From the IMG/VR virus record IMGVR_UViG_3300045012_000158, positions 1-47,006 of that record: a stretch of DNA of 47,006 nt. One strand, written 5' to 3'. The stretch is from a virus. The notes beneath the pieces were generated by a model. The model made no database searches. It saw only the letters and a list, made by a program, of their open reading frames with translations, and was not told where the DNA came from. The translations under genes and the position numbers were made by a program. Shown one piece after another: positions 1-47,006 of the stretch (its first letter is position 1; each line of letters starts with the position of its first letter).

Positions 1-2
1 GG

Positions 3-206
3 CAGCCGGTGGTCGAGATTGTCGACTTGCGCAAGCTGTGCGGGTGGCTGTTGAAGAGCCCGATCCGGCCGAGCCTCGAAGAGGCGTGCCTGCAGCTCAT
101 CCGGCGGTGGGTGCGCCACAATATCGGCGTCAGTCAGATCGAGGCGCGCGGCGTCGATATCCCCGGGATCGAGGTCAAGATCGAGCGTGTGGCGGCAGTG
201 CGATGA
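3..206 (+). CDS. C-terminal part of an unknown phage protein (cut by window edge)
   Basis: The reading frame is open from the first bases of the window, so the gene starts upstream. A GTG at 9 could be read as a start but has no Shine-Dalgarno sequence. The visible 67 residues end in ARGVDIPGIEVKIERVAAVR. This 'GV-IPG' ending recalls the C-terminus of phage Gp157-like proteins found near recombination genes, but the match is from memory and weak. It is probably part of the same early plus-strand operon as the RecT gene at 1174. Confidence 0.45.
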   Translation, partial: QPVVEIVDLRKLCGWLLKSPIRPSLEEACLQLIRRWVRHNIGVSQIEARGVDIPGIEVKIERVAAVR

Positions 207-330
207 TGCTCGGTAACAATGTTGATGTGAGGCTTTGCAATCCAGATCAGACGATCAGCGGGGAACTGAGGAAATAAACGATCCCGCAGCATCGCATCGT
301 GGAAATTACCGATCGCGGAAGGAGGTATCG

Positions 331-513
331 GTGAAGAAAGCATCTAAAATGCGCCATTGCTTCAACTGCGGTGCCGAACTCGGTGCTTACGCCGATTACG
401 ATCAGCTAGATACTTGCGGCGCTCGTGAATGCGAGCGCGTCGCGCGTGAGATCGCACAGCAGCAGCGCGCCGAGGCGCACGAACGACTAGACCGAGATAG
501 GGGATGGCGATGA
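331..513 (+). CDS. Small putative zinc-binding protein
   Basis: A 60-residue protein starting at GTG 331, chosen because GGAGG (321-325) lies five bases upstream; a longer in-frame start at 235 has no such signal. It carries CFNCG near the N-terminus and CGARECE about twenty residues later, a C-x2-C...C-x3-C spacing that could bind one zinc ion. The C-terminal half is charged and probably helical. Its end overlaps the start of the next gene (ATGA), so the two are probably translationally coupled. Function unknown. Confidence 0.65.
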   Translation: MKKASKMRHCFNCGAELGAYADYDQLDTCGARECERVAREIAQQQRAEAHERLDRDRGWR

Positions 514-692
514 GCATCCCCGGCTATGACGCGTGGAAAACCTCGTCGCCGGATGACGAGTATATCCCCGCCAACGAGCGTCCCGAGGGTTGCAAGTGTA
601 AGCGCCGTTTGGGTGATAACGAGTGGTGCCCGGTGCACGGCCGCGATCCTGACGAAGAATACGAAAAGGCTCGCGAACGTGAATGGGGATGA
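510..692 (+). CDS. Small hypothetical protein with Cys/His cluster
   Basis: A 60-residue acidic protein. The ATG at 510 overlaps the preceding stop and has GGGG at 500-503, so it is preferred to the in-frame ATG at 504. The sequence contains CKCKRR...WCPVH, a possible small metal-binding knuckle (C-x-C...C-x2-H), followed by an acidic, charged tail. It belongs to a run of tightly packed small genes leading to recT. Function unknown. Confidence 0.6.
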   Translation: MSIPGYDAWKTSSPDDEYIPANERPEGCKCKRRLGDNEWCPVHGRDPDEEYEKAREREWG

Positions 693-698
693 CCGGCG

Positions 699-1157
699 AT
701 GACAAAAGACCAGGCAATCGATATCGCGGTGCGGCTCAGAACGGCAACGATGGCGTTGCGCGCTGCGCTCAAAATCGCGGAAGCGGCTGACGGCGATACG
801 CCTGAAACCGACATCGCCGCCGCGCTCGATCACGTCCGTTACGCGTTGGAAACGTGCGGCGCAAGCTCAATGGACAAGAGAGAACTTATGCTCGGTCCCG
901 GCTACTGGCCAAACGAAACCAGCGGCGTGCTGCGGCCGGCGATCGAGACGTACCTCACCGGCGCGGCTATGACGCCCGAGCAAATCGCCGCTGTTCGCGC
1001 CTATCTTCGGCAGTGGATCATGGCGCCGGCATGGGACGCCGCGGGCCCGAGCGCTGATATCACCGATCTGCGCGAGCGCATCGATAATTTGGTCGACCGC
1101 GAAACTATCGATGATTGGCTGCAGGACGCCGAGGATATCGGGATGGACCCGTTATAA
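699..1157 (+). CDS. Hypothetical protein, 152 residues
   Basis: Predicted mostly helical, with no motif I recognise. The N-terminal 55 residues (helices around MALRAALKIAEAA) and the C-terminal 60 residues (around MTPEQIAAVRAYLRQW) look like two small helical modules joined by a loop at LMLGPGYWPN. It starts six bases after the previous stop and ends 16 bases before recT, so it belongs to the same operon. It may assist recombination or replication, but only position suggests this. Confidence 0.6.
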   Translation: MTKDQAIDIAVRLRTATMALRAALKIAEAADGDTPETDIAAALDHVRYALETCGASSMDKRELMLGPGYWPNETSGVLRPAIETYLTGAAMTPEQIAAVRAYLRQWIMAPAWDAAGPSADITDLRERIDNLVDRETIDDWLQDAEDIGMDPL

Positions 1158-1173
1158 AAAAGGGAATGCAGTG

Positions 1174-2718
1174 ATGGCGCAGGGACAGGCTCGCTCGCAG
1201 GCTGTCGTCAACTATACCGAGGCGACAAGGGGGACGCTCGAAGCCACGCGGCGCTTCTCGGCCGACGTTGATCAATTCACGCCGCAGCTTGAACAGGTCT
1301 TGCCCGACAACGTCTCGGTCGACCGCTTCAAGCGCACGCTGGTAACAGCGGTCGCGACCAACCCTGATCTGCTCTACGCCGATCGTCGGACGCTGTTCAA
1401 TTCGTCGCTCAAAGCCGCGACCGACGGCCTGCTGCCCGATGGCAAAGAGGCGGCGCTCGTCATCTTCAACACCGACGTCAAGATGAGGAACCCCAACACC
1501 GGGCTCGACGAGACATTCAAGATCGCTGCGGTCAGTTACATTCCGATGCTGGCCGGGCTCAAAAAACGCATGCGCAACAGCGGCGAAGTGCTGAGCATTG
1601 CTGCCGAGGTGGTGCGCGCCAAAGACAAGTTCGCCTACGGGCTTGGGGACAACGCCTACATCAACCACGACCCGCCGCCGCTCGGCACCGACCGCGGCGA
1701 TATCATTGGTGCTTATGCGATCATTCGATTGCGCAACGGCGAGGTGATTCGCGACGTGATGGACGTCAAGCGGATCGAGCTCGCGCGCAATCAAAGCCGG
1801 CAAAAAGACGGGCTGATGTGGAGCAAGTTCTACGACGAAGGGTGCTGCAAGACGGTGTTGAAGCACGCCGCGAAAGACGCACCGCAATCGGCTGAGCTGG
1901 TGCGCATCCTCTACCGAGACGAGGAACCCGAAGGGGCGGTACTCGCGCCGGTGCCCGGCATGCCCGAGCTGGCGGCGCCGACACCCGCCCCAGCAGCGCC
2001 CGAACCGGAACCACCGCCGCCGGTGATCGAGCCCGATCCCGAACCGACGCACAGCATCATCACCCTCGACGGCGAAGAGCTGTCGTTCCGCACGGTCAGC
2101 GCCACGGTCACCGCATTGAAGATGATCTTCGAGGAAGCCGCCAAACGCGGGCCCGATGCGCTCGACGGCGCCTATGAGTCAAACGACCGGACGATCAACG
2201 AGGATATCGGCAAAGAGGCGGGCGACGAACTCAATCGCCTCTACCGCGAGCTGTCGGTGCACGCCTATCATCAGAAGCCCGCTACGGCGCCCGTACAACC
2301 ACCGGAGCCACCTGCGGCTACTACCCCAGCGGCGCCATCTGCTCCGCCCCCTACAGCGCCTGCCGCGACGGTAACGGCTGCTACATCCACGGGCGCATCC
2401 CCTGGCCCCTCATCTACTGGTGACGTGGTCCCATTCCCCGGCGATGTGATCGAACCGCCCCCACCGCCGCCAGCGGAACCCGAAGGGGCGGGGTCGTGGC
2501 ACTTCCCGCCAGTGATGCGCAACGGCAAATACGATTGGCGCGCCTGGGTGGTCGGCATCTTCATCCCCAAGGTACGCCGGATCGACGATTCGACCGACAT
2601 GGCGCTCTGCCTTGGCGACAACGATGAGAACCTGAAACGCGCCCGCCTGGCGCTGCATGAGGCCGACCGGCAGACCCTCGAACAGGCGATCGAGCAAAAA
2701 TGGGCGGAGCTCGGATGA
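1174..2718 (+). CDS. recT: RecT-family single-strand annealing protein with long C-terminal extension
   Basis: RecT proteins anneal complementary single-stranded DNA during phage recombination and replication, usually after a partner exonuclease has resected the ends. The family core fills residues 1-250: AATDGLLPDGKEAALV (81-96), YIPMLAGLKKRMRNSG (122-137), RGDIIGAYAIIRL (174-186) and MWSKFYDEGCCKTVLKHAAK (215-234). The ATG at 1174 follows AGGGA; an in-frame codon at 1111 would run into the previous gene. Typical RecT proteins have roughly 270 residues; this one has 514. After a Pro/Ala linker (about 255-292) comes a helical module (293-368), a second Pro/Ala/Thr linker and a C-terminal module (about 440-514) starting GSWHFPPVMRNGKYDWRAW. 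No exonuclease gene is visible; one may lie left of the window. Confidence 0.9.
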   Translation: MAQGQARSQAVVNYTEATRGTLEATRRFSADVDQFTPQLEQVLPDNVSVDRFKRTLVTAVATNPDLLYADRRTLFNSSLKAATDGLLPDGKEAALVIFNTDVKMRNPNTGLDETFKIAAVSYIPMLAGLKKRMRNSGEVLSIAAEVVRAKDKFAYGLGDNAYINHDPPPLGTDRGDIIGAYAIIRLRNGEVIRDVMDVKRIELARNQSRQKDGLMWSKFYDEGCCKTVLKHAAKDAPQSAELVRILYRDEEPEGAVLAPVPGMPELAAPTPAPAAPEPEPPPPVIEPDPEPTHSIITLDGEELSFRTVSATVTALKMIFEEAAKRGPDALDGAYESNDRTINEDIGKEAGDELNRLYRELSVHAYHQKPATAPVQPPEPPAATTPAAPSAPPPTAPAATVTAATSTGASPGPSSTGDVVPFPGDVIEPPPPPPAEPEGAGSWHFPPVMRNGKYDWRAWVVGIFIPKVRRIDDSTDMALCLGDNDENLKRARLALHEADRQTLEQAIEQKWAELG

Positions 2719-2921
2719 ACGAGGACATGCTGTTTGGTCCCCCGCTCGACGATCAAATCGCCTGCGTGGAGCGGGAGATCGCATTGCGCCAGCGCGCTTA
2801 TCCGCGGTGGATCGCCGACCGGCGGATGTCACAGGCAAAGGCTCAGCACGAGCTCGATACGATGTGCGAAGTGCTGGCGACGCTGCGAAGGATGAAAGCC
2901 GATGCTGCCCAACCCGATTGA
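2715..2921 (+). CDS. Small helical hypothetical protein
   Basis: A 68-residue protein. The ATG at 2715 overlaps the recT stop (ATGA), which implies coupled translation. Residues from about 14 onward form a charged, probably coiled helix (IACVEREIALRQRAYPRW...LDTMCEVLATLRRM). No known domain was recognised. Close coupling to recT hints at a recombination accessory role, but this is inference. Confidence 0.6.
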   Translation: MNEDMLFGPPLDDQIACVEREIALRQRAYPRWIADRRMSQAKAQHELDTMCEVLATLRRMKADAAQPD

Positions 2922-3084
2922 TCGCGACTCGCTGCGCGAGGTCCTGCGCGGTCTGATGGATCAAACCTCAGAGCAGCCGGAGTACGGTTTTTTCGCTTAC
3001 TGCTCGTCGATGGACTGGCCGGTGATTCCGCCGCGCGGCCCGTCTTCTCTCGTGAGAAATTGGGAAAGGATGAACGATGGGTGA
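2902..3084 (+). CDS. Small hypothetical protein, 60 residues
   Basis: It overlaps the previous gene by 20 bases and the next by 8, the compact packing typical of phage small genes. The N-terminus is acidic and helical (DRDSLREVLRGLMDQ); the C-terminus is Pro/Trp-rich. No motif was recognised. Because overlaps on both sides are unusual, the start is less certain than for its neighbours. Confidence 0.45.
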   Translation: MLPNPIDRDSLREVLRGLMDQTSEQPEYGFFAYCSSMDWPVIPPRGPSSLVRNWERMNDG

Positions 3085-3406
3085 AGCGAAGCGGCGCAGC
3101 AGCGCGCGAACCGACTACGCGGAGGCGCGGCGCCAAGGGCGAGCGTTGGGCGACGGTCCGGTGCAGGATGAGTATCACGCCAAGATGGTCGCCATCGTGC
3201 AAGCACTCGACGAGACGTTCAACGACGGCGCCAAGGGCAACGATCGCAAGACCGGCTTCGTCCTGATGGTGTTTCCGTTCGGCGACGACTTTGACGGGCG
3301 CTGCAACTATATGTCGAACGGTGCCGCCCGCGAGGACATCGTCACGCTCATGAAAGAGATGATCGCCCGCTTCGAGGGGCAACCCGAAGTGTCAGGCACA
3401 GCATAG
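3077..3406 (+). CDS. MGEAKRR-type hypothetical protein
   Basis: A 109-residue protein beginning MGEAKRRSSARTDYAEARRQ; GGAAAGG (3063-3069) lies just upstream of the ATG. The same MGEAKRR opening occurs in the unrelated-looking protein at 37686-38213. The middle forms a predicted alpha/beta unit with FVLMVFPFGDDFDGRCNYMS followed by a helix (REDIVTLMKEMIARFEG). This is the last plus-strand gene before the convergent fibre genes. Function unknown. Confidence 0.65.
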   Translation: MGEAKRRSSARTDYAEARRQGRALGDGPVQDEYHAKMVAIVQALDETFNDGAKGNDRKTGFVLMVFPFGDDFDGRCNYMSNGAAREDIVTLMKEMIARFEGQPEVSGTA

Positions 3407-3412
3407 CGATGA

Positions 3413-5590
3413 TCAGAACGGGTTCGTTATTTGGTACGAGAGATGTGCCACGTAGGTATCACCCGCGACCGCGACCCCGGTCAGAAAGTTGACCGCCGCG
3501 GGGTTTCCCACTGCAATTTGAGCGTTAAAGCCTGCGTTGGCTGTGGTATTCGTCCCGGCTCCGGCAGTCGGGGTCGGCACGTTGGCGAAGTTTCCAGGCA
3601 GCGCGACGTTGATATTATTACACGAAGCGACCGTGTTCACGACGATCTTCAAATCGAGCGTGACCGTGTTGCCAACGACATTGAAGACGCCACCGGAGGT
3701 AAACGTCGCCGTGCCGCTGCCGCAGGATGTCGACGATGGCGTATACGCCGTGTAGAGATCAGGCCCGGTGTTCGTGTTAGCCGTGGCGCTGTTCGAGATA
3801 TAGGTGAACCCGGCATCGGCCGAGTGCGCATTCGCCCCGATGATAAAGTTCTGTACGCCCGCCCCGAGAGTGATGGAGGTTTCCATCCCGACGAAATTAT
3901 TGCTTGCGATGAGACCACTGCGCCCGCCCGCCGCGGCGACGCAGATGCCCTGTCCGATATTCGGCACAGTCGAGTAATCAAACTCATTGCCGACAACGAG
4001 TAATTCCTCAGCGTTGGCGACGTTGATGCCGCAGCCGCTCTGCGGGTAGAACAGATTATTGCTGAAAAGCAGCCCGACAGCAGCGGTAGCCGGTGCCGTT
4101 TGATCATCAAAGCAGTAAGTGCCGCACGGCCCGAATTGTGAGTTGGAGACGGCTATTTGAACCGGCCCGAGAGAAGTAGACGGCACGTAAATACCGCGTG
4201 TATTAGCGGTGAAATTAACCCCGCTGATCTGCAGTCCTTGAGCGTTGGTGCCGACATTGAGACCAACGGCCAATTGAGACAGCGTCGACCCGGGCCGCAG
4301 ATTGTAGACGATGCCGGTAAGACCTGATGAGACGCCGGCGACCAGTATCCCCGTCCCCCCCGGCGTGCCGCCTGGCCCAGTGATGTTGACAAGGAAATTA
4401 ACCCACGAGATGCCGCCGGTGACTTGGATGCCGTTGCCCCAATAGTCGGTTTGCTCAAACCCGTCGGCGCCGCGCAGCGTGACGTTGTCAAAGGTGCTGA
4501 CGGCTGGCGGTTCGTTGGTGCCGCTTCCGGTGTAGGTGGCGATGATGCCGTTCGCCGCTCCGGCGTGCGGGGTCAGTAACGAGAAATCACGAAAGTTGAA
4601 GAGCGAATTGTTGATCGCGCCGTTTTCGGTCAGCGTGAAAGCCGTGCCGGCCGTGCCGGTATATTCGAGCATCGACCCGCTGCCGGTGCCGACCATCGCA
4701 AAGGTCTGCGCGCTGCCGATCGTGGCGGTGATGCCCGTAGCGAAGAGCGCCGGTGTGGTAGTCGCCGGGAGCAGCAAGGTCCCCAGGTTCGCGGCTTCCC
4801 ACGTCCACGCGGATTGAAGACCGGTCGAGTTGTTGGTCACATTGTCAAAGATGACGCCCCATTGCCGAACATCGGCCCCGCCGGCGTCAAACTGGGCAAG
4901 CCAGCATTTCCCGTCACCGCTTACGACCTGCGATCCGTTGTCGCCGGCGCCGGAGTTGAGCGGGCAGGCTGACCCGCTCAGTATGTACCAGACGGGCGGC
5001 GCCCCGTTGCCGTTGCCGTAGGTGTCGCGCCAAACGCCATTTGGATAGACGATATCGGCGGTCGGGCACCCCGCGAGCGCCGTGCACGCAGCCTGCAGAG
5101 CTGTGAGATTTGGGACGTGGGCGGCGGCGAGTCCGCCATCCCTTAAATCCGTGCCGCCGTTCCACAGCGCGACATCGCCGGTGGTGGGAAACGGGTTGGT
5201 CGGGCCGACGACGTTGCCGCTACCGGTCCCGGGGAATGAGTAATTCGTCCCGTTGATATTGATCGTAAGACCGAGCGGCGAGCCGCTGCCGATCGGGTTG
5301 TACGAGATCAGCCCGCCGCCGTTGGCGAGGGCGCCAAAGCACAAGAGATGCTGACCGGCCAGGTCGCGAACGCAAAGCGGCGTGCCGTTGTTGGTGATGC
5401 CGAGCTCGGTGAAATTACCCGCGAGCGCCGGGCCGGCGTCCTGCACGACCGCCGAACCGGGGAAGCCGGTCGGCGCCAGCACCAGTGCGTGACCCGGGGT
5501 CAGCAGGCCGGTGGCGTAAACCGGCACGTTCTGCGCCCGAGCAGGGGCGGCGAGTAGCAGCAGTGCTGCGATCAAGCAGGCGATTTTCAT
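3413..5590 (-). CDS. Secreted-type tail spike / beta-helix protein
   Basis: A 725-residue, Gly/Asn/Thr-rich protein that is probably a receptor-binding spike. The first 20 residues, MKIACLIAALLLLAAPARAQ, form a classical Sec signal peptide with an ARA|Q cleavage site. Residues about 230-600 are repeated short beta strands with Asn/Gly turns (for example ISGVNFTANTRGIYV, LLVVGNEFDYSTVP), as in right-handed beta-helix pectate-lyase-like spikes. The C-terminal 120 residues look like a compact beta domain. The ATG at 5590 overlaps the upstream gene's stop (TGATG), so it is preferred to the frame start at 5602. It is the last gene of the virion block. Confidence 0.75.
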   Translation of the reverse strand: MKIACLIAALLLLAAPARAQNVPVYATGLLTPGHALVLAPTGFPGSAVVQDAGPALAGNFTELGITNNGTPLCVRDLAGQHLLCFGALANGGGLISYNPIGSGSPLGLTININGTNYSFPGTGSGNVVGPTNPFPTTGDVALWNGGTDLRDGGLAAAHVPNLTALQAACTALAGCPTADIVYPNGVWRDTYGNGNGAPPVWYILSGSACPLNSGAGDNGSQVVSGDGKCWLAQFDAGGADVRQWGVIFDNVTNNSTGLQSAWTWEAANLGTLLLPATTTPALFATGITATIGSAQTFAMVGTGSGSMLEYTGTAGTAFTLTENGAINNSLFNFRDFSLLTPHAGAANGIIATYTGSGTNEPPAVSTFDNVTLRGADGFEQTDYWGNGIQVTGGISWVNFLVNITGPGGTPGGTGILVAGVSSGLTGIVYNLRPGSTLSQLAVGLNVGTNAQGLQISGVNFTANTRGIYVPSTSLGPVQIAVSNSQFGPCGTYCFDDQTAPATAAVGLLFSNNLFYPQSGCGINVANAEELLVVGNEFDYSTVPNIGQGICVAAAGGRSGLIASNNFVGMETSITLGAGVQNFIIGANAHSADAGFTYISNSATANTNTGPDLYTAYTPSSTSCGSGTATFTSGGVFNVVGNTVTLDLKIVVNTVASCNNINVALPGNFANVPTPTAGAGTNTTANAGFNAQIAVGNPAAVNFLTGVAVAGDTYVAHLSYQITNPF

Positions 5591-7239
5591 CACGGAACCC
5601 ACATATTCGCGTCCGTGAGAGTGCCGGGATGACCATTGCCGGAGGCATCCGGTTCAGTGGTGCCAGACCCGGTCTGAAACTTGAGTGAGATCGCGGTGTT
5701 GGCGCCGATCGGCGGCAGGGTCGACGGCGTCATGTATTGCTCGATGTACTCGGGCGTCTGCTGCACATCGTCGAGCTGAAAGTGGCTCACCACGCTAAAG
5801 AGCGGGATGTTGCCTTGCTGGCTATCGACTTGGAAATTCTCGTCCGAATTGATGATCGTTCCGGTGACCGTGTCGCTTCCCGTGGTCGTCGTGAGCTGCG
5901 CACCGTCCAAAAACATAGCGATGCCCGAGGCATGACCACTGCCGCTATAGCTCACTGCCTCGAAATGCTTTTTACCGTCGCAAAGCCGGACCCCCAGCGC
6001 CCGCACATCGATATATTCGTTGCTGCCGAAATTCTGGATTATCCGGCTGACGAGGTGGCAGTTGTTGTCGACCCAAACCTCATAGCCCGCGATGAGAGGG
6101 GCACCCGTCGCCGCGACATTGGTAAAGATGATGCCGCCAACCTGACCCTGGCCTGCGCCGCCCCACATCTGGATTGCGGCGTATTCGGTCCACGGCTGGG
6201 TGTACTCGTATTGAAGGACATTCCCGACATTGACGGCTTGCGTGCCGACCGCCTGGATACCGGCGACGGTGTCCGTGGCTCCGTAGGGCGTTGCAAAACC
6301 AAGGTCAGGGAAGCGGGTCGCCTCGCTGGCGTCGATCGCCGCGAGCTGCGCCCCCGTCAAGCCACCCGTCGTCGTGTAGATAAATTCCTCGGTCTCCAAG
6401 CCTAGATACGAATAGGTCGTGTTGATCGGCAGGCCGCCGAGGGCCCAAGCCGAGCTTGTCGGCGTGGCGCTGGATTGCCCGGCGGCGGTCTCAAGGCTGA
6501 CGCCGTTGACGTAAAGATTAGCGGTCCCGCTGACGCGCTGCACCACCACCCGCGTCATGTGGCTGTTGAGGTCGGCACCCGTGGTGTGGATTTCGCCGCT
6601 GGTGTTCTGCCAGAACGAAAACTCGTTGATGGCGTCGCCGTTGAGCCCATCCAGCGTCGTGAAATAACCGTTGGTGCCGTCGAAGTTGGCTACCGGTACC
6701 CAGCCGACCCCGGTGTCGACGCCGCCTTTCCACACGCCGGCCATGCCGATCGTAAGGTCGCCGGCGGCCGGGAAAAATGACGGCGCCTCCATAAGTCCGG
6801 GGCCGTCGGAGAAATACAGCACCCCATTCACGACGATGGGGTAGGCGCAGTTATTGTTGGTAATCGTGCAGGTTAAGTTGTGGCTGTTGCCGGTCTGATC
6901 GTATCGGGTCGTGACGTAGCAACTGTTGCTGTTGCCCGCGCCGCAAAACGTGTTGAACGCCGATACGTTAAAATTCGACCCGGAAAACCCGATATCCTGG
7001 CTGGTGCTGTCGCTCAGCCGCGTGACGTTGATCGCGTTGCCGGCGTAGGCAGAAACGACCTTGTCGCCGCTATAAATGGCGTAGGGCGTACCGGGAAAAT
7101 TAAACCCGCCGGCAGCCGCGCACTGCGACCAGGGCGTGCGCGAGGTGTTAGGACAGGCCCAAACCTGCGCCTTCGCCTCGGGCGCGCCAACGAGCGCCAG
7201 CAGCAGCACCAGAGCGGCGGCGAGGCGCAAGATTTTCAT
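5590..7239 (-). CDS. Secreted-type tail protein with arabinofuranosidase-like and LamG-like domains
   Basis: A 549-residue protein opening with a Sec-type signal (MKILRLAAALVLLLALVGAP, cleavage near AKA|Q at residues 23-26). Residues about 30-320 resemble the concanavalin-like catalytic domain of AbfB-type arabinofuranosidases: VVSAYAGNAINVTRLSD, DIGFSGSNFNV, then YDQTGNSHNLT, matching the family pattern of AY-G-A--V-R-SD, DIGF and YDQSGN. Residues about 340-540 form a second jelly-roll region. Such domains on phage fibres bind or cut surface polysaccharide; whether this one is catalytic cannot be judged here. Its ATG overlaps the stop of the upstream fibre gene. Confidence 0.7.
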   Translation of the reverse strand: MKILRLAAALVLLLALVGAPEAKAQVWACPNTSRTPWSQCAAAGGFNFPGTPYAIYSGDKVVSAYAGNAINVTRLSDSTSQDIGFSGSNFNVSAFNTFCGAGNSNSCYVTTRYDQTGNSHNLTCTITNNNCAYPIVVNGVLYFSDGPGLMEAPSFFPAAGDLTIGMAGVWKGGVDTGVGWVPVANFDGTNGYFTTLDGLNGDAINEFSFWQNTSGEIHTTGADLNSHMTRVVVQRVSGTANLYVNGVSLETAAGQSSATPTSSAWALGGLPINTTYSYLGLETEEFIYTTTGGLTGAQLAAIDASEATRFPDLGFATPYGATDTVAGIQAVGTQAVNVGNVLQYEYTQPWTEYAAIQMWGGAGQGQVGGIIFTNVAATGAPLIAGYEVWVDNNCHLVSRIIQNFGSNEYIDVRALGVRLCDGKKHFEAVSYSGSGHASGIAMFLDGAQLTTTTGSDTVTGTIINSDENFQVDSQQGNIPLFSVVSHFQLDDVQQTPEYIEQYMTPSTLPPIGANTAISLKFQTGSGTTEPDASGNGHPGTLTDANMWVP

Positions 7240-8252
7240 CGCCGCGCCTCCAATGTTTTTACTCGCTTCTCAAGCTGCTGAATCGCCCGCACGAGCTCCC
7301 ACGACGACACTTCGTCGACCTGATAAAAGCCGTCGCGATCGGTGTGCACCATGCTGCCGTGCTGGCCGAGCATCTGCTGCGCGACCGTCCCGTACTTCAC
7401 GAGTTCGCCGGTGCGACGGACGCGAAAATCCACGATTGGCATCGACCCGAGATCGGCAAGCGCATCGTATTGGGTGGGTTCGATCGCCCGCTTGAGGCGC
7501 ATATCCGAGGTGCACGCGACGGTCTCGGATGCCGAGCCGGGCGTGTGGTTGCAGACCCCCGAGGCACCGTTGAGCGAGAAGATCACGCTGCCTTGAGTGC
7601 CGTTGCCGACGGTTAACAGAAACCCCGGGTTGTTGTTTTCAATCCCGGTCGGCGCATTTATGTCGAGCAGTGATGGGCCTAATTCCAACGGCACAGTCGC
7701 GCTGTTGGCGTCGTTCACGGCAAACAGCGATGTACCCGTGGCAATATCCACCGGGCCGCGGACGAGGAAATTCTGGTTGGTGCCGGTGTGGACGTTTAAC
7801 GTCCCCAAGAGCGGGCTGGCGGCACCAATGGTCGTGTTGCCGCCGGTGATGTAATTGGCGCCTGCCCCACTGATTTGCAGTTGACCGGCCGCGGTGAGAT
7901 TACCCGTCGAGCTAACCGTGGCGCCGCTCACCGTCCCAGTGGCGGTTATGCTCGTACCGCTGATCGTCGTGCCGCTGAGGGCGCCCGTTGAGGTCACGGT
8001 GGCGCCCTGGATCGTCCCTGTCGTCGCGATGTTCCCCGCCCAATTGATCGCCCCCGAGGTGAGCGTGCTCGTGGCGGCGAAAGTCCCCGCGTTATTGTAG
8101 AAGATTTGCCCGTTTGTGCCGGGAAGCGTGTTAGGTACCCAGCCCGGCACGCTGCCGCCACCACCACTACCGCCGCCGCCCGACCAGTTCTGGGCGTCCG
8201 CTTGGCTGCACAGAATGGCGAGCAGCAGCAAGAGAACGGCGAGCCGGCGCAT
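7236..8252 (-). CDS. Secreted-type tail fibre with S74 intramolecular chaperone
   Basis: A 338-residue fibre. Residues 1-20 (MRRLAVLLLLLAILCSQADA) form a signal peptide ending ADA|Q, followed by a Gly/Ser linker. Residues about 65-150 contain repeated GTxSGAT/TTxTGxLSGT beta units typical of trimeric phage fibres. The C-terminal 90 residues (from S249) are a peptidase S74 domain: SDMRLKRAIEP, the PIVDFRVR strand, VAQQMLGQH and a terminal coiled helix (IQQLEKRVKTLEARR). In endosialidase-type fibres this domain helps trimer folding and then cleaves itself at the Ser of SD-x-RLK. The ATG at 8252 is chosen over a TTG at 8255. Confidence 0.8.
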   Translation of the reverse strand: MRRLAVLLLLLAILCSQADAQNWSGGGGSGGGGSVPGWVPNTLPGTNGQIFYNNAGTFAATSTLTSGAINWAGNIATTGTIQGATVTSTGALSGTTISGTSITATGTVSGATVSSTGNLTAAGQLQISGAGANYITGGNTTIGAASPLLGTLNVHTGTNQNFLVRGPVDIATGTSLFAVNDANSATVPLELGPSLLDINAPTGIENNNPGFLLTVGNGTQGSVIFSLNGASGVCNHTPGSASETVACTSDMRLKRAIEPTQYDALADLGSMPIVDFRVRRTGELVKYGTVAQQMLGQHGSMVHTDRDGFYQVDEVSSWELVRAIQQLEKRVKTLEARR

Positions 8253-8740
8253 CAATATACCTGCGCCTCAAAGAAGACGTTGGCCGACCCGGGCGTGCCG
8301 GTATTGCAGCCGGTCGAACTGTAAGAAACGCCGATCCCGTTGACGAACGGCATAGGCGGCCCCGGCGATAGCTGCAAGCCGCCAAAGACCGGTGCCGAGG
8401 TTGTCCCGACACCGATCGGGTAGCAGGCTTTGAGGCAGCCTGTTGGGTTGGTGGTGCCGCACGAGGTGAGTGCACCGGTCGGGATCGTCGTGCCGTCGGT
8501 CAAGAGGATGAACCCGGCCGCCCCGGTATTGACCACTCCCAGCGTGTAGAGGTTGCCGGGCGCGGTCTTGAAAACGTGGCTCGCTTCGAGTGCGGTTGAC
8601 TGCAGCATCGGCAGCGCTTGACTTGATGCCGGCGTGCCGACCGTCGTGACCGAAGCGCCCGGCGGACCCGGCGCCTGAGCCGCGGCGGGCAGCGCCGCCA
8701 GCAGCAGCGCGAGCGCGGTGAGGGTTCCCCTGTAACGCAT
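8252..8740 (-). CDS. Small secreted-type tail-associated protein
   Basis: A 162-residue protein with the fourth consecutive signal peptide in this cluster (MRYRGTLTALALLLAALPAA, cleavage AAA|Q at residues 20-23). The mature part is rich in Gly, Thr and Pro, predicted beta, and has four Cys between about residues 115 and 145 (TSCGTT, GCLKACYP, TGCNTG) that could form disulphides in the periplasm. The family is unknown. One-base overlap with the next gene (TGATG) shows operon coupling with the fibres. Confidence 0.65.
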   Translation of the reverse strand: MRYRGTLTALALLLAALPAAAQAPGPPGASVTTVGTPASSQALPMLQSTALEASHVFKTAPGNLYTLGVVNTGAAGFILLTDGTTIPTGALTSCGTTNPTGCLKACYPIGVGTTSAPVFGGLQLSPGPPMPFVNGIGVSYSSTGCNTGTPGSANVFFEAQVY

Positions 8741-8745
8741 CGCCT

Positions 8746-9087
8746 TTAGACCCCCGGCGGCGCGTACCAGTTGCCGTCGGTCCCCAAGAGGATTTTGCGC
8801 GAGTTTCCGGTGGTGACCGTGGCGGTGGTCGAGCCATTGATCGTCGGCGTGCTACCGCTGAGCGGCGCGCCTGGCGTGATCGTGATGGTGCCGGACCCCT
8901 GGGCGAACAGCGACGTATAGAAATTGCCGTAGAGTCCGCCGCCGGTGCCGGGGGCGGGCAGGGTCACGGCAATGGCGCTGCCATTGGTGAAGACGAGGCA
9001 TTGGTCGAAATCGCCGTCGCCGATCGTGTAGGTGGTGCCGGCAACGATCTTGCCGATCGGCCGGTCATTTCGCGGGTAGCCGCTCAT
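8746..9087 (-). CDS. Small beta-rich virion protein
   Basis: A 113-residue protein with no signal peptide. The sequence VTLPAPGTGGGLYGNFYTS...GTITITPGAP resembles a short jelly-roll module commonly attached to phage tail proteins, ending at NGNWYAPPGV. Five bases separate it from the next gene. Probably part of the tail or a fibre connector; the exact role is unknown. Confidence 0.6.
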   Translation of the reverse strand: MSGYPRNDRPIGKIVAGTTYTIGDGDFDQCLVFTNGSAIAVTLPAPGTGGGLYGNFYTSLFAQGSGTITITPGAPLSGSTPTINGSTTATVTTGNSRKILLGTDGNWYAPPGV

Positions 9088-9278
9088 CGCTTTGCCCTCG
9101 ATGCCCTACGTGATGGCGTGGACCGATTGCTGCGGGTGGTCTTGCCGCCGGTGGTGGGCTTCTTCGCGAAGTCGCGGAGCTGCGCCTCGCTCATGCCGGT
9201 TTCGGTCGGCTTGCCGGCGCGCGCTCGGGCCAGGTCAGCACCCATTTTCTTGCGCTGGCGTTCGGATTTTGGCGGCAT
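9084..9278 (-). CDS. Small basic protein, DUF3008-like
   Basis: A 64-residue protein starting MPPKSERQRKKMGADLARAR and continuing MSEAQLRDFAKK. This resembles the short DUF3008-type proteins ('MPAKSK-Q', 'MSE-QLRDFA'), judged from memory. The C-terminus is very basic (KTTRSNRSTPSRRASRAKR), so it may bind nucleic acid or be packaged. The ATG at 9278 overlaps the upstream gene's stop. Confidence 0.55.
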   Translation of the reverse strand: MPPKSERQRKKMGADLARARAGKPTETGMSEAQLRDFAKKPTTGGKTTRSNRSTPSRRASRAKR

Positions 9279-9871
9279 CAGCCACTCCCCCGTTTGTAGG
9301 TGAGCCACAGCGCCGGTGCGATCACGAGGGCGCCAAAAAGCCCGAGCCCGACGAGGCGCAGCACGCTCGGATCGTCGAGCACCTGGCGCCACAGCCAAAC
9401 CGCGGCGCAGAGCGTCAGCAGCATCGGCAGGCGGTCGAGCACGTAGGCGAGGATTTGCACCAGCAGCCCGGCGATCTGTTGGGCGGCGGTGGCGACGGCG
9501 GCGCTCGCCTGGCGGGCTGCGGCGTGATGCTCGGCAATGGCTTGCACCGCTTGTCGGCCGACCTCTTTTGACTGCGCCTCGACCTGGCTGGTGCGCTCGG
9601 CGAGGGCGGCGGCCCCGTTGGCGAGCTCCGTCGTCGTGCTGATCGCGCGGCCCGCGGCTTCATAGGCGGCGGTCGCGGTGGTGCTGGCTTGGCTGGCAAC
9701 AGCAATCGCGTGATCGGTCTCGCGGCGCAACAGCGCGAGCACGTCATCGGCGTGCTGCGAGTTCGGCGCGACCGGCGGCGGCGGGGCGGGGAAAGCCTCT
9801 GCGGTCGGGCGCTGGTCGCCCTCTTCCGCCGCTTCGGTTTCGTAAATCCGCAGCCTAGTGGCGCGCGCCAT
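9278..9871 (-). CDS. Coiled-coil membrane protein
   Basis: A 197-residue protein in three parts: an acidic Pro-rich head, an Ala-rich coiled coil (about residues 40-135) and two hydrophobic segments near the C-terminus (IAGLLVQILAYVLDRLPMLL and a second ending LFGALVIAPALWLTY). The layout suggests an inner-membrane or ejection-associated protein; a holin or spanin-like role is possible but unproven. Two starts are plausible: ATG 9871 (AGGGG ten bases upstream) and ATG 9880 (AGGGG too close). Confidence 0.6.
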   Translation of the reverse strand: MARATRLRIYETEAAEEGDQRPTAEAFPAPPPPVAPNSQHADDVLALLRRETDHAIAVASQASTTATAAYEAAGRAISTTTELANGAAALAERTSQVEAQSKEVGRQAVQAIAEHHAAARQASAAVATAAQQIAGLLVQILAYVLDRLPMLLTLCAAVWLWRQVLDDPSVLRLVGLGLFGALVIAPALWLTYKRGSG

Positions 9872-10118
9872 TGACCTCATTCCCCTTGGTGATTGCCGCG
9901 CTGTAGCGCCCCCACGCGTTGACCGGCGGCGCCTCGCCGCTGCCGCTGCGGGTGCGCGCGTGATAGGCGTCGACCGCTTTCAGGGTCTCGGTGATTTCGC
10001 GCAGGGTCGCGTCATCACCCTTGGCGATGACCCGATCGACCGCGCGCTCGGCGAGCTGGTCGAGCTTTTCGCGTAGCGGGTCGTTCACGACGGGAGCGAC
10101 GGGGCGGCGACGGGGCAT
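9855..10118 (-). CDS. Small hypothetical protein
   Basis: An 87-residue protein with a basic N-terminus (MPRRRPVAPVV), a helical middle (REKLDQLAERAVDRVIAK) and a flexible tail. It is the first minus-strand gene after the 39-bp repeat at 10152-10190, so it may open a transcript that runs through the fibre genes. No domain was recognised. Confidence 0.55.
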   Translation of the reverse strand: MPRRRPVAPVVNDPLREKLDQLAERAVDRVIAKGDDATLREITETLKAVDAYHARTRSGSGEAPPVNAWGRYSAAITKGNEVNGARH

Positions 10119-10151
10119 GCGGCCAATACCGCACGCCGGTACCCGGATGGA

Positions 10152-10190
10152 TCAATTGACTAAAGTTAGGGGAATGTGGCGGTATTTAGG
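10152..10190 (-). promoter_or_regulatory. 39-bp repeat, copy 1: candidate late promoter element
   Basis: On the plus strand it starts TCAATTGAC, continues AAAGTT and GGG, and ends with GGCGGT and an AT-rich stretch. About 31 of 39 bases match 16430-16468, in the same orientation. Read on the minus strand it ends about 34 bases before the ATG at 10118, very like the distance in copy 2. A promoter or activator site for minus-strand virion genes is the simplest reading; no transcript evidence exists. Confidence 0.5.
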
Positions 10191-10214
10191 GGCTGCGCTC
10201 AGATCGGGGCCGAG

Positions 10215-10376
10215 ATGGCTAAAGCGGTTGGTCTCGTCAAATTCACGCTAGCTCTGGTACTGATCCCGAGCACGCTGGTATTGGCGGGGTTCTATATGGG
10301 ATTTTGGGGCGTCGTCCTATGGGCGGTCGTCCTTTTGGCTTGGTGGTTCCGCATAGGCCCGTTCAACGGGCACTGA
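10215..10376 (+). CDS. Small two-helix membrane protein on the opposite strand
   Basis: A 53-residue protein starting at ATG 10215 (an upstream in-frame GTG at 10176 would translate the 39-bp repeat). Residues about 8-26 and 30-47 are hydrophobic (VKFTLALVLIPSTLVLAGFY, GVVLWAVVLLAWWF), giving a holin-like hairpin. It lies on the plus strand inside a minus-strand block and overlaps the end of the next gene by 14 bases. It could be an accessory membrane protein; its reality is uncertain because no strong Shine-Dalgarno sequence is seen. Confidence 0.4.
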   Translation: MAKAVGLVKFTLALVLIPSTLVLAGFYMGFWGVVLWAVVLLAWWFRIGPFNGH

Positions 10377-12408
10377 TGCCACCGAAGGCGGAGCCGATCG
10401 ATTGAGGAAGCGCGCTCAGCGCCCGTATGAACCCCTCCGGTAAGACGCCCTGCGACGAACCCTGCAATAGACGTTGGCCCATCGGATCGCCTCGATTGAC
10501 GTTCGGGTCAAAGAGGAACCGCCCTAATATTTCCATCACCTCGGGATTTGCGCTGCCATGTGCTCTGTCGACCAGTGCCGAACCGATATCGCGGACCCCA
10601 CCCCAAACATCACCATGCGCTAGGCGGGCGAGACCGCGCGCGCCATTGACAGCACGGATGACATTGCGCATTTCGGGCGATAAGTCTTCCGCGATACGCT
10701 CAGCCGATTGCGAGCCCGCCATCGTCTTGGCTGCCGTTTCCGCCATCGTGTGCTCGCCAGCGACGCGATCAAAAAACTTCTGACGGTCTGTTGCGTTGGG
10801 TATGAGCTGTTCGAGATGCTGCTCCATCCACGGGTTCCGTAGGATGGCGCGCGCCTGGTCGCCGCCAAATCCCGCCTTCAACAGTCGCTCGCGCAGCATA
10901 TCGGCCGTGCCGATCCTGACAGCCTCACGCTCGGCGTTCCCCATATTCGCCATCATGTCGCGGATTTCTTCGGGCGAGTGCGAGAAGAGGTTTTTGCCGA
11001 TATCGATCGCGTCCTTTGTCGCCGCCGGACCCGCCCACGCGTTGCGCGCGGCCTTGTAGACACCAGCGGTATCGAGCTGATCGATCTCTCTGACCCAAGC
11101 ATTACGCAACCCCACGAGGCTACGTCCGTCAGGATCAAGCTTCCCGGTGACATCGCGATGTGACTGAATCATTTTATCGAGGCCGCGCTTCGCCATGTCG
11201 AGCACGCGCAGGTTCGGGGTACTGACGATCTTCACATTGCCGTCGGCGTCGAGGTCGAGTCCCATCTGCGTCGGATTGAAGGGGCGTCCATCCGCCAGGG
11301 CATCCCTGGCTTCGAGTTCAAACCCGTGGCTTAGCCCGGCGCGGACATCTTTGTGCGCCATAAGCTGCTGCAGTCGATCCGACCAGATAAATTGCAGCGC
11401 CTCGGCTTTTTCGTAGAGCGGCGTTGCTGCAGCTTTCTGGGCGGCGGTGAGTGCCTGTTCGGTGCGATAGGCCGACGCCCCCGACCAGATGGTATCGATC
11501 GCCCGACTCAGGCGCTCCTTAGCGCTTTGGTACAAATTACTGCCGCGCTGGCGCCCCTCTAGCACATCACGCGCAACGGCACGGGACTGCCCGCCAGGGG
11601 CGCGATACACCTTGCCGCCGAGGTCGCGCAGCTCTTGGCTTACATCAGCGACGACTTTGGGCACCCCCAGTTGGCGCGCCTTCGATAGCTCGTCGAGCAC
11701 AGTTTGCGCGGTTGCCCCGGAAGGGTTCGACGCCAGCCGCCGCTCGACTGTTCGCGCGGCGTTTTCCAGCGGCGTCGCCATAAACCGATCCCAAAGTGCC
11801 CGTGCCGAGGCCGAGAGACCGCGCCCCGCCGCTGACACAGCCGGTCCAAGCACGGCACCGGTGCCAGCTCCCGTAAGAGCCTGATGTATTTTTTGCCAGG
11901 TGTATTCACCGGGTTTGTCGACGGGTTGCGTCAGCGCCGCAGTGCCGCCGCCGAGCGCGGAGCGCAACGCGGTGCCTATAATCCCCGCCTCGCCCGCGCC
12001 GGGGAGGCCCGCAACTGCGTAATTCACCGGGCTGGCGATGTTCCCCACTATACGGCTCCAATCAATCCCCCCCGCGCCTGCCAGTTTACGAGCTGCCTGA
12101 TATCCCTGTTCGCGAGCGGCAATCGACTTGTCGATGTCTGCTGAGGTAACGGATGCGGTGTCTGCTGCTGCGGGGTGCCCCAGCGCCACAGCTACCGGGG
12201 AGAACTGGTCGAATTCCGGCTGCGGGACCATGCCAAGATGCGAGGCAAGCTGCCCAATGCCCGCGATTGGGTCGAAAACTCCCATCGCGAAGCCGCTTGG
12301 TTTCGGCGGCGGCGCGAACGGGTTCCCCTCTACCGGCGTCAGCTTCGGCGCCGGCGATGCAGGCGGAGTGGCGAACGGGTCGCCTTCGACGGGGGTCAAC
12401 GTCACCAT
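10363..12408 (-). CDS. Large internal virion / ejection protein
   Basis: A 681-residue protein. Its N-terminus has two short repeats (LTPVEGDPFATPP and LTPVEGNPFAPPP). A Gly/Ala-rich region with membrane-seeking character follows (GNIASPVNYAVAGLPGAGEA, LTGAGTGAVLGPAVSAAG), then long amphipathic helices. This is the profile of podovirus ejection proteins that leave the head before the DNA, and it sits directly downstream of the transglycosylase protein (TAATG overlap), like the T7 gp14-gp16 group. Assignment rests on position and composition, not on a specific motif. Confidence 0.6.
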   Translation of the reverse strand: MVTLTPVEGDPFATPPASPAPKLTPVEGNPFAPPPKPSGFAMGVFDPIAGIGQLASHLGMVPQPEFDQFSPVAVALGHPAAADTASVTSADIDKSIAAREQGYQAARKLAGAGGIDWSRIVGNIASPVNYAVAGLPGAGEAGIIGTALRSALGGGTAALTQPVDKPGEYTWQKIHQALTGAGTGAVLGPAVSAAGRGLSASARALWDRFMATPLENAARTVERRLASNPSGATAQTVLDELSKARQLGVPKVVADVSQELRDLGGKVYRAPGGQSRAVARDVLEGRQRGSNLYQSAKERLSRAIDTIWSGASAYRTEQALTAAQKAAATPLYEKAEALQFIWSDRLQQLMAHKDVRAGLSHGFELEARDALADGRPFNPTQMGLDLDADGNVKIVSTPNLRVLDMAKRGLDKMIQSHRDVTGKLDPDGRSLVGLRNAWVREIDQLDTAGVYKAARNAWAGPAATKDAIDIGKNLFSHSPEEIRDMMANMGNAEREAVRIGTADMLRERLLKAGFGGDQARAILRNPWMEQHLEQLIPNATDRQKFFDRVAGEHTMAETAAKTMAGSQSAERIAEDLSPEMRNVIRAVNGARGLARLAHGDVWGGVRDIGSALVDRAHGSANPEVMEILGRFLFDPNVNRGDPMGQRLLQGSSQGVLPEGFIRALSALPQSIGSAFGGISAR

Positions 12409-15065
12409 TACGGATCGACCCTCCGATATGGACCGCCGGGCTGATCAGGCGGCGCGTACCAATGTCCGTCAGGTGCCTTTTTGGTGCCGGGCGGCGATCC
12501 TGGCGGCGCTGTATCGGCGCTGCCGGCGGGCGGTGGCGGCGGTGCCGCGGCGGCCGGTGGCGCAGTCCCCGGCGGGGTAATGCCGGTCGGCGCGAGCCCC
12601 TGCAGCACCTGTATCTGCGCGGCTTGCGCGGCACCGGCGATGATCCGCCCTTCGGTGATGATCTGATTAACCCCAGCCTCGATTTGCCCCTGCGCGAGCG
12701 CTGTATCAATCGTGGACTGTATCCGCTCCTTGTCGGCATCGTGAACGCCGGTGCCGGTCGGGTTCGACATCTTACCGTAAGCGTTGATGAGCGCGCTCAG
12801 CGACGCGCCAAACGCGATGATGTTGGGGTCGCCTTCCTGGCGGTAGTATGCCTCCAACGCCTTGTTGAACATCGGCGTATCAGTGCGCGGCACCAGCTTC
12901 GACGTGCGGATGACTTCGGCGCCGGCATCCGTCGCTTCCTTCGCAAATATCTCGGTCTGCATCGTCACGCGCCCGGCGGTGCGCGCTGCCGTTTCCGCTT
13001 CGAGCAAGCGCAGCCGGTTCATGATGGTATTGCGCGCGCCGTCAGGCTGATCTTTCAACAATTCGGCGAAGCGGTTTTCGACCTTGGTGCGTGACGGCCC
13101 CGAGCGCGGCAATTGCGCCAGCGCGGCCTTATCGCCCAAGACCATTTGTTGCGCCATCAAATCGGCCGCCGCGTCGGAAATAACGCCGATGCCTTTCTCG
13201 ACGTTCTTCGCCTCGCCTCGCCCCTCCATTCGCAGCGTGGCGATCTCGTTTTTGTCCGGTTTGTAGTTGGGGTTTTGGGCGGATTTTTCGGCGATCTTGC
13301 CCGCGACATAGGCGTCGACGTAGGCGTTTTCGTCCTGCGCGGCGGGAGTGCCGCCAGCGCGACTTTGGCTGGCGCTCCACTCACGCGTGACATCCGTCAG
13401 ATTGCGGAAGCGTTGCGCAGCCTGTTGGTCTTCGGGCAGGCTTGGATCAATCAGGGCGTCGCGCCGGTCGACTTCGGCTTGCGCGGCCGGTGGCAAACTA
13501 CCGCGTCCCGCGGCGGAGCCGGTCGGAGTAAAGCCCTTCGGCAGGTATTGAATCTTACCCGAGAGCGGGTACACGTTCGCGTATTGCCCCGTGTTTTTGT
13601 CGTAGGTGAGGATCGGCTTGTCGTACTCCCGCTGGTAGCGTTCGCGTTCGAGTTGCGCCTGGTCGATCTTATAGGCCCAATCGAGAGCCACGTTTGATCC
13701 CTCGATCCGCGCCTGGTCGGCGATCATCCCCAAATCCATCGCCCGTAAGGTGGAGTCGAGCTTCGCACGCTGCCATTGGATCGGGATATCTTCCTCGCTC
13801 ATGACATCGTGCACGCGCTGCGCCTGCATGCCAGCGATCTTGAAGAGCAAATCGGTCTGATTTTTCCAATTGTCGTGCGCGAGCTGGAAATTGCGCAGGT
13901 CGCCGGCGTTGTATGCCTCGATCGCCGCGGCGCCGGCGTTGAGACTGGCGAGCATCGGCTGTCTGGTCAACAACCCCCCGAGGACGCCGACGATCGTCGC
14001 CAGGCCGGAGAGATGCTTGACGCCGTCCATCACCGGCGCCTTCGGCTGCTGCGCGATAGCTTGCAGCGCGGTTTGCTGCGCGTCGTCGGCTTTGTCCTGT
14101 GCGGCGCGGATACGCGTCATCGCCTCGCCGAGGGTGATGTCGCCCGCTTTGATCTGTTTTAGGGCTTCTCCCATCGCTGCACTGGCATCCGCCGCTTTTT
14201 GGCGATAACCGGCTTGCGCGTCGTCGACAAAGCCCTGCCACTTCGCGTCGCTCTGGGTGTAGCCGGCATTCTGGTAGGCGACGCGGTAAGACGGGACAGC
14301 CAGCGTCCGAGGGTCCGGCGGGTTATTGGCGTTCCCCTCGCCCTGGTTGTACGCCGTTATCGTTTTGACCCAGTCGCCGCCGTACTGCCGATTGAGTGTC
14401 GCCAGATAGCGCGCCGCACCGTCGAGCGATGACCGCGGGTCGTTGGGATTGACGCCCTGTGCCGCTGCGGTGTCGGGCATAAATTGAGCGATGCCCTGCG
14501 CGTTGATGGTACCGCCGCGGGGGTCTTGGACAGGTGGACCGACCGCATTGGGTTTCCACGAGCTCTCGCCGTCGATCAGGTAATAGAAGATGTTCCACGG
14601 CACGCCGTACTTGGCGGCGGCTTGCTGGGCGTAGACTTGCAAGTCACCGCTGGCCGGGGGCGCGGGAATGGGTGCGTTGGGGCTCGGCGGCGGGCGGAGC
14701 TCGGGCCCCGGCGCAGTAACCGGCGGCGCCGGCGGGGCGCTCGGCAGCGGTGGTGCGTTCGCCTTATTGCCGGCGCCGGTACCCGGCGTGGGCGGCGCCA
14801 GGGTTTGCGAGGGGTTCAACAGGGGCGTCGGGGCGCCGGGCGGAGTTGCGAGCGGGTGGCCTGTGATGTTCTGGTACTGCTGCACCCAAGCCGGCGCTTG
14901 ACCTGGCGCCGGTGCCGGCGGCGGGATGAGCTGCGTCGGGGTGCCGCCGATCACATATTGATTCGTCGAGCCGGGCACGGTGCTGACCGCCAGATCGCCG
15001 GTCGACGCTCCCGGCGGCAGGACGAAATTCTTTTCGTTGGGATCGACGGGTACGGCGGTCGCCAT
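12408..15065 (-). CDS. Internal virion protein with lytic transglycosylase domain
   Basis: An 885-residue protein. After a long Pro-rich N-terminus (about 45-140), residues about 143-250 form an SLT-type lysozyme-like domain: GVPWNIFYYLIDGESSWKP with the probable catalytic Glu167, GIAQFMPDTAAAQG (191-204) and YNQGEG (239-244). Such domains cut peptidoglycan during DNA entry. The rest is long helices (about 265-850) followed by a second Pro/Ala-rich tail ending at a WYAPPDQPGGPYRR motif. The context matches T7 gp16-like ejection proteins. Confidence 0.8.
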   Translation of the reverse strand: MATAVPVDPNEKNFVLPPGASTGDLAVSTVPGSTNQYVIGGTPTQLIPPPAPAPGQAPAWVQQYQNITGHPLATPPGAPTPLLNPSQTLAPPTPGTGAGNKANAPPLPSAPPAPPVTAPGPELRPPPSPNAPIPAPPASGDLQVYAQQAAAKYGVPWNIFYYLIDGESSWKPNAVGPPVQDPRGGTINAQGIAQFMPDTAAAQGVNPNDPRSSLDGAARYLATLNRQYGGDWVKTITAYNQGEGNANNPPDPRTLAVPSYRVAYQNAGYTQSDAKWQGFVDDAQAGYRQKAADASAAMGEALKQIKAGDITLGEAMTRIRAAQDKADDAQQTALQAIAQQPKAPVMDGVKHLSGLATIVGVLGGLLTRQPMLASLNAGAAAIEAYNAGDLRNFQLAHDNWKNQTDLLFKIAGMQAQRVHDVMSEEDIPIQWQRAKLDSTLRAMDLGMIADQARIEGSNVALDWAYKIDQAQLERERYQREYDKPILTYDKNTGQYANVYPLSGKIQYLPKGFTPTGSAAGRGSLPPAAQAEVDRRDALIDPSLPEDQQAAQRFRNLTDVTREWSASQSRAGGTPAAQDENAYVDAYVAGKIAEKSAQNPNYKPDKNEIATLRMEGRGEAKNVEKGIGVISDAAADLMAQQMVLGDKAALAQLPRSGPSRTKVENRFAELLKDQPDGARNTIMNRLRLLEAETAARTAGRVTMQTEIFAKEATDAGAEVIRTSKLVPRTDTPMFNKALEAYYRQEGDPNIIAFGASLSALINAYGKMSNPTGTGVHDADKERIQSTIDTALAQGQIEAGVNQIITEGRIIAGAAQAAQIQVLQGLAPTGITPPGTAPPAAAAPPPPPAGSADTAPPGSPPGTKKAPDGHWYAPPDQPGGPYRRVDP

Positions 15066-16394
15066 TTACGCCGCCGCTGTGGCGGCAGCATTCCCGGTGC
15101 CGCCGGCGAGCGCCGCCGACAGCCGCGCCAAAGCCTGCTGCGTCCGCTGCTGCTGCGCGACCTGGGCATTCATGATCTGCTCGTAGAGACCGGACGCTTG
15201 GCCTTCTGCGGTAAGTCCGGTCGTCGTCGCCGACAGCAGCTCTTGGTACTGCTGCGCCGCCGCCTTTTCGTCGACGCCGGCGAGCGCTCCGGCTTCCTGG
15301 CTTGACCCCGAAAGTCCCATATTCGCGTAGGTGCTGCGGACCTGCGCCTTCGCCGCCTCGGTCGCCGCTGCGTTAGCCGCCGCCGCCCCCGCCGGCAGGT
15401 TGCCGGTGGCAAGCGACTGCGCGAGCGGCCCGCCGACGCCGCTGAGCGTCGCCGCTTGGCTTTGTAAGTTTCCCAGCCCGGGAACCGAGTTGTTCATCAA
15501 CAGCGACGCGATCCCGCCAGCGCCCGAGATCAGCGTGCCGGGCTTCAAGAGTTCCGTTTTCAGGTCTTGGAGGAACCCGCCGCTGGTGGCACCGCCGGAC
15601 CCCGCCGTCGAGCCGACCCCGCCGGGGGACGTGTAGGTGGCATTGGGGGTTCCACCCAAAAAGTTCGAGCCGAAGAGCCCGCCGCTGCTGGGGGCGGCAC
15701 CGCCGCCAGGCGCGGTTGACGCCCCTACCGCGCTCCACCCGGTTTGCGCCTCTGCCGGGGTGATTGACGAGCCGAAGAGCCCGCCACCGCCGCCTGTACC
15801 GCCGGTGAGTGGCGCAGAAGAGGCACCGATAGTTGGCAGATTTGCCGACGAGACGCCGCCGCTGGTAGTGGCAAGCGCGGCGGGATTGCTGGTGAGGCCG
15901 GCGCCGGCACCGCCGCCCGAGACTGACGCCGTCGGGGCAGTCGCCGCCGCTGGATTAGCCAAAGGCGTCGCTGCTGTGGTGGTGAGCGGTGCGAGCGGTG
16001 TAGCCGCCCCGACGGCGGGCGCCGCCGCAGCACCGGGCGCCGCCGTAACAGCGCTCGCCGCATCGCCGACCGCTGTGCTAGCGGCTGGGGCTGCGGCGGT
16101 TCCGGCGGTGGCGGCGTCGGTACCGCCGGAGAAAAGGCCACCCGCGCCGCCGCTAAGCGCGCTGCTGGCGAGTTCGCCAACCCCAGCGGTGGCAGCGCCG
16201 ATGCCACCGGTTTCGAGGGCTTGCAACGGCGAGCCGCCGCCGATCAGCGTGCCGAGGGCGCCACCGCCGCCGACCAGCGCCGGCCCGGTGAGAATCGAGG
16301 CCGGGATGCCGATTTCCGGGGCGAAGAGATCAAGCACCCCGCCAGCCAACGAACCGAGGATGCCGCCGAGGCCGCCGCCGCTGAGATTGCACAT
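15066..16394 (-). CDS. Gly/Ala-rich internal virion protein
   Basis: A 442-residue protein, extremely rich in Gly, Ala, Ser and Thr up to about residue 300, then a helical C-terminal third rich in Ala and Gln (TEAAKAQVRSTYANMGLSG, QQYQELLSATT). The ATG at 16394 (MCNLSGGGLGG) is chosen because the longer frame to 16553 would overlap the next gene and translate the 39-bp repeat at 16430. The N-terminal low-complexity region suggests membrane or channel association during ejection. It probably belongs with the two ejection proteins that follow. Confidence 0.55.
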   Translation of the reverse strand: MCNLSGGGLGGILGSLAGGVLDLFAPEIGIPASILTGPALVGGGGALGTLIGGGSPLQALETGGIGAATAGVGELASSALSGGAGGLFSGGTDAATAGTAAAPAASTAVGDAASAVTAAPGAAAAPAVGAATPLAPLTTTAATPLANPAAATAPTASVSGGGAGAGLTSNPAALATTSGGVSSANLPTIGASSAPLTGGTGGGGGLFGSSITPAEAQTGWSAVGASTAPGGGAAPSSGGLFGSNFLGGTPNATYTSPGGVGSTAGSGGATSGGFLQDLKTELLKPGTLISGAGGIASLLMNNSVPGLGNLQSQAATLSGVGGPLAQSLATGNLPAGAAAANAAATEAAKAQVRSTYANMGLSGSSQEAGALAGVDEKAAAQQYQELLSATTTGLTAEGQASGLYEQIMNAQVAQQQRTQQALARLSAALAGGTGNAAATAAA

Positions 16395-16429
16395 AGCCTG
16401 CAATGAGAGCGAGCCGGCAACCCCTCCGG

Positions 16430-16468
16430 TCAATTGACCAAAGTTCGGGTATTTTGGCGGTTTATCGG
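16430..16468 (-). promoter_or_regulatory. 39-bp repeat, copy 2: candidate late promoter element
   Basis: It matches copy 1 (10152-10190) at about 31 of 39 positions, including TCAATTGAC, AAAGTT, GGG and GGCGGT. It lies in the short gap after the gene ending at 16462 and about 36 bases before the ATG at 16394, so its distance to the next minus-strand start is nearly the same as in copy 1. This conserved spacing supports a promoter or operator for the ejection-protein genes. Confidence 0.5.
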
Positions 16469-17172
16469 AGGATTTTGGTGTAGCTGTGATTGATGATGTC
16501 GTGACCGATCTTCTCGGCGACGCCGTCGAGCCTGACGCCGGTCGACGAGCCATAAGTGAACGACACCGCGTTTATCGACTTCGCCCACTCAAAACCGGCT
16601 CGGTAAATCGCGTCGCGCTCTTCGTCGTTGGCCGCCTCGCGCTTTTTCACGACGAACTTGTCGATGACGGCGATTTCCGGTTCCTCGGGGGTGCACATCG
16701 CCACAAAGAGCCCGCAGGCGTTATCGGTACGGCAGAAAAAATAAGGTCCGCCGTTACACGCGTCAGCGAGGAACGGCCACATCGCCTGCGCGGTGCAGCG
16801 CGGGAAGCGGCGCAGAAACCGCGGCATCCCCCACGCGATCATTTCGTCGAGCTCGGCGTGCACGACCCGGCGCACCGTGGTGCGGCCATAATCGGGTCGG
16901 GCGATCGGCCGCTCGGTGGCGATGCTGACGGGGTCGACCGCGGCGCTCATCGGGTTGTCGGTCACCTCGACGCGCTCGGGCATCATGCTTGGCAACTTCG
17001 GTTGCTCGCCCATTGGGGGCAGACGGCGGGCTCGGCCGCGCGACAGCGGGTCTTGTGGCGTCGGATCAACCGGCGCTGGCGTGCGGCCGGCGTCGAACCG
17101 CGACGGGATGTGCCGGTGACCCGGTACGTTACTCAGGTCGATGTAGGGCTTGCCGTCGTCGTGTTCGCTCAT
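16462..17172 (-). CDS. Possible GNAT-fold phage protein
   Basis: A 236-residue protein with a disordered Pro-rich N-terminus (1-95) and a C-terminal alpha/beta domain (about 100-236). In the latter, strand-helix units such as EIAVIDKFVVKKREAANDEE, DAIYRAGFEWAKSINAV and IGHDIINHSYTKIL recall acetyltransferase-like proteins found near the internal virion genes of T7-like phages (gp13 region). The classical acetyl-CoA loop is not obvious. The stop overlaps the 39-bp repeat copy 2. Fold assignment is tentative. Confidence 0.5.
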   Translation of the reverse strand: MSEHDDGKPYIDLSNVPGHRHIPSRFDAGRTPAPVDPTPQDPLSRGRARRLPPMGEQPKLPSMMPERVEVTDNPMSAAVDPVSIATERPIARPDYGRTTVRRVVHAELDEMIAWGMPRFLRRFPRCTAQAMWPFLADACNGGPYFFCRTDNACGLFVAMCTPEEPEIAVIDKFVVKKREAANDEERDAIYRAGFEWAKSINAVSFTYGSSTGVRLDGVAEKIGHDIINHSYTKILR

Positions 17173-17510
17173 CCTACGATCCCCAAAAACGCGTGCGTCG
17201 TGACGTGTTCGGCCGCATGGAGGTCAAGATAATACCGCAGGAGCACCGGATCATTAAAATCGATGGCGGTGTAGTTGTTGGTGCCAATCCCCGTCACCCC
17301 GGCCATGTCCGCGTGCATCTGCTGGTGGCGCAAGAGAAATGAGGGGATGTCGTCGGTCGGCAGCGGATCGAGCACGTAGGGCGTGAGCTGCACCTGATAT
17401 TTCGCCGAGATCGCGGCGATAATCTCCATATGGCTCGCGGCGTTGGAGAACGACCATTCGACCATCGATGTCGGGTCGAGCGGCAGGTTGTAGAGAGTAG
17501 CGACGCTCAT
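17169..17510 (-). CDS. Small virion-associated hypothetical protein
   Basis: A 113-residue protein that overlaps its downstream neighbour by four bases and follows a coupled pair of mini-genes. The middle contains SFLLRHQQMHADMAGVTGIG followed by FNDPVLLRYYLDLHAAEH, a pattern I associate with small podovirus tail-region proteins of unknown function. Hydrophobicity is moderate and there is no membrane segment. Confidence 0.6.
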   Translation of the reverse strand: MSVATLYNLPLDPTSMVEWSFSNAASHMEIIAAISAKYQVQLTPYVLDPLPTDDIPSFLLRHQQMHADMAGVTGIGTNNYTAIDFNDPVLLRYYLDLHAAEHVTTHAFLGIVG

Positions 17511-17659
17511 TCCTCGTCGAGCTCTTTAAGCCGCTTGCGGAGCGCGGCGACGCGGCGCTCGACCGCCTCAACCATAAACGGCGGCGGGTCGTCCCGGGTA
17601 TAGAACGCGAGCTCCGCCTCGATCGCCTCGCGCTCGCTGCGCAGGATGGGTTCGCTCAA
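17507..17659 (-). CDS. Small charged helical protein, TTG start
   Basis: A 50-residue protein, SEPILRSEREAIEAELAFYT... ending VERRVAALRKRLKELDEE, predicted as a coiled helix. The TTG at 17659 overlaps the stop of the 27-residue gene upstream (TTGA), and its own stop overlaps the next ATG (ATGA), so translation is probably by re-initiation. Without a Shine-Dalgarno sequence of its own, expression would depend on the upstream mini-gene. Confidence 0.5.
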   Translation of the reverse strand: MSEPILRSEREAIEAELAFYTRDDPPPFMVEAVERRVAALRKRLKELDEE

Positions 17660-17739
17660 CGGCGACCGCGACGGCGGGCGCGAGCTGCCTTGCGAGAAGC
17701 CGGAACCAAAACCATGCGCTTACCATGACGGCGTGCCAT
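17656..17739 (-). CDS. Tiny very basic protein, 27 residues
   Basis: It encodes MARRHGKRMVLVPASRKAAR followed by ARRRGRR. The ATG at 17739 has a near-ideal GGAGG six bases upstream on the minus strand, the best ribosome site in this part of the block, so I consider it a real mini-gene. Thirteen of 27 residues are Arg, Lys or His; it could be a DNA-binding virion component or a leader peptide that couples translation to the TTG-started gene at 17659. Confidence 0.5.
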   Translation of the reverse strand: MARRHGKRMVLVPASRKAARARRRGRR

Positions 17740-17750
17740 GAGATGCCTCC

Positions 17751-20009
17751 CTAGATTTTGAATTCCCATACCTGCCCGAGCACGGTGCACTCGATCAGGG
17801 TGAAGTCGGGCGAGTTTGACGTCATCGTCCACCCCTGGCAAATCCCGATATTGTCGGGACACGCCGAGCGGGCCCAGCCGATCGCGTCGCCCGAATTGGT
17901 AAAAGCGCCTTGGGTAATCGGCACTGACGCACTCTCGGTGTCGGTCGTGAAATTGAGCGTCGTCGTACCACTGGTCGATTGCCACAGCGCGTAGTGCTGC
18001 ATCGCCCGTTTCTGCGTGAAGATGCCCGGCTGCGTCCACATCTTCGAGCGCAGCGTTTTGGCGATGTTGGTCGAGGCGGCCTGAAACAGCGGAAAGAGCG
18101 TTGTTTGCGTGGCGGAGTCGAGGCCCCAGGCGGTGATCTGGCTGCCCCATTCATTGGTGCGGACTTTTTGCAGCGGCGTCGACTGCGAGGCGGTCCACCA
18201 GCGCCGCCCGTCCCACACGAACAGCACATTGCGCGGATTGCCGGTGATCGGATCGAGGATCGGCATTAGCACCATCAGCACGTGCACGCCAAAAATTTCA
18301 GCGACAGCGGTTGTCGGCGGGTTGTTGGTCGGCGGCTGGCCGTTGTTGAGGAAAACACCGTCGAGCGGTGTCGAGATTTTTTGCACGGCCCCGCCGTAAA
18401 TCGCGTGAATACCGAAGGGGTTGGCGATGATGACGGCGCGCGAGAAGACCTCGCAGCTCGGCAGCCAGGGCGAGCCGATCTGCGGATCGACGTTCTGGTT
18501 TGAAAAGGTTGTCGTGGGCGGCGTGCCGGTGGTGTTGACGCCCGAGATGTAGTCGACGCTCGAATCGCCGACGGTGTAGAGAAAGCCGTTTGCCTGGCGC
18601 AGGTTAGAGTATTGATACTTGAGCACCGACGAGGTCGCCGGAAAGACAAAACCGCCGTCGGCCGGGCTGAAATCGAAGGCCGAGCCGGGCGCCGTGCCAA
18701 AGGTCTTGACGGTCTGATAGCTGCTCTCGACCCAGGCGCGCCCCTGGTACGATTCGATTGCGTGACCTTGGACACCAAACGGCATCAGCAACGCCGTCGC
18801 GCTCGCCACCCCGCCGCCCGAGAAATAGATGTAGGTCGGGTTGATGTACCCGGTGCCGGAGAAGCCGTTGCCGACACCCTGCCCGAAATCGATCCCCGTG
18901 ACCGCGCCCGCCGAATCGATGACCGCGGTCGCCTGCGCGCCGGTGCCGGTGGCGCTCAAGAAATTGACCGTCGGTGCCGTCAGATAGGGACCGCCCGTAT
19001 CGACGATGGTCGGACTGTCGAGGACACCCGAGCTCAGCACCGCCTGCGCGTTGAGACCACCACCGCCGCCGCCCGTGGTTGAGATCGACGGGGCGGTGTA
19101 ACCGGTGCCGCAGTCGATGACGTTGATCGCGGTGATGATGCCGCCCGAGATGCTGGCGACGACCGCCTGCGCGCCGGTTCCGGTGCCGTCGGTGATGACG
19201 ATCGACGGCACGCCGGTAAACCCCGAACCGCCGCTGATGATCTCGATGGCGGTGATCGCGCCATTGGACGCGCCGACCGTGCCCCACGCGCTGGTCGGGC
19301 CGCCACCGCTCGAAAACAGCAGCGCGACGGTTGTCGGGTCGGTGCTGAGCCACCCCGACCCGGGGTTGGTAACGGTGACGTTGCCGATTGCACCGTCGGT
19401 AATCGTCGAGCTGAATGTGGCGCCGCTCCCGCTGCCGCCGAGCGCGACGATGTTCGGCGTGCTCGTGTAGTCACGCCCATCATCGAGAATCGTGATCTCC
19501 GGGCTGAGCGATCCCGGCTGGTAGAAATTCGCGCCATCCCACGCAAAATAGCCGTTGAGTGACACCTCATCCGACATCAGCAGATATTGCGTGCCGTACT
19601 GCCGAATCCCGGGGATGCCGGTGGCGCCCAAATTGAAGGTGCCGGTGGGCGCGACATCCGTAACATTCAGCGTGAAAACGCCGTAGTCCTGCACGCTGCC
19701 GTCGGAGAGGAAGATGATTGCGTGCGGCCCATTGTTGATGACGAGCGAGGTCAGCCCGTAAAAATCGTAATAGACGATCGTCAAGCCGCCCGGCGCGGTG
19801 TAGGCAACCGGCCCCTCATCGGGCATCGCTCGGGCGTTTTTGGTGCCGAGCGGCATGATGTTGTCGCACCAGGCGCATTTATCGTCATCGATGCCCGGCC
19901 GCGGCGGCTTGGTGTCGATCCCGTTCCAGCCGTTGAAATTGAAAAAAATCTGGTTTTCGGGCAGCCCGCGGTTGCGACCTGGCGCAGCAGGGTTTCCGCC
20001 GCCGGCCAT
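17751..20009 (-). CDS. Nozzle-like tail protein (T7 gp12 / P22 gp10 type) with inserted beta repeats
   Basis: A 752-residue protein. The N-terminal 170 and C-terminal 330 residues resemble podovirus tail-tube or DNA-stabilisation proteins: VDYISGVNTTG, QNVDPQIGSPWLPSCEVFSR, IANPFGIHAIYGGAVQKIS, and a late strand region ending VLGQVWEFKI. Between them (about 175-410) sit at least four copies of a beta unit of the form 'I-v-d-G-GY--P-i...G-GA-A-a', for example DDGRDYTSTPNIVALGGSGS and CGTGYTAPSISTTGGGGG. The same repeat occurs in the proteins at 21232 and 23693. Position after the adaptor genes supports a nozzle role. Confidence 0.65.
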   Translation of the reverse strand: MAGGGNPAAPGRNRGLPENQIFFNFNGWNGIDTKPPRPGIDDDKCAWCDNIMPLGTKNARAMPDEGPVAYTAPGGLTIVYYDFYGLTSLVINNGPHAIIFLSDGSVQDYGVFTLNVTDVAPTGTFNLGATGIPGIRQYGTQYLLMSDEVSLNGYFAWDGANFYQPGSLSPEITILDDGRDYTSTPNIVALGGSGSGATFSSTITDGAIGNVTVTNPGSGWLSTDPTTVALLFSSGGGPTSAWGTVGASNGAITAIEIISGGSGFTGVPSIVITDGTGTGAQAVVASISGGIITAINVIDCGTGYTAPSISTTGGGGGGLNAQAVLSSGVLDSPTIVDTGGPYLTAPTVNFLSATGTGAQATAVIDSAGAVTGIDFGQGVGNGFSGTGYINPTYIYFSGGGVASATALLMPFGVQGHAIESYQGRAWVESSYQTVKTFGTAPGSAFDFSPADGGFVFPATSSVLKYQYSNLRQANGFLYTVGDSSVDYISGVNTTGTPPTTTFSNQNVDPQIGSPWLPSCEVFSRAVIIANPFGIHAIYGGAVQKISTPLDGVFLNNGQPPTNNPPTTAVAEIFGVHVLMVLMPILDPITGNPRNVLFVWDGRRWWTASQSTPLQKVRTNEWGSQITAWGLDSATQTTLFPLFQAASTNIAKTLRSKMWTQPGIFTQKRAMQHYALWQSTSGTTTLNFTTDTESASVPITQGAFTNSGDAIGWARSACPDNIGICQGWTMTSNSPDFTLIECTVLGQVWEFKI

Positions 20010-20858
20010 TTATGCCACCGCTCCGAGACGCAGCAGCAGTGCTTGCATTTGTTCGGGCGTCGGCTGCACGGGCGTCAGCGCCGGCCCCTGCTGCGGGATA
20101 TGGCCGTACTCGTCGTTTTGCGGGTAATCACCGGAGCGTGGTGCGGGTGCGATGATCTCCGGCGATTCCTGCCCCTGCGGTAGGTGTGGCGGAACCGCCA
20201 TCGCCTGCTGTCCCGGCACGGAAGGCGCGGCAACCGGCATCCGCTGCATCATCTGGATAACTGCGGGATCGAGGCCGCGCTGCTGCATCATGAGTTGCAT
20301 CAGCGTGTCGGTGGTCGGCGCGCGCAGATATTGGTTCATCTGCTGCAAAAGCTGCTGCTGTTCGGGCGTGTAGAAGCCCGGGCGCTGCCACTCGGGATTT
20401 ATTGAAGGAAACAGACCGCCGCGCAGGAAGGCATCGATGCGCGACTGTTGCATCCAATCGTCAAACGACCGCTGGTCTCCCTCTTGCTGATAGGCGCGCT
20501 GATTGATCGCCTGTTGCTCCGGCGTCATCGCGTTGAGGAATTGCTGCTTATATTGGAGCCATGCCGGGTCGACCGGCGCGCCCGTTCGCGGATCGACAGC
20601 ACCCATGAAATGCAGCGCGTCGGCAGCCACCGCATCTTGCAATTGCTGACCCTGCAGCGAGCGATCAAATACCGTGATGTTGGGGCGACCTGGCGTGGGG
20701 TTTTCCTCCTCCCATGCCGGGTAAGTTTCCAGCTTATCGCCCATCTGTGATGCGCGGGGCGTCCCGTAGGAAAGCGCGGCGTTGTTCAAAAACCTGCCGA
20801 GCGTCGGGTATTGTGCGGTGATCTGCGCCGCGAGCGGGGACAGGTCGTCGTCGGCCAT
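20010..20858 (-). CDS. Gln/Pro-rich virion-region protein
   Basis: A 282-residue protein starting MADDDLSPLAAQITAQYPTL; the ATG at 20858 is preferred because the frame further up overlaps the next gene. The middle and C-terminus are rich in Gln, Met and Pro (PEQQQLLQQMNQYLRAPTTD, LMQLMMQQRGLDPAVIQMMQ), with short helices separated by disordered linkers. It directly abuts the nozzle-like gene. I recognise no family; a structural or assembly role is inferred from location only. Confidence 0.5.
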   Translation of the reverse strand: MADDDLSPLAAQITAQYPTLGRFLNNAALSYGTPRASQMGDKLETYPAWEEENPTPGRPNITVFDRSLQGQQLQDAVAADALHFMGAVDPRTGAPVDPAWLQYKQQFLNAMTPEQQAINQRAYQQEGDQRSFDDWMQQSRIDAFLRGGLFPSINPEWQRPGFYTPEQQQLLQQMNQYLRAPTTDTLMQLMMQQRGLDPAVIQMMQRMPVAAPSVPGQQAMAVPPHLPQGQESPEIIAPAPRSGDYPQNDEYGHIPQQGPALTPVQPTPEQMQALLLRLGAVA

Positions 20859-20862
20859 CGGC

Positions 20863-21117
20863 TCATTCCAGCCTGATCCCGAGCTCGGCGAGCTCGAACC
20901 GCAGATGCTCGATCCGGTCCTTGACCCACGGGGTGACGACGTCGCGGTCGAGCGCGATCTTTGATTGCGACTGCTGCCCCATGTGACCGTGCGAGGCATC
21001 GGTCACGCTGAGCTCGGCGGTCTTGAAGATGTTGCGGTCGAGCCGCACGAGCGCCCGCTCCCACAGAGCGAGCTCGTCTTTCAATTTCACCGCGCGTTCG
21101 AGGTCTTCGAGGTTCAC
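20863..21117 (-). CDS. Small helical hypothetical protein, GTG start
   Basis: An 84-residue protein. The GTG at 21117 is chosen because GGAG lies eight bases upstream; an ATG at 21156 lacks a ribosome site and would translate a hairpin. The N-terminal half is a charged helix (NLEDLERAVKLKDELALWERAL) and the C-terminal end is another (VKDRIEHLRFELAELGIRLE). Probably a small virion assembly factor; unknown. Confidence 0.55.
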   Translation of the reverse strand: MNLEDLERAVKLKDELALWERALVRLDRNIFKTAELSVTDASHGHMGQQSQSKIALDRDVVTPWVKDRIEHLRFELAELGIRLE

Positions 21118-21135
21118 TTTTTTGCTCCTTCGATA

Positions 21136-21166
21136 GAGCTCGTTTGATTGCTCCAATAGCGAGCTC
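21136..21166. other. Intergenic hairpin GAGCTCG...CGAGCTC
   Basis: A perfect seven-base inverted repeat with a 17-base loop in the gap (21118-21231) between the adaptor-type gene and the small GTG gene. There is no T tract on either side, so it is not a normal Rho-independent terminator. It may be an mRNA processing or stability element, or a site for a DNA-binding protein. Nothing else was seen in this gap. Confidence 0.35.
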
Positions 21167-21231
21167 CGATCAGCGAAAACCCAAGTGAGCCAAGCGAAAA
21201 GAATCGGCCATGCCGCCCATTGTTCGACAGC

Positions 21232-22215
21232 TCAGACCCTCCCGTAGTAGCTGCTGGCGTAGCCGGGTTGTGCGAATGCTCTAGCCCTTCTCATTGCAAC
21301 TTGAAACAATCCTCCGTCCTTTGAATTAAAATAGGTGCTGGCGAGCGGCAGCATTTGCGGCACCTCAGCCGCCTTCGAGAGCAGACATAGGTGCGCCGCG
21401 TAAAACGGCACCGCGTGCCGCCACGGCTGCGGGATCGCCTCGTAGGTCGTGTCGTCGAAGAGATCGAAGGGCAGGCAGATACAGTCGACGCTCTGCGAAT
21501 AAGGCTGGTCGGGGAGGGGATAGAGCTTGTACGTGCCGTCGATGCCCTGGCCGAACTGGCAGCACCATACCGGCGGCGCGTAAAAGCTCGCGACGTACTG
21601 CCGGATGAGCGCCTGGTATTTCGAGAAGCTGAGCCGCGAGGCGGACCACTGCCAATTATTCCAGTTGAAACTGACCGAGCGGATCGCGAGCGGCGTCCAC
21701 ACCCCGGCGAAGCCGCTGAGCGGGATGTCAGAAAAGAAATACTCTTCCTGCCCGAAAGCGGTCGCCCAAACGCCCGCGACATTGGCCTGAATGACCCCGC
21801 CAGCGCCGGTCGGATCGTTGATCGTGACGGCGGGCTGAAAATAGCCGGCACCACCGACGGTGAGCCCCGCGGTCACAAGCTGCCCGCCGATCTGCTGCAC
21901 GACACCGGTCGCCTGCAGCCCGGCCGGGTAAGGCGGACTGCCGGAAGGCGCGTCGGGCGTCGAGATCGACAGCGTCGGGTTGGTGTAGTTGGCCCCCGGG
22001 GAAGTGACTTCGAGGGTCGCGATCGACCCTTGCGCCGGCGAGAGGCGGCGGATGCACTGCCCCTGCGCCGCGGTTTCGCGACGAGCGATATTGATAAATT
22101 CGATCAGATCGTCGGGGTTATAGAGCGCCTGGTGCTCGTCGTAGCCGATGAGCCGCTGCAATTGCTGCATGTACCAGTAGAGCGGCGGGGCGATGCCGCC
22201 TGGATTACCGCTCAT
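21232..22215 (-). CDS. Adaptor (gp11-like) paralogue 3 with beta insert
   Basis: A 327-residue protein, third of three consecutive related genes. Shared features are the N-terminal helix pair (LIEFINIARRETAAQGQCIR against YINDARLQIALAAECIR in the next protein), a middle strand section (GTYKLYPLPDQPYSQSVDCI) and the helix AVPFYAAHLCLLSKAAEVPQ. Unlike its paralogues it has an insert (about residues 65-145) of the GxGY beta repeat (VTSPGANYTNPTLSISTP, GGAGYFQPAVTINDP). The ATG at 22215 overlaps the upstream stop. Probably a head-to-tail adaptor ring component. Confidence 0.6.
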   Translation of the reverse strand: MSGNPGGIAPPLYWYMQQLQRLIGYDEHQALYNPDDLIEFINIARRETAAQGQCIRRLSPAQGSIATLEVTSPGANYTNPTLSISTPDAPSGSPPYPAGLQATGVVQQIGGQLVTAGLTVGGAGYFQPAVTINDPTGAGGVIQANVAGVWATAFGQEEYFFSDIPLSGFAGVWTPLAIRSVSFNWNNWQWSASRLSFSKYQALIRQYVASFYAPPVWCCQFGQGIDGTYKLYPLPDQPYSQSVDCICLPFDLFDDTTYEAIPQPWRHAVPFYAAHLCLLSKAAEVPQMLPLASTYFNSKDGGLFQVAMRRARAFAQPGYASSYYGRV

Positions 22216-22955
22216 CGCCGGCCCCCGCCGCCGATCATCGCCGGCGCACCGGTCAACGTCATGCGCGAGCTGGCGCCGGCCGCACCACGACCACCGGGAT
22301 AAGAGCGCGGCAGCCAGGTCGGCGTGGTGAGCTGCGTCCCGCGGGTCTCGAACTTCTGATATTCGGCCCACATTGCCGCGGCGGCGTCGGGCTGCGAATT
22401 TTGCAGGAAGGCGAGGTAGGCCGCGTAAAACGGCACGGCGTCGGTCCACGGCGACGGCAGCGCCTCGGGATCGCTTTCGAGCGCGAGCGGCGCCGGGTAG
22501 GCGACCGCGTCGACCTGCAGCGGATAAGCCGCATCGGGTGCCGGCGCAAACCACATCGTGCCGGAGAGACCCGGCTGCAGCCGCGACGAGCACTGCGGCG
22601 GACCCGGGACCGGTGCGGAGCGCGCCAGCCAATAGGTGTTGAACCATTCCCACGAACGCAATTGGATGCGCCGCAGTCCGCCGGTGATGAGCTGCATAAA
22701 CGCCATGCGCACATTGGCGACGCCGCCGAGCCCGGCGGGGAGCGTCGGCGCGGCGATAAAGGACATGCCGGAGAACGCGTAGGGCTGTTGCCCCGCGACC
22801 ATCGTGAAGGTCGCCGGCTGCCGGATGCACTCGGCGGCGAGCGCGATCTGCAGGCGCGCGTCGTTGATGTAGATCGTGGCGTCGTAGAGGTTGAGTGTCA
22901 CCTGATGCGTGTCGTGCATCAGCCGCAAGAGCTGGTCTTGGTAGTGGAAGAGCAT
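22212..22955 (-). CDS. Adaptor (gp11-like) paralogue 2
   Basis: A 247-residue protein. It shares with the upstream paralogue YINDARLQIA (YINDARVQIA), a SRLQPGLSGTMWFAPAPDA segment (SQLQPGVAGQLWFSPIPGS) and DAVPFYAAYLAFLQ (EAVQYYAAYLALLN). Mostly helical N- and C-terminal parts flank a beta middle, the plan of T7 gp11-type 'gatekeeper' adaptors that sit between portal and tail. It overlaps both neighbours by one to four bases. Confidence 0.6.
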   Translation of the reverse strand: MLFHYQDQLLRLMHDTHQVTLNLYDATIYINDARLQIALAAECIRQPATFTMVAGQQPYAFSGMSFIAAPTLPAGLGGVANVRMAFMQLITGGLRRIQLRSWEWFNTYWLARSAPVPGPPQCSSRLQPGLSGTMWFAPAPDAAYPLQVDAVAYPAPLALESDPEALPSPWTDAVPFYAAYLAFLQNSQPDAAAAMWAEYQKFETRGTQLTTPTWLPRSYPGGRGAAGASSRMTLTGAPAMIGGGGRR

Positions 22956-23686
22956 CAGCCCCTCCCCGGTTGACCAGGCGGCGGCGCGGTGATCGGCCGC
23001 GCAGCACCAGCGCGCACCGCCCCGCCATAGCCGGACTGCTGACCAGGCAGCGCCGTCGGTGTCGACATCTGCGTCGCGCGCGTCTGAAAGAGGTCATAGC
23101 GCTGCAGCATCTCGTCGGCGTCGGCGTAGCGCTGCGCGTTCAAGAGCGCGAGGTAAGCCGCGTAGTATTGGACCGCCTCGGTCCACGGGTATTGCAGCGC
23201 CTCGACGGTCCCGTCGGTTACCAGCGGGATCGGATAGCCAGCGCAATCGAATTTGGCCGGGAGCGCACTGCCGGGGATCGGCGAAAACCAAAGCTGGCCG
23301 GCGACACCGGGTTGGAGCTGGCTATAGACCTGGGGGGTGCCCGTGGCGGTCGCGTTCGGGCCGTTGAGGAAGAACGACCAAAACCGCTCCCACTCGATAT
23401 TGGTGATTTCCTGCCAGCCGTTGGCGGTGGTGAAGACACTCCCCTTGCGCACCGCAATCGCGCCCTGCGTGCCCGGCGGAGCTGAGGCAACGCTGATCGA
23501 GCCAAATGCCAAGGTCTGCACGCTCGGGCTAAGCGAGGCCGATCCGACGAACCGGATAGACTCCGACGCGCCGGCGATTTGCACCCGCGCGTCGTTGATG
23601 TAGGTCGTCAGATTCGCGGTCGTGTAGATGACCGCGGAGAAGTCATTCAGCAGCGATTGTGTTTGGGCGATGTACTGGTTGAGCAT
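22955..23686 (-). CDS. Adaptor (gp11-like) paralogue 1
   Basis: A 243-residue protein, the first of the three tandem adaptor-type genes to be transcribed. It opens MLNQYIAQTQSLLNDFSAVI and continues with TYINDARVQIAGASESIR; the C-terminal 40 residues are Gly/Pro-rich. Sequence similarity to the next gene spans nearly the full length by eye. Its position after the capsid genes matches the adaptor genes of other podoviruses. Confidence 0.6.
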   Translation of the reverse strand: MLNQYIAQTQSLLNDFSAVIYTTANLTTYINDARVQIAGASESIRFVGSASLSPSVQTLAFGSISVASAPPGTQGAIAVRKGSVFTTANGWQEITNIEWERFWSFFLNGPNATATGTPQVYSQLQPGVAGQLWFSPIPGSALPAKFDCAGYPIPLVTDGTVEALQYPWTEAVQYYAAYLALLNAQRYADADEMLQRYDLFQTRATQMSTPTALPGQQSGYGGAVRAGAARPITAPPPGQPGRG

Positions 23687-23692
23687 CGCGCA

Positions 23693-24841
23693 TCAGAACG
23701 TGCCACCCATTGCCTGCAGGTACACCGTGTCGCTGGCGCTCCCCATCGTCAGCGTCGCGGCGCTCAGGGTCGTTGGGGCGGCGGCACCCTGCTGCGCAAG
23801 AACAAGCGGCGACGGCGCGACGTAGAAGAGCCCGCCATCGGTGATGACCGGCGTGCCGATGACGCCGCCCGAGACTGGTGCCCCGATGATCGCCTTGCGC
23901 GGGATCAACAGCAGCGTCGACCAGTTCGGGTTGACGATCGCGCCGGGAGTGCCGACCGCAGCACCGATAGCCGTGTCGATTTCGACCGCCGCACCGGCGT
24001 AACCGCCACCGCCCGAGGCCGACATGGCGACGGCGGTGACCGTCATGCAGAAGATCGGCGTCGCCGTGGCCGAGGCACCGGCGCCCGAAATGGTGAGGGT
24101 GGCCGCGGCCATCTGCGTACCGGTCAGCACCGAACCGTAATCGATGCAGAGCAGCGCCGCGACTTCACCGGCGCCACCGACCGTCGGGGTCAGCGCCGGA
24201 ACGGTGATCGAGCCGATGTTGGGATCAAACGGGTTTGGCCGGATGACCGGCAGCGCCATGCCGGCGGTGTAGCCGCCCCCCTGGTTGACGAGCGTCACCG
24301 AGCTGACCGCCCCGCCCGAAATCGCGGCGGTCGCGGTCGCCTGGATACCGCCTGACGGCGGCGGCGGGATATCGACGATCGGCGGGACCGAATAGTTGGT
24401 GCCGCCGGCGTTACCTGCCGAGTCGTTACCGACCGCGATTGCCGTCAGCGCGCCACCGACGATCGGTGCCCATGTCGAATTGCCGACCGAGAGCGCGGCG
24501 GTCGTGGAGGCTTGGACATAACCCGAGCCGACGTTGGTGACGAGCGCGCCCACCGGGCAACCGGTCGGGTTGACGATGCGGAAGTTCGAGCCGTCCGACT
24601 GCATCTGCGTGATGCTGCGGCCGAGCGTCGAGATCGGCGTCCAATAGTTCGACACCGGGTCGAGCCATTGCACCATCGTGTAGCGACCGGTGCGGGCTTC
24701 CCACCAGCCCGACGGCATGTAGAGCGCGCCACCGGCGGGCACCTCGTAGGGGTTCCCTTGCGGCTGATACGCCTGGTTGATCGGCAGCGGATACCAAAGA
24801 CCCTGCGGCGGCGGCAACCCGATGCCCTGTCCACCTAACAT
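23693..24841 (-). CDS. Virion protein with GxGY beta repeats
   Basis: A 382-residue protein immediately downstream of the major capsid gene. Residues about 90-290 contain repeats of a beta unit such as NVGSGYVQASTTAALSVG, GGTNYSVPPIVDIPPPPSGG and NQGGGYTAGMALPVIRPN. No signal peptide is present. A head decoration or head-tail joining role is possible from its place; similarity to the insert of the nozzle-like protein suggests a shared carbohydrate- or protein-binding module. Function unproven. Confidence 0.55.
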   Translation of the reverse strand: MLGGQGIGLPPPQGLWYPLPINQAYQPQGNPYEVPAGGALYMPSGWWEARTGRYTMVQWLDPVSNYWTPISTLGRSITQMQSDGSNFRIVNPTGCPVGALVTNVGSGYVQASTTAALSVGNSTWAPIVGGALTAIAVGNDSAGNAGGTNYSVPPIVDIPPPPSGGIQATATAAISGGAVSSVTLVNQGGGYTAGMALPVIRPNPFDPNIGSITVPALTPTVGGAGEVAALLCIDYGSVLTGTQMAAATLTISGAGASATATPIFCMTVTAVAMSASGGGGYAGAAVEIDTAIGAAVGTPGAIVNPNWSTLLLIPRKAIIGAPVSGGVIGTPVITDGGLFYVAPSPLVLAQQGAAAPTTLSAATLTMGSASDTVYLQAMGGTF

Positions 24842-24857
24842 CGAAGAAGCTCCCCCT

Positions 24858-25883
24858 TTAGAACGGTGCGCCGGTGATGCCCGAGAGGCGCATCCCGCTC
24901 GACGGTTTGGTGCAAATAACGTTGTAGCCGGTGTAACTTACACCGACCATTGCGAGCTGCCCGAGCGGCACCAGGGAATAGAAACCGGTGAAGTCCCACT
25001 GTGCGTCTTCGGAAATGTGCATCGCGAAATACTTGGAGTTCGCGATATAGGCGGTGCCGGTGGGGCAGTAATAGTCGAGGAAGAACGGCACCCCGTTGAT
25101 GTTCACATTGGGGAAGCCGCTGCGAATGTTGGTGTCGACAGTGTAGGGTCCGCCCGGGCGGACAAAGGTCGTCTCGGTCCCGATGAACTGCGCCGCGAGG
25201 ATCGCGAAATCGCCGGGCGACATGATGACAAAGTCACCCATCTCGCCGCCGCCGAGCTTGGTCTGCTGGATGAGGTACGTCGACCAGGCGGAGCGGGTGT
25301 TGTTCGCGCCGACGTTCGAGATGACGTTGCCTTGCCAGAACTGGTTGCCGGCCTGGGTGCGGTTGATGCCGGCGTAGGTCGGCACGTTGGCGCCATTATC
25401 GAAGGCTTCGTAAAAGCCCTGCGGCATCAAGGAGAAAGACGAATTGTTGGTGAAGAGCGCGGTGGCAAACTGCGTCGCCATGACCGCGAAAACGTCGTTC
25501 ATCCGAACGTCGAGGATCGGCACGATCGCCTCGGTCGACTGGATGAGCGCCTCGCCCATGACCAGCGGTACCGGGACCGTGTAGTACGAGAGCATCCATT
25601 GCGCCGGTTGGACGCCCGGGATGATCTGCGGCTTGTTGAAATTGCCGGCGTACCCTGCCCACTGGCCTTGCACCATCGCCTGGCCCTGGACCGGCGCGGT
25701 GATCTGGTTGAGGCCACCGGCGGCCCGCTGCGCCGCCCCCATGATCATGAAGAGAGCGGGTGAAGCGTAGTAGAGCTGCACCACGACCGTCTGCATGTAC
25801 GCGCGGCGGGTGAGCGCGTTTAACTCGTTGAAAACCGGCCCCTGCGGCGGTGCAATGCCGGTACCGGCGAGCGGGAACGCCAC
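24858..25883 (-). CDS. Major capsid protein
   Basis: A 341-residue protein with features of an HK97-fold capsid subunit: an N-terminal arm (FNELNALTRRAYMQTVVVQL), a long central helix region (MNDVFAVMATQFATALFTNN), the GGGEMGDFVIMSPGDFAILA segment, and a C-terminal stretch with NGVPFFLDYYCPTGTAYI, SKYFAMHISEDAQWDFTGFY and YTGYNVICTKPSSG. It follows a coiled-coil scaffold gene and precedes the adaptor genes, the standard order. No family profile search was possible, but position, length and composition agree. Confidence 0.8.
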   Translation of the reverse strand: MAFPLAGTGIAPPQGPVFNELNALTRRAYMQTVVVQLYYASPALFMIMGAAQRAAGGLNQITAPVQGQAMVQGQWAGYAGNFNKPQIIPGVQPAQWMLSYYTVPVPLVMGEALIQSTEAIVPILDVRMNDVFAVMATQFATALFTNNSSFSLMPQGFYEAFDNGANVPTYAGINRTQAGNQFWQGNVISNVGANNTRSAWSTYLIQQTKLGGGEMGDFVIMSPGDFAILAAQFIGTETTFVRPGGPYTVDTNIRSGFPNVNINGVPFFLDYYCPTGTAYIANSKYFAMHISEDAQWDFTGFYSLVPLGQLAMVGVSYTGYNVICTKPSSGMRLSGITGAPF

Positions 25884-25898
25884 GGCTTAATCTCCCCC

Positions 25899-26537
25899 TT
25901 AAGCGGCCATCTCGCCCGAGCGGATGGATTGCAGTGTTTTGACGATTTCCTGCCGGCGCCACGCGAGCGGGTCTTTCAGCATCAGGGCGTGGTCGGGCTT
26001 GTCTTCCTGCGCCTTGAACCAATCGAGGCTGCGGCCGAGCGTCGATTGCGGGAGCGGGGTGGGGTCCGCCGGCTGCTGTGCGCGCCAGTGCGAGAACGCC
26101 ACCTCGTAATTCGGGATGCCGAGGTCTTGCATCATCTTCTCGACCTGGCCGACCGTCTCGTCGTCGAGCTTCTTCTCGCGGCGCAGCCAGGTGCGCCCCT
26201 TTGAGACGGTGTCGAGTGCGTCCGCCTCGCGGCGCCGCGTGTCGGCGTCTTCCTTGTCCTTGGCGAGGGACGCCTTAAGTTCGGCGAGTTCGGTCTTGGT
26301 CGCGGTCAGCTCAGCGCTGATCGGCTCGGGGGTATCGATCTCGGGGATCGCGAGATCGGGATTGAGCTCTTTCCACGCCTTGAGCGTCCCCAGGCGGGTC
26401 TTGGGATTGGCGAGCAGCTTTTGCCAAGCCGCTGCGGCTTCCGCAGTCGGCGCCAGCGCGGCGGTGCGATCGACGTGCTGGATGTTGTGATCGCGCAGCG
26501 CCTTGATGACGGTGTCATCGACTTCGACGAGCGGCAT
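25899..26537 (-). CDS. Scaffold-type protein
   Basis: A 212-residue, strongly charged helical protein with a predicted coiled coil at about residues 75-115 (TATKTELAELKASLAKDKED). The C-terminal part ends DPLAWRRQEIVKTLQSIRSG. Placement directly upstream of the capsid gene and this composition fit an assembly scaffold, which lines the procapsid and leaves before packaging. No protease domain was recognised in it. Confidence 0.65.
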   Translation of the reverse strand: MPLVEVDDTVIKALRDHNIQHVDRTAALAPTAEAAAAWQKLLANPKTRLGTLKAWKELNPDLAIPEIDTPEPISAELTATKTELAELKASLAKDKEDADTRRREADALDTVSKGRTWLRREKKLDDETVGQVEKMMQDLGIPNYEVAFSHWRAQQPADPTPLPQSTLGRSLDWFKAQEDKPDHALMLKDPLAWRRQEIVKTLQSIRSGEMAA

Positions 26538-26540
26538 GGC

Positions 26541-26708
26541 TTATCGCCCCATCGTCACGTGTTTGATCTGCTGTTTCGGATTGCGTTCGAGCGTCGGCAC
26601 GGCGCTCTTGCGTCCGCCGAGCTCGGCGACGGAAAGATCGACGCGCTGGATCGTCGGCGACGATTTCGGGATGGCGGTCGGCAGGTTGCCGAATAAATCC
26701 TTTGCCAT
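26541..26708 (-). CDS. Small hypothetical protein, 55 residues
   Basis: It encodes MAKDLFGNLPTAIPKSSPTI..., ending KQQIKHVTMGR. The ATG at 26708 follows GAGGTG at a normal distance. It fills the gap between scaffold and the Pro/Gly-rich gene. The C-terminus is basic. Probably a minor virion or assembly protein; no family recognised. Confidence 0.6.
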   Translation of the reverse strand: MAKDLFGNLPTAIPKSSPTIQRVDLSVAELGGRKSAVPTLERNPKQQIKHVTMGR

Positions 26709-26716
26709 TTTTCACC

Positions 26717-27196
26717 TCACATCGGGGGAGGCGGGAGACCCGGCGGCGGTCCTCCGCCGGGTGCCCCACCGGGCGGCAAACCTGGCGGCGGTGGTGCCCC
26801 ACCAGGGGGCGCACCCCCCGCGCCGCCGAGCGCCGCGATGATTGCTTGCATGGGGTTCTGCTGCCGGCGCTGCAGGAGGAATTGCTCCATGCCGGCGTTC
26901 TGCTGACCGGGCGTCACCGCGCCGTCGGGCAGCTCGCGCCCGATCATTTCGAGCGCTTTCAAAACGGCTTGTCCGAGCTTCGTCTCGGCGCCGACACCGG
27001 GCATCGCTATCGCCTTTTCGAGGATTTCTTTGGCGTTGGCGATGAGCGAGACACCTTCCGCCTGCAGCCCGCGGGGCGGCACCGGAGGGGTCATCGGCAT
27101 GTGTCCAAAGGGCGGCTGACCAGGCGCGGTACCTGCCCCCGCCGTCGGCGGAGCGCCCGACATTGCTGCCATCAGCGGCGCCGGTAGCGGGGGCAT
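26717..27196 (-). CDS. Pro/Gly-rich virion-region protein
   Basis: A 159-residue protein. Low-complexity Pro/Gly/Ala segments at both ends flank a helical middle (about 45-125) with LIANAKEILEKAIAMPGVGA and LKALEMIGRELPDG. It is the first gene of the capsid transcript and the nearest to the diverged 39-bp repeat at 27306. The ATG at 27196 lacks a strong ribosome site. Function unknown. Confidence 0.5.
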   Translation of the reverse strand: MPPLPAPLMAAMSGAPPTAGAGTAPGQPPFGHMPMTPPVPPRGLQAEGVSLIANAKEILEKAIAMPGVGAETKLGQAVLKALEMIGRELPDGAVTPGQQNAGMEQFLLQRRQQNPMQAIIAALGGAGGAPPGGAPPPPGLPPGGAPGGGPPPGLPPPPM

Positions 27197-27305
27197 GCAG
27201 CTACCGGCGATGCCGGCGAGCGCTACGACGACCGCGTCTCATGATTGTTGCCCTCCGATCGGATCGACACGACCTGCCGAGTTAGCGGAGGGGGCTACAG
27301 GTTCG

Positions 27306-27344
27306 ACAATTGGCGGAACTTGCCGTAATCTCGGTGAATGTCGG
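27306..27344 (-). promoter_or_regulatory. 39-bp repeat, copy 3 (diverged)
   Basis: About 23 of 39 positions match copy 2 without gaps, including CAATTG and the final TCGG. It lies in the 170-base gap between divergent genes, 110 bases before the ATG at 27196. Orientation is the same as in the other two copies, pointing to the minus-strand capsid genes. The weaker match and greater distance make it less certain. Nothing else was recognised in this gap. Confidence 0.35.
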
Positions 27345-27366
27345 GTTTTGTTGGGGATTCTGACTG

Positions 27367-27552
27367 GTGGCGAAACGCGTTCGCCTGCTGATCGGACACA
27401 AAGAGGTCGCCGCGATGCTCGGCATTATGCCAAGCACGCTTTACGAATGGTTTTATACGGGGCAGGACGTGCCGCCGTTCTACTTTATCAACCGGCGGCG
27501 ACGGTTTGACCCCGCCGAGGTCGAGGCTTGGAAAGAAGCGCGCAGGGGTTAA
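27367..27552 (+). CDS. Helix-turn-helix (HTH_17 / excisionase-like) protein
   Basis: A 61-residue protein starting at GTG 27367. The sequence LLIGHKEVAAMLGIMPSTLY followed by RRRFDPAEVEAWKEA is the compact winged-helix pattern of MerR-like HTH_17 proteins, which include excisionases and small regulators. It is the first gene of a plus-strand cassette that interrupts the virion genes. It could act as recombination directionality factor or as a regulator of the cassette; no integrase lies nearby. Confidence 0.7.
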   Translation: MAKRVRLLIGHKEVAAMLGIMPSTLYEWFYTGQDVPPFYFINRRRRFDPAEVEAWKEARRG

Positions 27553-27555
27553 CCA

Positions 27556-27792
27556 ATGCCGATGCCGCCGATGAAGAACGTCGACTCGTCAAAGGTCTTT
27601 CAGCTCGGCTACGACGAGAAAGAGCAGGCGCTCTACGTGAGGTTTGTGCCGAACCGATCGCACCCGGCGGGACGTGTGGCGATCTATAGCGGGGTGCCGC
27701 AGCAAACAGCCGATCAGATTACAAACGCGCCCTCGATCGGCGGCGCCCTCAAGGACTTCGTCGAGGGCATCTACCCCTTCACCTATATCTAA
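27556..27792 (+). CDS. KTSC-domain protein
   Basis: A 78-residue protein. VDSSKVFQLGYDEKEQALYV, then IYSGVPQQTADQI and APSIGGALKDFVEGIYPFTY, follow the KTSC pattern ('SS-i--igYd---L-v-F...Y--VP---...A-S-G-y----I---Y'). KTSC domains are often fused to or encoded beside nucleic-acid enzymes, but their function is not established. The usual KTSC signature residues are only partly conserved. It begins three bases after the HTH gene. Confidence 0.65.
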   Translation: MPMPPMKNVDSSKVFQLGYDEKEQALYVRFVPNRSHPAGRVAIYSGVPQQTADQITNAPSIGGALKDFVEGIYPFTYI

Positions 27793-27799
27793 AATACCC

Positions 27800-27816
27800 G
27801 TTGCGCCGGTGGCAAC
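27800..27816. promoter_or_regulatory. GTTGC palindrome, copy 1
   Basis: GTTGCGCCGGTGGCAAC, arms GTTGC/GCAAC around seven bases, lies between the KTSC gene and the methyltransferase gene, 40 bases before the GTG at 27857. There is no T tract, so a simple terminator is unlikely. One of five close copies in gaps between genes or at gene ends. Confidence 0.5.
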
Positions 27817-27856
27817 GCCGGCATAATGACTGTCGCTCCTAGCGCGGAGCGGGCAC

Positions 27857-28861
27857 GTGACCAATGATCTTTTTCTCGACCGCGTGCGACGAGCATACCG
27901 CCTGTCGGCGCCGGAGAATGCGATCTCACCGGATTCGCTATGGCAAGGGATCGCGGCGCTAAATCGGCCCGTTCACGACGCCCTCATGGCGACCGACAAT
28001 AACCTGTTGCGCGGCATTTTCGCCGAGCCCGTCACCTCAGACCTATTTTACGGGATGGACGATATTGCTCTGTCCTTGGTGGGGAGCAACCCCGAGAACT
28101 ACGCATTTCTTGCTGAGGCGATGCGCGGGTGTCTTGTTCTCCTGGCGGAGACTATGGGGATTCGACGATGGCTCCCGCCAGAGAGCGAGCATGCCCCCGG
28201 CTATTATCCTCCCGGTCACGAGGTTTCGCCGGATATCGACCGGTTGATCGACGGCATGAGCGAAATGCTCCGCTTCGATGTCCGGTTTCCAAACCCGTTC
28301 AAAGGTGAGGTCGGCGCCAGCACGGCCCGGGGCACAGCATCCTTCCGCGCCGCACAAGCGCTCTATCAATGCCACCGGATCAAGCAAGAAACGACCGGCG
28401 CGGCGGGAGCCGTTTTGGAGATAGGCCCAGGATTGGGCCGAACGGCCTATTATTGCCGTCAAGCCGGGATCGTTGACTACGCAACGATTGATCTGCCGCT
28501 CGGAGTCGTCGCGCAGGCGTGTTTCCTCGGCGCTACGCTCGGCCCCGAATCGATCTGGATGGTTGGCGACGACCCGGATACCGCGCGTGGGCGGGTGCGC
28601 CTCTTTCCAAACACCATGCTCGATAGCATCGAGGAACATTTCAGCCTTGTGGTAAACGTCGACTCAATGACGGAGATGGGCCTCGACGTCAGTGCAAGTT
28701 TCGCTCGCTGGATCAACGGGCATGCTGACAGGTTTTTTTCGATAAACCATGAAGCGAATGCCCCGACCGTTTCCGCCCTCTTTAGGCGTTTTGCGCGAAC
28801 ACATCGCCGATTTCGCTATTGGTTGAGACCGGGATACGTCGAGGAAATATTTGACCTTTAG
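27857..28861 (+). CDS. Putative sugar O-methyltransferase (phage cargo gene)
   Basis: A 334-residue protein starting at GTG 27857, with GGAG seven bases upstream. Residues 186-199, VLEIGPGLGRTAYY, form the S-adenosylmethionine-binding loop, and YATIDLPLGV (208-217) the acidic second strand. LVVNVDSMTEMGL and FFSINHEAN follow. This layout is typical of the 'putative sugar O-methyltransferase' family, which methylates surface polysaccharides. It lies on the opposite strand from the virion genes and ends four bases inside the holin-like gene. As a cargo gene it could alter the host's O-antigen and block superinfection; this is inference. Confidence 0.7.
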   Translation: MTNDLFLDRVRRAYRLSAPENAISPDSLWQGIAALNRPVHDALMATDNNLLRGIFAEPVTSDLFYGMDDIALSLVGSNPENYAFLAEAMRGCLVLLAETMGIRRWLPPESEHAPGYYPPGHEVSPDIDRLIDGMSEMLRFDVRFPNPFKGEVGASTARGTASFRAAQALYQCHRIKQETTGAAGAVLEIGPGLGRTAYYCRQAGIVDYATIDLPLGVVAQACFLGATLGPESIWMVGDDPDTARGRVRLFPNTMLDSIEEHFSLVVNVDSMTEMGLDVSASFARWINGHADRFFSINHEANAPTVSALFRRFARTHRRFRYWLRPGYVEEIFDL

Positions 28862-29121
28862 CCGGGCGGCTTAGGTGGCGGTTTGTTATTGCCGCCGAAG
28901 AGATTGCGGATGCCCGCGATCAGCGCGATCCCCGTCAGCATCAGGATTTCGTCGAGGCTCGACGAGAACCCGGCCTGCGTCCCGTAATGCCAGATATCAA
29001 AGCAGCCGATAAAGACGGCGATCAGCCCGGCGATCGGCTCGCGCCACCAGTGCTGCAGATGCTCCAACTTTTCCAGCCACTCGCCATTGGTCGCCGGCGA
29101 GGGCGGTTGCTCGGGGTTCAT
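28858..29121 (-). CDS. Holin-like membrane protein
   Basis: An 87-residue protein with two predicted membrane helices (EPIAGLIAVFIGCFDIWHYG and EILMLTGIALIAGIRNLFGG), a polar head of about 25 residues and a Pro/Lys-rich tail, typical of small class II holins. It overlaps the portal stop by four bases. The endolysin candidate lies far away at 39021, so a holin function is suggested only by architecture. Confidence 0.5.
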   Translation of the reverse strand: MNPEQPPSPATNGEWLEKLEHLQHWWREPIAGLIAVFIGCFDIWHYGTQAGFSSSLDEILMLTGIALIAGIRNLFGGNNKPPPKPPG

Positions 29122-30815
29122 CGATGGGCGTGCGCTTTGCCGCCCGGAGCCAGCTCGCGCGCCATGAGCTCGGGCGGCAGACTTTCGAGCAGCTTGCGCT
29201 TTGAGAGCTCGCGCTGTTTCAGCTTCTCTTTCAAGTAGTCGCGATTGGGCACCGGCAGGAGATCGAGCAAATCCTCGGCGTCGATCGCGCCCGACTTAAA
29301 CAAAAACGCCGCGGTGTTGGCGTGGTCTTGTTCAAAGACCGGGCTCGACGAGTGGCTGTCGACGAGGATGCGGGTGTCGTCGGGGAGCTGCGACAGGGTG
29401 AAATTGGTCTTGCCGCCAGGATCGTCGGACTTTGTCCAATGCACCCGGCCGTCTTTGGTCGCCATCTGCCACATGAGCTTTTCGCCGCATTTGGCGACCT
29501 GGCGCTCGACGCGGATCGCGCGGTCGCGCAGTCGCGGGCTCGCCTGACGCACCGCGCCCTGGAAATGGTTCGCTGAGCGGATGCCGGTCTCGCCCCGGCC
29601 CGACAGCACGTTGTCAAACCCGGCGACGTCATCGAAAAACTGGATGATCATCTTGACTTCTTCAAAGGCGTTCGGCGGCAACGGCGGCGTGAGGTCGTCG
29701 ACCTTGGCCGCGGGGCTTTCCTCGGCGATCCATCCCTCTTGCGCCATCTGGTCGTACTTCTCGTCGTTCATCCCCGAGAACCCGATAAAGGCGCGGATGC
29801 GGTCGTACTGCAGCCCCATCAGCTTTTTGATGTCCTCGGCGCGGTCGCGCAGCAGCGCTTGCAGCTTGATCAGCCCCGAGATTTCCGACCGCCCCCACAC
29901 GTACTTGGATTGTTTGTTGACGCAGATCAGGTCGTAGGGCTGGTCGTAGGGCATGAAGAGGTTGCCGCGGATGCCGCGCGGATAAATCAGGATGTCGGGA
30001 TCGATGAGCTGCACCGTGGTGTAGTCGCCGGTCTCGTCGTTGACGATCCACAACTGGTGCGCCTCGATCAGCCCCTCGGCGATTTCGGCGGCGAGCATTG
30101 CCATCGCCGGCGTGCCGGTGAGCGAGATCATACCGCCAGGCGAGGCCGAAGCGCCCTGGTCTTGGATGAGCGGCGGCGTCCCGGCCATCAACACCTGATG
30201 CAGGAACCCGGGCGGCACTTCATCAGGGCTGGTGCGGCGCGCGCGCTGCATAATTCGGCGCATGAGATCGCGCGCGTTTGAGAGGTGGCTGATCCGCCGC
30301 CATACGTCTTCGGGCAAGAGGTAGGTCGTCTCGCACAGCGCCTCTTGCTTGTCGAGGTCGGTGACGTCCTCGCGGTAAACGCCAAATTGCCAGGGGCTCA
30401 GCGTTTCGAGATCGGGCCCGTGGTAGTTCCAATTGTGTTTTACGATCATCGCGCCGTGCGGCACGGCTTCCTCGACCGCCTCTTGTAGTTCAAGGTCGAG
30501 GTTGCGGCGCTCCATCTCACGCGTCAGGTAGCGGGCGGCGACCTGGCCGCGGGCGAGGACCGCATCGCCGTAATCATTCTCAAAATCGGCGGAGAACCGC
30601 AGTTCGGCCGGGCTATAGAGCGCCGAGGCAAGCTTATCGCAGTGCACGTCGAGCCGATTATAGATCGCGTTCGATCCACTGTCGGAGCCGGTATAGCGCC
30701 AGGTGTTGATCGAGCGCGCGAGCTGGATGCGCGGGCCGACCGAGGTGCGGCATTGCTGCACCACATTCTCGTAGACCCAGCGCCCGAGCTTTCCCTGATC
30801 GCTGGGGAGCATCAT
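29118..30815 (-). CDS. Portal protein (head-to-tail connector)
   Basis: A 565-residue protein of the podovirus portal type. It opens MLPSDQGKLGRWVYENVVQQ, then has NAIYNRLDVHCDKLASALYS, MIVKHNWNYHGPDLETLSPW, KYVWGRSEISGLIKLQALLR, and a long helical stem with ETGIRSANHFQGAVRQASPR. The dodecameric portal is the DNA gate of the capsid and the base for the tail. Gene order (terminase, DHH protein, small genes, portal) is compatible. Two adjacent ATGs (30815, 30812) make the exact start ambiguous by one residue. Confidence 0.8.
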   Translation of the reverse strand: MMLPSDQGKLGRWVYENVVQQCRTSVGPRIQLARSINTWRYTGSDSGSNAIYNRLDVHCDKLASALYSPAELRFSADFENDYGDAVLARGQVAARYLTREMERRNLDLELQEAVEEAVPHGAMIVKHNWNYHGPDLETLSPWQFGVYREDVTDLDKQEALCETTYLLPEDVWRRISHLSNARDLMRRIMQRARRTSPDEVPPGFLHQVLMAGTPPLIQDQGASASPGGMISLTGTPAMAMLAAEIAEGLIEAHQLWIVNDETGDYTTVQLIDPDILIYPRGIRGNLFMPYDQPYDLICVNKQSKYVWGRSEISGLIKLQALLRDRAEDIKKLMGLQYDRIRAFIGFSGMNDEKYDQMAQEGWIAEESPAAKVDDLTPPLPPNAFEEVKMIIQFFDDVAGFDNVLSGRGETGIRSANHFQGAVRQASPRLRDRAIRVERQVAKCGEKLMWQMATKDGRVHWTKSDDPGGKTNFTLSQLPDDTRILVDSHSSSPVFEQDHANTAAFLFKSGAIDAEDLLDLLPVPNRDYLKEKLKQRELSKRKLLESLPPELMARELAPGGKAHAHR

Positions 30816-31156
30816 GACATCAACCCTGGTCGCTGCATGGTCGCGGCGAATTTTAGCACCGGATCGTCCTTCGCCTTGTTCTGCAACTTCACTTGGGTGC
30901 GCAATTGTGTGAGCTGCATCTCGCCGGCGCCATCTTGCACCCGGGCGATATTCTGCAGCGTGCGCACGGCGATCGTCTCGACGTTGATGTGCGCCTCGGT
31001 GCCAAAATCGTCGCTGAATTCGACGTCAAGCGGCGCGCCGCTCGCGCAGGCTTCACCGAGCTTGCGGAAATCGCGCCGCGCCCGATCCTCGGCCGAATAG
31101 ATGAGGTTGAGGGTGTTGCCGCCGCGCAGCAGCAGCATGATCACAAAGATCGACAT
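30812..31156 (-). CDS. Small hypothetical protein with hydrophobic N-terminus
   Basis: A 114-residue protein. The first 11 residues (MSIFVIMLLLR) are hydrophobic but too short for a clear membrane helix. The rest is mixed alpha/beta with DRARRDFRKLGEACASGAPL and a helical segment MQLTQLRTQVKLQNKAKDDP. It overlaps both neighbours (terminal ATGA joins), so it is translated with portal. Function unknown. Confidence 0.6.
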   Translation of the reverse strand: MSIFVIMLLLRGGNTLNLIYSAEDRARRDFRKLGEACASGAPLDVEFSDDFGTEAHINVETIAVRTLQNIARVQDGAGEMQLTQLRTQVKLQNKAKDDPVLKFAATMQRPGLMS

Positions 31157-31707
31157 CAGCTTGAATCCTTGATCTGCCCCGCCGCGGTCATCTCGTTGGC
31201 AAGCGACAAGTGAGCCGCCCCGTGCGGTCCCTGGATGCCCTCAAGCGCAACGTGACCGGGGCCGGTGTATCCGGTGGCAGGGACCGGATTGGGTCCGGTG
31301 TTGAAGGCGACGCCGGTCATCGCCCCGCCGCCATACCCGTAGCGCGCACCGGCGCCGGCCGCCATCTCCATATACTGAGTGACAGTGTTGTTGGGCATCT
31401 TGACGGCGACGTCGCCCTCGCGGAGATGATCCTGCATGTTGGTGACTTTGAGTGCGGGCGAACCCGCCAGTGCCGCGCGCTCGGCCGACGATTCCTCGAT
31501 GTGACGGTACATCCCGTCGACCGAGCGCACGATCGCCGAGCCGCCGATATGGCCGCCGCCGGGGATGATCTCGGGGTCGCCCTCGAATTCGGCGCCGCAT
31601 TTTGGGCAAAACCGCGGAACCTCGTCCTTTTCGACCATGATCGAGAAGTCATGCGGGGCGACCTCGTCGTCACCCGAGCAGCCAAAGGTGCGAAAGAAAT
31701 AAGCCAT
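31156..31707 (-). CDS. Putative zinc-ribbon protein
   Basis: A 183-residue protein starting MAYFFRTFGCSGDDEVAPHD. CPKCG at about residues 34-38 and the earlier Cys10 could form part of a zinc ribbon. The C-terminal half is Gly-rich with no strong fold signal (GAGARYGYGGGAMTGVAFNT). The ATG at 31707 is chosen over a frame start at 31827 that would cross the neighbouring gene. Phage proteins of this sort occur near terminase genes, but I know no function. Confidence 0.55.
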   Translation of the reverse strand: MAYFFRTFGCSGDDEVAPHDFSIMVEKDEVPRFCPKCGAEFEGDPEIIPGGGHIGGSAIVRSVDGMYRHIEESSAERAALAGSPALKVTNMQDHLREGDVAVKMPNNTVTQYMEMAAGAGARYGYGGGAMTGVAFNTGPNPVPATGYTGPGHVALEGIQGPHGAAHLSLANEMTAAGQIKDSS

Positions 31708-31712
31708 CAGCC

Positions 31713-31913
31713 TTACACCCGCCACTTTCTGCGAATCGGGTTGACCGGCGGCAAGATATTGATCATCGGGCCGCCGCCACGCCGCACACGAACACTCACC
31801 ATCGACCATAAAAAGCCGGGGTTCCATTCAAGCCATAGGCTTGCGACGTCCCGATTGCCGCGTGTTACCCAGCGGAAAATCGTCTGCGAAGATGTGCGCT
31901 TGACGCTCACCAT
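31713..31913 (-). CDS. Doubtful small basic protein
   Basis: A 66-residue frame with two possible starts, ATG 31913 and ATG 31802, both reading MVSV(K/R). The C-terminal part, MINILPPVNPIRRKWRV, fits a genuine short protein better than the Trp-rich N-terminal part. It fills the otherwise empty gap between the zinc-ribbon gene and the DHH gene, which is the main reason to keep it. Confidence 0.35.
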   Translation of the reverse strand: MVSVKRTSSQTIFRWVTRGNRDVASLWLEWNPGFLWSMVSVRVRRGGGPMINILPPVNPIRRKWRV

Positions 31914-31923
31914 AAAAACGCCA

Positions 31924-32778
31924 TCAGTCGCCCTCCCACCCGAGAGTTACCCGGAAGCCGGCGGCGTGCACGTGGCCGCCACCACCGTAGCGCACCGCGA
32001 TAGCTTGACAATCGGGACCGCCGTTGATCGACCTCAGCGAGAACACCCGACCTTCGGGCGTATCCCAATAGCAGGCGGCGATGCCCTCAGCCGAGACAGC
32101 CATCTGGTGACCCGCATCGCTCGTGAGCGTCAGCGGCAGATTCGCGACCGGCATTCTGATCCCGCCGATGCTCATTTCACGCTGCACGACCGGCAGCAGA
32201 TTAGCGATGTCCTGATGGTGCTTGCGCTCGATCGCCTCGCCCTCGACGAGCAGATCGCCGAGCGCCTGCTCTTCCATCAGCGCATCCCACAGATCGAAGT
32301 CGTAGCCGTAGGAGAACAGCGCCGCAGTGATCTCGCGGGTGCTGTCGATGGCAAACCGCCAGAGATCGCGATCCTCGATAACGCTGATCAGCGACGGACG
32401 CGGCACACCCGGGTTGAAACAATCCCACGCGAGCCCCGCGCCTGAACGCGCCATGTCAAAGACCGCGGTGACTTTCGCGATGGGACCGACCGCCGGATAA
32501 TTAAATCCAGGCAGTGGGTAACCGGCCAAATCTTGCTCGGCGCTGGCGTGATGGTCGAAAATTTGAATCGAGCGCGCGACCTTCGCCATTTCCTCGATCA
32601 CCGGCCGTTTATAGCTAAAGTCGACCATGATCACATCTCGGCCAGTCACGTCCGGCGGGGCGGTCTGATAGACACCGGGGAAAAACTCGACATTGTCCTT
32701 GCCGAGCGCGTGGCGCACGGCCCACGCGGCGCCAAAACCGTCCTGGCAATTGCCGTGGTAAATGCAGAGGGTTTTCAT
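31924..32778 (-). CDS. DHH-family phosphoesterase
   Basis: A 284-residue protein with the complete DHH pattern: LCIYHGNCQDGFGAAW (4-19; Asp13), VIMVDFSYKRP (49-59; Asp53), IQIFDHHASAEQDL (71-84; the DHH motif 75-77), and a C-terminal DHHA1-type glycine motif YGGGGHVHAAGF. These proteins are manganese-dependent phosphodiesterases that act on short RNAs, 3'-phosphoadenosine phosphate or cyclic dinucleotides. It lies between terminase and a small gene of the portal operon. Nucleotide recycling is the conservative reading; interference with host cyclic-nucleotide signalling is possible. Confidence 0.8.
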   Translation of the reverse strand: MKTLCIYHGNCQDGFGAAWAVRHALGKDNVEFFPGVYQTAPPDVTGRDVIMVDFSYKRPVIEEMAKVARSIQIFDHHASAEQDLAGYPLPGFNYPAVGPIAKVTAVFDMARSGAGLAWDCFNPGVPRPSLISVIEDRDLWRFAIDSTREITAALFSYGYDFDLWDALMEEQALGDLLVEGEAIERKHHQDIANLLPVVQREMSIGGIRMPVANLPLTLTSDAGHQMAVSAEGIAACYWDTPEGRVFSLRSINGGPDCQAIAVRYGGGGHVHAAGFRVTLGWEGD

Positions 32779-32779
32779 C

Positions 32780-34732
32780 TCACCAGCTCCAACGCTGCCG
32801 GCGCTCGGCGCGCCGGGTGGTCCGCCGAGTCCGCTCCTTCGCCTGAAAAGCGTTCTGCATGATCATCCCCATAAAGCGCGACTGCATCGAGAAGTCGCCG
32901 CCGGCCCCTTCCGCCTCGCGCTGCATCTCGATCGCGTAGGTGGCGTTCTTTGCGACGAGCAGCTTGCGCTCATCATCCATATAGGCGCGCGTCGCGAGCC
33001 CCAAGGCGATCGGCCGGTCGTCTTTCGCCTTGCCGTCGGCCTCGATCGAGCGACCGTCTTTTTTGAGCCGCTTCATCTCTTCGAGCGCCGGGACCGAATT
33101 GACGATGAATTCGTTAAGCATGAACCGGTCGGCGAACTGCGTCATAAAGTGGAACTTCGATTCCAAGGTGGTGCGCATTTGATAATTAAAGCCGCCGCCC
33201 ATCAGCGAATCCGATCGCCTGTATAGATACTGAGTGAGGTGGCTGTAGGCGTTACGGACGTCGTTCGGCGGCGGCGTATCGGGGTCGACGGGCTCAAAGG
33301 GTTGGATGTCGGTCGGGAGAAACGGCGGCGGCTGCAATCGGCCTTCCTCGACCATGCGTTTTAGGTTTTTGAGCTCGGTCCACACCGCTTCACCCGAGCC
33401 GTTCAACTCCAAGACGTAACGGCAGTTGCCGTACCAGCCGGCGAGGTGCAGCAGCACCCAGGCGAATTGAAATGGTTGGATGCTGCGGTCATTAAATTCG
33501 GCGACCTGTACCATGCGGTCGGCGAAGCACCGCACCACTTGAATGCAAAAGGCATCGCCCTTTTCCGAGATACCGTAGGCGGTGTCGGCGCCGATGATAT
33601 AGGTGCCGATCGCCGAGGGCAGCTCATAGACTTTGAGCTGCGCGTACTTGGCGAATTTGGTCGGGGCGAGGCGCATCGCCTCGGGGCGGTCGCCGAGATG
33701 GTAGTGATACCCGCGAAATGTGAGTTTCTGCGCGCGCTCAAACGCCGGCGCGAGGAATTCGTTGGGAATGAAGAGCGAGCCGGTGCCGCGGAACATTTGA
33801 TCGGGGAAATGCGGGTGTTCCTGGGTGACGATTTCCTCGCGATCGTCTTTGGGTTCGTGCTCGTTGCGCTCTTCGGCGCGGGCGATCGGGTCGGCGCGGT
33901 GGCGGTACCACGCCCATTGCTCGTCGGTGATCTGGTGCTGGTAGTCGCGCAGCACGACTTTCTCGGCTTCGAGCTCGTCGGGCGAGCGCTCGGGGTAGCC
34001 GTAGCGCTCGAACATCGCGGTATCGCGAGCGTAGCTATAGGTCCGCTTACGCCACCAGGTGACAAAGATCACTTGCTTGGTGAGATCGTCGGCGACCGCC
34101 TCTTCCCACAGATCATAAAAGAGGTTGCGTCCGTACCCGGTCGATTCAAACAGATAGAGGCGCCACGGGAAGATTTCCGACAGTACGTCTTTGAAGGCTT
34201 CGAGGGCTTCCTCATCACCGTAGGTCCGGCACTCGGTCGCGTGGACAAAATTGAGCGACCGCGACCGGCCGAGGGTACCGGTACCGCGCTTGGTGCCGGC
34301 GACGAGGTAATCGAGGATGTTGCCGTTTTCGAGTTTCAGGAAATTGCGGTTGTCGCCGCCTTTGGCGATCGGCAGCCGATGCGTATCCGGCAGGGAATCG
34401 AGCATTTCCTTGAGCAGCAGCCGGAATTTTTCCTTATTCGAGTCGCTGTCGGCGACAAACCCGCCCATGAGGTCGGGCACCGTGCCGGCGTAGAAGACGT
34501 CAAACAGCAAGCATCCTGTGGTGATTCCGAGCTGACGTCCCTTCCCGCAAACAAACCAGTGGCGATCGTGGCGGAGGCCGTCAAAAATCTCGTCGAAGAA
34601 ATAGCGCTGCGCGTCATACATCTCCATCCGCACCCGCCCCTCGTCCTTCGAGAGGATCGTTGCGTGCGACAGGAAGTCAAAAAACCCCCCCTGCAAACCG
34701 TCCCAATCGGGTTTGGCGATCCCGCCGCGCAT
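32780..34732 (-). CDS. terL: Terminase large subunit
   Basis: A 650-residue packaging motor protein. An adenine-binding or Walker A-like segment CGKGRQLGITT (62-72), a Walker B-like SLNFVHATE (159-167), a motif III-type YLFESTGYG (193-201) and the RNase H-like nuclease start YIIGADTAYGISE (378-390, Asp383) fit the ATPase-nuclease plan. The Walker A loop is the variant form often seen in phage terminases. The ATG at 34732 overlaps the stop of the restored HslV-like gene (TGATG). No clear small subunit was found among the small genes upstream. Confidence 0.88.
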   Translation of the reverse strand: MRGGIAKPDWDGLQGGFFDFLSHATILSKDEGRVRMEMYDAQRYFFDEIFDGLRHDRHWFVCGKGRQLGITTGCLLFDVFYAGTVPDLMGGFVADSDSNKEKFRLLLKEMLDSLPDTHRLPIAKGGDNRNFLKLENGNILDYLVAGTKRGTGTLGRSRSLNFVHATECRTYGDEEALEAFKDVLSEIFPWRLYLFESTGYGRNLFYDLWEEAVADDLTKQVIFVTWWRKRTYSYARDTAMFERYGYPERSPDELEAEKVVLRDYQHQITDEQWAWYRHRADPIARAEERNEHEPKDDREEIVTQEHPHFPDQMFRGTGSLFIPNEFLAPAFERAQKLTFRGYHYHLGDRPEAMRLAPTKFAKYAQLKVYELPSAIGTYIIGADTAYGISEKGDAFCIQVVRCFADRMVQVAEFNDRSIQPFQFAWVLLHLAGWYGNCRYVLELNGSGEAVWTELKNLKRMVEEGRLQPPPFLPTDIQPFEPVDPDTPPPNDVRNAYSHLTQYLYRRSDSLMGGGFNYQMRTTLESKFHFMTQFADRFMLNEFIVNSVPALEEMKRLKKDGRSIEADGKAKDDRPIALGLATRAYMDDERKLLVAKNATYAIEMQREAEGAGGDFSMQSRFMGMIMQNAFQAKERTRRTTRRAERRQRWSW

Positions 34733-35264
34733 CAGCAGACCCTTTCGATGTGAAACGGCGGCGCGACGCTCATGTAGAAATCCGCTGCGGTCTGCAGCAC
34801 GAGGCTCAAAAATGCCGCGCCCGTCAGCTCGGGTTGATACCGCATCAACATCGCCGCCGCGCCATAGCAGACCTCTTGCGCGCGGCCGATCGCGATGAAA
34901 CGGCCGATCGGCTCGATGACAACCCCGTCAGTCGGCCGTTGGGGGTTGCGACGATAATCTCCTGCCCGTATTCGGGCGGGCCCGGGTGATTTTTGTCCTT
35001 GCAGTCGGAGAATTCGGCGTTGCGGAAAACACGCCGAATTTCGCGCGCCAGCGCGTCAACGTCTGCGCAGCGAGCGAGCATATTGTCTGCGGCTTGCAAC
35101 GCAGACCCGGCCGCCCCACTGCCGGCCTGACCAATTCGCCATACACCGGCGCGCAGGATTTTCCGGCACTCCATCGGCACGATAAAACTGCCGCTGACGA
35201 CGCGGGTGTCGGCGCCGATCCAGACAGTGCCGGCGGGGTCGCGGAAGCCGCAAATCGCCGTCAT
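34732..35264 (-). CDS. HslV-like Ntn-hydrolase, reading frame broken near 34925
   Basis: In frame 0 the gene gives 139 residues: MTAICGFRDPAGTVWIGADT... Removal of Met would expose Thr, followed by Asp18 and Lys34, close to the catalytic Thr1, Asp17 and Lys33 of HslV and 20S proteasome beta subunits. The frame-0 tail after NGRLTG (from about 34925) is low-complexity Ser/Arg. A -1 shift at the GGGG run (34923-34926) instead restores VVIEPIGRFIAIGRAQEVCY followed by GAAAML and a helical end ERVC that stops exactly at the terminase start. The joined product has about 177 residues, the size of HslV. Either a sequencing error, a real mutation or a programmed shift is possible. Confidence 0.65.
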
Positions 35265-35602
35265 GGCGGGAACCTCGACATCCAGGGATGCGCGAGTTGC
35301 GCTTTGATCGACATGCCGGCGTCGGTCGCCTTGGCGCCGGGAAATTTCTTTTCGAGCTCTTGTTCAAGAAATTCGGCGTCGTCGACCACCTGGCGCTCGA
35401 ATTCCTCGGCGGTGAAAACTCCTTTGTCGAGGCACAGTCGCGTCAGCGCGTTTACCTCGGTGCGCAGGATCAACAGGAGCTCGCGGATATCGCGCACGGC
35501 CTGCGTCTCGGGATCATCGTCGCGCCGCGTCCCGAGCTGCCAGCCAGCCAGGATCAAGCGCCATTTGACCAGTCGATTGAGCGCTTCCACCATCGTCCGC
35601 AT
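35261..35602 (-). CDS. Helical hypothetical protein
   Basis: A 113-residue protein starting MRTMVEALNRLVKWRLILAG at 35602, where the ATG overlaps the J-domain gene's stop. It contains amphipathic helices (TQAVRDIRELLLILRTEVNA, EEFERQVVDDAEFLEQELEK) and ends with KFPGAKATDAGMSIKAQLAH. It might be a small packaging factor given its place before terminase, but no small-terminase HTH is evident. Confidence 0.6.
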   Translation of the reverse strand: MRTMVEALNRLVKWRLILAGWQLGTRRDDDPETQAVRDIRELLLILRTEVNALTRLCLDKGVFTAEEFERQVVDDAEFLEQELEKKFPGAKATDAGMSIKAQLAHPWMSRFPP

Positions 35603-36270
35603 CAGAACATCCTCGGCGGCTGACCCGGCTGACCGGCCCAGCTTCCCAATGTCGGGCCCATCCGCGCCGCCATTTGCGGCATCGTCATCTCTTCGACCGC
35701 AAAGCTCGCGCCCTCGATCAGCGCCAGCGCCTCGGTGAGTTCCGCCACCTCGCGCTCGCCCTGCTCGATCCGCATGCTGCACTCACGGACCTTGCCAAGC
35801 GCGATCTGCTGGATGACGTTCGGCTTACCGCGGCCGGCTTTCGCGCGTTCGGCGACGCGCTGCCATTCGAGGCGCTGCCTGTCCATCTGCGCGATCCCCG
35901 GGCGCAGCCGCCCGATGTCGGTCTGGAAAATCTCGCGGATTTTGCGCGGCCAATCGACCGAAACATAAGACTGCCCGGCGAGCTGCCCCTCGACGATCGC
36001 CATCGCTTGCACCACCCGGATCATCACCGCGGCCTGGTGGTTGTCGGGTTCGCCTGCGGTGTAGTCGCCGGTCTCGTCGTAGCGCCGGCGGCGCTCGGGG
36101 TCGGACAGCACGTCGTGCGCCTCGACCAGCGCGGCCCATTTTTCCGGGCTGCCGCCCTCGGTGTCAGGGTGCGCGCGCTTGGAGGCGCGGCGATAGGCGC
36201 GCTTTATCTCGGTCGGGGACGCATCCCGCGAGACGCCGAGCCGAGTGTAAAGGTCATCCTTCGGGCTCAT
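35602..36270 (-). CDS. Phage J-domain (DnaJ-like) protein
   Basis: A 222-residue protein. Residues 6-68 form a J domain: DLYTRLGVSRDASPTEIKRA, the invariant HPD at 34-36, then VLSDPERRRRYDETGDY. J domains stimulate the ATPase of Hsp70 (DnaK). The following 150 residues are long charged helices with no zinc-finger or substrate-binding domain, so this is a class III-type protein. It may recruit host DnaK for capsid assembly or terminase function, by analogy with known phage dependence on chaperones. Confidence 0.8.
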   Translation of the reverse strand: MSPKDDLYTRLGVSRDASPTEIKRAYRRASKRAHPDTEGGSPEKWAALVEAHDVLSDPERRRRYDETGDYTAGEPDNHQAAVMIRVVQAMAIVEGQLAGQSYVSVDWPRKIREIFQTDIGRLRPGIAQMDRQRLEWQRVAERAKAGRGKPNVIQQIALGKVRECSMRIEQGEREVAELTEALALIEGASFAVEEMTMPQMAARMGPTLGSWAGQPGQPPRMF

Positions 36271-36436
36271 CGGGCTCGACCCACATATCCTCGTAAATTA
36301 GTTCTTCGACATGACGCCGGACCCAGCGATGGTAAGCGAAACTGGCATGCTCCATGCCCTCGACAGCCGCGCGCTCGCCGAGTCCAGCGCATTGTCGCAG
36401 GCGATAAAGGTCAGGCTCGCTCACGCGGCGGTCCAT
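36254..36436 (-). CDS. Small acidic hypothetical protein
   Basis: A 60-residue protein with an acidic C-terminus (ELIYEDMWVEPDEPEG). It overlaps the J-domain start by 17 bases and the upstream gene's end by up to 26. The ATG at 36436 and a GTG at 36424 are both possible; neither has a clear ribosome site. It contains a Trp/His-rich middle (FAYHRWVRRHVEEL). Unknown function. Confidence 0.5.
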   Translation of the reverse strand: MDRRVSEPDLYRLRQCAGLGERAAVEGMEHASFAYHRWVRRHVEELIYEDMWVEPDEPEG

Positions 36437-36620
36437 CGTTCAGGGTTTGCACGGCATCGTGTAGGACGCGCAGCCGCGACCCGACCTCGGCGGCGGCTTC
36501 GCCAGGCTGCGTCGAGGCGCGCGTCAGCTCGACCGCCCACGCCATCATCTGTTCGTCGCGGGTGAGCTCGCGCGGCCCCTCACCGGGCATCATCCCGCAA
36601 GCCGGGCATCTAATCGGCAT
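36411..36620 (-). CDS. Small hypothetical protein with CPACG motif
   Basis: A 69-residue protein starting MPIRCPACGMMPGEGPRELT at 36620. One C-x2-C pair could hold half a zinc knuckle. The remainder is one or two helices (DEQMMAWAVELTRAS, VGSRLRVLHDAVQTL). The ATG overlaps the preceding gene's stop by 11 bases. Unknown. Confidence 0.5.
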   Translation of the reverse strand: MPIRCPACGMMPGEGPRELTRDEQMMAWAVELTRASTQPGEAAAEVGSRLRVLHDAVQTLNDGPPRERA

Positions 36621-36918
36621 GTCCCTCGACCTCCATCCCCGCACCCATTCCTACCTTGAGGTGCTCGCGCAGCTTTTGCACAAACGCCTCGACCACCGGA
36701 TCGGGATCGTAGCGATCGAGCGCGTTCATCGCGCGGATCACAAAGATCGCTCCCGCCGCGGCGATGACGTCCATGATGTCGACGACATTCTCGCCCTCCA
36801 CCGCCTCGGCGAGCGTGATCACCGCCTGCACAGCGGCTTTTTTGGTCAACCGGTTCGAGCCGCCGAGCAGCCGGCGCAGCGCCGAATCGAGCACGACCTG
36901 CGAGACCAACGGCATCAC
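36610..36918 (-). CDS. Hypothetical helical protein
   Basis: A 102-residue protein, predicted all-helical, with a moderately hydrophobic middle (VVDIMDVIAAAGAIFVIRAM) that may be buried rather than membrane-spanning. It is packed between overlapping genes in the operon upstream of terminase. No family recognised. Confidence 0.6.
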   Translation of the reverse strand: MMPLVSQVVLDSALRRLLGGSNRLTKKAAVQAVITLAEAVEGENVVDIMDVIAAAGAIFVIRAMNALDRYDPDPVVEAFVQKLREHLKVGMGAGMEVEGHAD

Positions 36919-37247
36919 GTCCTCCGCTTTGCCAAGTCGTAGCCCATCTGAATAGCTTCCTCGGTGGTCGGTTCTCCGACTTCGGCGATTTTCCCGAAAA
37001 TCTGATGCGCGCAGGAAAATAGCCGCTCGACCCGATGGCGGGTCGCGGAGGAATAATAGCCGGCGAAATAGCCGAGGTTGCTCCGTTCGATCCGCTCGGC
37101 CTCGGCACGATCATTGCCACCGACCCGCATATTCCATTCAACCAGGCGCTCGAAATGGGCGTCGGCGTCAGCCTGGTCGATGATCCGCATCGCCGGCTCG
37201 TAAAGCTCGGCACCGGTCGCTTCGGCGCTGAATCGAGGCAACGCCAT
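36915..37247 (-). CDS. Hypothetical protein, 110 residues
   Basis: It starts MALPRFSAEATGAELYEPAM at 37247, with GGGAGAGG just upstream, a strong ribosome site. The protein is helical and charged (DADAHFERLVEWNMRVGGND, RVERLFSCAHQIFGKIAEVG). The longer frame to 37442 is a shadow of the next gene. Unknown function in the leading part of the packaging operon. Confidence 0.65.
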   Translation of the reverse strand: MALPRFSAEATGAELYEPAMRIIDQADADAHFERLVEWNMRVGGNDRAEAERIERSNLGYFAGYYSSATRHRVERLFSCAHQIFGKIAEVGEPTTEEAIQMGYDLAKRRT

Positions 37248-37474
37248 CACACCTCTCCCTCGCCGGCGTTTAGCGCTTCGATCCGGTCGAGTTCGGTAGG
37301 CCAATGCCGGCTCTCGCTGACGTAAATTGCGGGCGGCGGGCCGGCGGCGTAGCGCGAAAGCACCTGCTGCCCCGGCGAGCGCACCCACATGATCGGCCAG
37401 CCGGCATGCTGCACCCCGTGCCGCGCGCTCCGCGCCCACCAATAAAACGGGCAGCGCTCATCGAGCAGACTCAT
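37247..37474 (-). CDS. Hypothetical protein, 75 residues
   Basis: It starts MSLLDERCPFYWWARSARHG at ATG 37474, five bases after GAGG; an in-frame GTG at 37480 is less favoured. Trp-rich N-terminal half and a Pro-rich strand-like middle (AAGPPPAIYVSESRHWPTEL). Stop and start overlap with the next gene by one base. Unknown. Confidence 0.6.
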   Translation of the reverse strand: MSLLDERCPFYWWARSARHGVQHAGWPIMWVRSPGQQVLSRYAAGPPPAIYVSESRHWPTELDRIEALNAGEGEV

Positions 37475-37605
37475 TTGCACCTCGCGCCGCCTCGTCCGAT
37501 CTTGGTCTCTTTGCGACCGGGGTGCATGTTGCGCTCGTGCGCGTGAACCGCGCGCCGGACCACCGGCTCGCAGTTTTTTGCCGAGGAAGATTTTCGCGAT
37601 TTCAT
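37471..37605 (-). CDS. Small basic protein, first gene of the packaging operon
   Basis: A 44-residue protein: MKSRKSSSAKNCEPVVRRAV, then HAHERNMHPGRKETKIGRGG and ARCK. The ATG at 37605 has GGGG at a suitable distance. Its stop overlaps the ATG of the next gene (ATGA). The strong positive charge suggests nucleic-acid binding. It lies 23 bases from the GTTGC palindrome at 37628, so it probably opens the transcript. Confidence 0.5.
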   Translation of the reverse strand: MKSRKSSSAKNCEPVVRRAVHAHERNMHPGRKETKIGRGGARCK

Positions 37606-37627
37606 CAGCCCCACCCCACCAACCGGT

Positions 37628-37644
37628 GTTGCCACCGGTGCAAC
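37628..37644. promoter_or_regulatory. GTTGC palindrome, copy 2, in divergent promoter region
   Basis: GTTGCCACCGGTGCAAC sits in the 80-base gap between the minus-strand packaging operon (start 37605) and the plus-strand gene at 37686. A regulator bound here could control both directions. The match to copies 1, 3 and 4 is very close when read on the other strand. Confidence 0.55.
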
Positions 37645-37685
37645 ACTACGCGGATAATCGGCGGGTCGAAAGAGGGGTTAGGGGA

Positions 37686-38213
37686 ATGGGTGAAGCCAAA
37701 CGCCGCAAAAAAGCCGGCCCCTATCCCAATGGCGGACGCATCGAGGACTTCCGCGTCCCTGCTGGCAAGCTCGCCATCACCGTCGACATTGATGACACCG
37801 CGCCCTCAACCGTGCTGTTCGACGCGACAAAAATCGCCGAAATCCTCAACGAAGCGGCACGTCATTTTGCCGGCGACGACTATTACAAAATCGTCCGCAT
37901 GAGTATGCGGGCCTTTCTTAAAATCCGACGACAAAAGGGCGACCTTACCGGCGTCGGCATCGCCATCCTCTGGTCGGTGTTCCATCACCCAACAACCGGC
38001 GCCGATACGCGCCAGATCGTCTCCCGTCGCCTACGCGAAGGAGGCAAGGTTCATATCACTTGGAAATTCTCTAGCACCTACGGGCTTGGGATCACGGTCG
38101 CCGACCAGTTTGTCGACCTCGACGACATCCTCCCCCCTGGCACCGCGCGATCAGCAGGTGCTAGTCAAAAGGTTGGAGCCACCAGAACCGGACTCACACT
38201 AAACGCGGCTTAG
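37686..38213 (+). CDS. MGEAKRR-type protein, larger form
   Basis: A 175-residue protein starting MGEAKRRKKAGPYPNGGRIE. GAAAGAGGGG (37668-37677) provides a ribosome site. Predicted alpha/beta middle with KLAITVDIDDTAPSTVLFDA and DDYYKIVRMSMRAFLKIRRQ, then a strand region (GKVHITWKFSSTYGLGITVA) and a disordered tail. Only the first seven residues are shared with the protein at 3077. Its lone plus-strand position facing the packaging operon suggests a regulator or independent accessory gene. Confidence 0.65.
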   Translation: MGEAKRRKKAGPYPNGGRIEDFRVPAGKLAITVDIDDTAPSTVLFDATKIAEILNEAARHFAGDDYYKIVRMSMRAFLKIRRQKGDLTGVGIAILWSVFHHPTTGADTRQIVSRRLREGGKVHITWKFSSTYGLGITVADQFVDLDDILPPGTARSAGASQKVGATRTGLTLNAA

Positions 38214-38415
38214 GGGGCATGTTAATTTTTTGGCAATTTTGAGCATCGGCTGCGCGACCGGGGTAGCTGGAGGCCGAGCCAGCGGGATCGAGGCCGCAAT
38301 CCTCAAACCCACCGGTCAGCGAAACTCGAAACTCCCGGGTGGCACCGGCTCGGGCTAACTGACCCGGACCACTCGCAGCGGCTAATTTTTCCCAGGGCCG
38401 CATCCTACTCTACCG

Positions 38416-38453
38416 GGGCCGATCCCTTGATCCATAAGGGGATCGGCCCTTTA
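38416..38453. terminator. Hairpin between convergent genes, probable bidirectional terminator
   Basis: Stem GGGCCGATCCC paired with GGGATCGGCCC (11 perfect base pairs), loop of 12 bases, then TTTA on the plus strand. It lies between the end of the plus-strand gene at 38213 and the end of the minus-strand lysis genes at 38606. The T tract is short, so termination strength is uncertain. Confidence 0.6.
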
Positions 38454-38454
38454 G

Positions 38455-38471
38455 TGTGCGCAATGCGCACA
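38455..38471. repeat. Perfect short palindrome TGTGCGC-AAT-GCGCACA
   Basis: A 17-bp dyad immediately next to the hairpin terminator, with seven-base arms and a three-base centre. It could be an operator or a small RNA hairpin. No second copy was noticed. Confidence 0.4.
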
Positions 38472-38493
38472 TATGCCTCCTGTATGCCTTCGT

Positions 38494-38510
38494 CTTGCCA
38501 CGGGCGCAAC
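38494..38510. promoter_or_regulatory. GTTGC palindrome, degenerate copy
   Basis: CTTGCCACGGGCGCAAC differs from the consensus (in the orientation of copy 2) at the first arm base and in the centre. It lies in the gene-free stretch downstream of the lysis genes. Listed because five better copies are likewise outside confident genes. Confidence 0.3.
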
Positions 38511-38605
38511 GGTATTCTTACCGCGACGAGAAAAATTTCGCGTGCGGGAGTGCCGGCCTAATTAAGCGCACAGCGCCCGCGCGGTAGCCGGCCGGCGGCG
38601 GGCAC

Positions 38606-38905
38606 CTAACCCCCCTGCTTAAGTGGCATGTTCATGGAGACGGCGCCAACCTCGGCCATCACCTCGTTGTGATGCTCTTCGCACAACGGCGCATAGTCCG
38701 TGCTCATCCGGTTGCCGCAGCCGGTCTCCCAGCAGTATTCCTCCTCTTCCTCGGGGGCATCGTCTTCTAACTTTGCGGCGAACGGGGCGGCGACCGCTTC
38801 GTCAAACGCCCGCTTGATCAAATCGAGGCAAACCGCGCGATGCTCGGTCTTCAAACCCCATTGCGTCGCCGCTTCGAGCTGGTCGAGTAAATCCTCGGGG
38901 GTCAC
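38606..38905 (-). CDS. Acidic putative metal-binding protein
   Basis: A 99-residue protein. The GTG at 38905 lies five bases after GGGAGG, better placed than the GTG at 38911. It is strongly acidic (KLEDDAPEEEEEYCWETGCG) with Cys and His residues (CWETGC..., PLCEEHHNE) that could bind a metal. It is the last gene of the minus-strand lysis group. Function unknown. Confidence 0.6.
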   Translation of the reverse strand: MTPEDLLDQLEAATQWGLKTEHRAVCLDLIKRAFDEAVAAPFAAKLEDDAPEEEEEYCWETGCGNRMSTDYAPLCEEHHNEVMAEVGAVSMNMPLKQGG

Positions 38906-38919
38906 CTCCACCTCCCTTT

Positions 38920-39024
38920 TTAAGGCCAGTCGGGATCATCCCACTCGGGCGGCGCACGCTGCAAAAACGGCGCGGCCAACGCGACCACTACCGCGATCCC
39001 GCCGAGCACCCACACCCAGGTCAA
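38920..39024 (-). CDS. Small membrane protein downstream of the endolysin
   Basis: A 34-residue protein: a TTG start at 39024 overlaps the endolysin stop (TTGA), GGGG is just upstream, and TWVWVLGGIAVVVALAAPFL forms one membrane helix followed by an acidic Pro/Trp tail (PPEWDDPDWP). It resembles very small lysis-associated membrane proteins in size and place. Whether it acts as a holin, antiholin or pinholin is not known. Confidence 0.5.
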   Translation of the reverse strand: MTWVWVLGGIAVVVALAAPFLQRAPPEWDDPDWP

Positions 39025-39521
39025 TTCCCCACGGCATCGCTCGCGGTCTGCCAATTCCCCGGCCAGTTGTTGGGGTGCGGCGCCCCCGGCCGCCAGTTGC
39101 GCTGGTAACAGTCCCACCCGGCCTGTTGGGAAGACGGCACCGCCTGCGGGTCGGTCCACAACAGCAGCCGCGCAAAGCACGTCGCCAGACCGTCGTGCCC
39201 TTCGAGCGCACGCCACACCGCGGCCTGCGCCGGGACGATGGTAAAGACGTCGCAACATTTCGCCGCCAAGTCCTTGCTGCGGGCATGCTGCAGCACCCCC
39301 GCCACCCCGCCGCCCTGTTCAAACTGCCACCAGCCGCGCGCCGGCCCGGGGGTCGCCCCCGGCGACGACTGGTACCGCGCCGCGAGGCCGGGACCCGATT
39401 CCTGCAGCGCAATCGCCACCAGCATCCGGCGCGCGTCGTCAGAGAGACCGGGTCCGCCAAGGCTATGCAAAACCTCCAAACCAGGGTCGACGATCGAACT
39501 TAAAAAATTATCGGGGGTCAT
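39021..39521 (-). CDS. Putative endolysin (lysozyme-like)
   Basis: A 166-residue protein. LVAIALQESG near residue 34 gives the candidate catalytic Glu, followed by GPARGWWQFEQGGGVAGVLQ, FARLLLWTDPQAVPSSQQAG and WDCYQRNWRPGAPHPNNW. I recognise this as a family of phage glycoside-hydrolase-like endolysins of proteobacterial phages. No signal peptide is seen, so it needs a holin partner. The start at ATG 39521 follows AAGGG. Downstream genes encode a small membrane protein and an acidic protein. Confidence 0.75.
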   Translation of the reverse strand: MTPDNFLSSIVDPGLEVLHSLGGPGLSDDARRMLVAIALQESGPGLAARYQSSPGATPGPARGWWQFEQGGGVAGVLQHARSKDLAAKCCDVFTIVPAQAAVWRALEGHDGLATCFARLLLWTDPQAVPSSQQAGWDCYQRNWRPGAPHPNNWPGNWQTASDAVGN

Positions 39522-39534
39522 CGCGGGTTCCCTT

Positions 39535-39573
39535 AAAAAACGGGCGGGCCCGCTGCTCGGCTAAACCCGCCCG
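39535..39573 (-). terminator. Rho-independent terminator, minus strand
   Basis: On the minus strand CGGGCGGG pairs with CCCGCCCG around a 17-base loop and is followed by TTTTTT. It lies only 13 bases upstream of the endolysin start. A minus-strand transcript from about 40000 would be stopped before the endolysin gene unless antiterminated. Confidence 0.65.
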
Positions 39574-39583
39574 CCGTCGCTTT

Positions 39584-39613
39584 AAAAAAAAGGCGGCGGC
39601 CGAAACCACCGCC
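39584..39613 (-). terminator. Second Rho-independent terminator, minus strand
   Basis: GGCGG pairs with CCGCC (with possible extension through a bulge), followed on the minus strand by eight T. It is ten bases from the previous terminator, so the two stand in tandem ahead of the endolysin gene. Confidence 0.55.
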
Positions 39614-39711
39614 CTAGGGGGATGTCCTACCTCCCCCGGTCCCCACCGGGGAAACGCCTCAGAGAGCGGAGGGTCAACCGGCCTGCGCCCTCTCAAAGAC
39701 GCCGCAAAACC

Positions 39712-40038
39712 CTACGCCCGTGTTGCACCCGTGGCAACGGGTTCGCGCGCCGAGGGATACGCCCGCCGCACGATAACCTCGGTATCCACCCCGCTTAATA
39801 TCGCTATTAAGCGCGTCAACTCGGGGTCGCCGTGCTCCCGCGGCACCGCCTCGATCGCCAACCCCAAGAGCCGCCGCCGCTCAGCTTTTCCTTCAAAGTT
39901 GGTGAGTGCGCGAGATACCGGACCCCGCCCGCCAAAGCTCGGTCCCGGTTTTCTCCGCTGGCTGGGGCGCTTGAAGTCGTTCGCCAAATGAGGCGGGCGA
40001 CTTTGCCGTCTACCAGCGTAACGATCGGCCCGACGCAC
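39712..40038 (-). CDS. Doubtful hypothetical protein, possibly frameshifted
   Basis: The C-terminal part reads like a real protein (ALTNFEGKAERRRLLGLAIE, then REHGDPELTRLIAILSGVDT). Upstream of about 39985 this frame turns into Arg/Pro-rich text, while a neighbouring frame gives RCVGPIVTLVDGKVARLIW, starting at TTG 40043. A frame change near 39985 would join both. The start shown (GTG 40038) is a guess. Tandem terminators downstream favour a genuine minus-strand transcript. The last codons overlap a GTTGC palindrome. Confidence 0.3.
   Translation of the reverse strand: MRRADRYAGRRQSRPPHLANDFKRPSQRRKPGPSFGGRGPVSRALTNFEGKAERRRLLGLAIEAVPREHGDPELTRLIAILSGVDTEVIVRRAYPSAREPVATGATRA
39722..39738. 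promoter_or_regulatory. GTTGC palindrome, copy 3
   Basis: GTTGCACCCGTGGCAAC. It lies at the end of the doubtful minus-strand gene and about 100 bases before the tandem terminators. Of all copies this has the least clear relation to a gene start, which argues against a pure promoter role for the family. Confidence 0.45.
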
Positions 40039-40221
40039 CTCAAGCGCGACGGCGCCGCGTTTTTCCGAGGCTACCCGCTCCGCTTGCAAAAAAGGCGGCG
40101 CCGCTGCGTGGGGCCTGCGGCGCCAGTTTTGGCACTTGGGGCGGGCAGCGCGGGCAGCCCGATGCGGCGACATCGGGTATTCGGCGGCAAACCTAGCCCA
40201 CGCTCCCGCCGCCATCCTACC

Positions 40222-40238
40222 GTTGCACCGGCGGCAAC
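40222..40238. promoter_or_regulatory. GTTGC palindrome, copy 4
   Basis: GTTGCACCGGCGGCAAC, 49 bases before the ATG at 40288. It matches copy 1 at 15 of 17 positions. Flanking sequence shows no T tract. Confidence 0.5.
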
Positions 40239-40287
40239 GCTACGGCGGATTTGACCGCTGGGCAAAAACCGCGCAATTATTCCCGGT

Positions 40288-40638
40288 ATGACGTCCGGGT
40301 GGGTTCTCATCGTCTTTAAAATCCCCCGCCGGCACCGCCTCGTGCGCGAGCTGGAACTCAAACCGTCCCGTAAACCCGGGCAGTGGTTCCGCCGCTACGA
40401 CGGCGGTCAAGAGAAACTCGTCCGCGAGCACGTCGAATTGCTCCGCGCCGCCAATTTCCACGGCACCGCTCGGAAAATAAAACCCGCGCCGGCGCCCCGC
40501 CTCTCCGAAAATATTATCCCCTTCCGCGCCGCGCAGCGCGCGCGCATCCGCCACGAGCGGCGGCGCCAGGCCGCGCTCGCCGCAAAATCCGACCACCACG
40601 TCCAATCCGTCCTCAAACGCGCGCGCGGTGATCCGTGA
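40288..40638 (+). CDS. Basic hypothetical protein
   Basis: A 116-residue, strongly basic protein with helical segments (RRHRLVRELELKPSRKPGQW, GGQEKLVREHVELLRAANFH) and a basic tail (RIRHERRRQAALAAKSDHHV). It lacks a clear ribosome site. Its stop overlaps the next ATG (TGATG), which supports both genes. The opposite strand is also open, so certainty is moderate. Possibly nucleic-acid binding. Confidence 0.45.
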   Translation: MTSGWVLIVFKIPRRHRLVRELELKPSRKPGQWFRRYDGGQEKLVREHVELLRAANFHGTARKIKPAPAPRLSENIIPFRAAQRARIRHERRRQAALAAKSDHHVQSVLKRARGDP

Positions 40639-40967
40639 TGATCATCTATACCCACCGCAAAGGCGAACTCGCCGCGGCGCGTCAAGCGCGGGCGAAAAAC
40701 CCGCTCTACCGCGAAGCCACCCGGCTCAACCGCATCGCCGCCGGCTGGCAATTCGACGCGCAAATCGCCGCCGATCACGACGGCCCGCAACTGCGCAAGT
40801 CTTCTCATAGCGGCTCTAAGAGAGCAGGCATAACCGGGACCACCCAGGGCGCGAGCCCGACTGACCGGCGAAGCTCTCCTGCGCGCAGGCGCAGCGCCGC
40901 CGCCGCTGGGGCCAAAAGCCCCTCTCCGGCGTCAACAGTGAACCGGGGGCCTCTACCCGTTCGGTAA
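40638..40967 (+). CDS. Small hypothetical protein running into a structured region
   Basis: A 109-residue frame. The first 55 residues (MIIYTHRKGELAAARQARAK, YREATRLNRIAAGWQFDAQI) look coding; from about residue 58 the Ser/Arg/Ala-rich sequence corresponds to the hairpin-rich DNA from 40810. The true protein may have been shorter, or the tail may be recent. Translation is probably coupled to the preceding gene. Confidence 0.4.
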   Translation: MIIYTHRKGELAAARQARAKNPLYREATRLNRIAAGWQFDAQIAADHDGPQLRKSSHSGSKRAGITGTTQGASPTDRRSSPARRRSAAAAGAKSPSPASTVNRGPLPVR

Positions 40968-41130
40968 TATGCTTAGCCCCTCTCCCCCGAAGAGAGGGGC
41001 CGGACCAAGGGCGCAAAAGCCCGCGGCGCATCAACACCGAATGATTGGCACGCACTCATAGGGCAAAGTGCGAAGCGTTGGCTAAATCCCGGCGCGGCCG
41101 AAAATTAAATTCGCGCCGCGTTTATTTTTT
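40810..41130 (+). ncRNA. Candidate structured RNA ending in a terminator
   Basis: Successive GC-rich hairpins are visible: GGGC-GCGA-GCCC (about 40848), GGGGC-CAAAA-GCCCC (about 40907), GCCCCTCTC with GAGAGGGGC (about 40977-41001), GGGC-GCAAAA-GCCC (about 41012), CGCACT with AGTGCG (about 41052-41073), then a terminator (41090-41130). Two units share AAAAGCCC, CGGCG, CAACA and GAA in the same order, and two share GGACCA before the GGGC stem. No known RNA class was recognised. Its 5' end overlaps the weak tail of the gene at 40638. Confidence 0.4.
41090..41130 (+). terminator. Rho-independent terminator, plus strand
   Basis: CGGCGCG pairs with CGCGCCG around a 15-base AT-rich loop, followed by CG and TTTATTTTTT. 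This is one of the clearest terminators in the window and closes either the genes from 40288 or the candidate RNA. Confidence 0.7.
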
Positions 41131-41839
41131 CCCCGCTAAGGGGGGGGAACCTTTGGAGGGGGGGGATTGAGCCTTCTCTGCCCGATGCCCGAACCCGGCC
41201 CACCCGCCGTCAATGTTGGCTCGCGGGGACGATGCAGGGTCACCAAGAAACAACCGCCGACGCTAGGCCCCTACGAGGCAGACCTTTTGACGCCATCACC
41301 GCCCGTAGCGCTCCGCGCTCGGTCCTCGCCGTGAGATGCTCACGGCTCCGGTGCCCGCCGCGCCTCCGGCGCTTGGGCAGACGGGCTCGTGCGAACCGGT
41401 TCCGAGAGAACCCTGACGTCCGAACACACGCGCACGCGCGCGAGATTTTTTTTAACCGCGCCTTTCTTTTTTCTACGGAACAGTCCGTGTGCAACGTTAA
41501 CGGCGGCAAGCCCATAAAACGCTATCGATATTCAGAACCGCAGGGCCCCCCCAACACCCGCGCCCCCCCCGGTGAGTGCAGCACAACCACCGCGTTCCAA
41601 ATCCGTCTTACCCATAAAACCACACCGCGCGCCCTTTCAAAAAAACCCTGGGGGGAGGGAGGTGGGTAGGGATCGACATCCGTCGGCGCCGGTCCCATCG
41701 GGTCCGCGGGGTGTCGAGGGAGCGTCGAGGGTGCCGCGCCGCGTCGTTTCGGCTCCGCACTGCCTAGCGAAGGCAGTCCCTACGCCATAGGTATCAACGG
41801 CTTAGTGATAGTGCGGGAAACGTAAGGGACATTTAAGGC
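41131..41839. other. Gene-free region with G/C homopolymer runs and hairpins
   Basis: About 700 bases without a credible gene. It contains two runs of eight G (41140-41147 and 41158-41165), C runs near 41543 and 41566, hairpins GCCGTGAG/CTCACGGC (about 41329-41347) and ACTGCCT/AGGCAGT (41759-41777), direct repeats of GTCGAGGG near 41713 and 41725, and an inverted TATCA/TGATA pair (41792-41810) just before the repressor. The last may be its promoter or operator. A packaging, attachment or replication site may be located here. Confidence 0.4.
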
Positions 41840-42391
41840 ATGGTCGCGGCTATGGTTGCGATCGAAAGCGGGGCCGTCGCGGCGCGCGGGATGGCTATCC
41901 GATACCGCCCGTTGCGGCCGTGCGAGGCATCGGTCGACGCTGCGTCATGTCGGTTATTTGGGGACGCCCTCATTAAACCGTTGCCGGGTTCGCACCGTGG
42001 CGCGTGGCTGAGGTATGCGCTCCGTAGCCTATACGGTTCTGATTATCGGGCGCGCGGCGCAGCGTTGTTAGGCGTGGCGGCCCCGTGTTTATCGGCCATG
42101 ATGACGGGTGGTTTGCGCGTGTCGCGGCGGCGCGTGCAACGCTTGGAAGACGCGTTAGACCAGCGGATCAGGAACCGTCGGAAGGAGCTCCGTGCGCTGG
42201 CGGCGGCGGTAGAAGCGGCGTTCGCGGCGGAATATGCCGCGCTAGGCGAGCTAAACGCAGTCGTGGCGGAGCTCAACCGCCTTGCCTCGCAAGCGATGCG
42301 GTCGACGGATCGGCCGATAGACGCGCGGTCGGGTCGGTTTGTGTCGCGGAAGAACGTGAAGTTTCCGATGCTGCGCGAGCCGCTAAAATAA
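41840..42391 (+). CDS. XRE-like phage repressor
   Basis: A 183-residue protein. Residues about 55-105 read as a helix-turn-helix: WLRYALRSLYGSDYRARGAA, LLGVAAPCLSAMMTGGLRVS, then RVQRLEDALDQR, matching the pattern of phage XRE regulators ('YG-DYRARAA-LLGVS-S-VSRM-SG...V---LE'). The C-terminal part (110-165) is a helical, possibly dimerising segment. No peptidase domain is present, so it is not a CI/LexA-type self-cleaving repressor. The tandem operators at 42402 and 42436 lie directly after its stop. An ATG at 41891 is an alternative start. Confidence 0.65.
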   Translation: MVAAMVAIESGAVAARGMAIRYRPLRPCEASVDAASCRLFGDALIKPLPGSHRGAWLRYALRSLYGSDYRARGAALLGVAAPCLSAMMTGGLRVSRRRVQRLEDALDQRIRNRRKELRALAAAVEAAFAAEYAALGELNAVVAELNRLASQAMRSTDRPIDARSGRFVSRKNVKFPMLREPLK

Positions 42392-42401
42392 ACGCGTGCG
42401 C

Positions 42402-42417
42402 GTCCTATTATTAGGAC
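42402..42417. promoter_or_regulatory. Operator-like palindrome GTCCTATTATTAGGAC
   Basis: First of two tandem copies, 11 bases after the repressor stop. Arms GTCCTA/TAGGAC are perfect. Together with the next copy it lies upstream of the early operon starting at 42499. Confidence 0.65.
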
Positions 42418-42435
42418 TTGTACGGCGCGTGCCGC

Positions 42436-42451
42436 GTCCTTACATTAGGAC
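42436..42451. promoter_or_regulatory. Operator-like palindrome GTCCTTACATTAGGAC
   Basis: Second tandem copy; start-to-start distance from the first is 34 bases, close to three helical turns, which would allow cooperative binding on one DNA face. Extended arms CGTCCT/AGGACG. Confidence 0.65.
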
Positions 42452-42458
42452 GTACCGC

Positions 42459-42498
42459 GAGGGCGTTGGGTCCGGCGGTTTGGGCAAAAGGCTCACAA
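42459..42498 (+). promoter_or_regulatory. Start-associated leader, copy 0
   Basis: The 40 bases before the ATG at 42499 share GGGC, GGGTCCGG, TTTGG and AAAG with the leader at 43276-43316, in the same order and spacing. Here the upstream hairpin of the other copies is replaced by the operator palindromes. AAAGG is the probable ribosome site. Confidence 0.5.
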
Positions 42499-42747
42499 AT
42501 GACAACCACCAAATACACGATTGCTTACGTTGGCGCGCGGCGCGGCGATGGCACCTTGCGCGCTTTGACGGATTGGCATGGCGCCGAGATTGGCGTTTGC
42601 CGGTTAACGTCATCGTGGCGCGTTGACAGCTATATCGGCACGCGCATGCACCAGATAACCGCGTGGATTAAGGGCGTTCGCTATACCGGCCGCGGCTTTG
42701 GCGAGGGCATGTCGGTTCGGTTGCGCCCGACGGCGCGGCAGGCATAG
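42499..42747 (+). CDS. Small early protein, 82 residues
   Basis: It starts MTTTKYTIAYVGARRGDGTL; the ATG at 42499 is preferred because the longer frame would translate the operator and leader. Predicted beta-rich with a basic C-terminus (MHQITAWIKGVRYTGRGFGE). First gene of the repressor-controlled operon. No family recognised; an anti-host role is plausible from place only. Confidence 0.65.
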   Translation: MTTTKYTIAYVGARRGDGTLRALTDWHGAEIGVCRLTSSWRVDSYIGTRMHQITAWIKGVRYTGRGFGEGMSVRLRPTARQA

Positions 42748-42761
42748 GGGAGGGGTGAGCG

Positions 42762-43001
42762 ATGGAATACACGTTGCACCGTTGCCGCGCCTATTTCACG
42801 CGCGTTGGGTATGAGCTCCGGTTATTCAATGCCGATGGCACGCCGTACACGCGGTTGCTGTCGATAGAGGGGCGCGACCCGCGGGTTAAATTTCCCGATT
42901 CCGATCCGATCCGGTTTTGGGGAAATGACGGGCGCAAGGTGCGCGCCGAGGCGCTGGCTTGCGCGCGCGCGTATGGCGCAACGAAGCGTCGGGAGGGTTG
43001 A
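42762..43001 (+). CDS. Small early protein, 79 residues
   Basis: It starts MEYTLHRCRAYFTRVGYELR after the strong site GGGGAGGGG. Mixed beta/alpha, charged, ending with a helix (KVRAEALACARAYGATKRRE). Fourteen bases after the previous gene. Unknown function. Confidence 0.65.
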   Translation: MEYTLHRCRAYFTRVGYELRLFNADGTPYTRLLSIEGRDPRVKFPDSDPIRFWGNDGRKVRAEALACARAYGATKRREG

Positions 43002-43004
43002 GCG

Positions 43005-43214
43005 ATGTATGATTTTGCGGTTCCCAACGCCAAGCCGGGGACATGCGAGAAATGCCGCGGTTCGGGCGAATATCGCTGGGGCGCGGTGGTGAACGGCAAG
43101 GCGCAGCATAGCGGCAAGTGCCATTCCTGCGGCGGCACGGGCAAGCAAAGCGTTTCGGATATCCGGCGCAACGTTGCCTATAACCGGCACAAGCTGCGGA
43201 ATATCAGTTTGTAG
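43005..43214 (+). CDS. DnaJ-type zinc-finger protein
   Basis: A 69-residue protein containing CEKCRGSGEYRWG and CHSCGGTGKQSV, two CxxCxGxG repeats that would form one zinc site like half of the DnaJ cysteine-rich domain. No J domain is attached. Such small proteins are common in phages. It starts three bases after the previous gene, with GGGAGGG upstream. Confidence 0.7.
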   Translation: MYDFAVPNAKPGTCEKCRGSGEYRWGAVVNGKAQHSGKCHSCGGTGKQSVSDIRRNVAYNRHKLRNISL

Positions 43215-43238
43215 CCTCGCGCGCATACGCACCCATTA

Positions 43239-43316
43239 GCCTCAAACGGTTCGGCCGCTGAGGCTTTTGCGGTGCCAGGGCAACGGGTCCGGGCATTTGG
43301 TCGAAAGAGCCGTGAA
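43239..43316 (+). promoter_or_regulatory. Hairpin plus start-associated leader, copy A
   Basis: A stem GCCTCA/TGAGGC (43239-43264) with an inner CGG/CCG pairing and TTTT, followed by GCGGTGCC, GGGC, CGGGTCCGGGC and AAAG up to the ATG at 43317. The same order occurs at 44483-44559 and 45025-45099. The hairpin may weaken transcription from upstream while the leader drives translation. Confidence 0.55.
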
Positions 43317-44222
43317 ATGAAAGACGTTTACCAGCAAGTCACGAATACCATCATAACCGCGCTAGAGAGCGGTACCGCACCTTGGCACAAGCCTTGGTCG
43401 CCAACGCTCCCCGGCGCCAAGGTGAACGCGCAACGGCCGATCCGCGCGACGGGTGAGGCTTACAACGGCGTTAACGTGCTTTTGCTTTGGTCGCGGCAAA
43501 TGGCGTCGGGTTACACCTCGCCGCAATGGATGACGTTTAAGCAAGCGCTCGCGCTCGGCGGTTGCGTGCGCAAGGGCGAAAAGGGCGAGATGGTGGTTTA
43601 CGCCGACCGCTCGGTTAAGACGCGCCACAACGATGCGACGGGGGAAGACGAGACCTACGCCATCCCGTTTATGAAAGCCTACACGGTCTTTAATACCGAG
43701 CAAATCGACGGGTTGCCGGCGCGCTTTACGACGCGGCCGGTTGAGGCGCCGGTTGCGGTCGAGACGCGCAACGCGAGCGTCGACGCATGGGTAAGCGCGA
43801 CGGGTGCCGATGTCCGGCATGGTGGGGACCGCGCGTTTTTTATTCCGAGCGCCGATTACGTGCAAATGCCGCATCTCGCGCAATTTGACGACGCGGAAGC
43901 TTATTACGCGACGCTGTTGCATGAGCTCACGCACTGGACTCACGGTACCGGCCGGATCGAGCGCGAATTCGGGCGCAAGCGGTGGGGAGACGAGGGGTAC
44001 GCGGCGGCGGAGGAATTGGTTGCCGAGATGGGCGCGGCGTTTCTTTGCGCGGACCTAGGCGTTAGCGCCTCGCCGCGCGCCGACCACGCCAGCTATATCG
44101 AATGGTGGTTGCGGGTGCTGAAAAACGACAAGCGGGCGATCTTTACCGCGGCCGGTCACGCGCAGCGCGCGGCGGATTACCTGCACGGGTTTAGCGTGCC
44201 GCTCGCGCTGGCGGCTGAATAG
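43317..44222 (+). CDS. ardC: ArdC-type antirestriction protein
   Basis: A 301-residue protein. Residues 1-125 form the ArdC-type single-stranded-DNA-binding domain: APWHKPWSPTLPGAKVNAQR, YNGVNVLLLWSRQMASGYTS, MTFKQALALGGCVRKGEKGE. The C-terminal metallopeptidase-like domain carries HELTHWTHG (202-210) and a downstream EELVAEMGA (232-240) that supplies the third zinc ligand. ArdC proteins protect incoming DNA against host restriction. The ATG at 43317 follows a leader module; the frame upstream to 43272 is non-coding leader. Confidence 0.85.
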   Translation: MKDVYQQVTNTIITALESGTAPWHKPWSPTLPGAKVNAQRPIRATGEAYNGVNVLLLWSRQMASGYTSPQWMTFKQALALGGCVRKGEKGEMVVYADRSVKTRHNDATGEDETYAIPFMKAYTVFNTEQIDGLPARFTTRPVEAPVAVETRNASVDAWVSATGADVRHGGDRAFFIPSADYVQMPHLAQFDDAEAYYATLLHELTHWTHGTGRIEREFGRKRWGDEGYAAAEELVAEMGAAFLCADLGVSASPRADHASYIEWWLRVLKNDKRAIFTAAGHAQRAADYLHGFSVPLALAAE

Positions 44223-44235
44223 GGAGGGGCGAGCG

Positions 44236-44457
44236 ATGATTGCGAAAATCACCGATGCCTACGTGCGGCATTACAGCGACAACGGGCAAACGACGGCCTA
44301 TGTCGAGTGGATTGACCATCGCGGCCGCACGGGGCGAACCGAGGGCGCCGTGAAGGCAAAACGCGGCACGCTGGCGCAGGTTTATGGCGAGCATATGGGC
44401 GCGCTGATCGCTCGCGCGATTTGCCACGGCGTGGAGATCCGGCGCGAACGCTGGTAA
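44236..44457 (+). CDS. Small early protein, 73 residues
   Basis: It starts MIAKITDAYVRHYSDNGQTT after GGGAGGGGCGAGCG, almost the same ribosome site as the gene at 42762. Two or three beta strands (TAYVEWIDHRGRTGRTEG) and a C-terminal helix. Possibly linked to ArdC function by position. Unknown. Confidence 0.65.
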   Translation: MIAKITDAYVRHYSDNGQTTAYVEWIDHRGRTGRTEGAVKAKRGTLAQVYGEHMGALIARAICHGVEIRRERW

Positions 44458-44482
44458 CCCGCTCGCGCATACGCACCCCTTT

Positions 44483-44559
44483 AGCCGGCATAGGTAGCAC
44501 TAGCCGGCTTTTGGGCTGAGAGGGCATTGGGCCCGCTCGATAGGGAAAGGGTTCCTGAG
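44483..44559 (+). promoter_or_regulatory. Hairpin plus start-associated leader, copy B
   Basis: Stem AGCCGGC/GCCGGCT (44483-44509) with inner TAG/CTA pairing and TTTT, then GGGCATTGGGCCCG and ATAGGGAAAGGGTTCCT before the ATG at 44560. The last 17-base part is identical in copy C. Confidence 0.6.
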
Positions 44560-44808
44560 ATGCGTAAATTCAACACGATTTGGCCGCTGCCGGTTTACGT
44601 CGCGACGTTTTCGGACGGCGAGGTAGTGCGGTTGTCCTTCGGTTCGCATTTCGTGCCCGCCGCGGCGGCCGTGTTGCGCGTCGTGCGCGGCTCGCGCAAG
44701 CCGGCTTATGAGCAAATCCTCGCCGCGCTGCCGGAACTGACATTCGCGCAGCTAGAAGAGCTCGAAAGGGTTCTCGGCGATGTCATCAACGAAAAGCTCG
44801 CGGCGTAG
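44560..44808 (+). CDS. Small early protein, 82 residues
   Basis: It starts MRKFNTIWPLPVYVATFSDG, directly after leader copy B. An N-terminal beta part (EVVRLSFGSHFVPAAAAVLR) and a C-terminal helix (LTFAQLEELERVLGDVINEK). No family recognised. Confidence 0.65.
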   Translation: MRKFNTIWPLPVYVATFSDGEVVRLSFGSHFVPAAAAVLRVVRGSRKPAYEQILAALPELTFAQLEELERVLGDVINEKLAA

Positions 44809-44820
44809 GGAGGCGCAGCC

Positions 44821-45000
44821 ATGATCGATCGCAGCGAAGTCAACCGGGCGCTGGCGAAAGCCATCGCCTACAAGCAATGCGGCAAGGATCGCAAGGCGGA
44901 AGCATGGGCGGCCGAGCTCGTGCGGTTGCTGGAATGCGCAGCGATTATTGATCCGGCTTACAGCGCATGGGCCGGCAAGCGCGGGATCGTGCCGGACTAA
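44821..45000 (+). CDS. Small early protein, 59 residues
   Basis: It reads MIDRSEVNRALAKAIAYKQC, then GKDRKAEAWAAELVRLLECA and AIIDPAYSAWAGKRGIVPD. GGGAGG lies just upstream of the ATG, and it sits neatly between its neighbours, so it is a real gene despite its size. Predicted as a helical pair. Unknown. Confidence 0.6.
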   Translation: MIDRSEVNRALAKAIAYKQCGKDRKAEAWAAELVRLLECAAIIDPAYSAWAGKRGIVPD

Positions 45001-45024
45001 GCGACTCGCGCCATTGACGCAACG

Positions 45025-45099
45025 GCCGGCATGGGTGATCCCAGCCGGCTTTTGCGGTGCCGGGCATCGGGCTCGGCGCATAGGGAAAGGGTTCCTCAG
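45025..45099 (+). promoter_or_regulatory. Hairpin plus start-associated leader, copy C
   Basis: GCCGGC/GCCGGC with an inner TGGG/CCCA stem and one bulged A (45025-45049), then TTTT, GCGGTGCCGGGC, and ATAGGGAAAGGGTTCCT before the ATG at 45100. This is the most stable hairpin of the set. Confidence 0.6.
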
Positions 45100-45522
45100 A
45101 TGTCAGCATTTTTTGTCGGAGATGAGACCATCACGCGGTGCGTTACGGCGATCATGTCGGATGCGTTTAAGATCGAGCTTGACGCGGCGGAGACGGCAAC
45201 GCGCGGTGCGGCTGAGCGGCTTGGGTGCGATCTTCGCGCTATGAATATCGCGGCGTTGCGCGCGCGTTACGGCGATCGGCACCCGAAAGAATTCAAGGAA
45301 TGGGGATGGGATAATCCGGCTTACGCATTTGCCGGATTTTCCGACGCCTCGCCCGTGGAGCTCCACAAGGCGCTAGAGTGCGTGATCTACCAATGCTCGG
45401 AAGGCGATATCGACACGTGGCCGCTTTATGAGCGGTGCGAAGCCGTAGCGCGCGCGATCAAGGCGCGCCATCGCATCAACCGCAACGGCGCGGCATGGGA
45501 ACGCGCGGCGTGGGGAGATTGA
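45100..45522 (+). CDS. Early protein of a widespread unknown type
   Basis: A 140-residue protein starting MSAFFVGDETITRCVTAIMS. It continues with RAMNIAALRARYGDR and WPLYERCEAVARAIKAR. I have seen related openings ('FFV-DETI-R-V') in phage and plasmid proteins of unknown function. It follows leader copy C. Likely an accessory protein interacting with the host. Confidence 0.65.
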   Translation: MSAFFVGDETITRCVTAIMSDAFKIELDAAETATRGAAERLGCDLRAMNIAALRARYGDRHPKEFKEWGWDNPAYAFAGFSDASPVELHKALECVIYQCSEGDIDTWPLYERCEAVARAIKARHRINRNGAAWERAAWGD

Positions 45523-45525
45523 GCC

Positions 45526-45621
45526 ATGCTCCGACTCGCGTGCGCCGGGCTGGCGATGTTGGCGGCGGTTGCGGCCGGCGCCTCTGTTTTCACCGCGTAT
45601 CTTTTGCAAGGGAGTTTTTGA
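45526..45621 (+). CDS. Tiny membrane peptide, 31 residues
   Basis: It encodes MLRLACAGLAMLAAVAAGAS, then VFTAYLLQGSF: one hydrophobic helix. GGGGAG lies upstream of the ATG. It occupies the exact gap between two genes, three bases after one stop and one base before the next ATG. Small phage membrane peptides of this sort often act in superinfection exclusion, but no function is shown. Confidence 0.45.
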   Translation: MLRLACAGLAMLAAVAAGASVFTAYLLQGSF

Positions 45622-45622
45622 G

Positions 45623-45778
45623 ATGACGATAGACGCTGCCGTGTCGCGCCAAGGCCAGGAAGTTTATTATTCGGGCTTGCGGGTCACCGTCGTTGCCGTG
45701 ACGCGCAAGCGGGTTACCGTGCGCTTATCCTCCGGCATGATCCGACACGTGCACCCGCGGTTTTTGTCGGACCCGTAA
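45623..45778 (+). CDS. Small early protein, 51 residues
   Basis: It starts MTIDAAVSRQGQEVYYSGLR at 45623; GGGAG lies in the previous gene's end. Predicted as a small beta barrel (LRVTVVAVTRKRVTVRLSSG), perhaps SH3-like. It is followed at once by a terminator, so it ends this transcript. Unknown. Confidence 0.6.
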   Translation: MTIDAAVSRQGQEVYYSGLRVTVVAVTRKRVTVRLSSGMIRHVHPRFLSDP

Positions 45779-45797
45779 AAACCCCGACTCGCGCGAA

Positions 45798-45823
45798 AGC
45801 CCGGTTTCGGCCGGGCTTTTTTT
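45798..45823 (+). terminator. Rho-independent terminator
   Basis: AGCCCGG pairs with CCGGGCT around a six-base loop and is followed by seven T. It closes the early operon that starts at 42499. Confidence 0.8.
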
Positions 45824-45827
45824 GCCC

Positions 45828-45844
45828 GTTGCGCGGGCGGCAAC
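45828..45844. promoter_or_regulatory. GTTGC palindrome, copy 5
   Basis: GTTGCGCGGGCGGCAAC, between the terminator and the third operator palindrome, in front of the next operon (start 45883). Here both palindrome families meet within 35 bases. Confidence 0.5.
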
Positions 45845-45846
45845 GT

Positions 45847-45862
45847 GTCCTCATATTAGGAC
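45847..45862. promoter_or_regulatory. Operator-like palindrome GTCCTCATATTAGGAC
   Basis: Third copy of the 16-bp element (extended arms TGTCCT/AGGACA), 20 bases before the ATG at 45883. It suggests that the repressor at 41840 also controls the second early operon. Confidence 0.65.
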
Positions 45863-45882
45863 AGTAGAAATGGAGAGTAGTG

Positions 45883-46095
45883 ATGGCTGACGATGATCTA
45901 ACCGAGCGGGTGTTGCGGAACATCCAACGCGAGCTTGCCGACATGCGCGACGATCGCGCGGTGATGATTGCGATGCTGCAACGGTTGGATACCAGCGTAT
46001 CGACACTAACGACTGAATTGCGGGCGATGCGCAGCCAATTCGACCGCTGGCGCAACGCGGTTGACGAGCGGCTGACGGCGCTAGAGCGCGAGTAA
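45883..46095 (+). CDS. Small coiled-coil protein
   Basis: A 70-residue protein. The ATG at 45883 (MADDDLTERVLRNIQRELAD) follows GGAGAG; a GTG at 45880 is adjacent. The whole chain is a heptad-rich helix (MLQRLDTSVSTLTTELRAMR). First gene of the second early operon. Unknown role, perhaps an oligomerisation partner of the next protein. Confidence 0.65.
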   Translation: MADDDLTERVLRNIQRELADMRDDRAVMIAMLQRLDTSVSTLTTELRAMRSQFDRWRNAVDERLTALERE

Positions 46096-46108
46096 GGGGG
46101 AAGGGGCA

Positions 46109-46345
46109 ATGGCTGAGGAACAACCCGATAATTTGGTTTTGTCGCTGTTGCGCGCGATCCGCGCCGATCTTGACGAGGTGCGGGAAATGCTGCGTGTGCA
46201 GGGTCATCGGCTCAACCGGATCGAGGACCGTTTCGACAGCGTCGACGAAACGCGCGGCCGGTTATTGCTGTTGCAGGTAGTATTGAGGGAACATCTCCAT
46301 TTCAACAAACGGCTGCGCGCGATCGAGGAGGCGCGCGATCCATGA
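46109..46345 (+). CDS. Small coiled-coil protein, related in form to its neighbour
   Basis: A 78-residue protein starting MAEEQPDNLVLSLLRAIRAD after AAGGGGGAAGGGG. The helical pattern (LDEVREMLRVQGHRLNRIED) resembles the preceding protein in form, so the two could be ancient duplicates or partners. Unknown. Confidence 0.65.
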   Translation: MAEEQPDNLVLSLLRAIRADLDEVREMLRVQGHRLNRIEDRFDSVDETRGRLLLLQVVLREHLHFNKRLRAIEEARDP

Positions 46346-46557
46346 GCCGGCGCGATCTGGTGTACGAGCGCAGCGTGCGCAACATCGCGGAAGCGATCGA
46401 GCGCACGGCGCTGGCGGCCGGCGGGGCGCGGATCGAGGCGCTATGGCCGGCGGTCGCCGCGTGCGGCGGCTCGCGCGCGGCGTTTGATCACGCGCTAGTG
46501 GTGCTGGTCAACCTGGGCCATGCGCGTCGCGAAGGCGCCCGGCTGGTGCCGCCATGA
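46342..46557 (+). CDS. Small winged-helix-like protein
   Basis: A 71-residue protein. The sequence RIEALWPAVAACGGSRAAFD followed by HALVVLVNLGHARREGARLV fits a winged helix-turn-helix, in which the final strands form the wing. It overlaps both neighbours by four bases. Possibly a DNA-binding regulator; the fold is inferred by eye. Confidence 0.55.
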   Translation: MSRRDLVYERSVRNIAEAIERTALAAGGARIEALWPAVAACGGSRAAFDHALVVLVNLGHARREGARLVPP

Positions 46558-46823
46558 CGGACGGGATCGAGCCCGACAACGCGGATTTCCTCATACTGTC
46601 GCTCGCCGACGAGAAGGGCAAATTTGCGCTTCCTGTGCTCGCGAAATTTTCGCCGGAAGTGCGGGACGCGCTCGAACGGGGATTTGATGGCGATTGGTTT
46701 CGGCTGCTCGATGTCTCGCTGATCGCAGATACCACGGTGGGGGAACCCTACCGCATTTTCCGGCTGACGCCCGCCGGGCGCGCGCGGCTCGCAGAACTTT
46801 CAAAGACAAGGCTCACATCATGA
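46554..46823 (+). CDS. Small hypothetical protein, winged-helix-like end
   Basis: An 89-residue protein. The C-terminal part, SLIADTTVGEPYRIFRLTPA followed by GRARLAELSK, resembles the end of a winged helix ('Y-l-TpaGra-La'). The N-terminal half is helical and acidic. It overlaps the preceding stop and the following start by four bases. Unknown role. Confidence 0.55.
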   Translation: MTDGIEPDNADFLILSLADEKGKFALPVLAKFSPEVRDALERGFDGDWFRLLDVSLIADTTVGEPYRIFRLTPAGRARLAELSKTRLTS

Positions 46824-47006
46824 CCGGGATCACAATCGAGCTGCTGACTCGCGTGGGCGAGGCGCTTTACGGCGACCAGTGGAAATCGGAGCTGGCGCGC
46901 GAACTTAACGTCGGCGCGCGCACGATGCGGCGGTGGGCGGCGGCTGAAAACCCGATCCCGCCGGGGCTCAGCGGTGAACTTATCACGGTCATACAGACCC
47001 GGCGCG
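46820..47006 (+). CDS. HTH protein, 5' part (cut by window edge)
   Basis: The visible 62 residues start MTGITIELLTRVGEALYGDQ and contain WKSELARELNVGARTMRRWA, a helix-turn-helix ('GD-W-SELAR-L-V--RT-RRWA') seen in small phage regulators. The gene runs off the right end. The overlap ATGA links it to the previous gene. Confidence 0.65.
   Translation, partial: MTGITIELLTRVGEALYGDQWKSELARELNVGARTMRRWAAAENPIPPGLSGELITVIQTRR

Follow-up and report, generated by a model that had tools for sequence, protein, structure and literature searches.

A composite leader at the right end of the window

The window analysed here, a 47-kb stretch of DNA (47,006 nt), is an IMG/VR record of an uncultured phage for which the annotated phage collection returned no DNA match. 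On the + strand of its right end (41.8–47 kb) lie small non-structural genes, among them one for ArdC antirestriction at 43317, and most large ORFs of the remaining window, e.g., the terminase, lie on the opposite strand; judged by position, the genes described below are presumably early. A prophage search of bacterial genomes recovered no member of the g41840 family and no copy of the terminase, and hence gave neither a prophage nor a host assignment. The best plasmid matches of ArdC lie mainly in Alphaproteobacteria, which as a host hint is only suggestive, and the window terminase matched no mycobacteriophage among the hosts listed.

A composite leader precedes four start codons in this region. 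The first-pass annotation had placed leader ends at 42498, 43316, 44559, and 45099, and the ATGs follow directly (42499, 43317, 44560, and 45100). Each leader has the same order: an upstream part, which is either a GC hairpin followed by TTTTG (hairpin C) or a putative promoter (P), then hairpin A, then hairpin B, whose loop holds a Shine-Dalgarno (SD)-like run, and then the ATG (Table 1). The two small hairpins A and B, missing from the first-pass annotation, form the core of the leader. Module 1 is of the P type and modules 2–4 are of the C type, in keeping with the earlier description of a GC stem plus TTTT in three copies and of operator palindromes (GTCCTNNNATTAGGAC at 42402 and 42436) in place of the stem in the first. 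The ordered sequence blocks described earlier are present in all four copies, and the pattern GGGCNNYGGGYYCG, derived from these copies, matches only those four sites in the window (expectation by dinucleotide shuffle 0.34; 0/100 shuffles reach 4); the block given as GGGYYCGG has to be shortened to GGGYYCG, since copy 3 reads GGGCCCGC. The last two copies are indeed identical over the 17 nt of ATAGGGAAAGGGTTCCT before the ATG (44540–44556 and 45080–45096), and the longer pattern has no other site in the window within 3 mismatches. The start-proximal letters of the window copies read TGGGCAAAAGGCTCA, GGTCGAAAGAGCC, and AGGGAAAGGGTTCCT. Rfam curated families gave no gathering-score match in the window or in the related loci L030, L038, L039, and L111.

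The headers serve cassettes of one to three genes. Genes inside the cassettes use ordinary GGGAGG-type sites (GGGAGGGG-GAGCGATG), and the leader thus singles out the gene that opens each cassette. The ArdC gene (43317–44222) is well matched (ArdcN 3.5e-40, MPTase-PolyVal 1.1e-48, phrog_7245 7e-95), and the first gene of cassette 4 has no match in Pfam or PHROG. Two further products are recorded as side observations: that of 43005–43214 carries CxxCxGxG motifs and is DnaJ zinc-finger-like (Pfam 4.5e-06, below the curated cut-off), and that of 44821–45000 (MIDRSEVNRALAKAIAYKQCGKD...) is a tiny conserved protein with relatives in 77 viral loci (L051–L127) and no match in Pfam or PHROG.

Table 1. 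Leader modules, cassettes, and associated features; positions are those of the window except in the last three rows, which refer to the sister-phage loci.
Feature	Position	Strand	Basis
Operator-like palindrome GTCCTATTATTAGGAC, upstream of putative -35 of module 1	42402–42417	.	Further copies 42436–42451, 45847–45862
Putative promoter P, module 1: TTGTAC-17-TACATT, -10 overlapped by palindrome 42436–42451	42418–42446	+	Read by eye
Hairpin A, module 1	42454–42479	+	Fold; arm-swap test
Hairpin B, module 1: TGGGC-AAAAG-GCTCA, 3 nt from ATG 42499	42481–42495	+	Fold; arm-swap test
Cassette 1, three small genes (42499–42747, 42762–43001, 43005–43214)	42499–43214	+	ORFs; internal starts with GGGAGGG sites
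Hairpin C, module 2, then TTTTG	43238–43269	+	Terminator score; alignment
Hairpin A, module 2	43271–43297	+	Arm-swap test
Hairpin B, module 2: GGTC-GAAA-GAGCC, one bulge, weakest of four	43299–43311	+	Sequence reading
Cassette 2, ArdC-type antirestriction gene (43317–44222) and small gene (44236–44457)	43317–44457	+	
Hairpin C, module 3, then TTTTG	44483–44513	+	Terminator score; alignment
Hairpin A, module 3	44517–44539	+	Arm-swap test
Hairpin B, module 3: AGGGA-AAGGG-TTCCT	44542–44556	+	Fold; arm-swap test
Cassette 3, small genes 44560–44808 and 44821–45000	44560–45000	+	ORFs; homologs
Hairpin C, module 4, then TTTTG	45024–45054	+	Terminator score; alignment
Hairpin A, module 4	45057–45079	+	Arm-swap test
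Hairpin B, module 4: AGGGA-AAGGG-TTCCT	45082–45096	+	Fold; arm-swap test
Cassette 4, first gene	45100–45522	+	ORF
Full-strength terminator, stem + T7, contrast to C hairpins	45796–45823	+	Terminator score
Modules in L030	5239, 4374, 3400, 2391, 988, 250		
Modules in L038	3941, 3593, 2012		
Modules in L039	3927, 3648		

Recurrence in related phages

The first-pass annotation had staked its reading on recurrence of the leader in related phages, and the leader does recur. Sister phages were found via the terminase, and three of them (L030, L038, and L039) include the corresponding region, as judged from homologs of g41840, g44821, g46342, ArdC, g44560, and g45883. Read through, this region yielded 11 more modules, standing before different genes (Table 1). 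Hairpin A is present in all of these except L030 3400 and a B-like hairpin in all, with no clear SD in the B loop of L030 2391; upstream lies either a P-like promoter element or a hairpin C with its T run. In all copies the module ends 2–8 nt from the ATG.

The modules and the genes behind them have not stayed together. ArdC stands behind a C-A-B header in the window and L030 and behind a P-A-B header in L039, where (3927, minus strand) the gene has shrunk to a 26-codon remnant behind an intact header, which we read as a natural scar of gene decay or of a swap. In L030 a P-A-B cassette opens with a gene of the g44821 family, which in the window, L038, and L039 lies inside a cassette. With both families under differing headers or none, modules and genes are evidently not inherited as fixed pairs. 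The earlier proposal of portable modules, which would let small accessory genes be swapped and expressed individually, is borne out in part by this recurrence and reassortment; headers front cassettes rather than every gene.

The full module is known from four phages only. Two scans of a wider relative, G007 (terminase 62%), revealed no such modules, and a terminase profile search gave no additional close relatives. Against viral contigs, the exact leader pattern had no match and a looser A-B pattern had 14, none of them leader-like in context. ArdC as bait recovered two other phages, both without this leader. A regex scan for B-type start hairpins across all fetched loci matched almost only in this phage family; a generic hairpin-before-ATG scan was unspecific on its own.

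Part of the module extends further. The DNA pattern of the C-A junction has copies in four further phages (L129 = L132 = L111; L130; L133; L134), in which C is similar and the A stems are new (CAGCC/GGCUG, CCAGGA/UCCUGG, GGCC/GGCC, and CCGC/GCGG). Module 4 has the window C nearest to that of phages outside the full-module family. As C-A is followed in L111 and L130 by a different leader, rich in CACGACAC, it constitutes a separable half-module. For the kinship of these phages to the window, the only shared gene looked at was a g44821 homolog in L111. Their CACGACAC-rich leader is itself repeated before small genes (L111 6940–8630, L130 2642, and L134 6989).

Folding of the hairpins and the signals upstream

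MAFFT misaligned the A-B leaders, for which reason pairing was assessed not with a covariance model but with an arm-swap test, in which the 5′ half of one copy is joined to the 3′ half of another, the products are refolded freely, and their stability is compared with that of the native set. Hairpin A folds in 18/18 copies, and native arms are more stable than swapped ones both for A (-14.4 vs. -10.1 kcal/mol) and for C (-16.2 vs. -9.3 kcal/mol), with 0/100,000 permutations as stable in either case. Letters thus change while pairing is kept, showing that the leader acts, in part at least, as folded RNA. For B, support for pairing is modest: the result was weaker (601/20,000 permutations) because many copies have common GGG/CCC arms. 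Even so, its innermost pair varies (C-G, A-U, U-A), and its outer stem differs between the two L039 copies (GUUU/AGAC vs. GUUA/UGAC). In module 2 the test gave the B region a different fold from the reading by eye, though still a hairpin. A loops measure 4–5 nt and are AUYGG-like in several copies, but vary between phages (AUCGG, GUUGG, AUUUC, GUUA); B loops likewise differ (AAAAG, GAAA, AAGGG, GAGG).

Hairpin C resembles an intrinsic terminator in having a stem followed by UUUU. All aligned copies (11/11), however, stop at exactly TTTTG, with a conserved NGGTG past the T run, and their terminator scores run from -13 to +11 vs. +29 to +52 for T5–T8 terminators of the same phages—on a scale calibrated on E. 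coli that may not suit the host. The TTTTG hairpins thus score as weak, not strong, terminators. L030 3400, in which a T7 tail directly abuts B without an A, is a misfit to this rule. Several of the strong T5–T8 terminators precede a P element (window 45796, L038, and L039), whereas C-type modules have no recognisable promoter downstream of C. Weak score and missing promoter are most simply explained together if at least some of the polymerase reads past C; C may be a partial terminator, or its single-stranded UUUUG, lying between two hairpins, may be a processing site. A sigma-54-like promoter inside C, considered by eye, was rejected, the TTTTGAGG copies being without the GC element.

In the sister phages, the promoter-like P element consists of a GTTGC-N-GCAAC inverted repeat over the -35 region, followed by a TATAA-like -10. 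The putative P of module 1 occupies the same position, and a consensus promoter scan gave no prediction there. In P modules, hairpin A starts about 6–15 nt past the -10, which puts it close to, or right at, the predicted mRNA 5′ end. The three GTCCTNNNATTAGGAC palindromes of the window (42402–42417, 42436–42451, and 45847–45862) are associated with two putative promoters, and two of the three overlap the -10; the one at 45847 follows the full-strength terminator of Table 1, behind a promoter-like GTTGC repeat at 45828. These palindromes were not found in the sister phages and are therefore probably phage-specific operators. Conservation across the four phages makes g41840, the gene upstream of the module 1 palindromes, a possible candidate regulator.

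The leader as a proposed cassette header

On balance we favour, with some reserve, the reading that the module is a composite portable RNA leader—a “cassette header”—that heads accessory cassettes of one to three genes, whatever the genes. Specifically, hairpin C with its fixed UUUUG tail would form or protect the 3′ end of the message before it and yet let at least some RNA polymerases through. Hairpin A would then lie at or near the 5′ end of the next message (via transcription start in P-type modules, via processing or read-through in C-type modules) and protect that end, a known role of 5′ stem-loops; its place near the predicted 5′ end in P modules suggests such a protective stem. Hairpin B would display the SD-like run to the ribosome a few bases before the ATG, as the purine-rich run in its loop, 2–8 nt from the start codon, suggests. 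We infer the roles in translation and stability, and the partial passage at C, from sequence.

A plainer explanation, which we regard as unlikely, is ordinary punctuation, i.e., an intrinsic terminator per cassette plus a normal ribosome site, with the likeness among copies due to recent duplication or exchange. Although C is laid out like an intrinsic terminator and the scores of some copies are slightly positive, an ordinary terminator does not need the conserved NGGTG past its T run, and a complete stop would silence the next cassette, there being no recognisable promoter after C. The near-identity of modules 3 and 4 looks like the result of a recent duplication, and L030 3400 places a full T7 terminator immediately before B, yet recent copying cannot explain why the letters of A and C have diverged between copies and phages with their pairing kept.

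We consider it very unlikely that the leader is a translational control point, at which A and/or B bind a phage or host RNA-binding protein or an antisense RNA, switching all headed cassettes. An SD-like run in a small hairpin loop, as in B, is the classical layout of RNA-binding-protein control sites, A loops are alike in several copies, and one header type stands ahead of many different genes; against this, the loop sequences of A and B differ between phages, and no regulator candidate was found. CsrA-type control in particular was dropped, as the window and L039 loops are without GGA.

That the repeats are operators or promoter parts for DNA-binding regulators, not RNA structures, is highly unlikely: operator-like palindromes do lie beside module 1 and at 45847, and for the inverted repeats of the extended start-associated sequences (ESAS) of mycobacteriophages a role as DNA sites has been argued (PMC3203893) and promoter hexamers are described (PMC11373665), but A and C diverge in letters with complementarity kept, as RNA pairing predicts, both always point towards the start codon, and C has its T run on one strand only.

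The cassette-header reading gains context from the start-associated sequences (SAS) and ESAS of cluster K mycobacteriophages, whose plan the first-pass annotation had called very similar; published descriptions of SAS/ESAS do match the plan of the header (PMC3203893, PMC11373665, PMC7302621). In cluster K, SAS (GGGATAGGAGCCC) precedes start codons by a few nt, and ESAS lies upstream of it (PMC3203893); ESAS combines SigA-like promoter hexamers with an inverted repeat (PMC11373665). Like SAS, the header places a short conserved SD-core element of the form GGG-SD-CCC near non-structural gene starts, before unrelated gene families and in the non-structural part of the genome; like ESAS, a subset (the P modules) has an upstream inverted repeat over promoter hexamers. 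While the L030 copies (GGGAAAGGAGTCCC) come close to the cluster K GGGATAGGAGCCC, the window copies do not match that consensus, the P sequence differs from ESAS (compared with Pixie), and the header has the extra hairpins A and C. Cluster K SAS copies are nearly invariant, whereas header stem letters vary with pairing kept, and header phages have no detectable kinship to cluster K (DNA records, terminase).

In five cluster K genomes (Pixie, Milly, Amelie, Amgine, and Anaya), CGG/CCG and TGG/CCA occur as paired SAS arms, and single breaks are commoner. Given this mixed pairing, our claim is that the header works like SAS/ESAS, not that it is a member by sequence or descent. The paired variants (L135, Mycobacterium phage Pixie, at 5520; L138, Amgine) are a hint of a SAS hairpin, outnumbered by the single breaks. 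The SAS authors observed that CCC is conserved though unable to pair with rRNA (PMC3203893), which pairing with GGG could explain. Cluster EF Microbacterium phages carry GGGAAAGGACCCC and an upstream motif, described as unrelated to cluster K (PMC7302621). The header shares with them a start-proximal GGG-SD-CCC and a linked upstream motif; the latter, weakly conserved, centred on GTAGAG, and with no C/A hairpins described, sets them apart by description. Apart from the SAS papers, literature searches turned up no relevant account of comparable leaders.

Two other phage systems invite comparison. The morons of lambdoid phages are autonomous accessory cassettes, each bringing a promoter and a terminator of its own; here, too, accessory cassettes carry expression signals, but most lack a recognisable promoter and have a common leader instead. 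In the early polycistronic mRNA of phage T7, RNase III hairpins divide the message into units, and hairpins partition the message here as well; C, at about 10 bp, is however short for RNase III, and T7 sites have neither a U4 tail nor a start-site leader.

What SAS/ESAS do has been an open question since 2011, in part because their sequences show so little variation; the present system, seemingly independent and of the same plan, does vary, and pairing is kept in two of its three hairpins. It offers a testable proposal for how exchangeable accessory genes, e.g., an antirestriction gene, are kept expressed wherever they land, and the C-A-B header provides a searchable signature for accessory cassettes. 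We think it quite unlikely that an SD in a start hairpin, combined with a cassette-separating hairpin pair, is a general and convergent phage expression “socket,” one mechanism of which SAS/ESAS is another instance; if true, any gene inserted there would be expressed.

As a separate observation, L004, a phage found only via ArdC, has its own repeated start modules (at about 5650, 5892, 7183, 7716, and 9097), in which a near-identical TTGACA-type promoter and a GTCGCGGCGATGGACGCCGCAAGGAG leader stand ahead of ArdC and several small genes; these look like an independent example of cassette headers.
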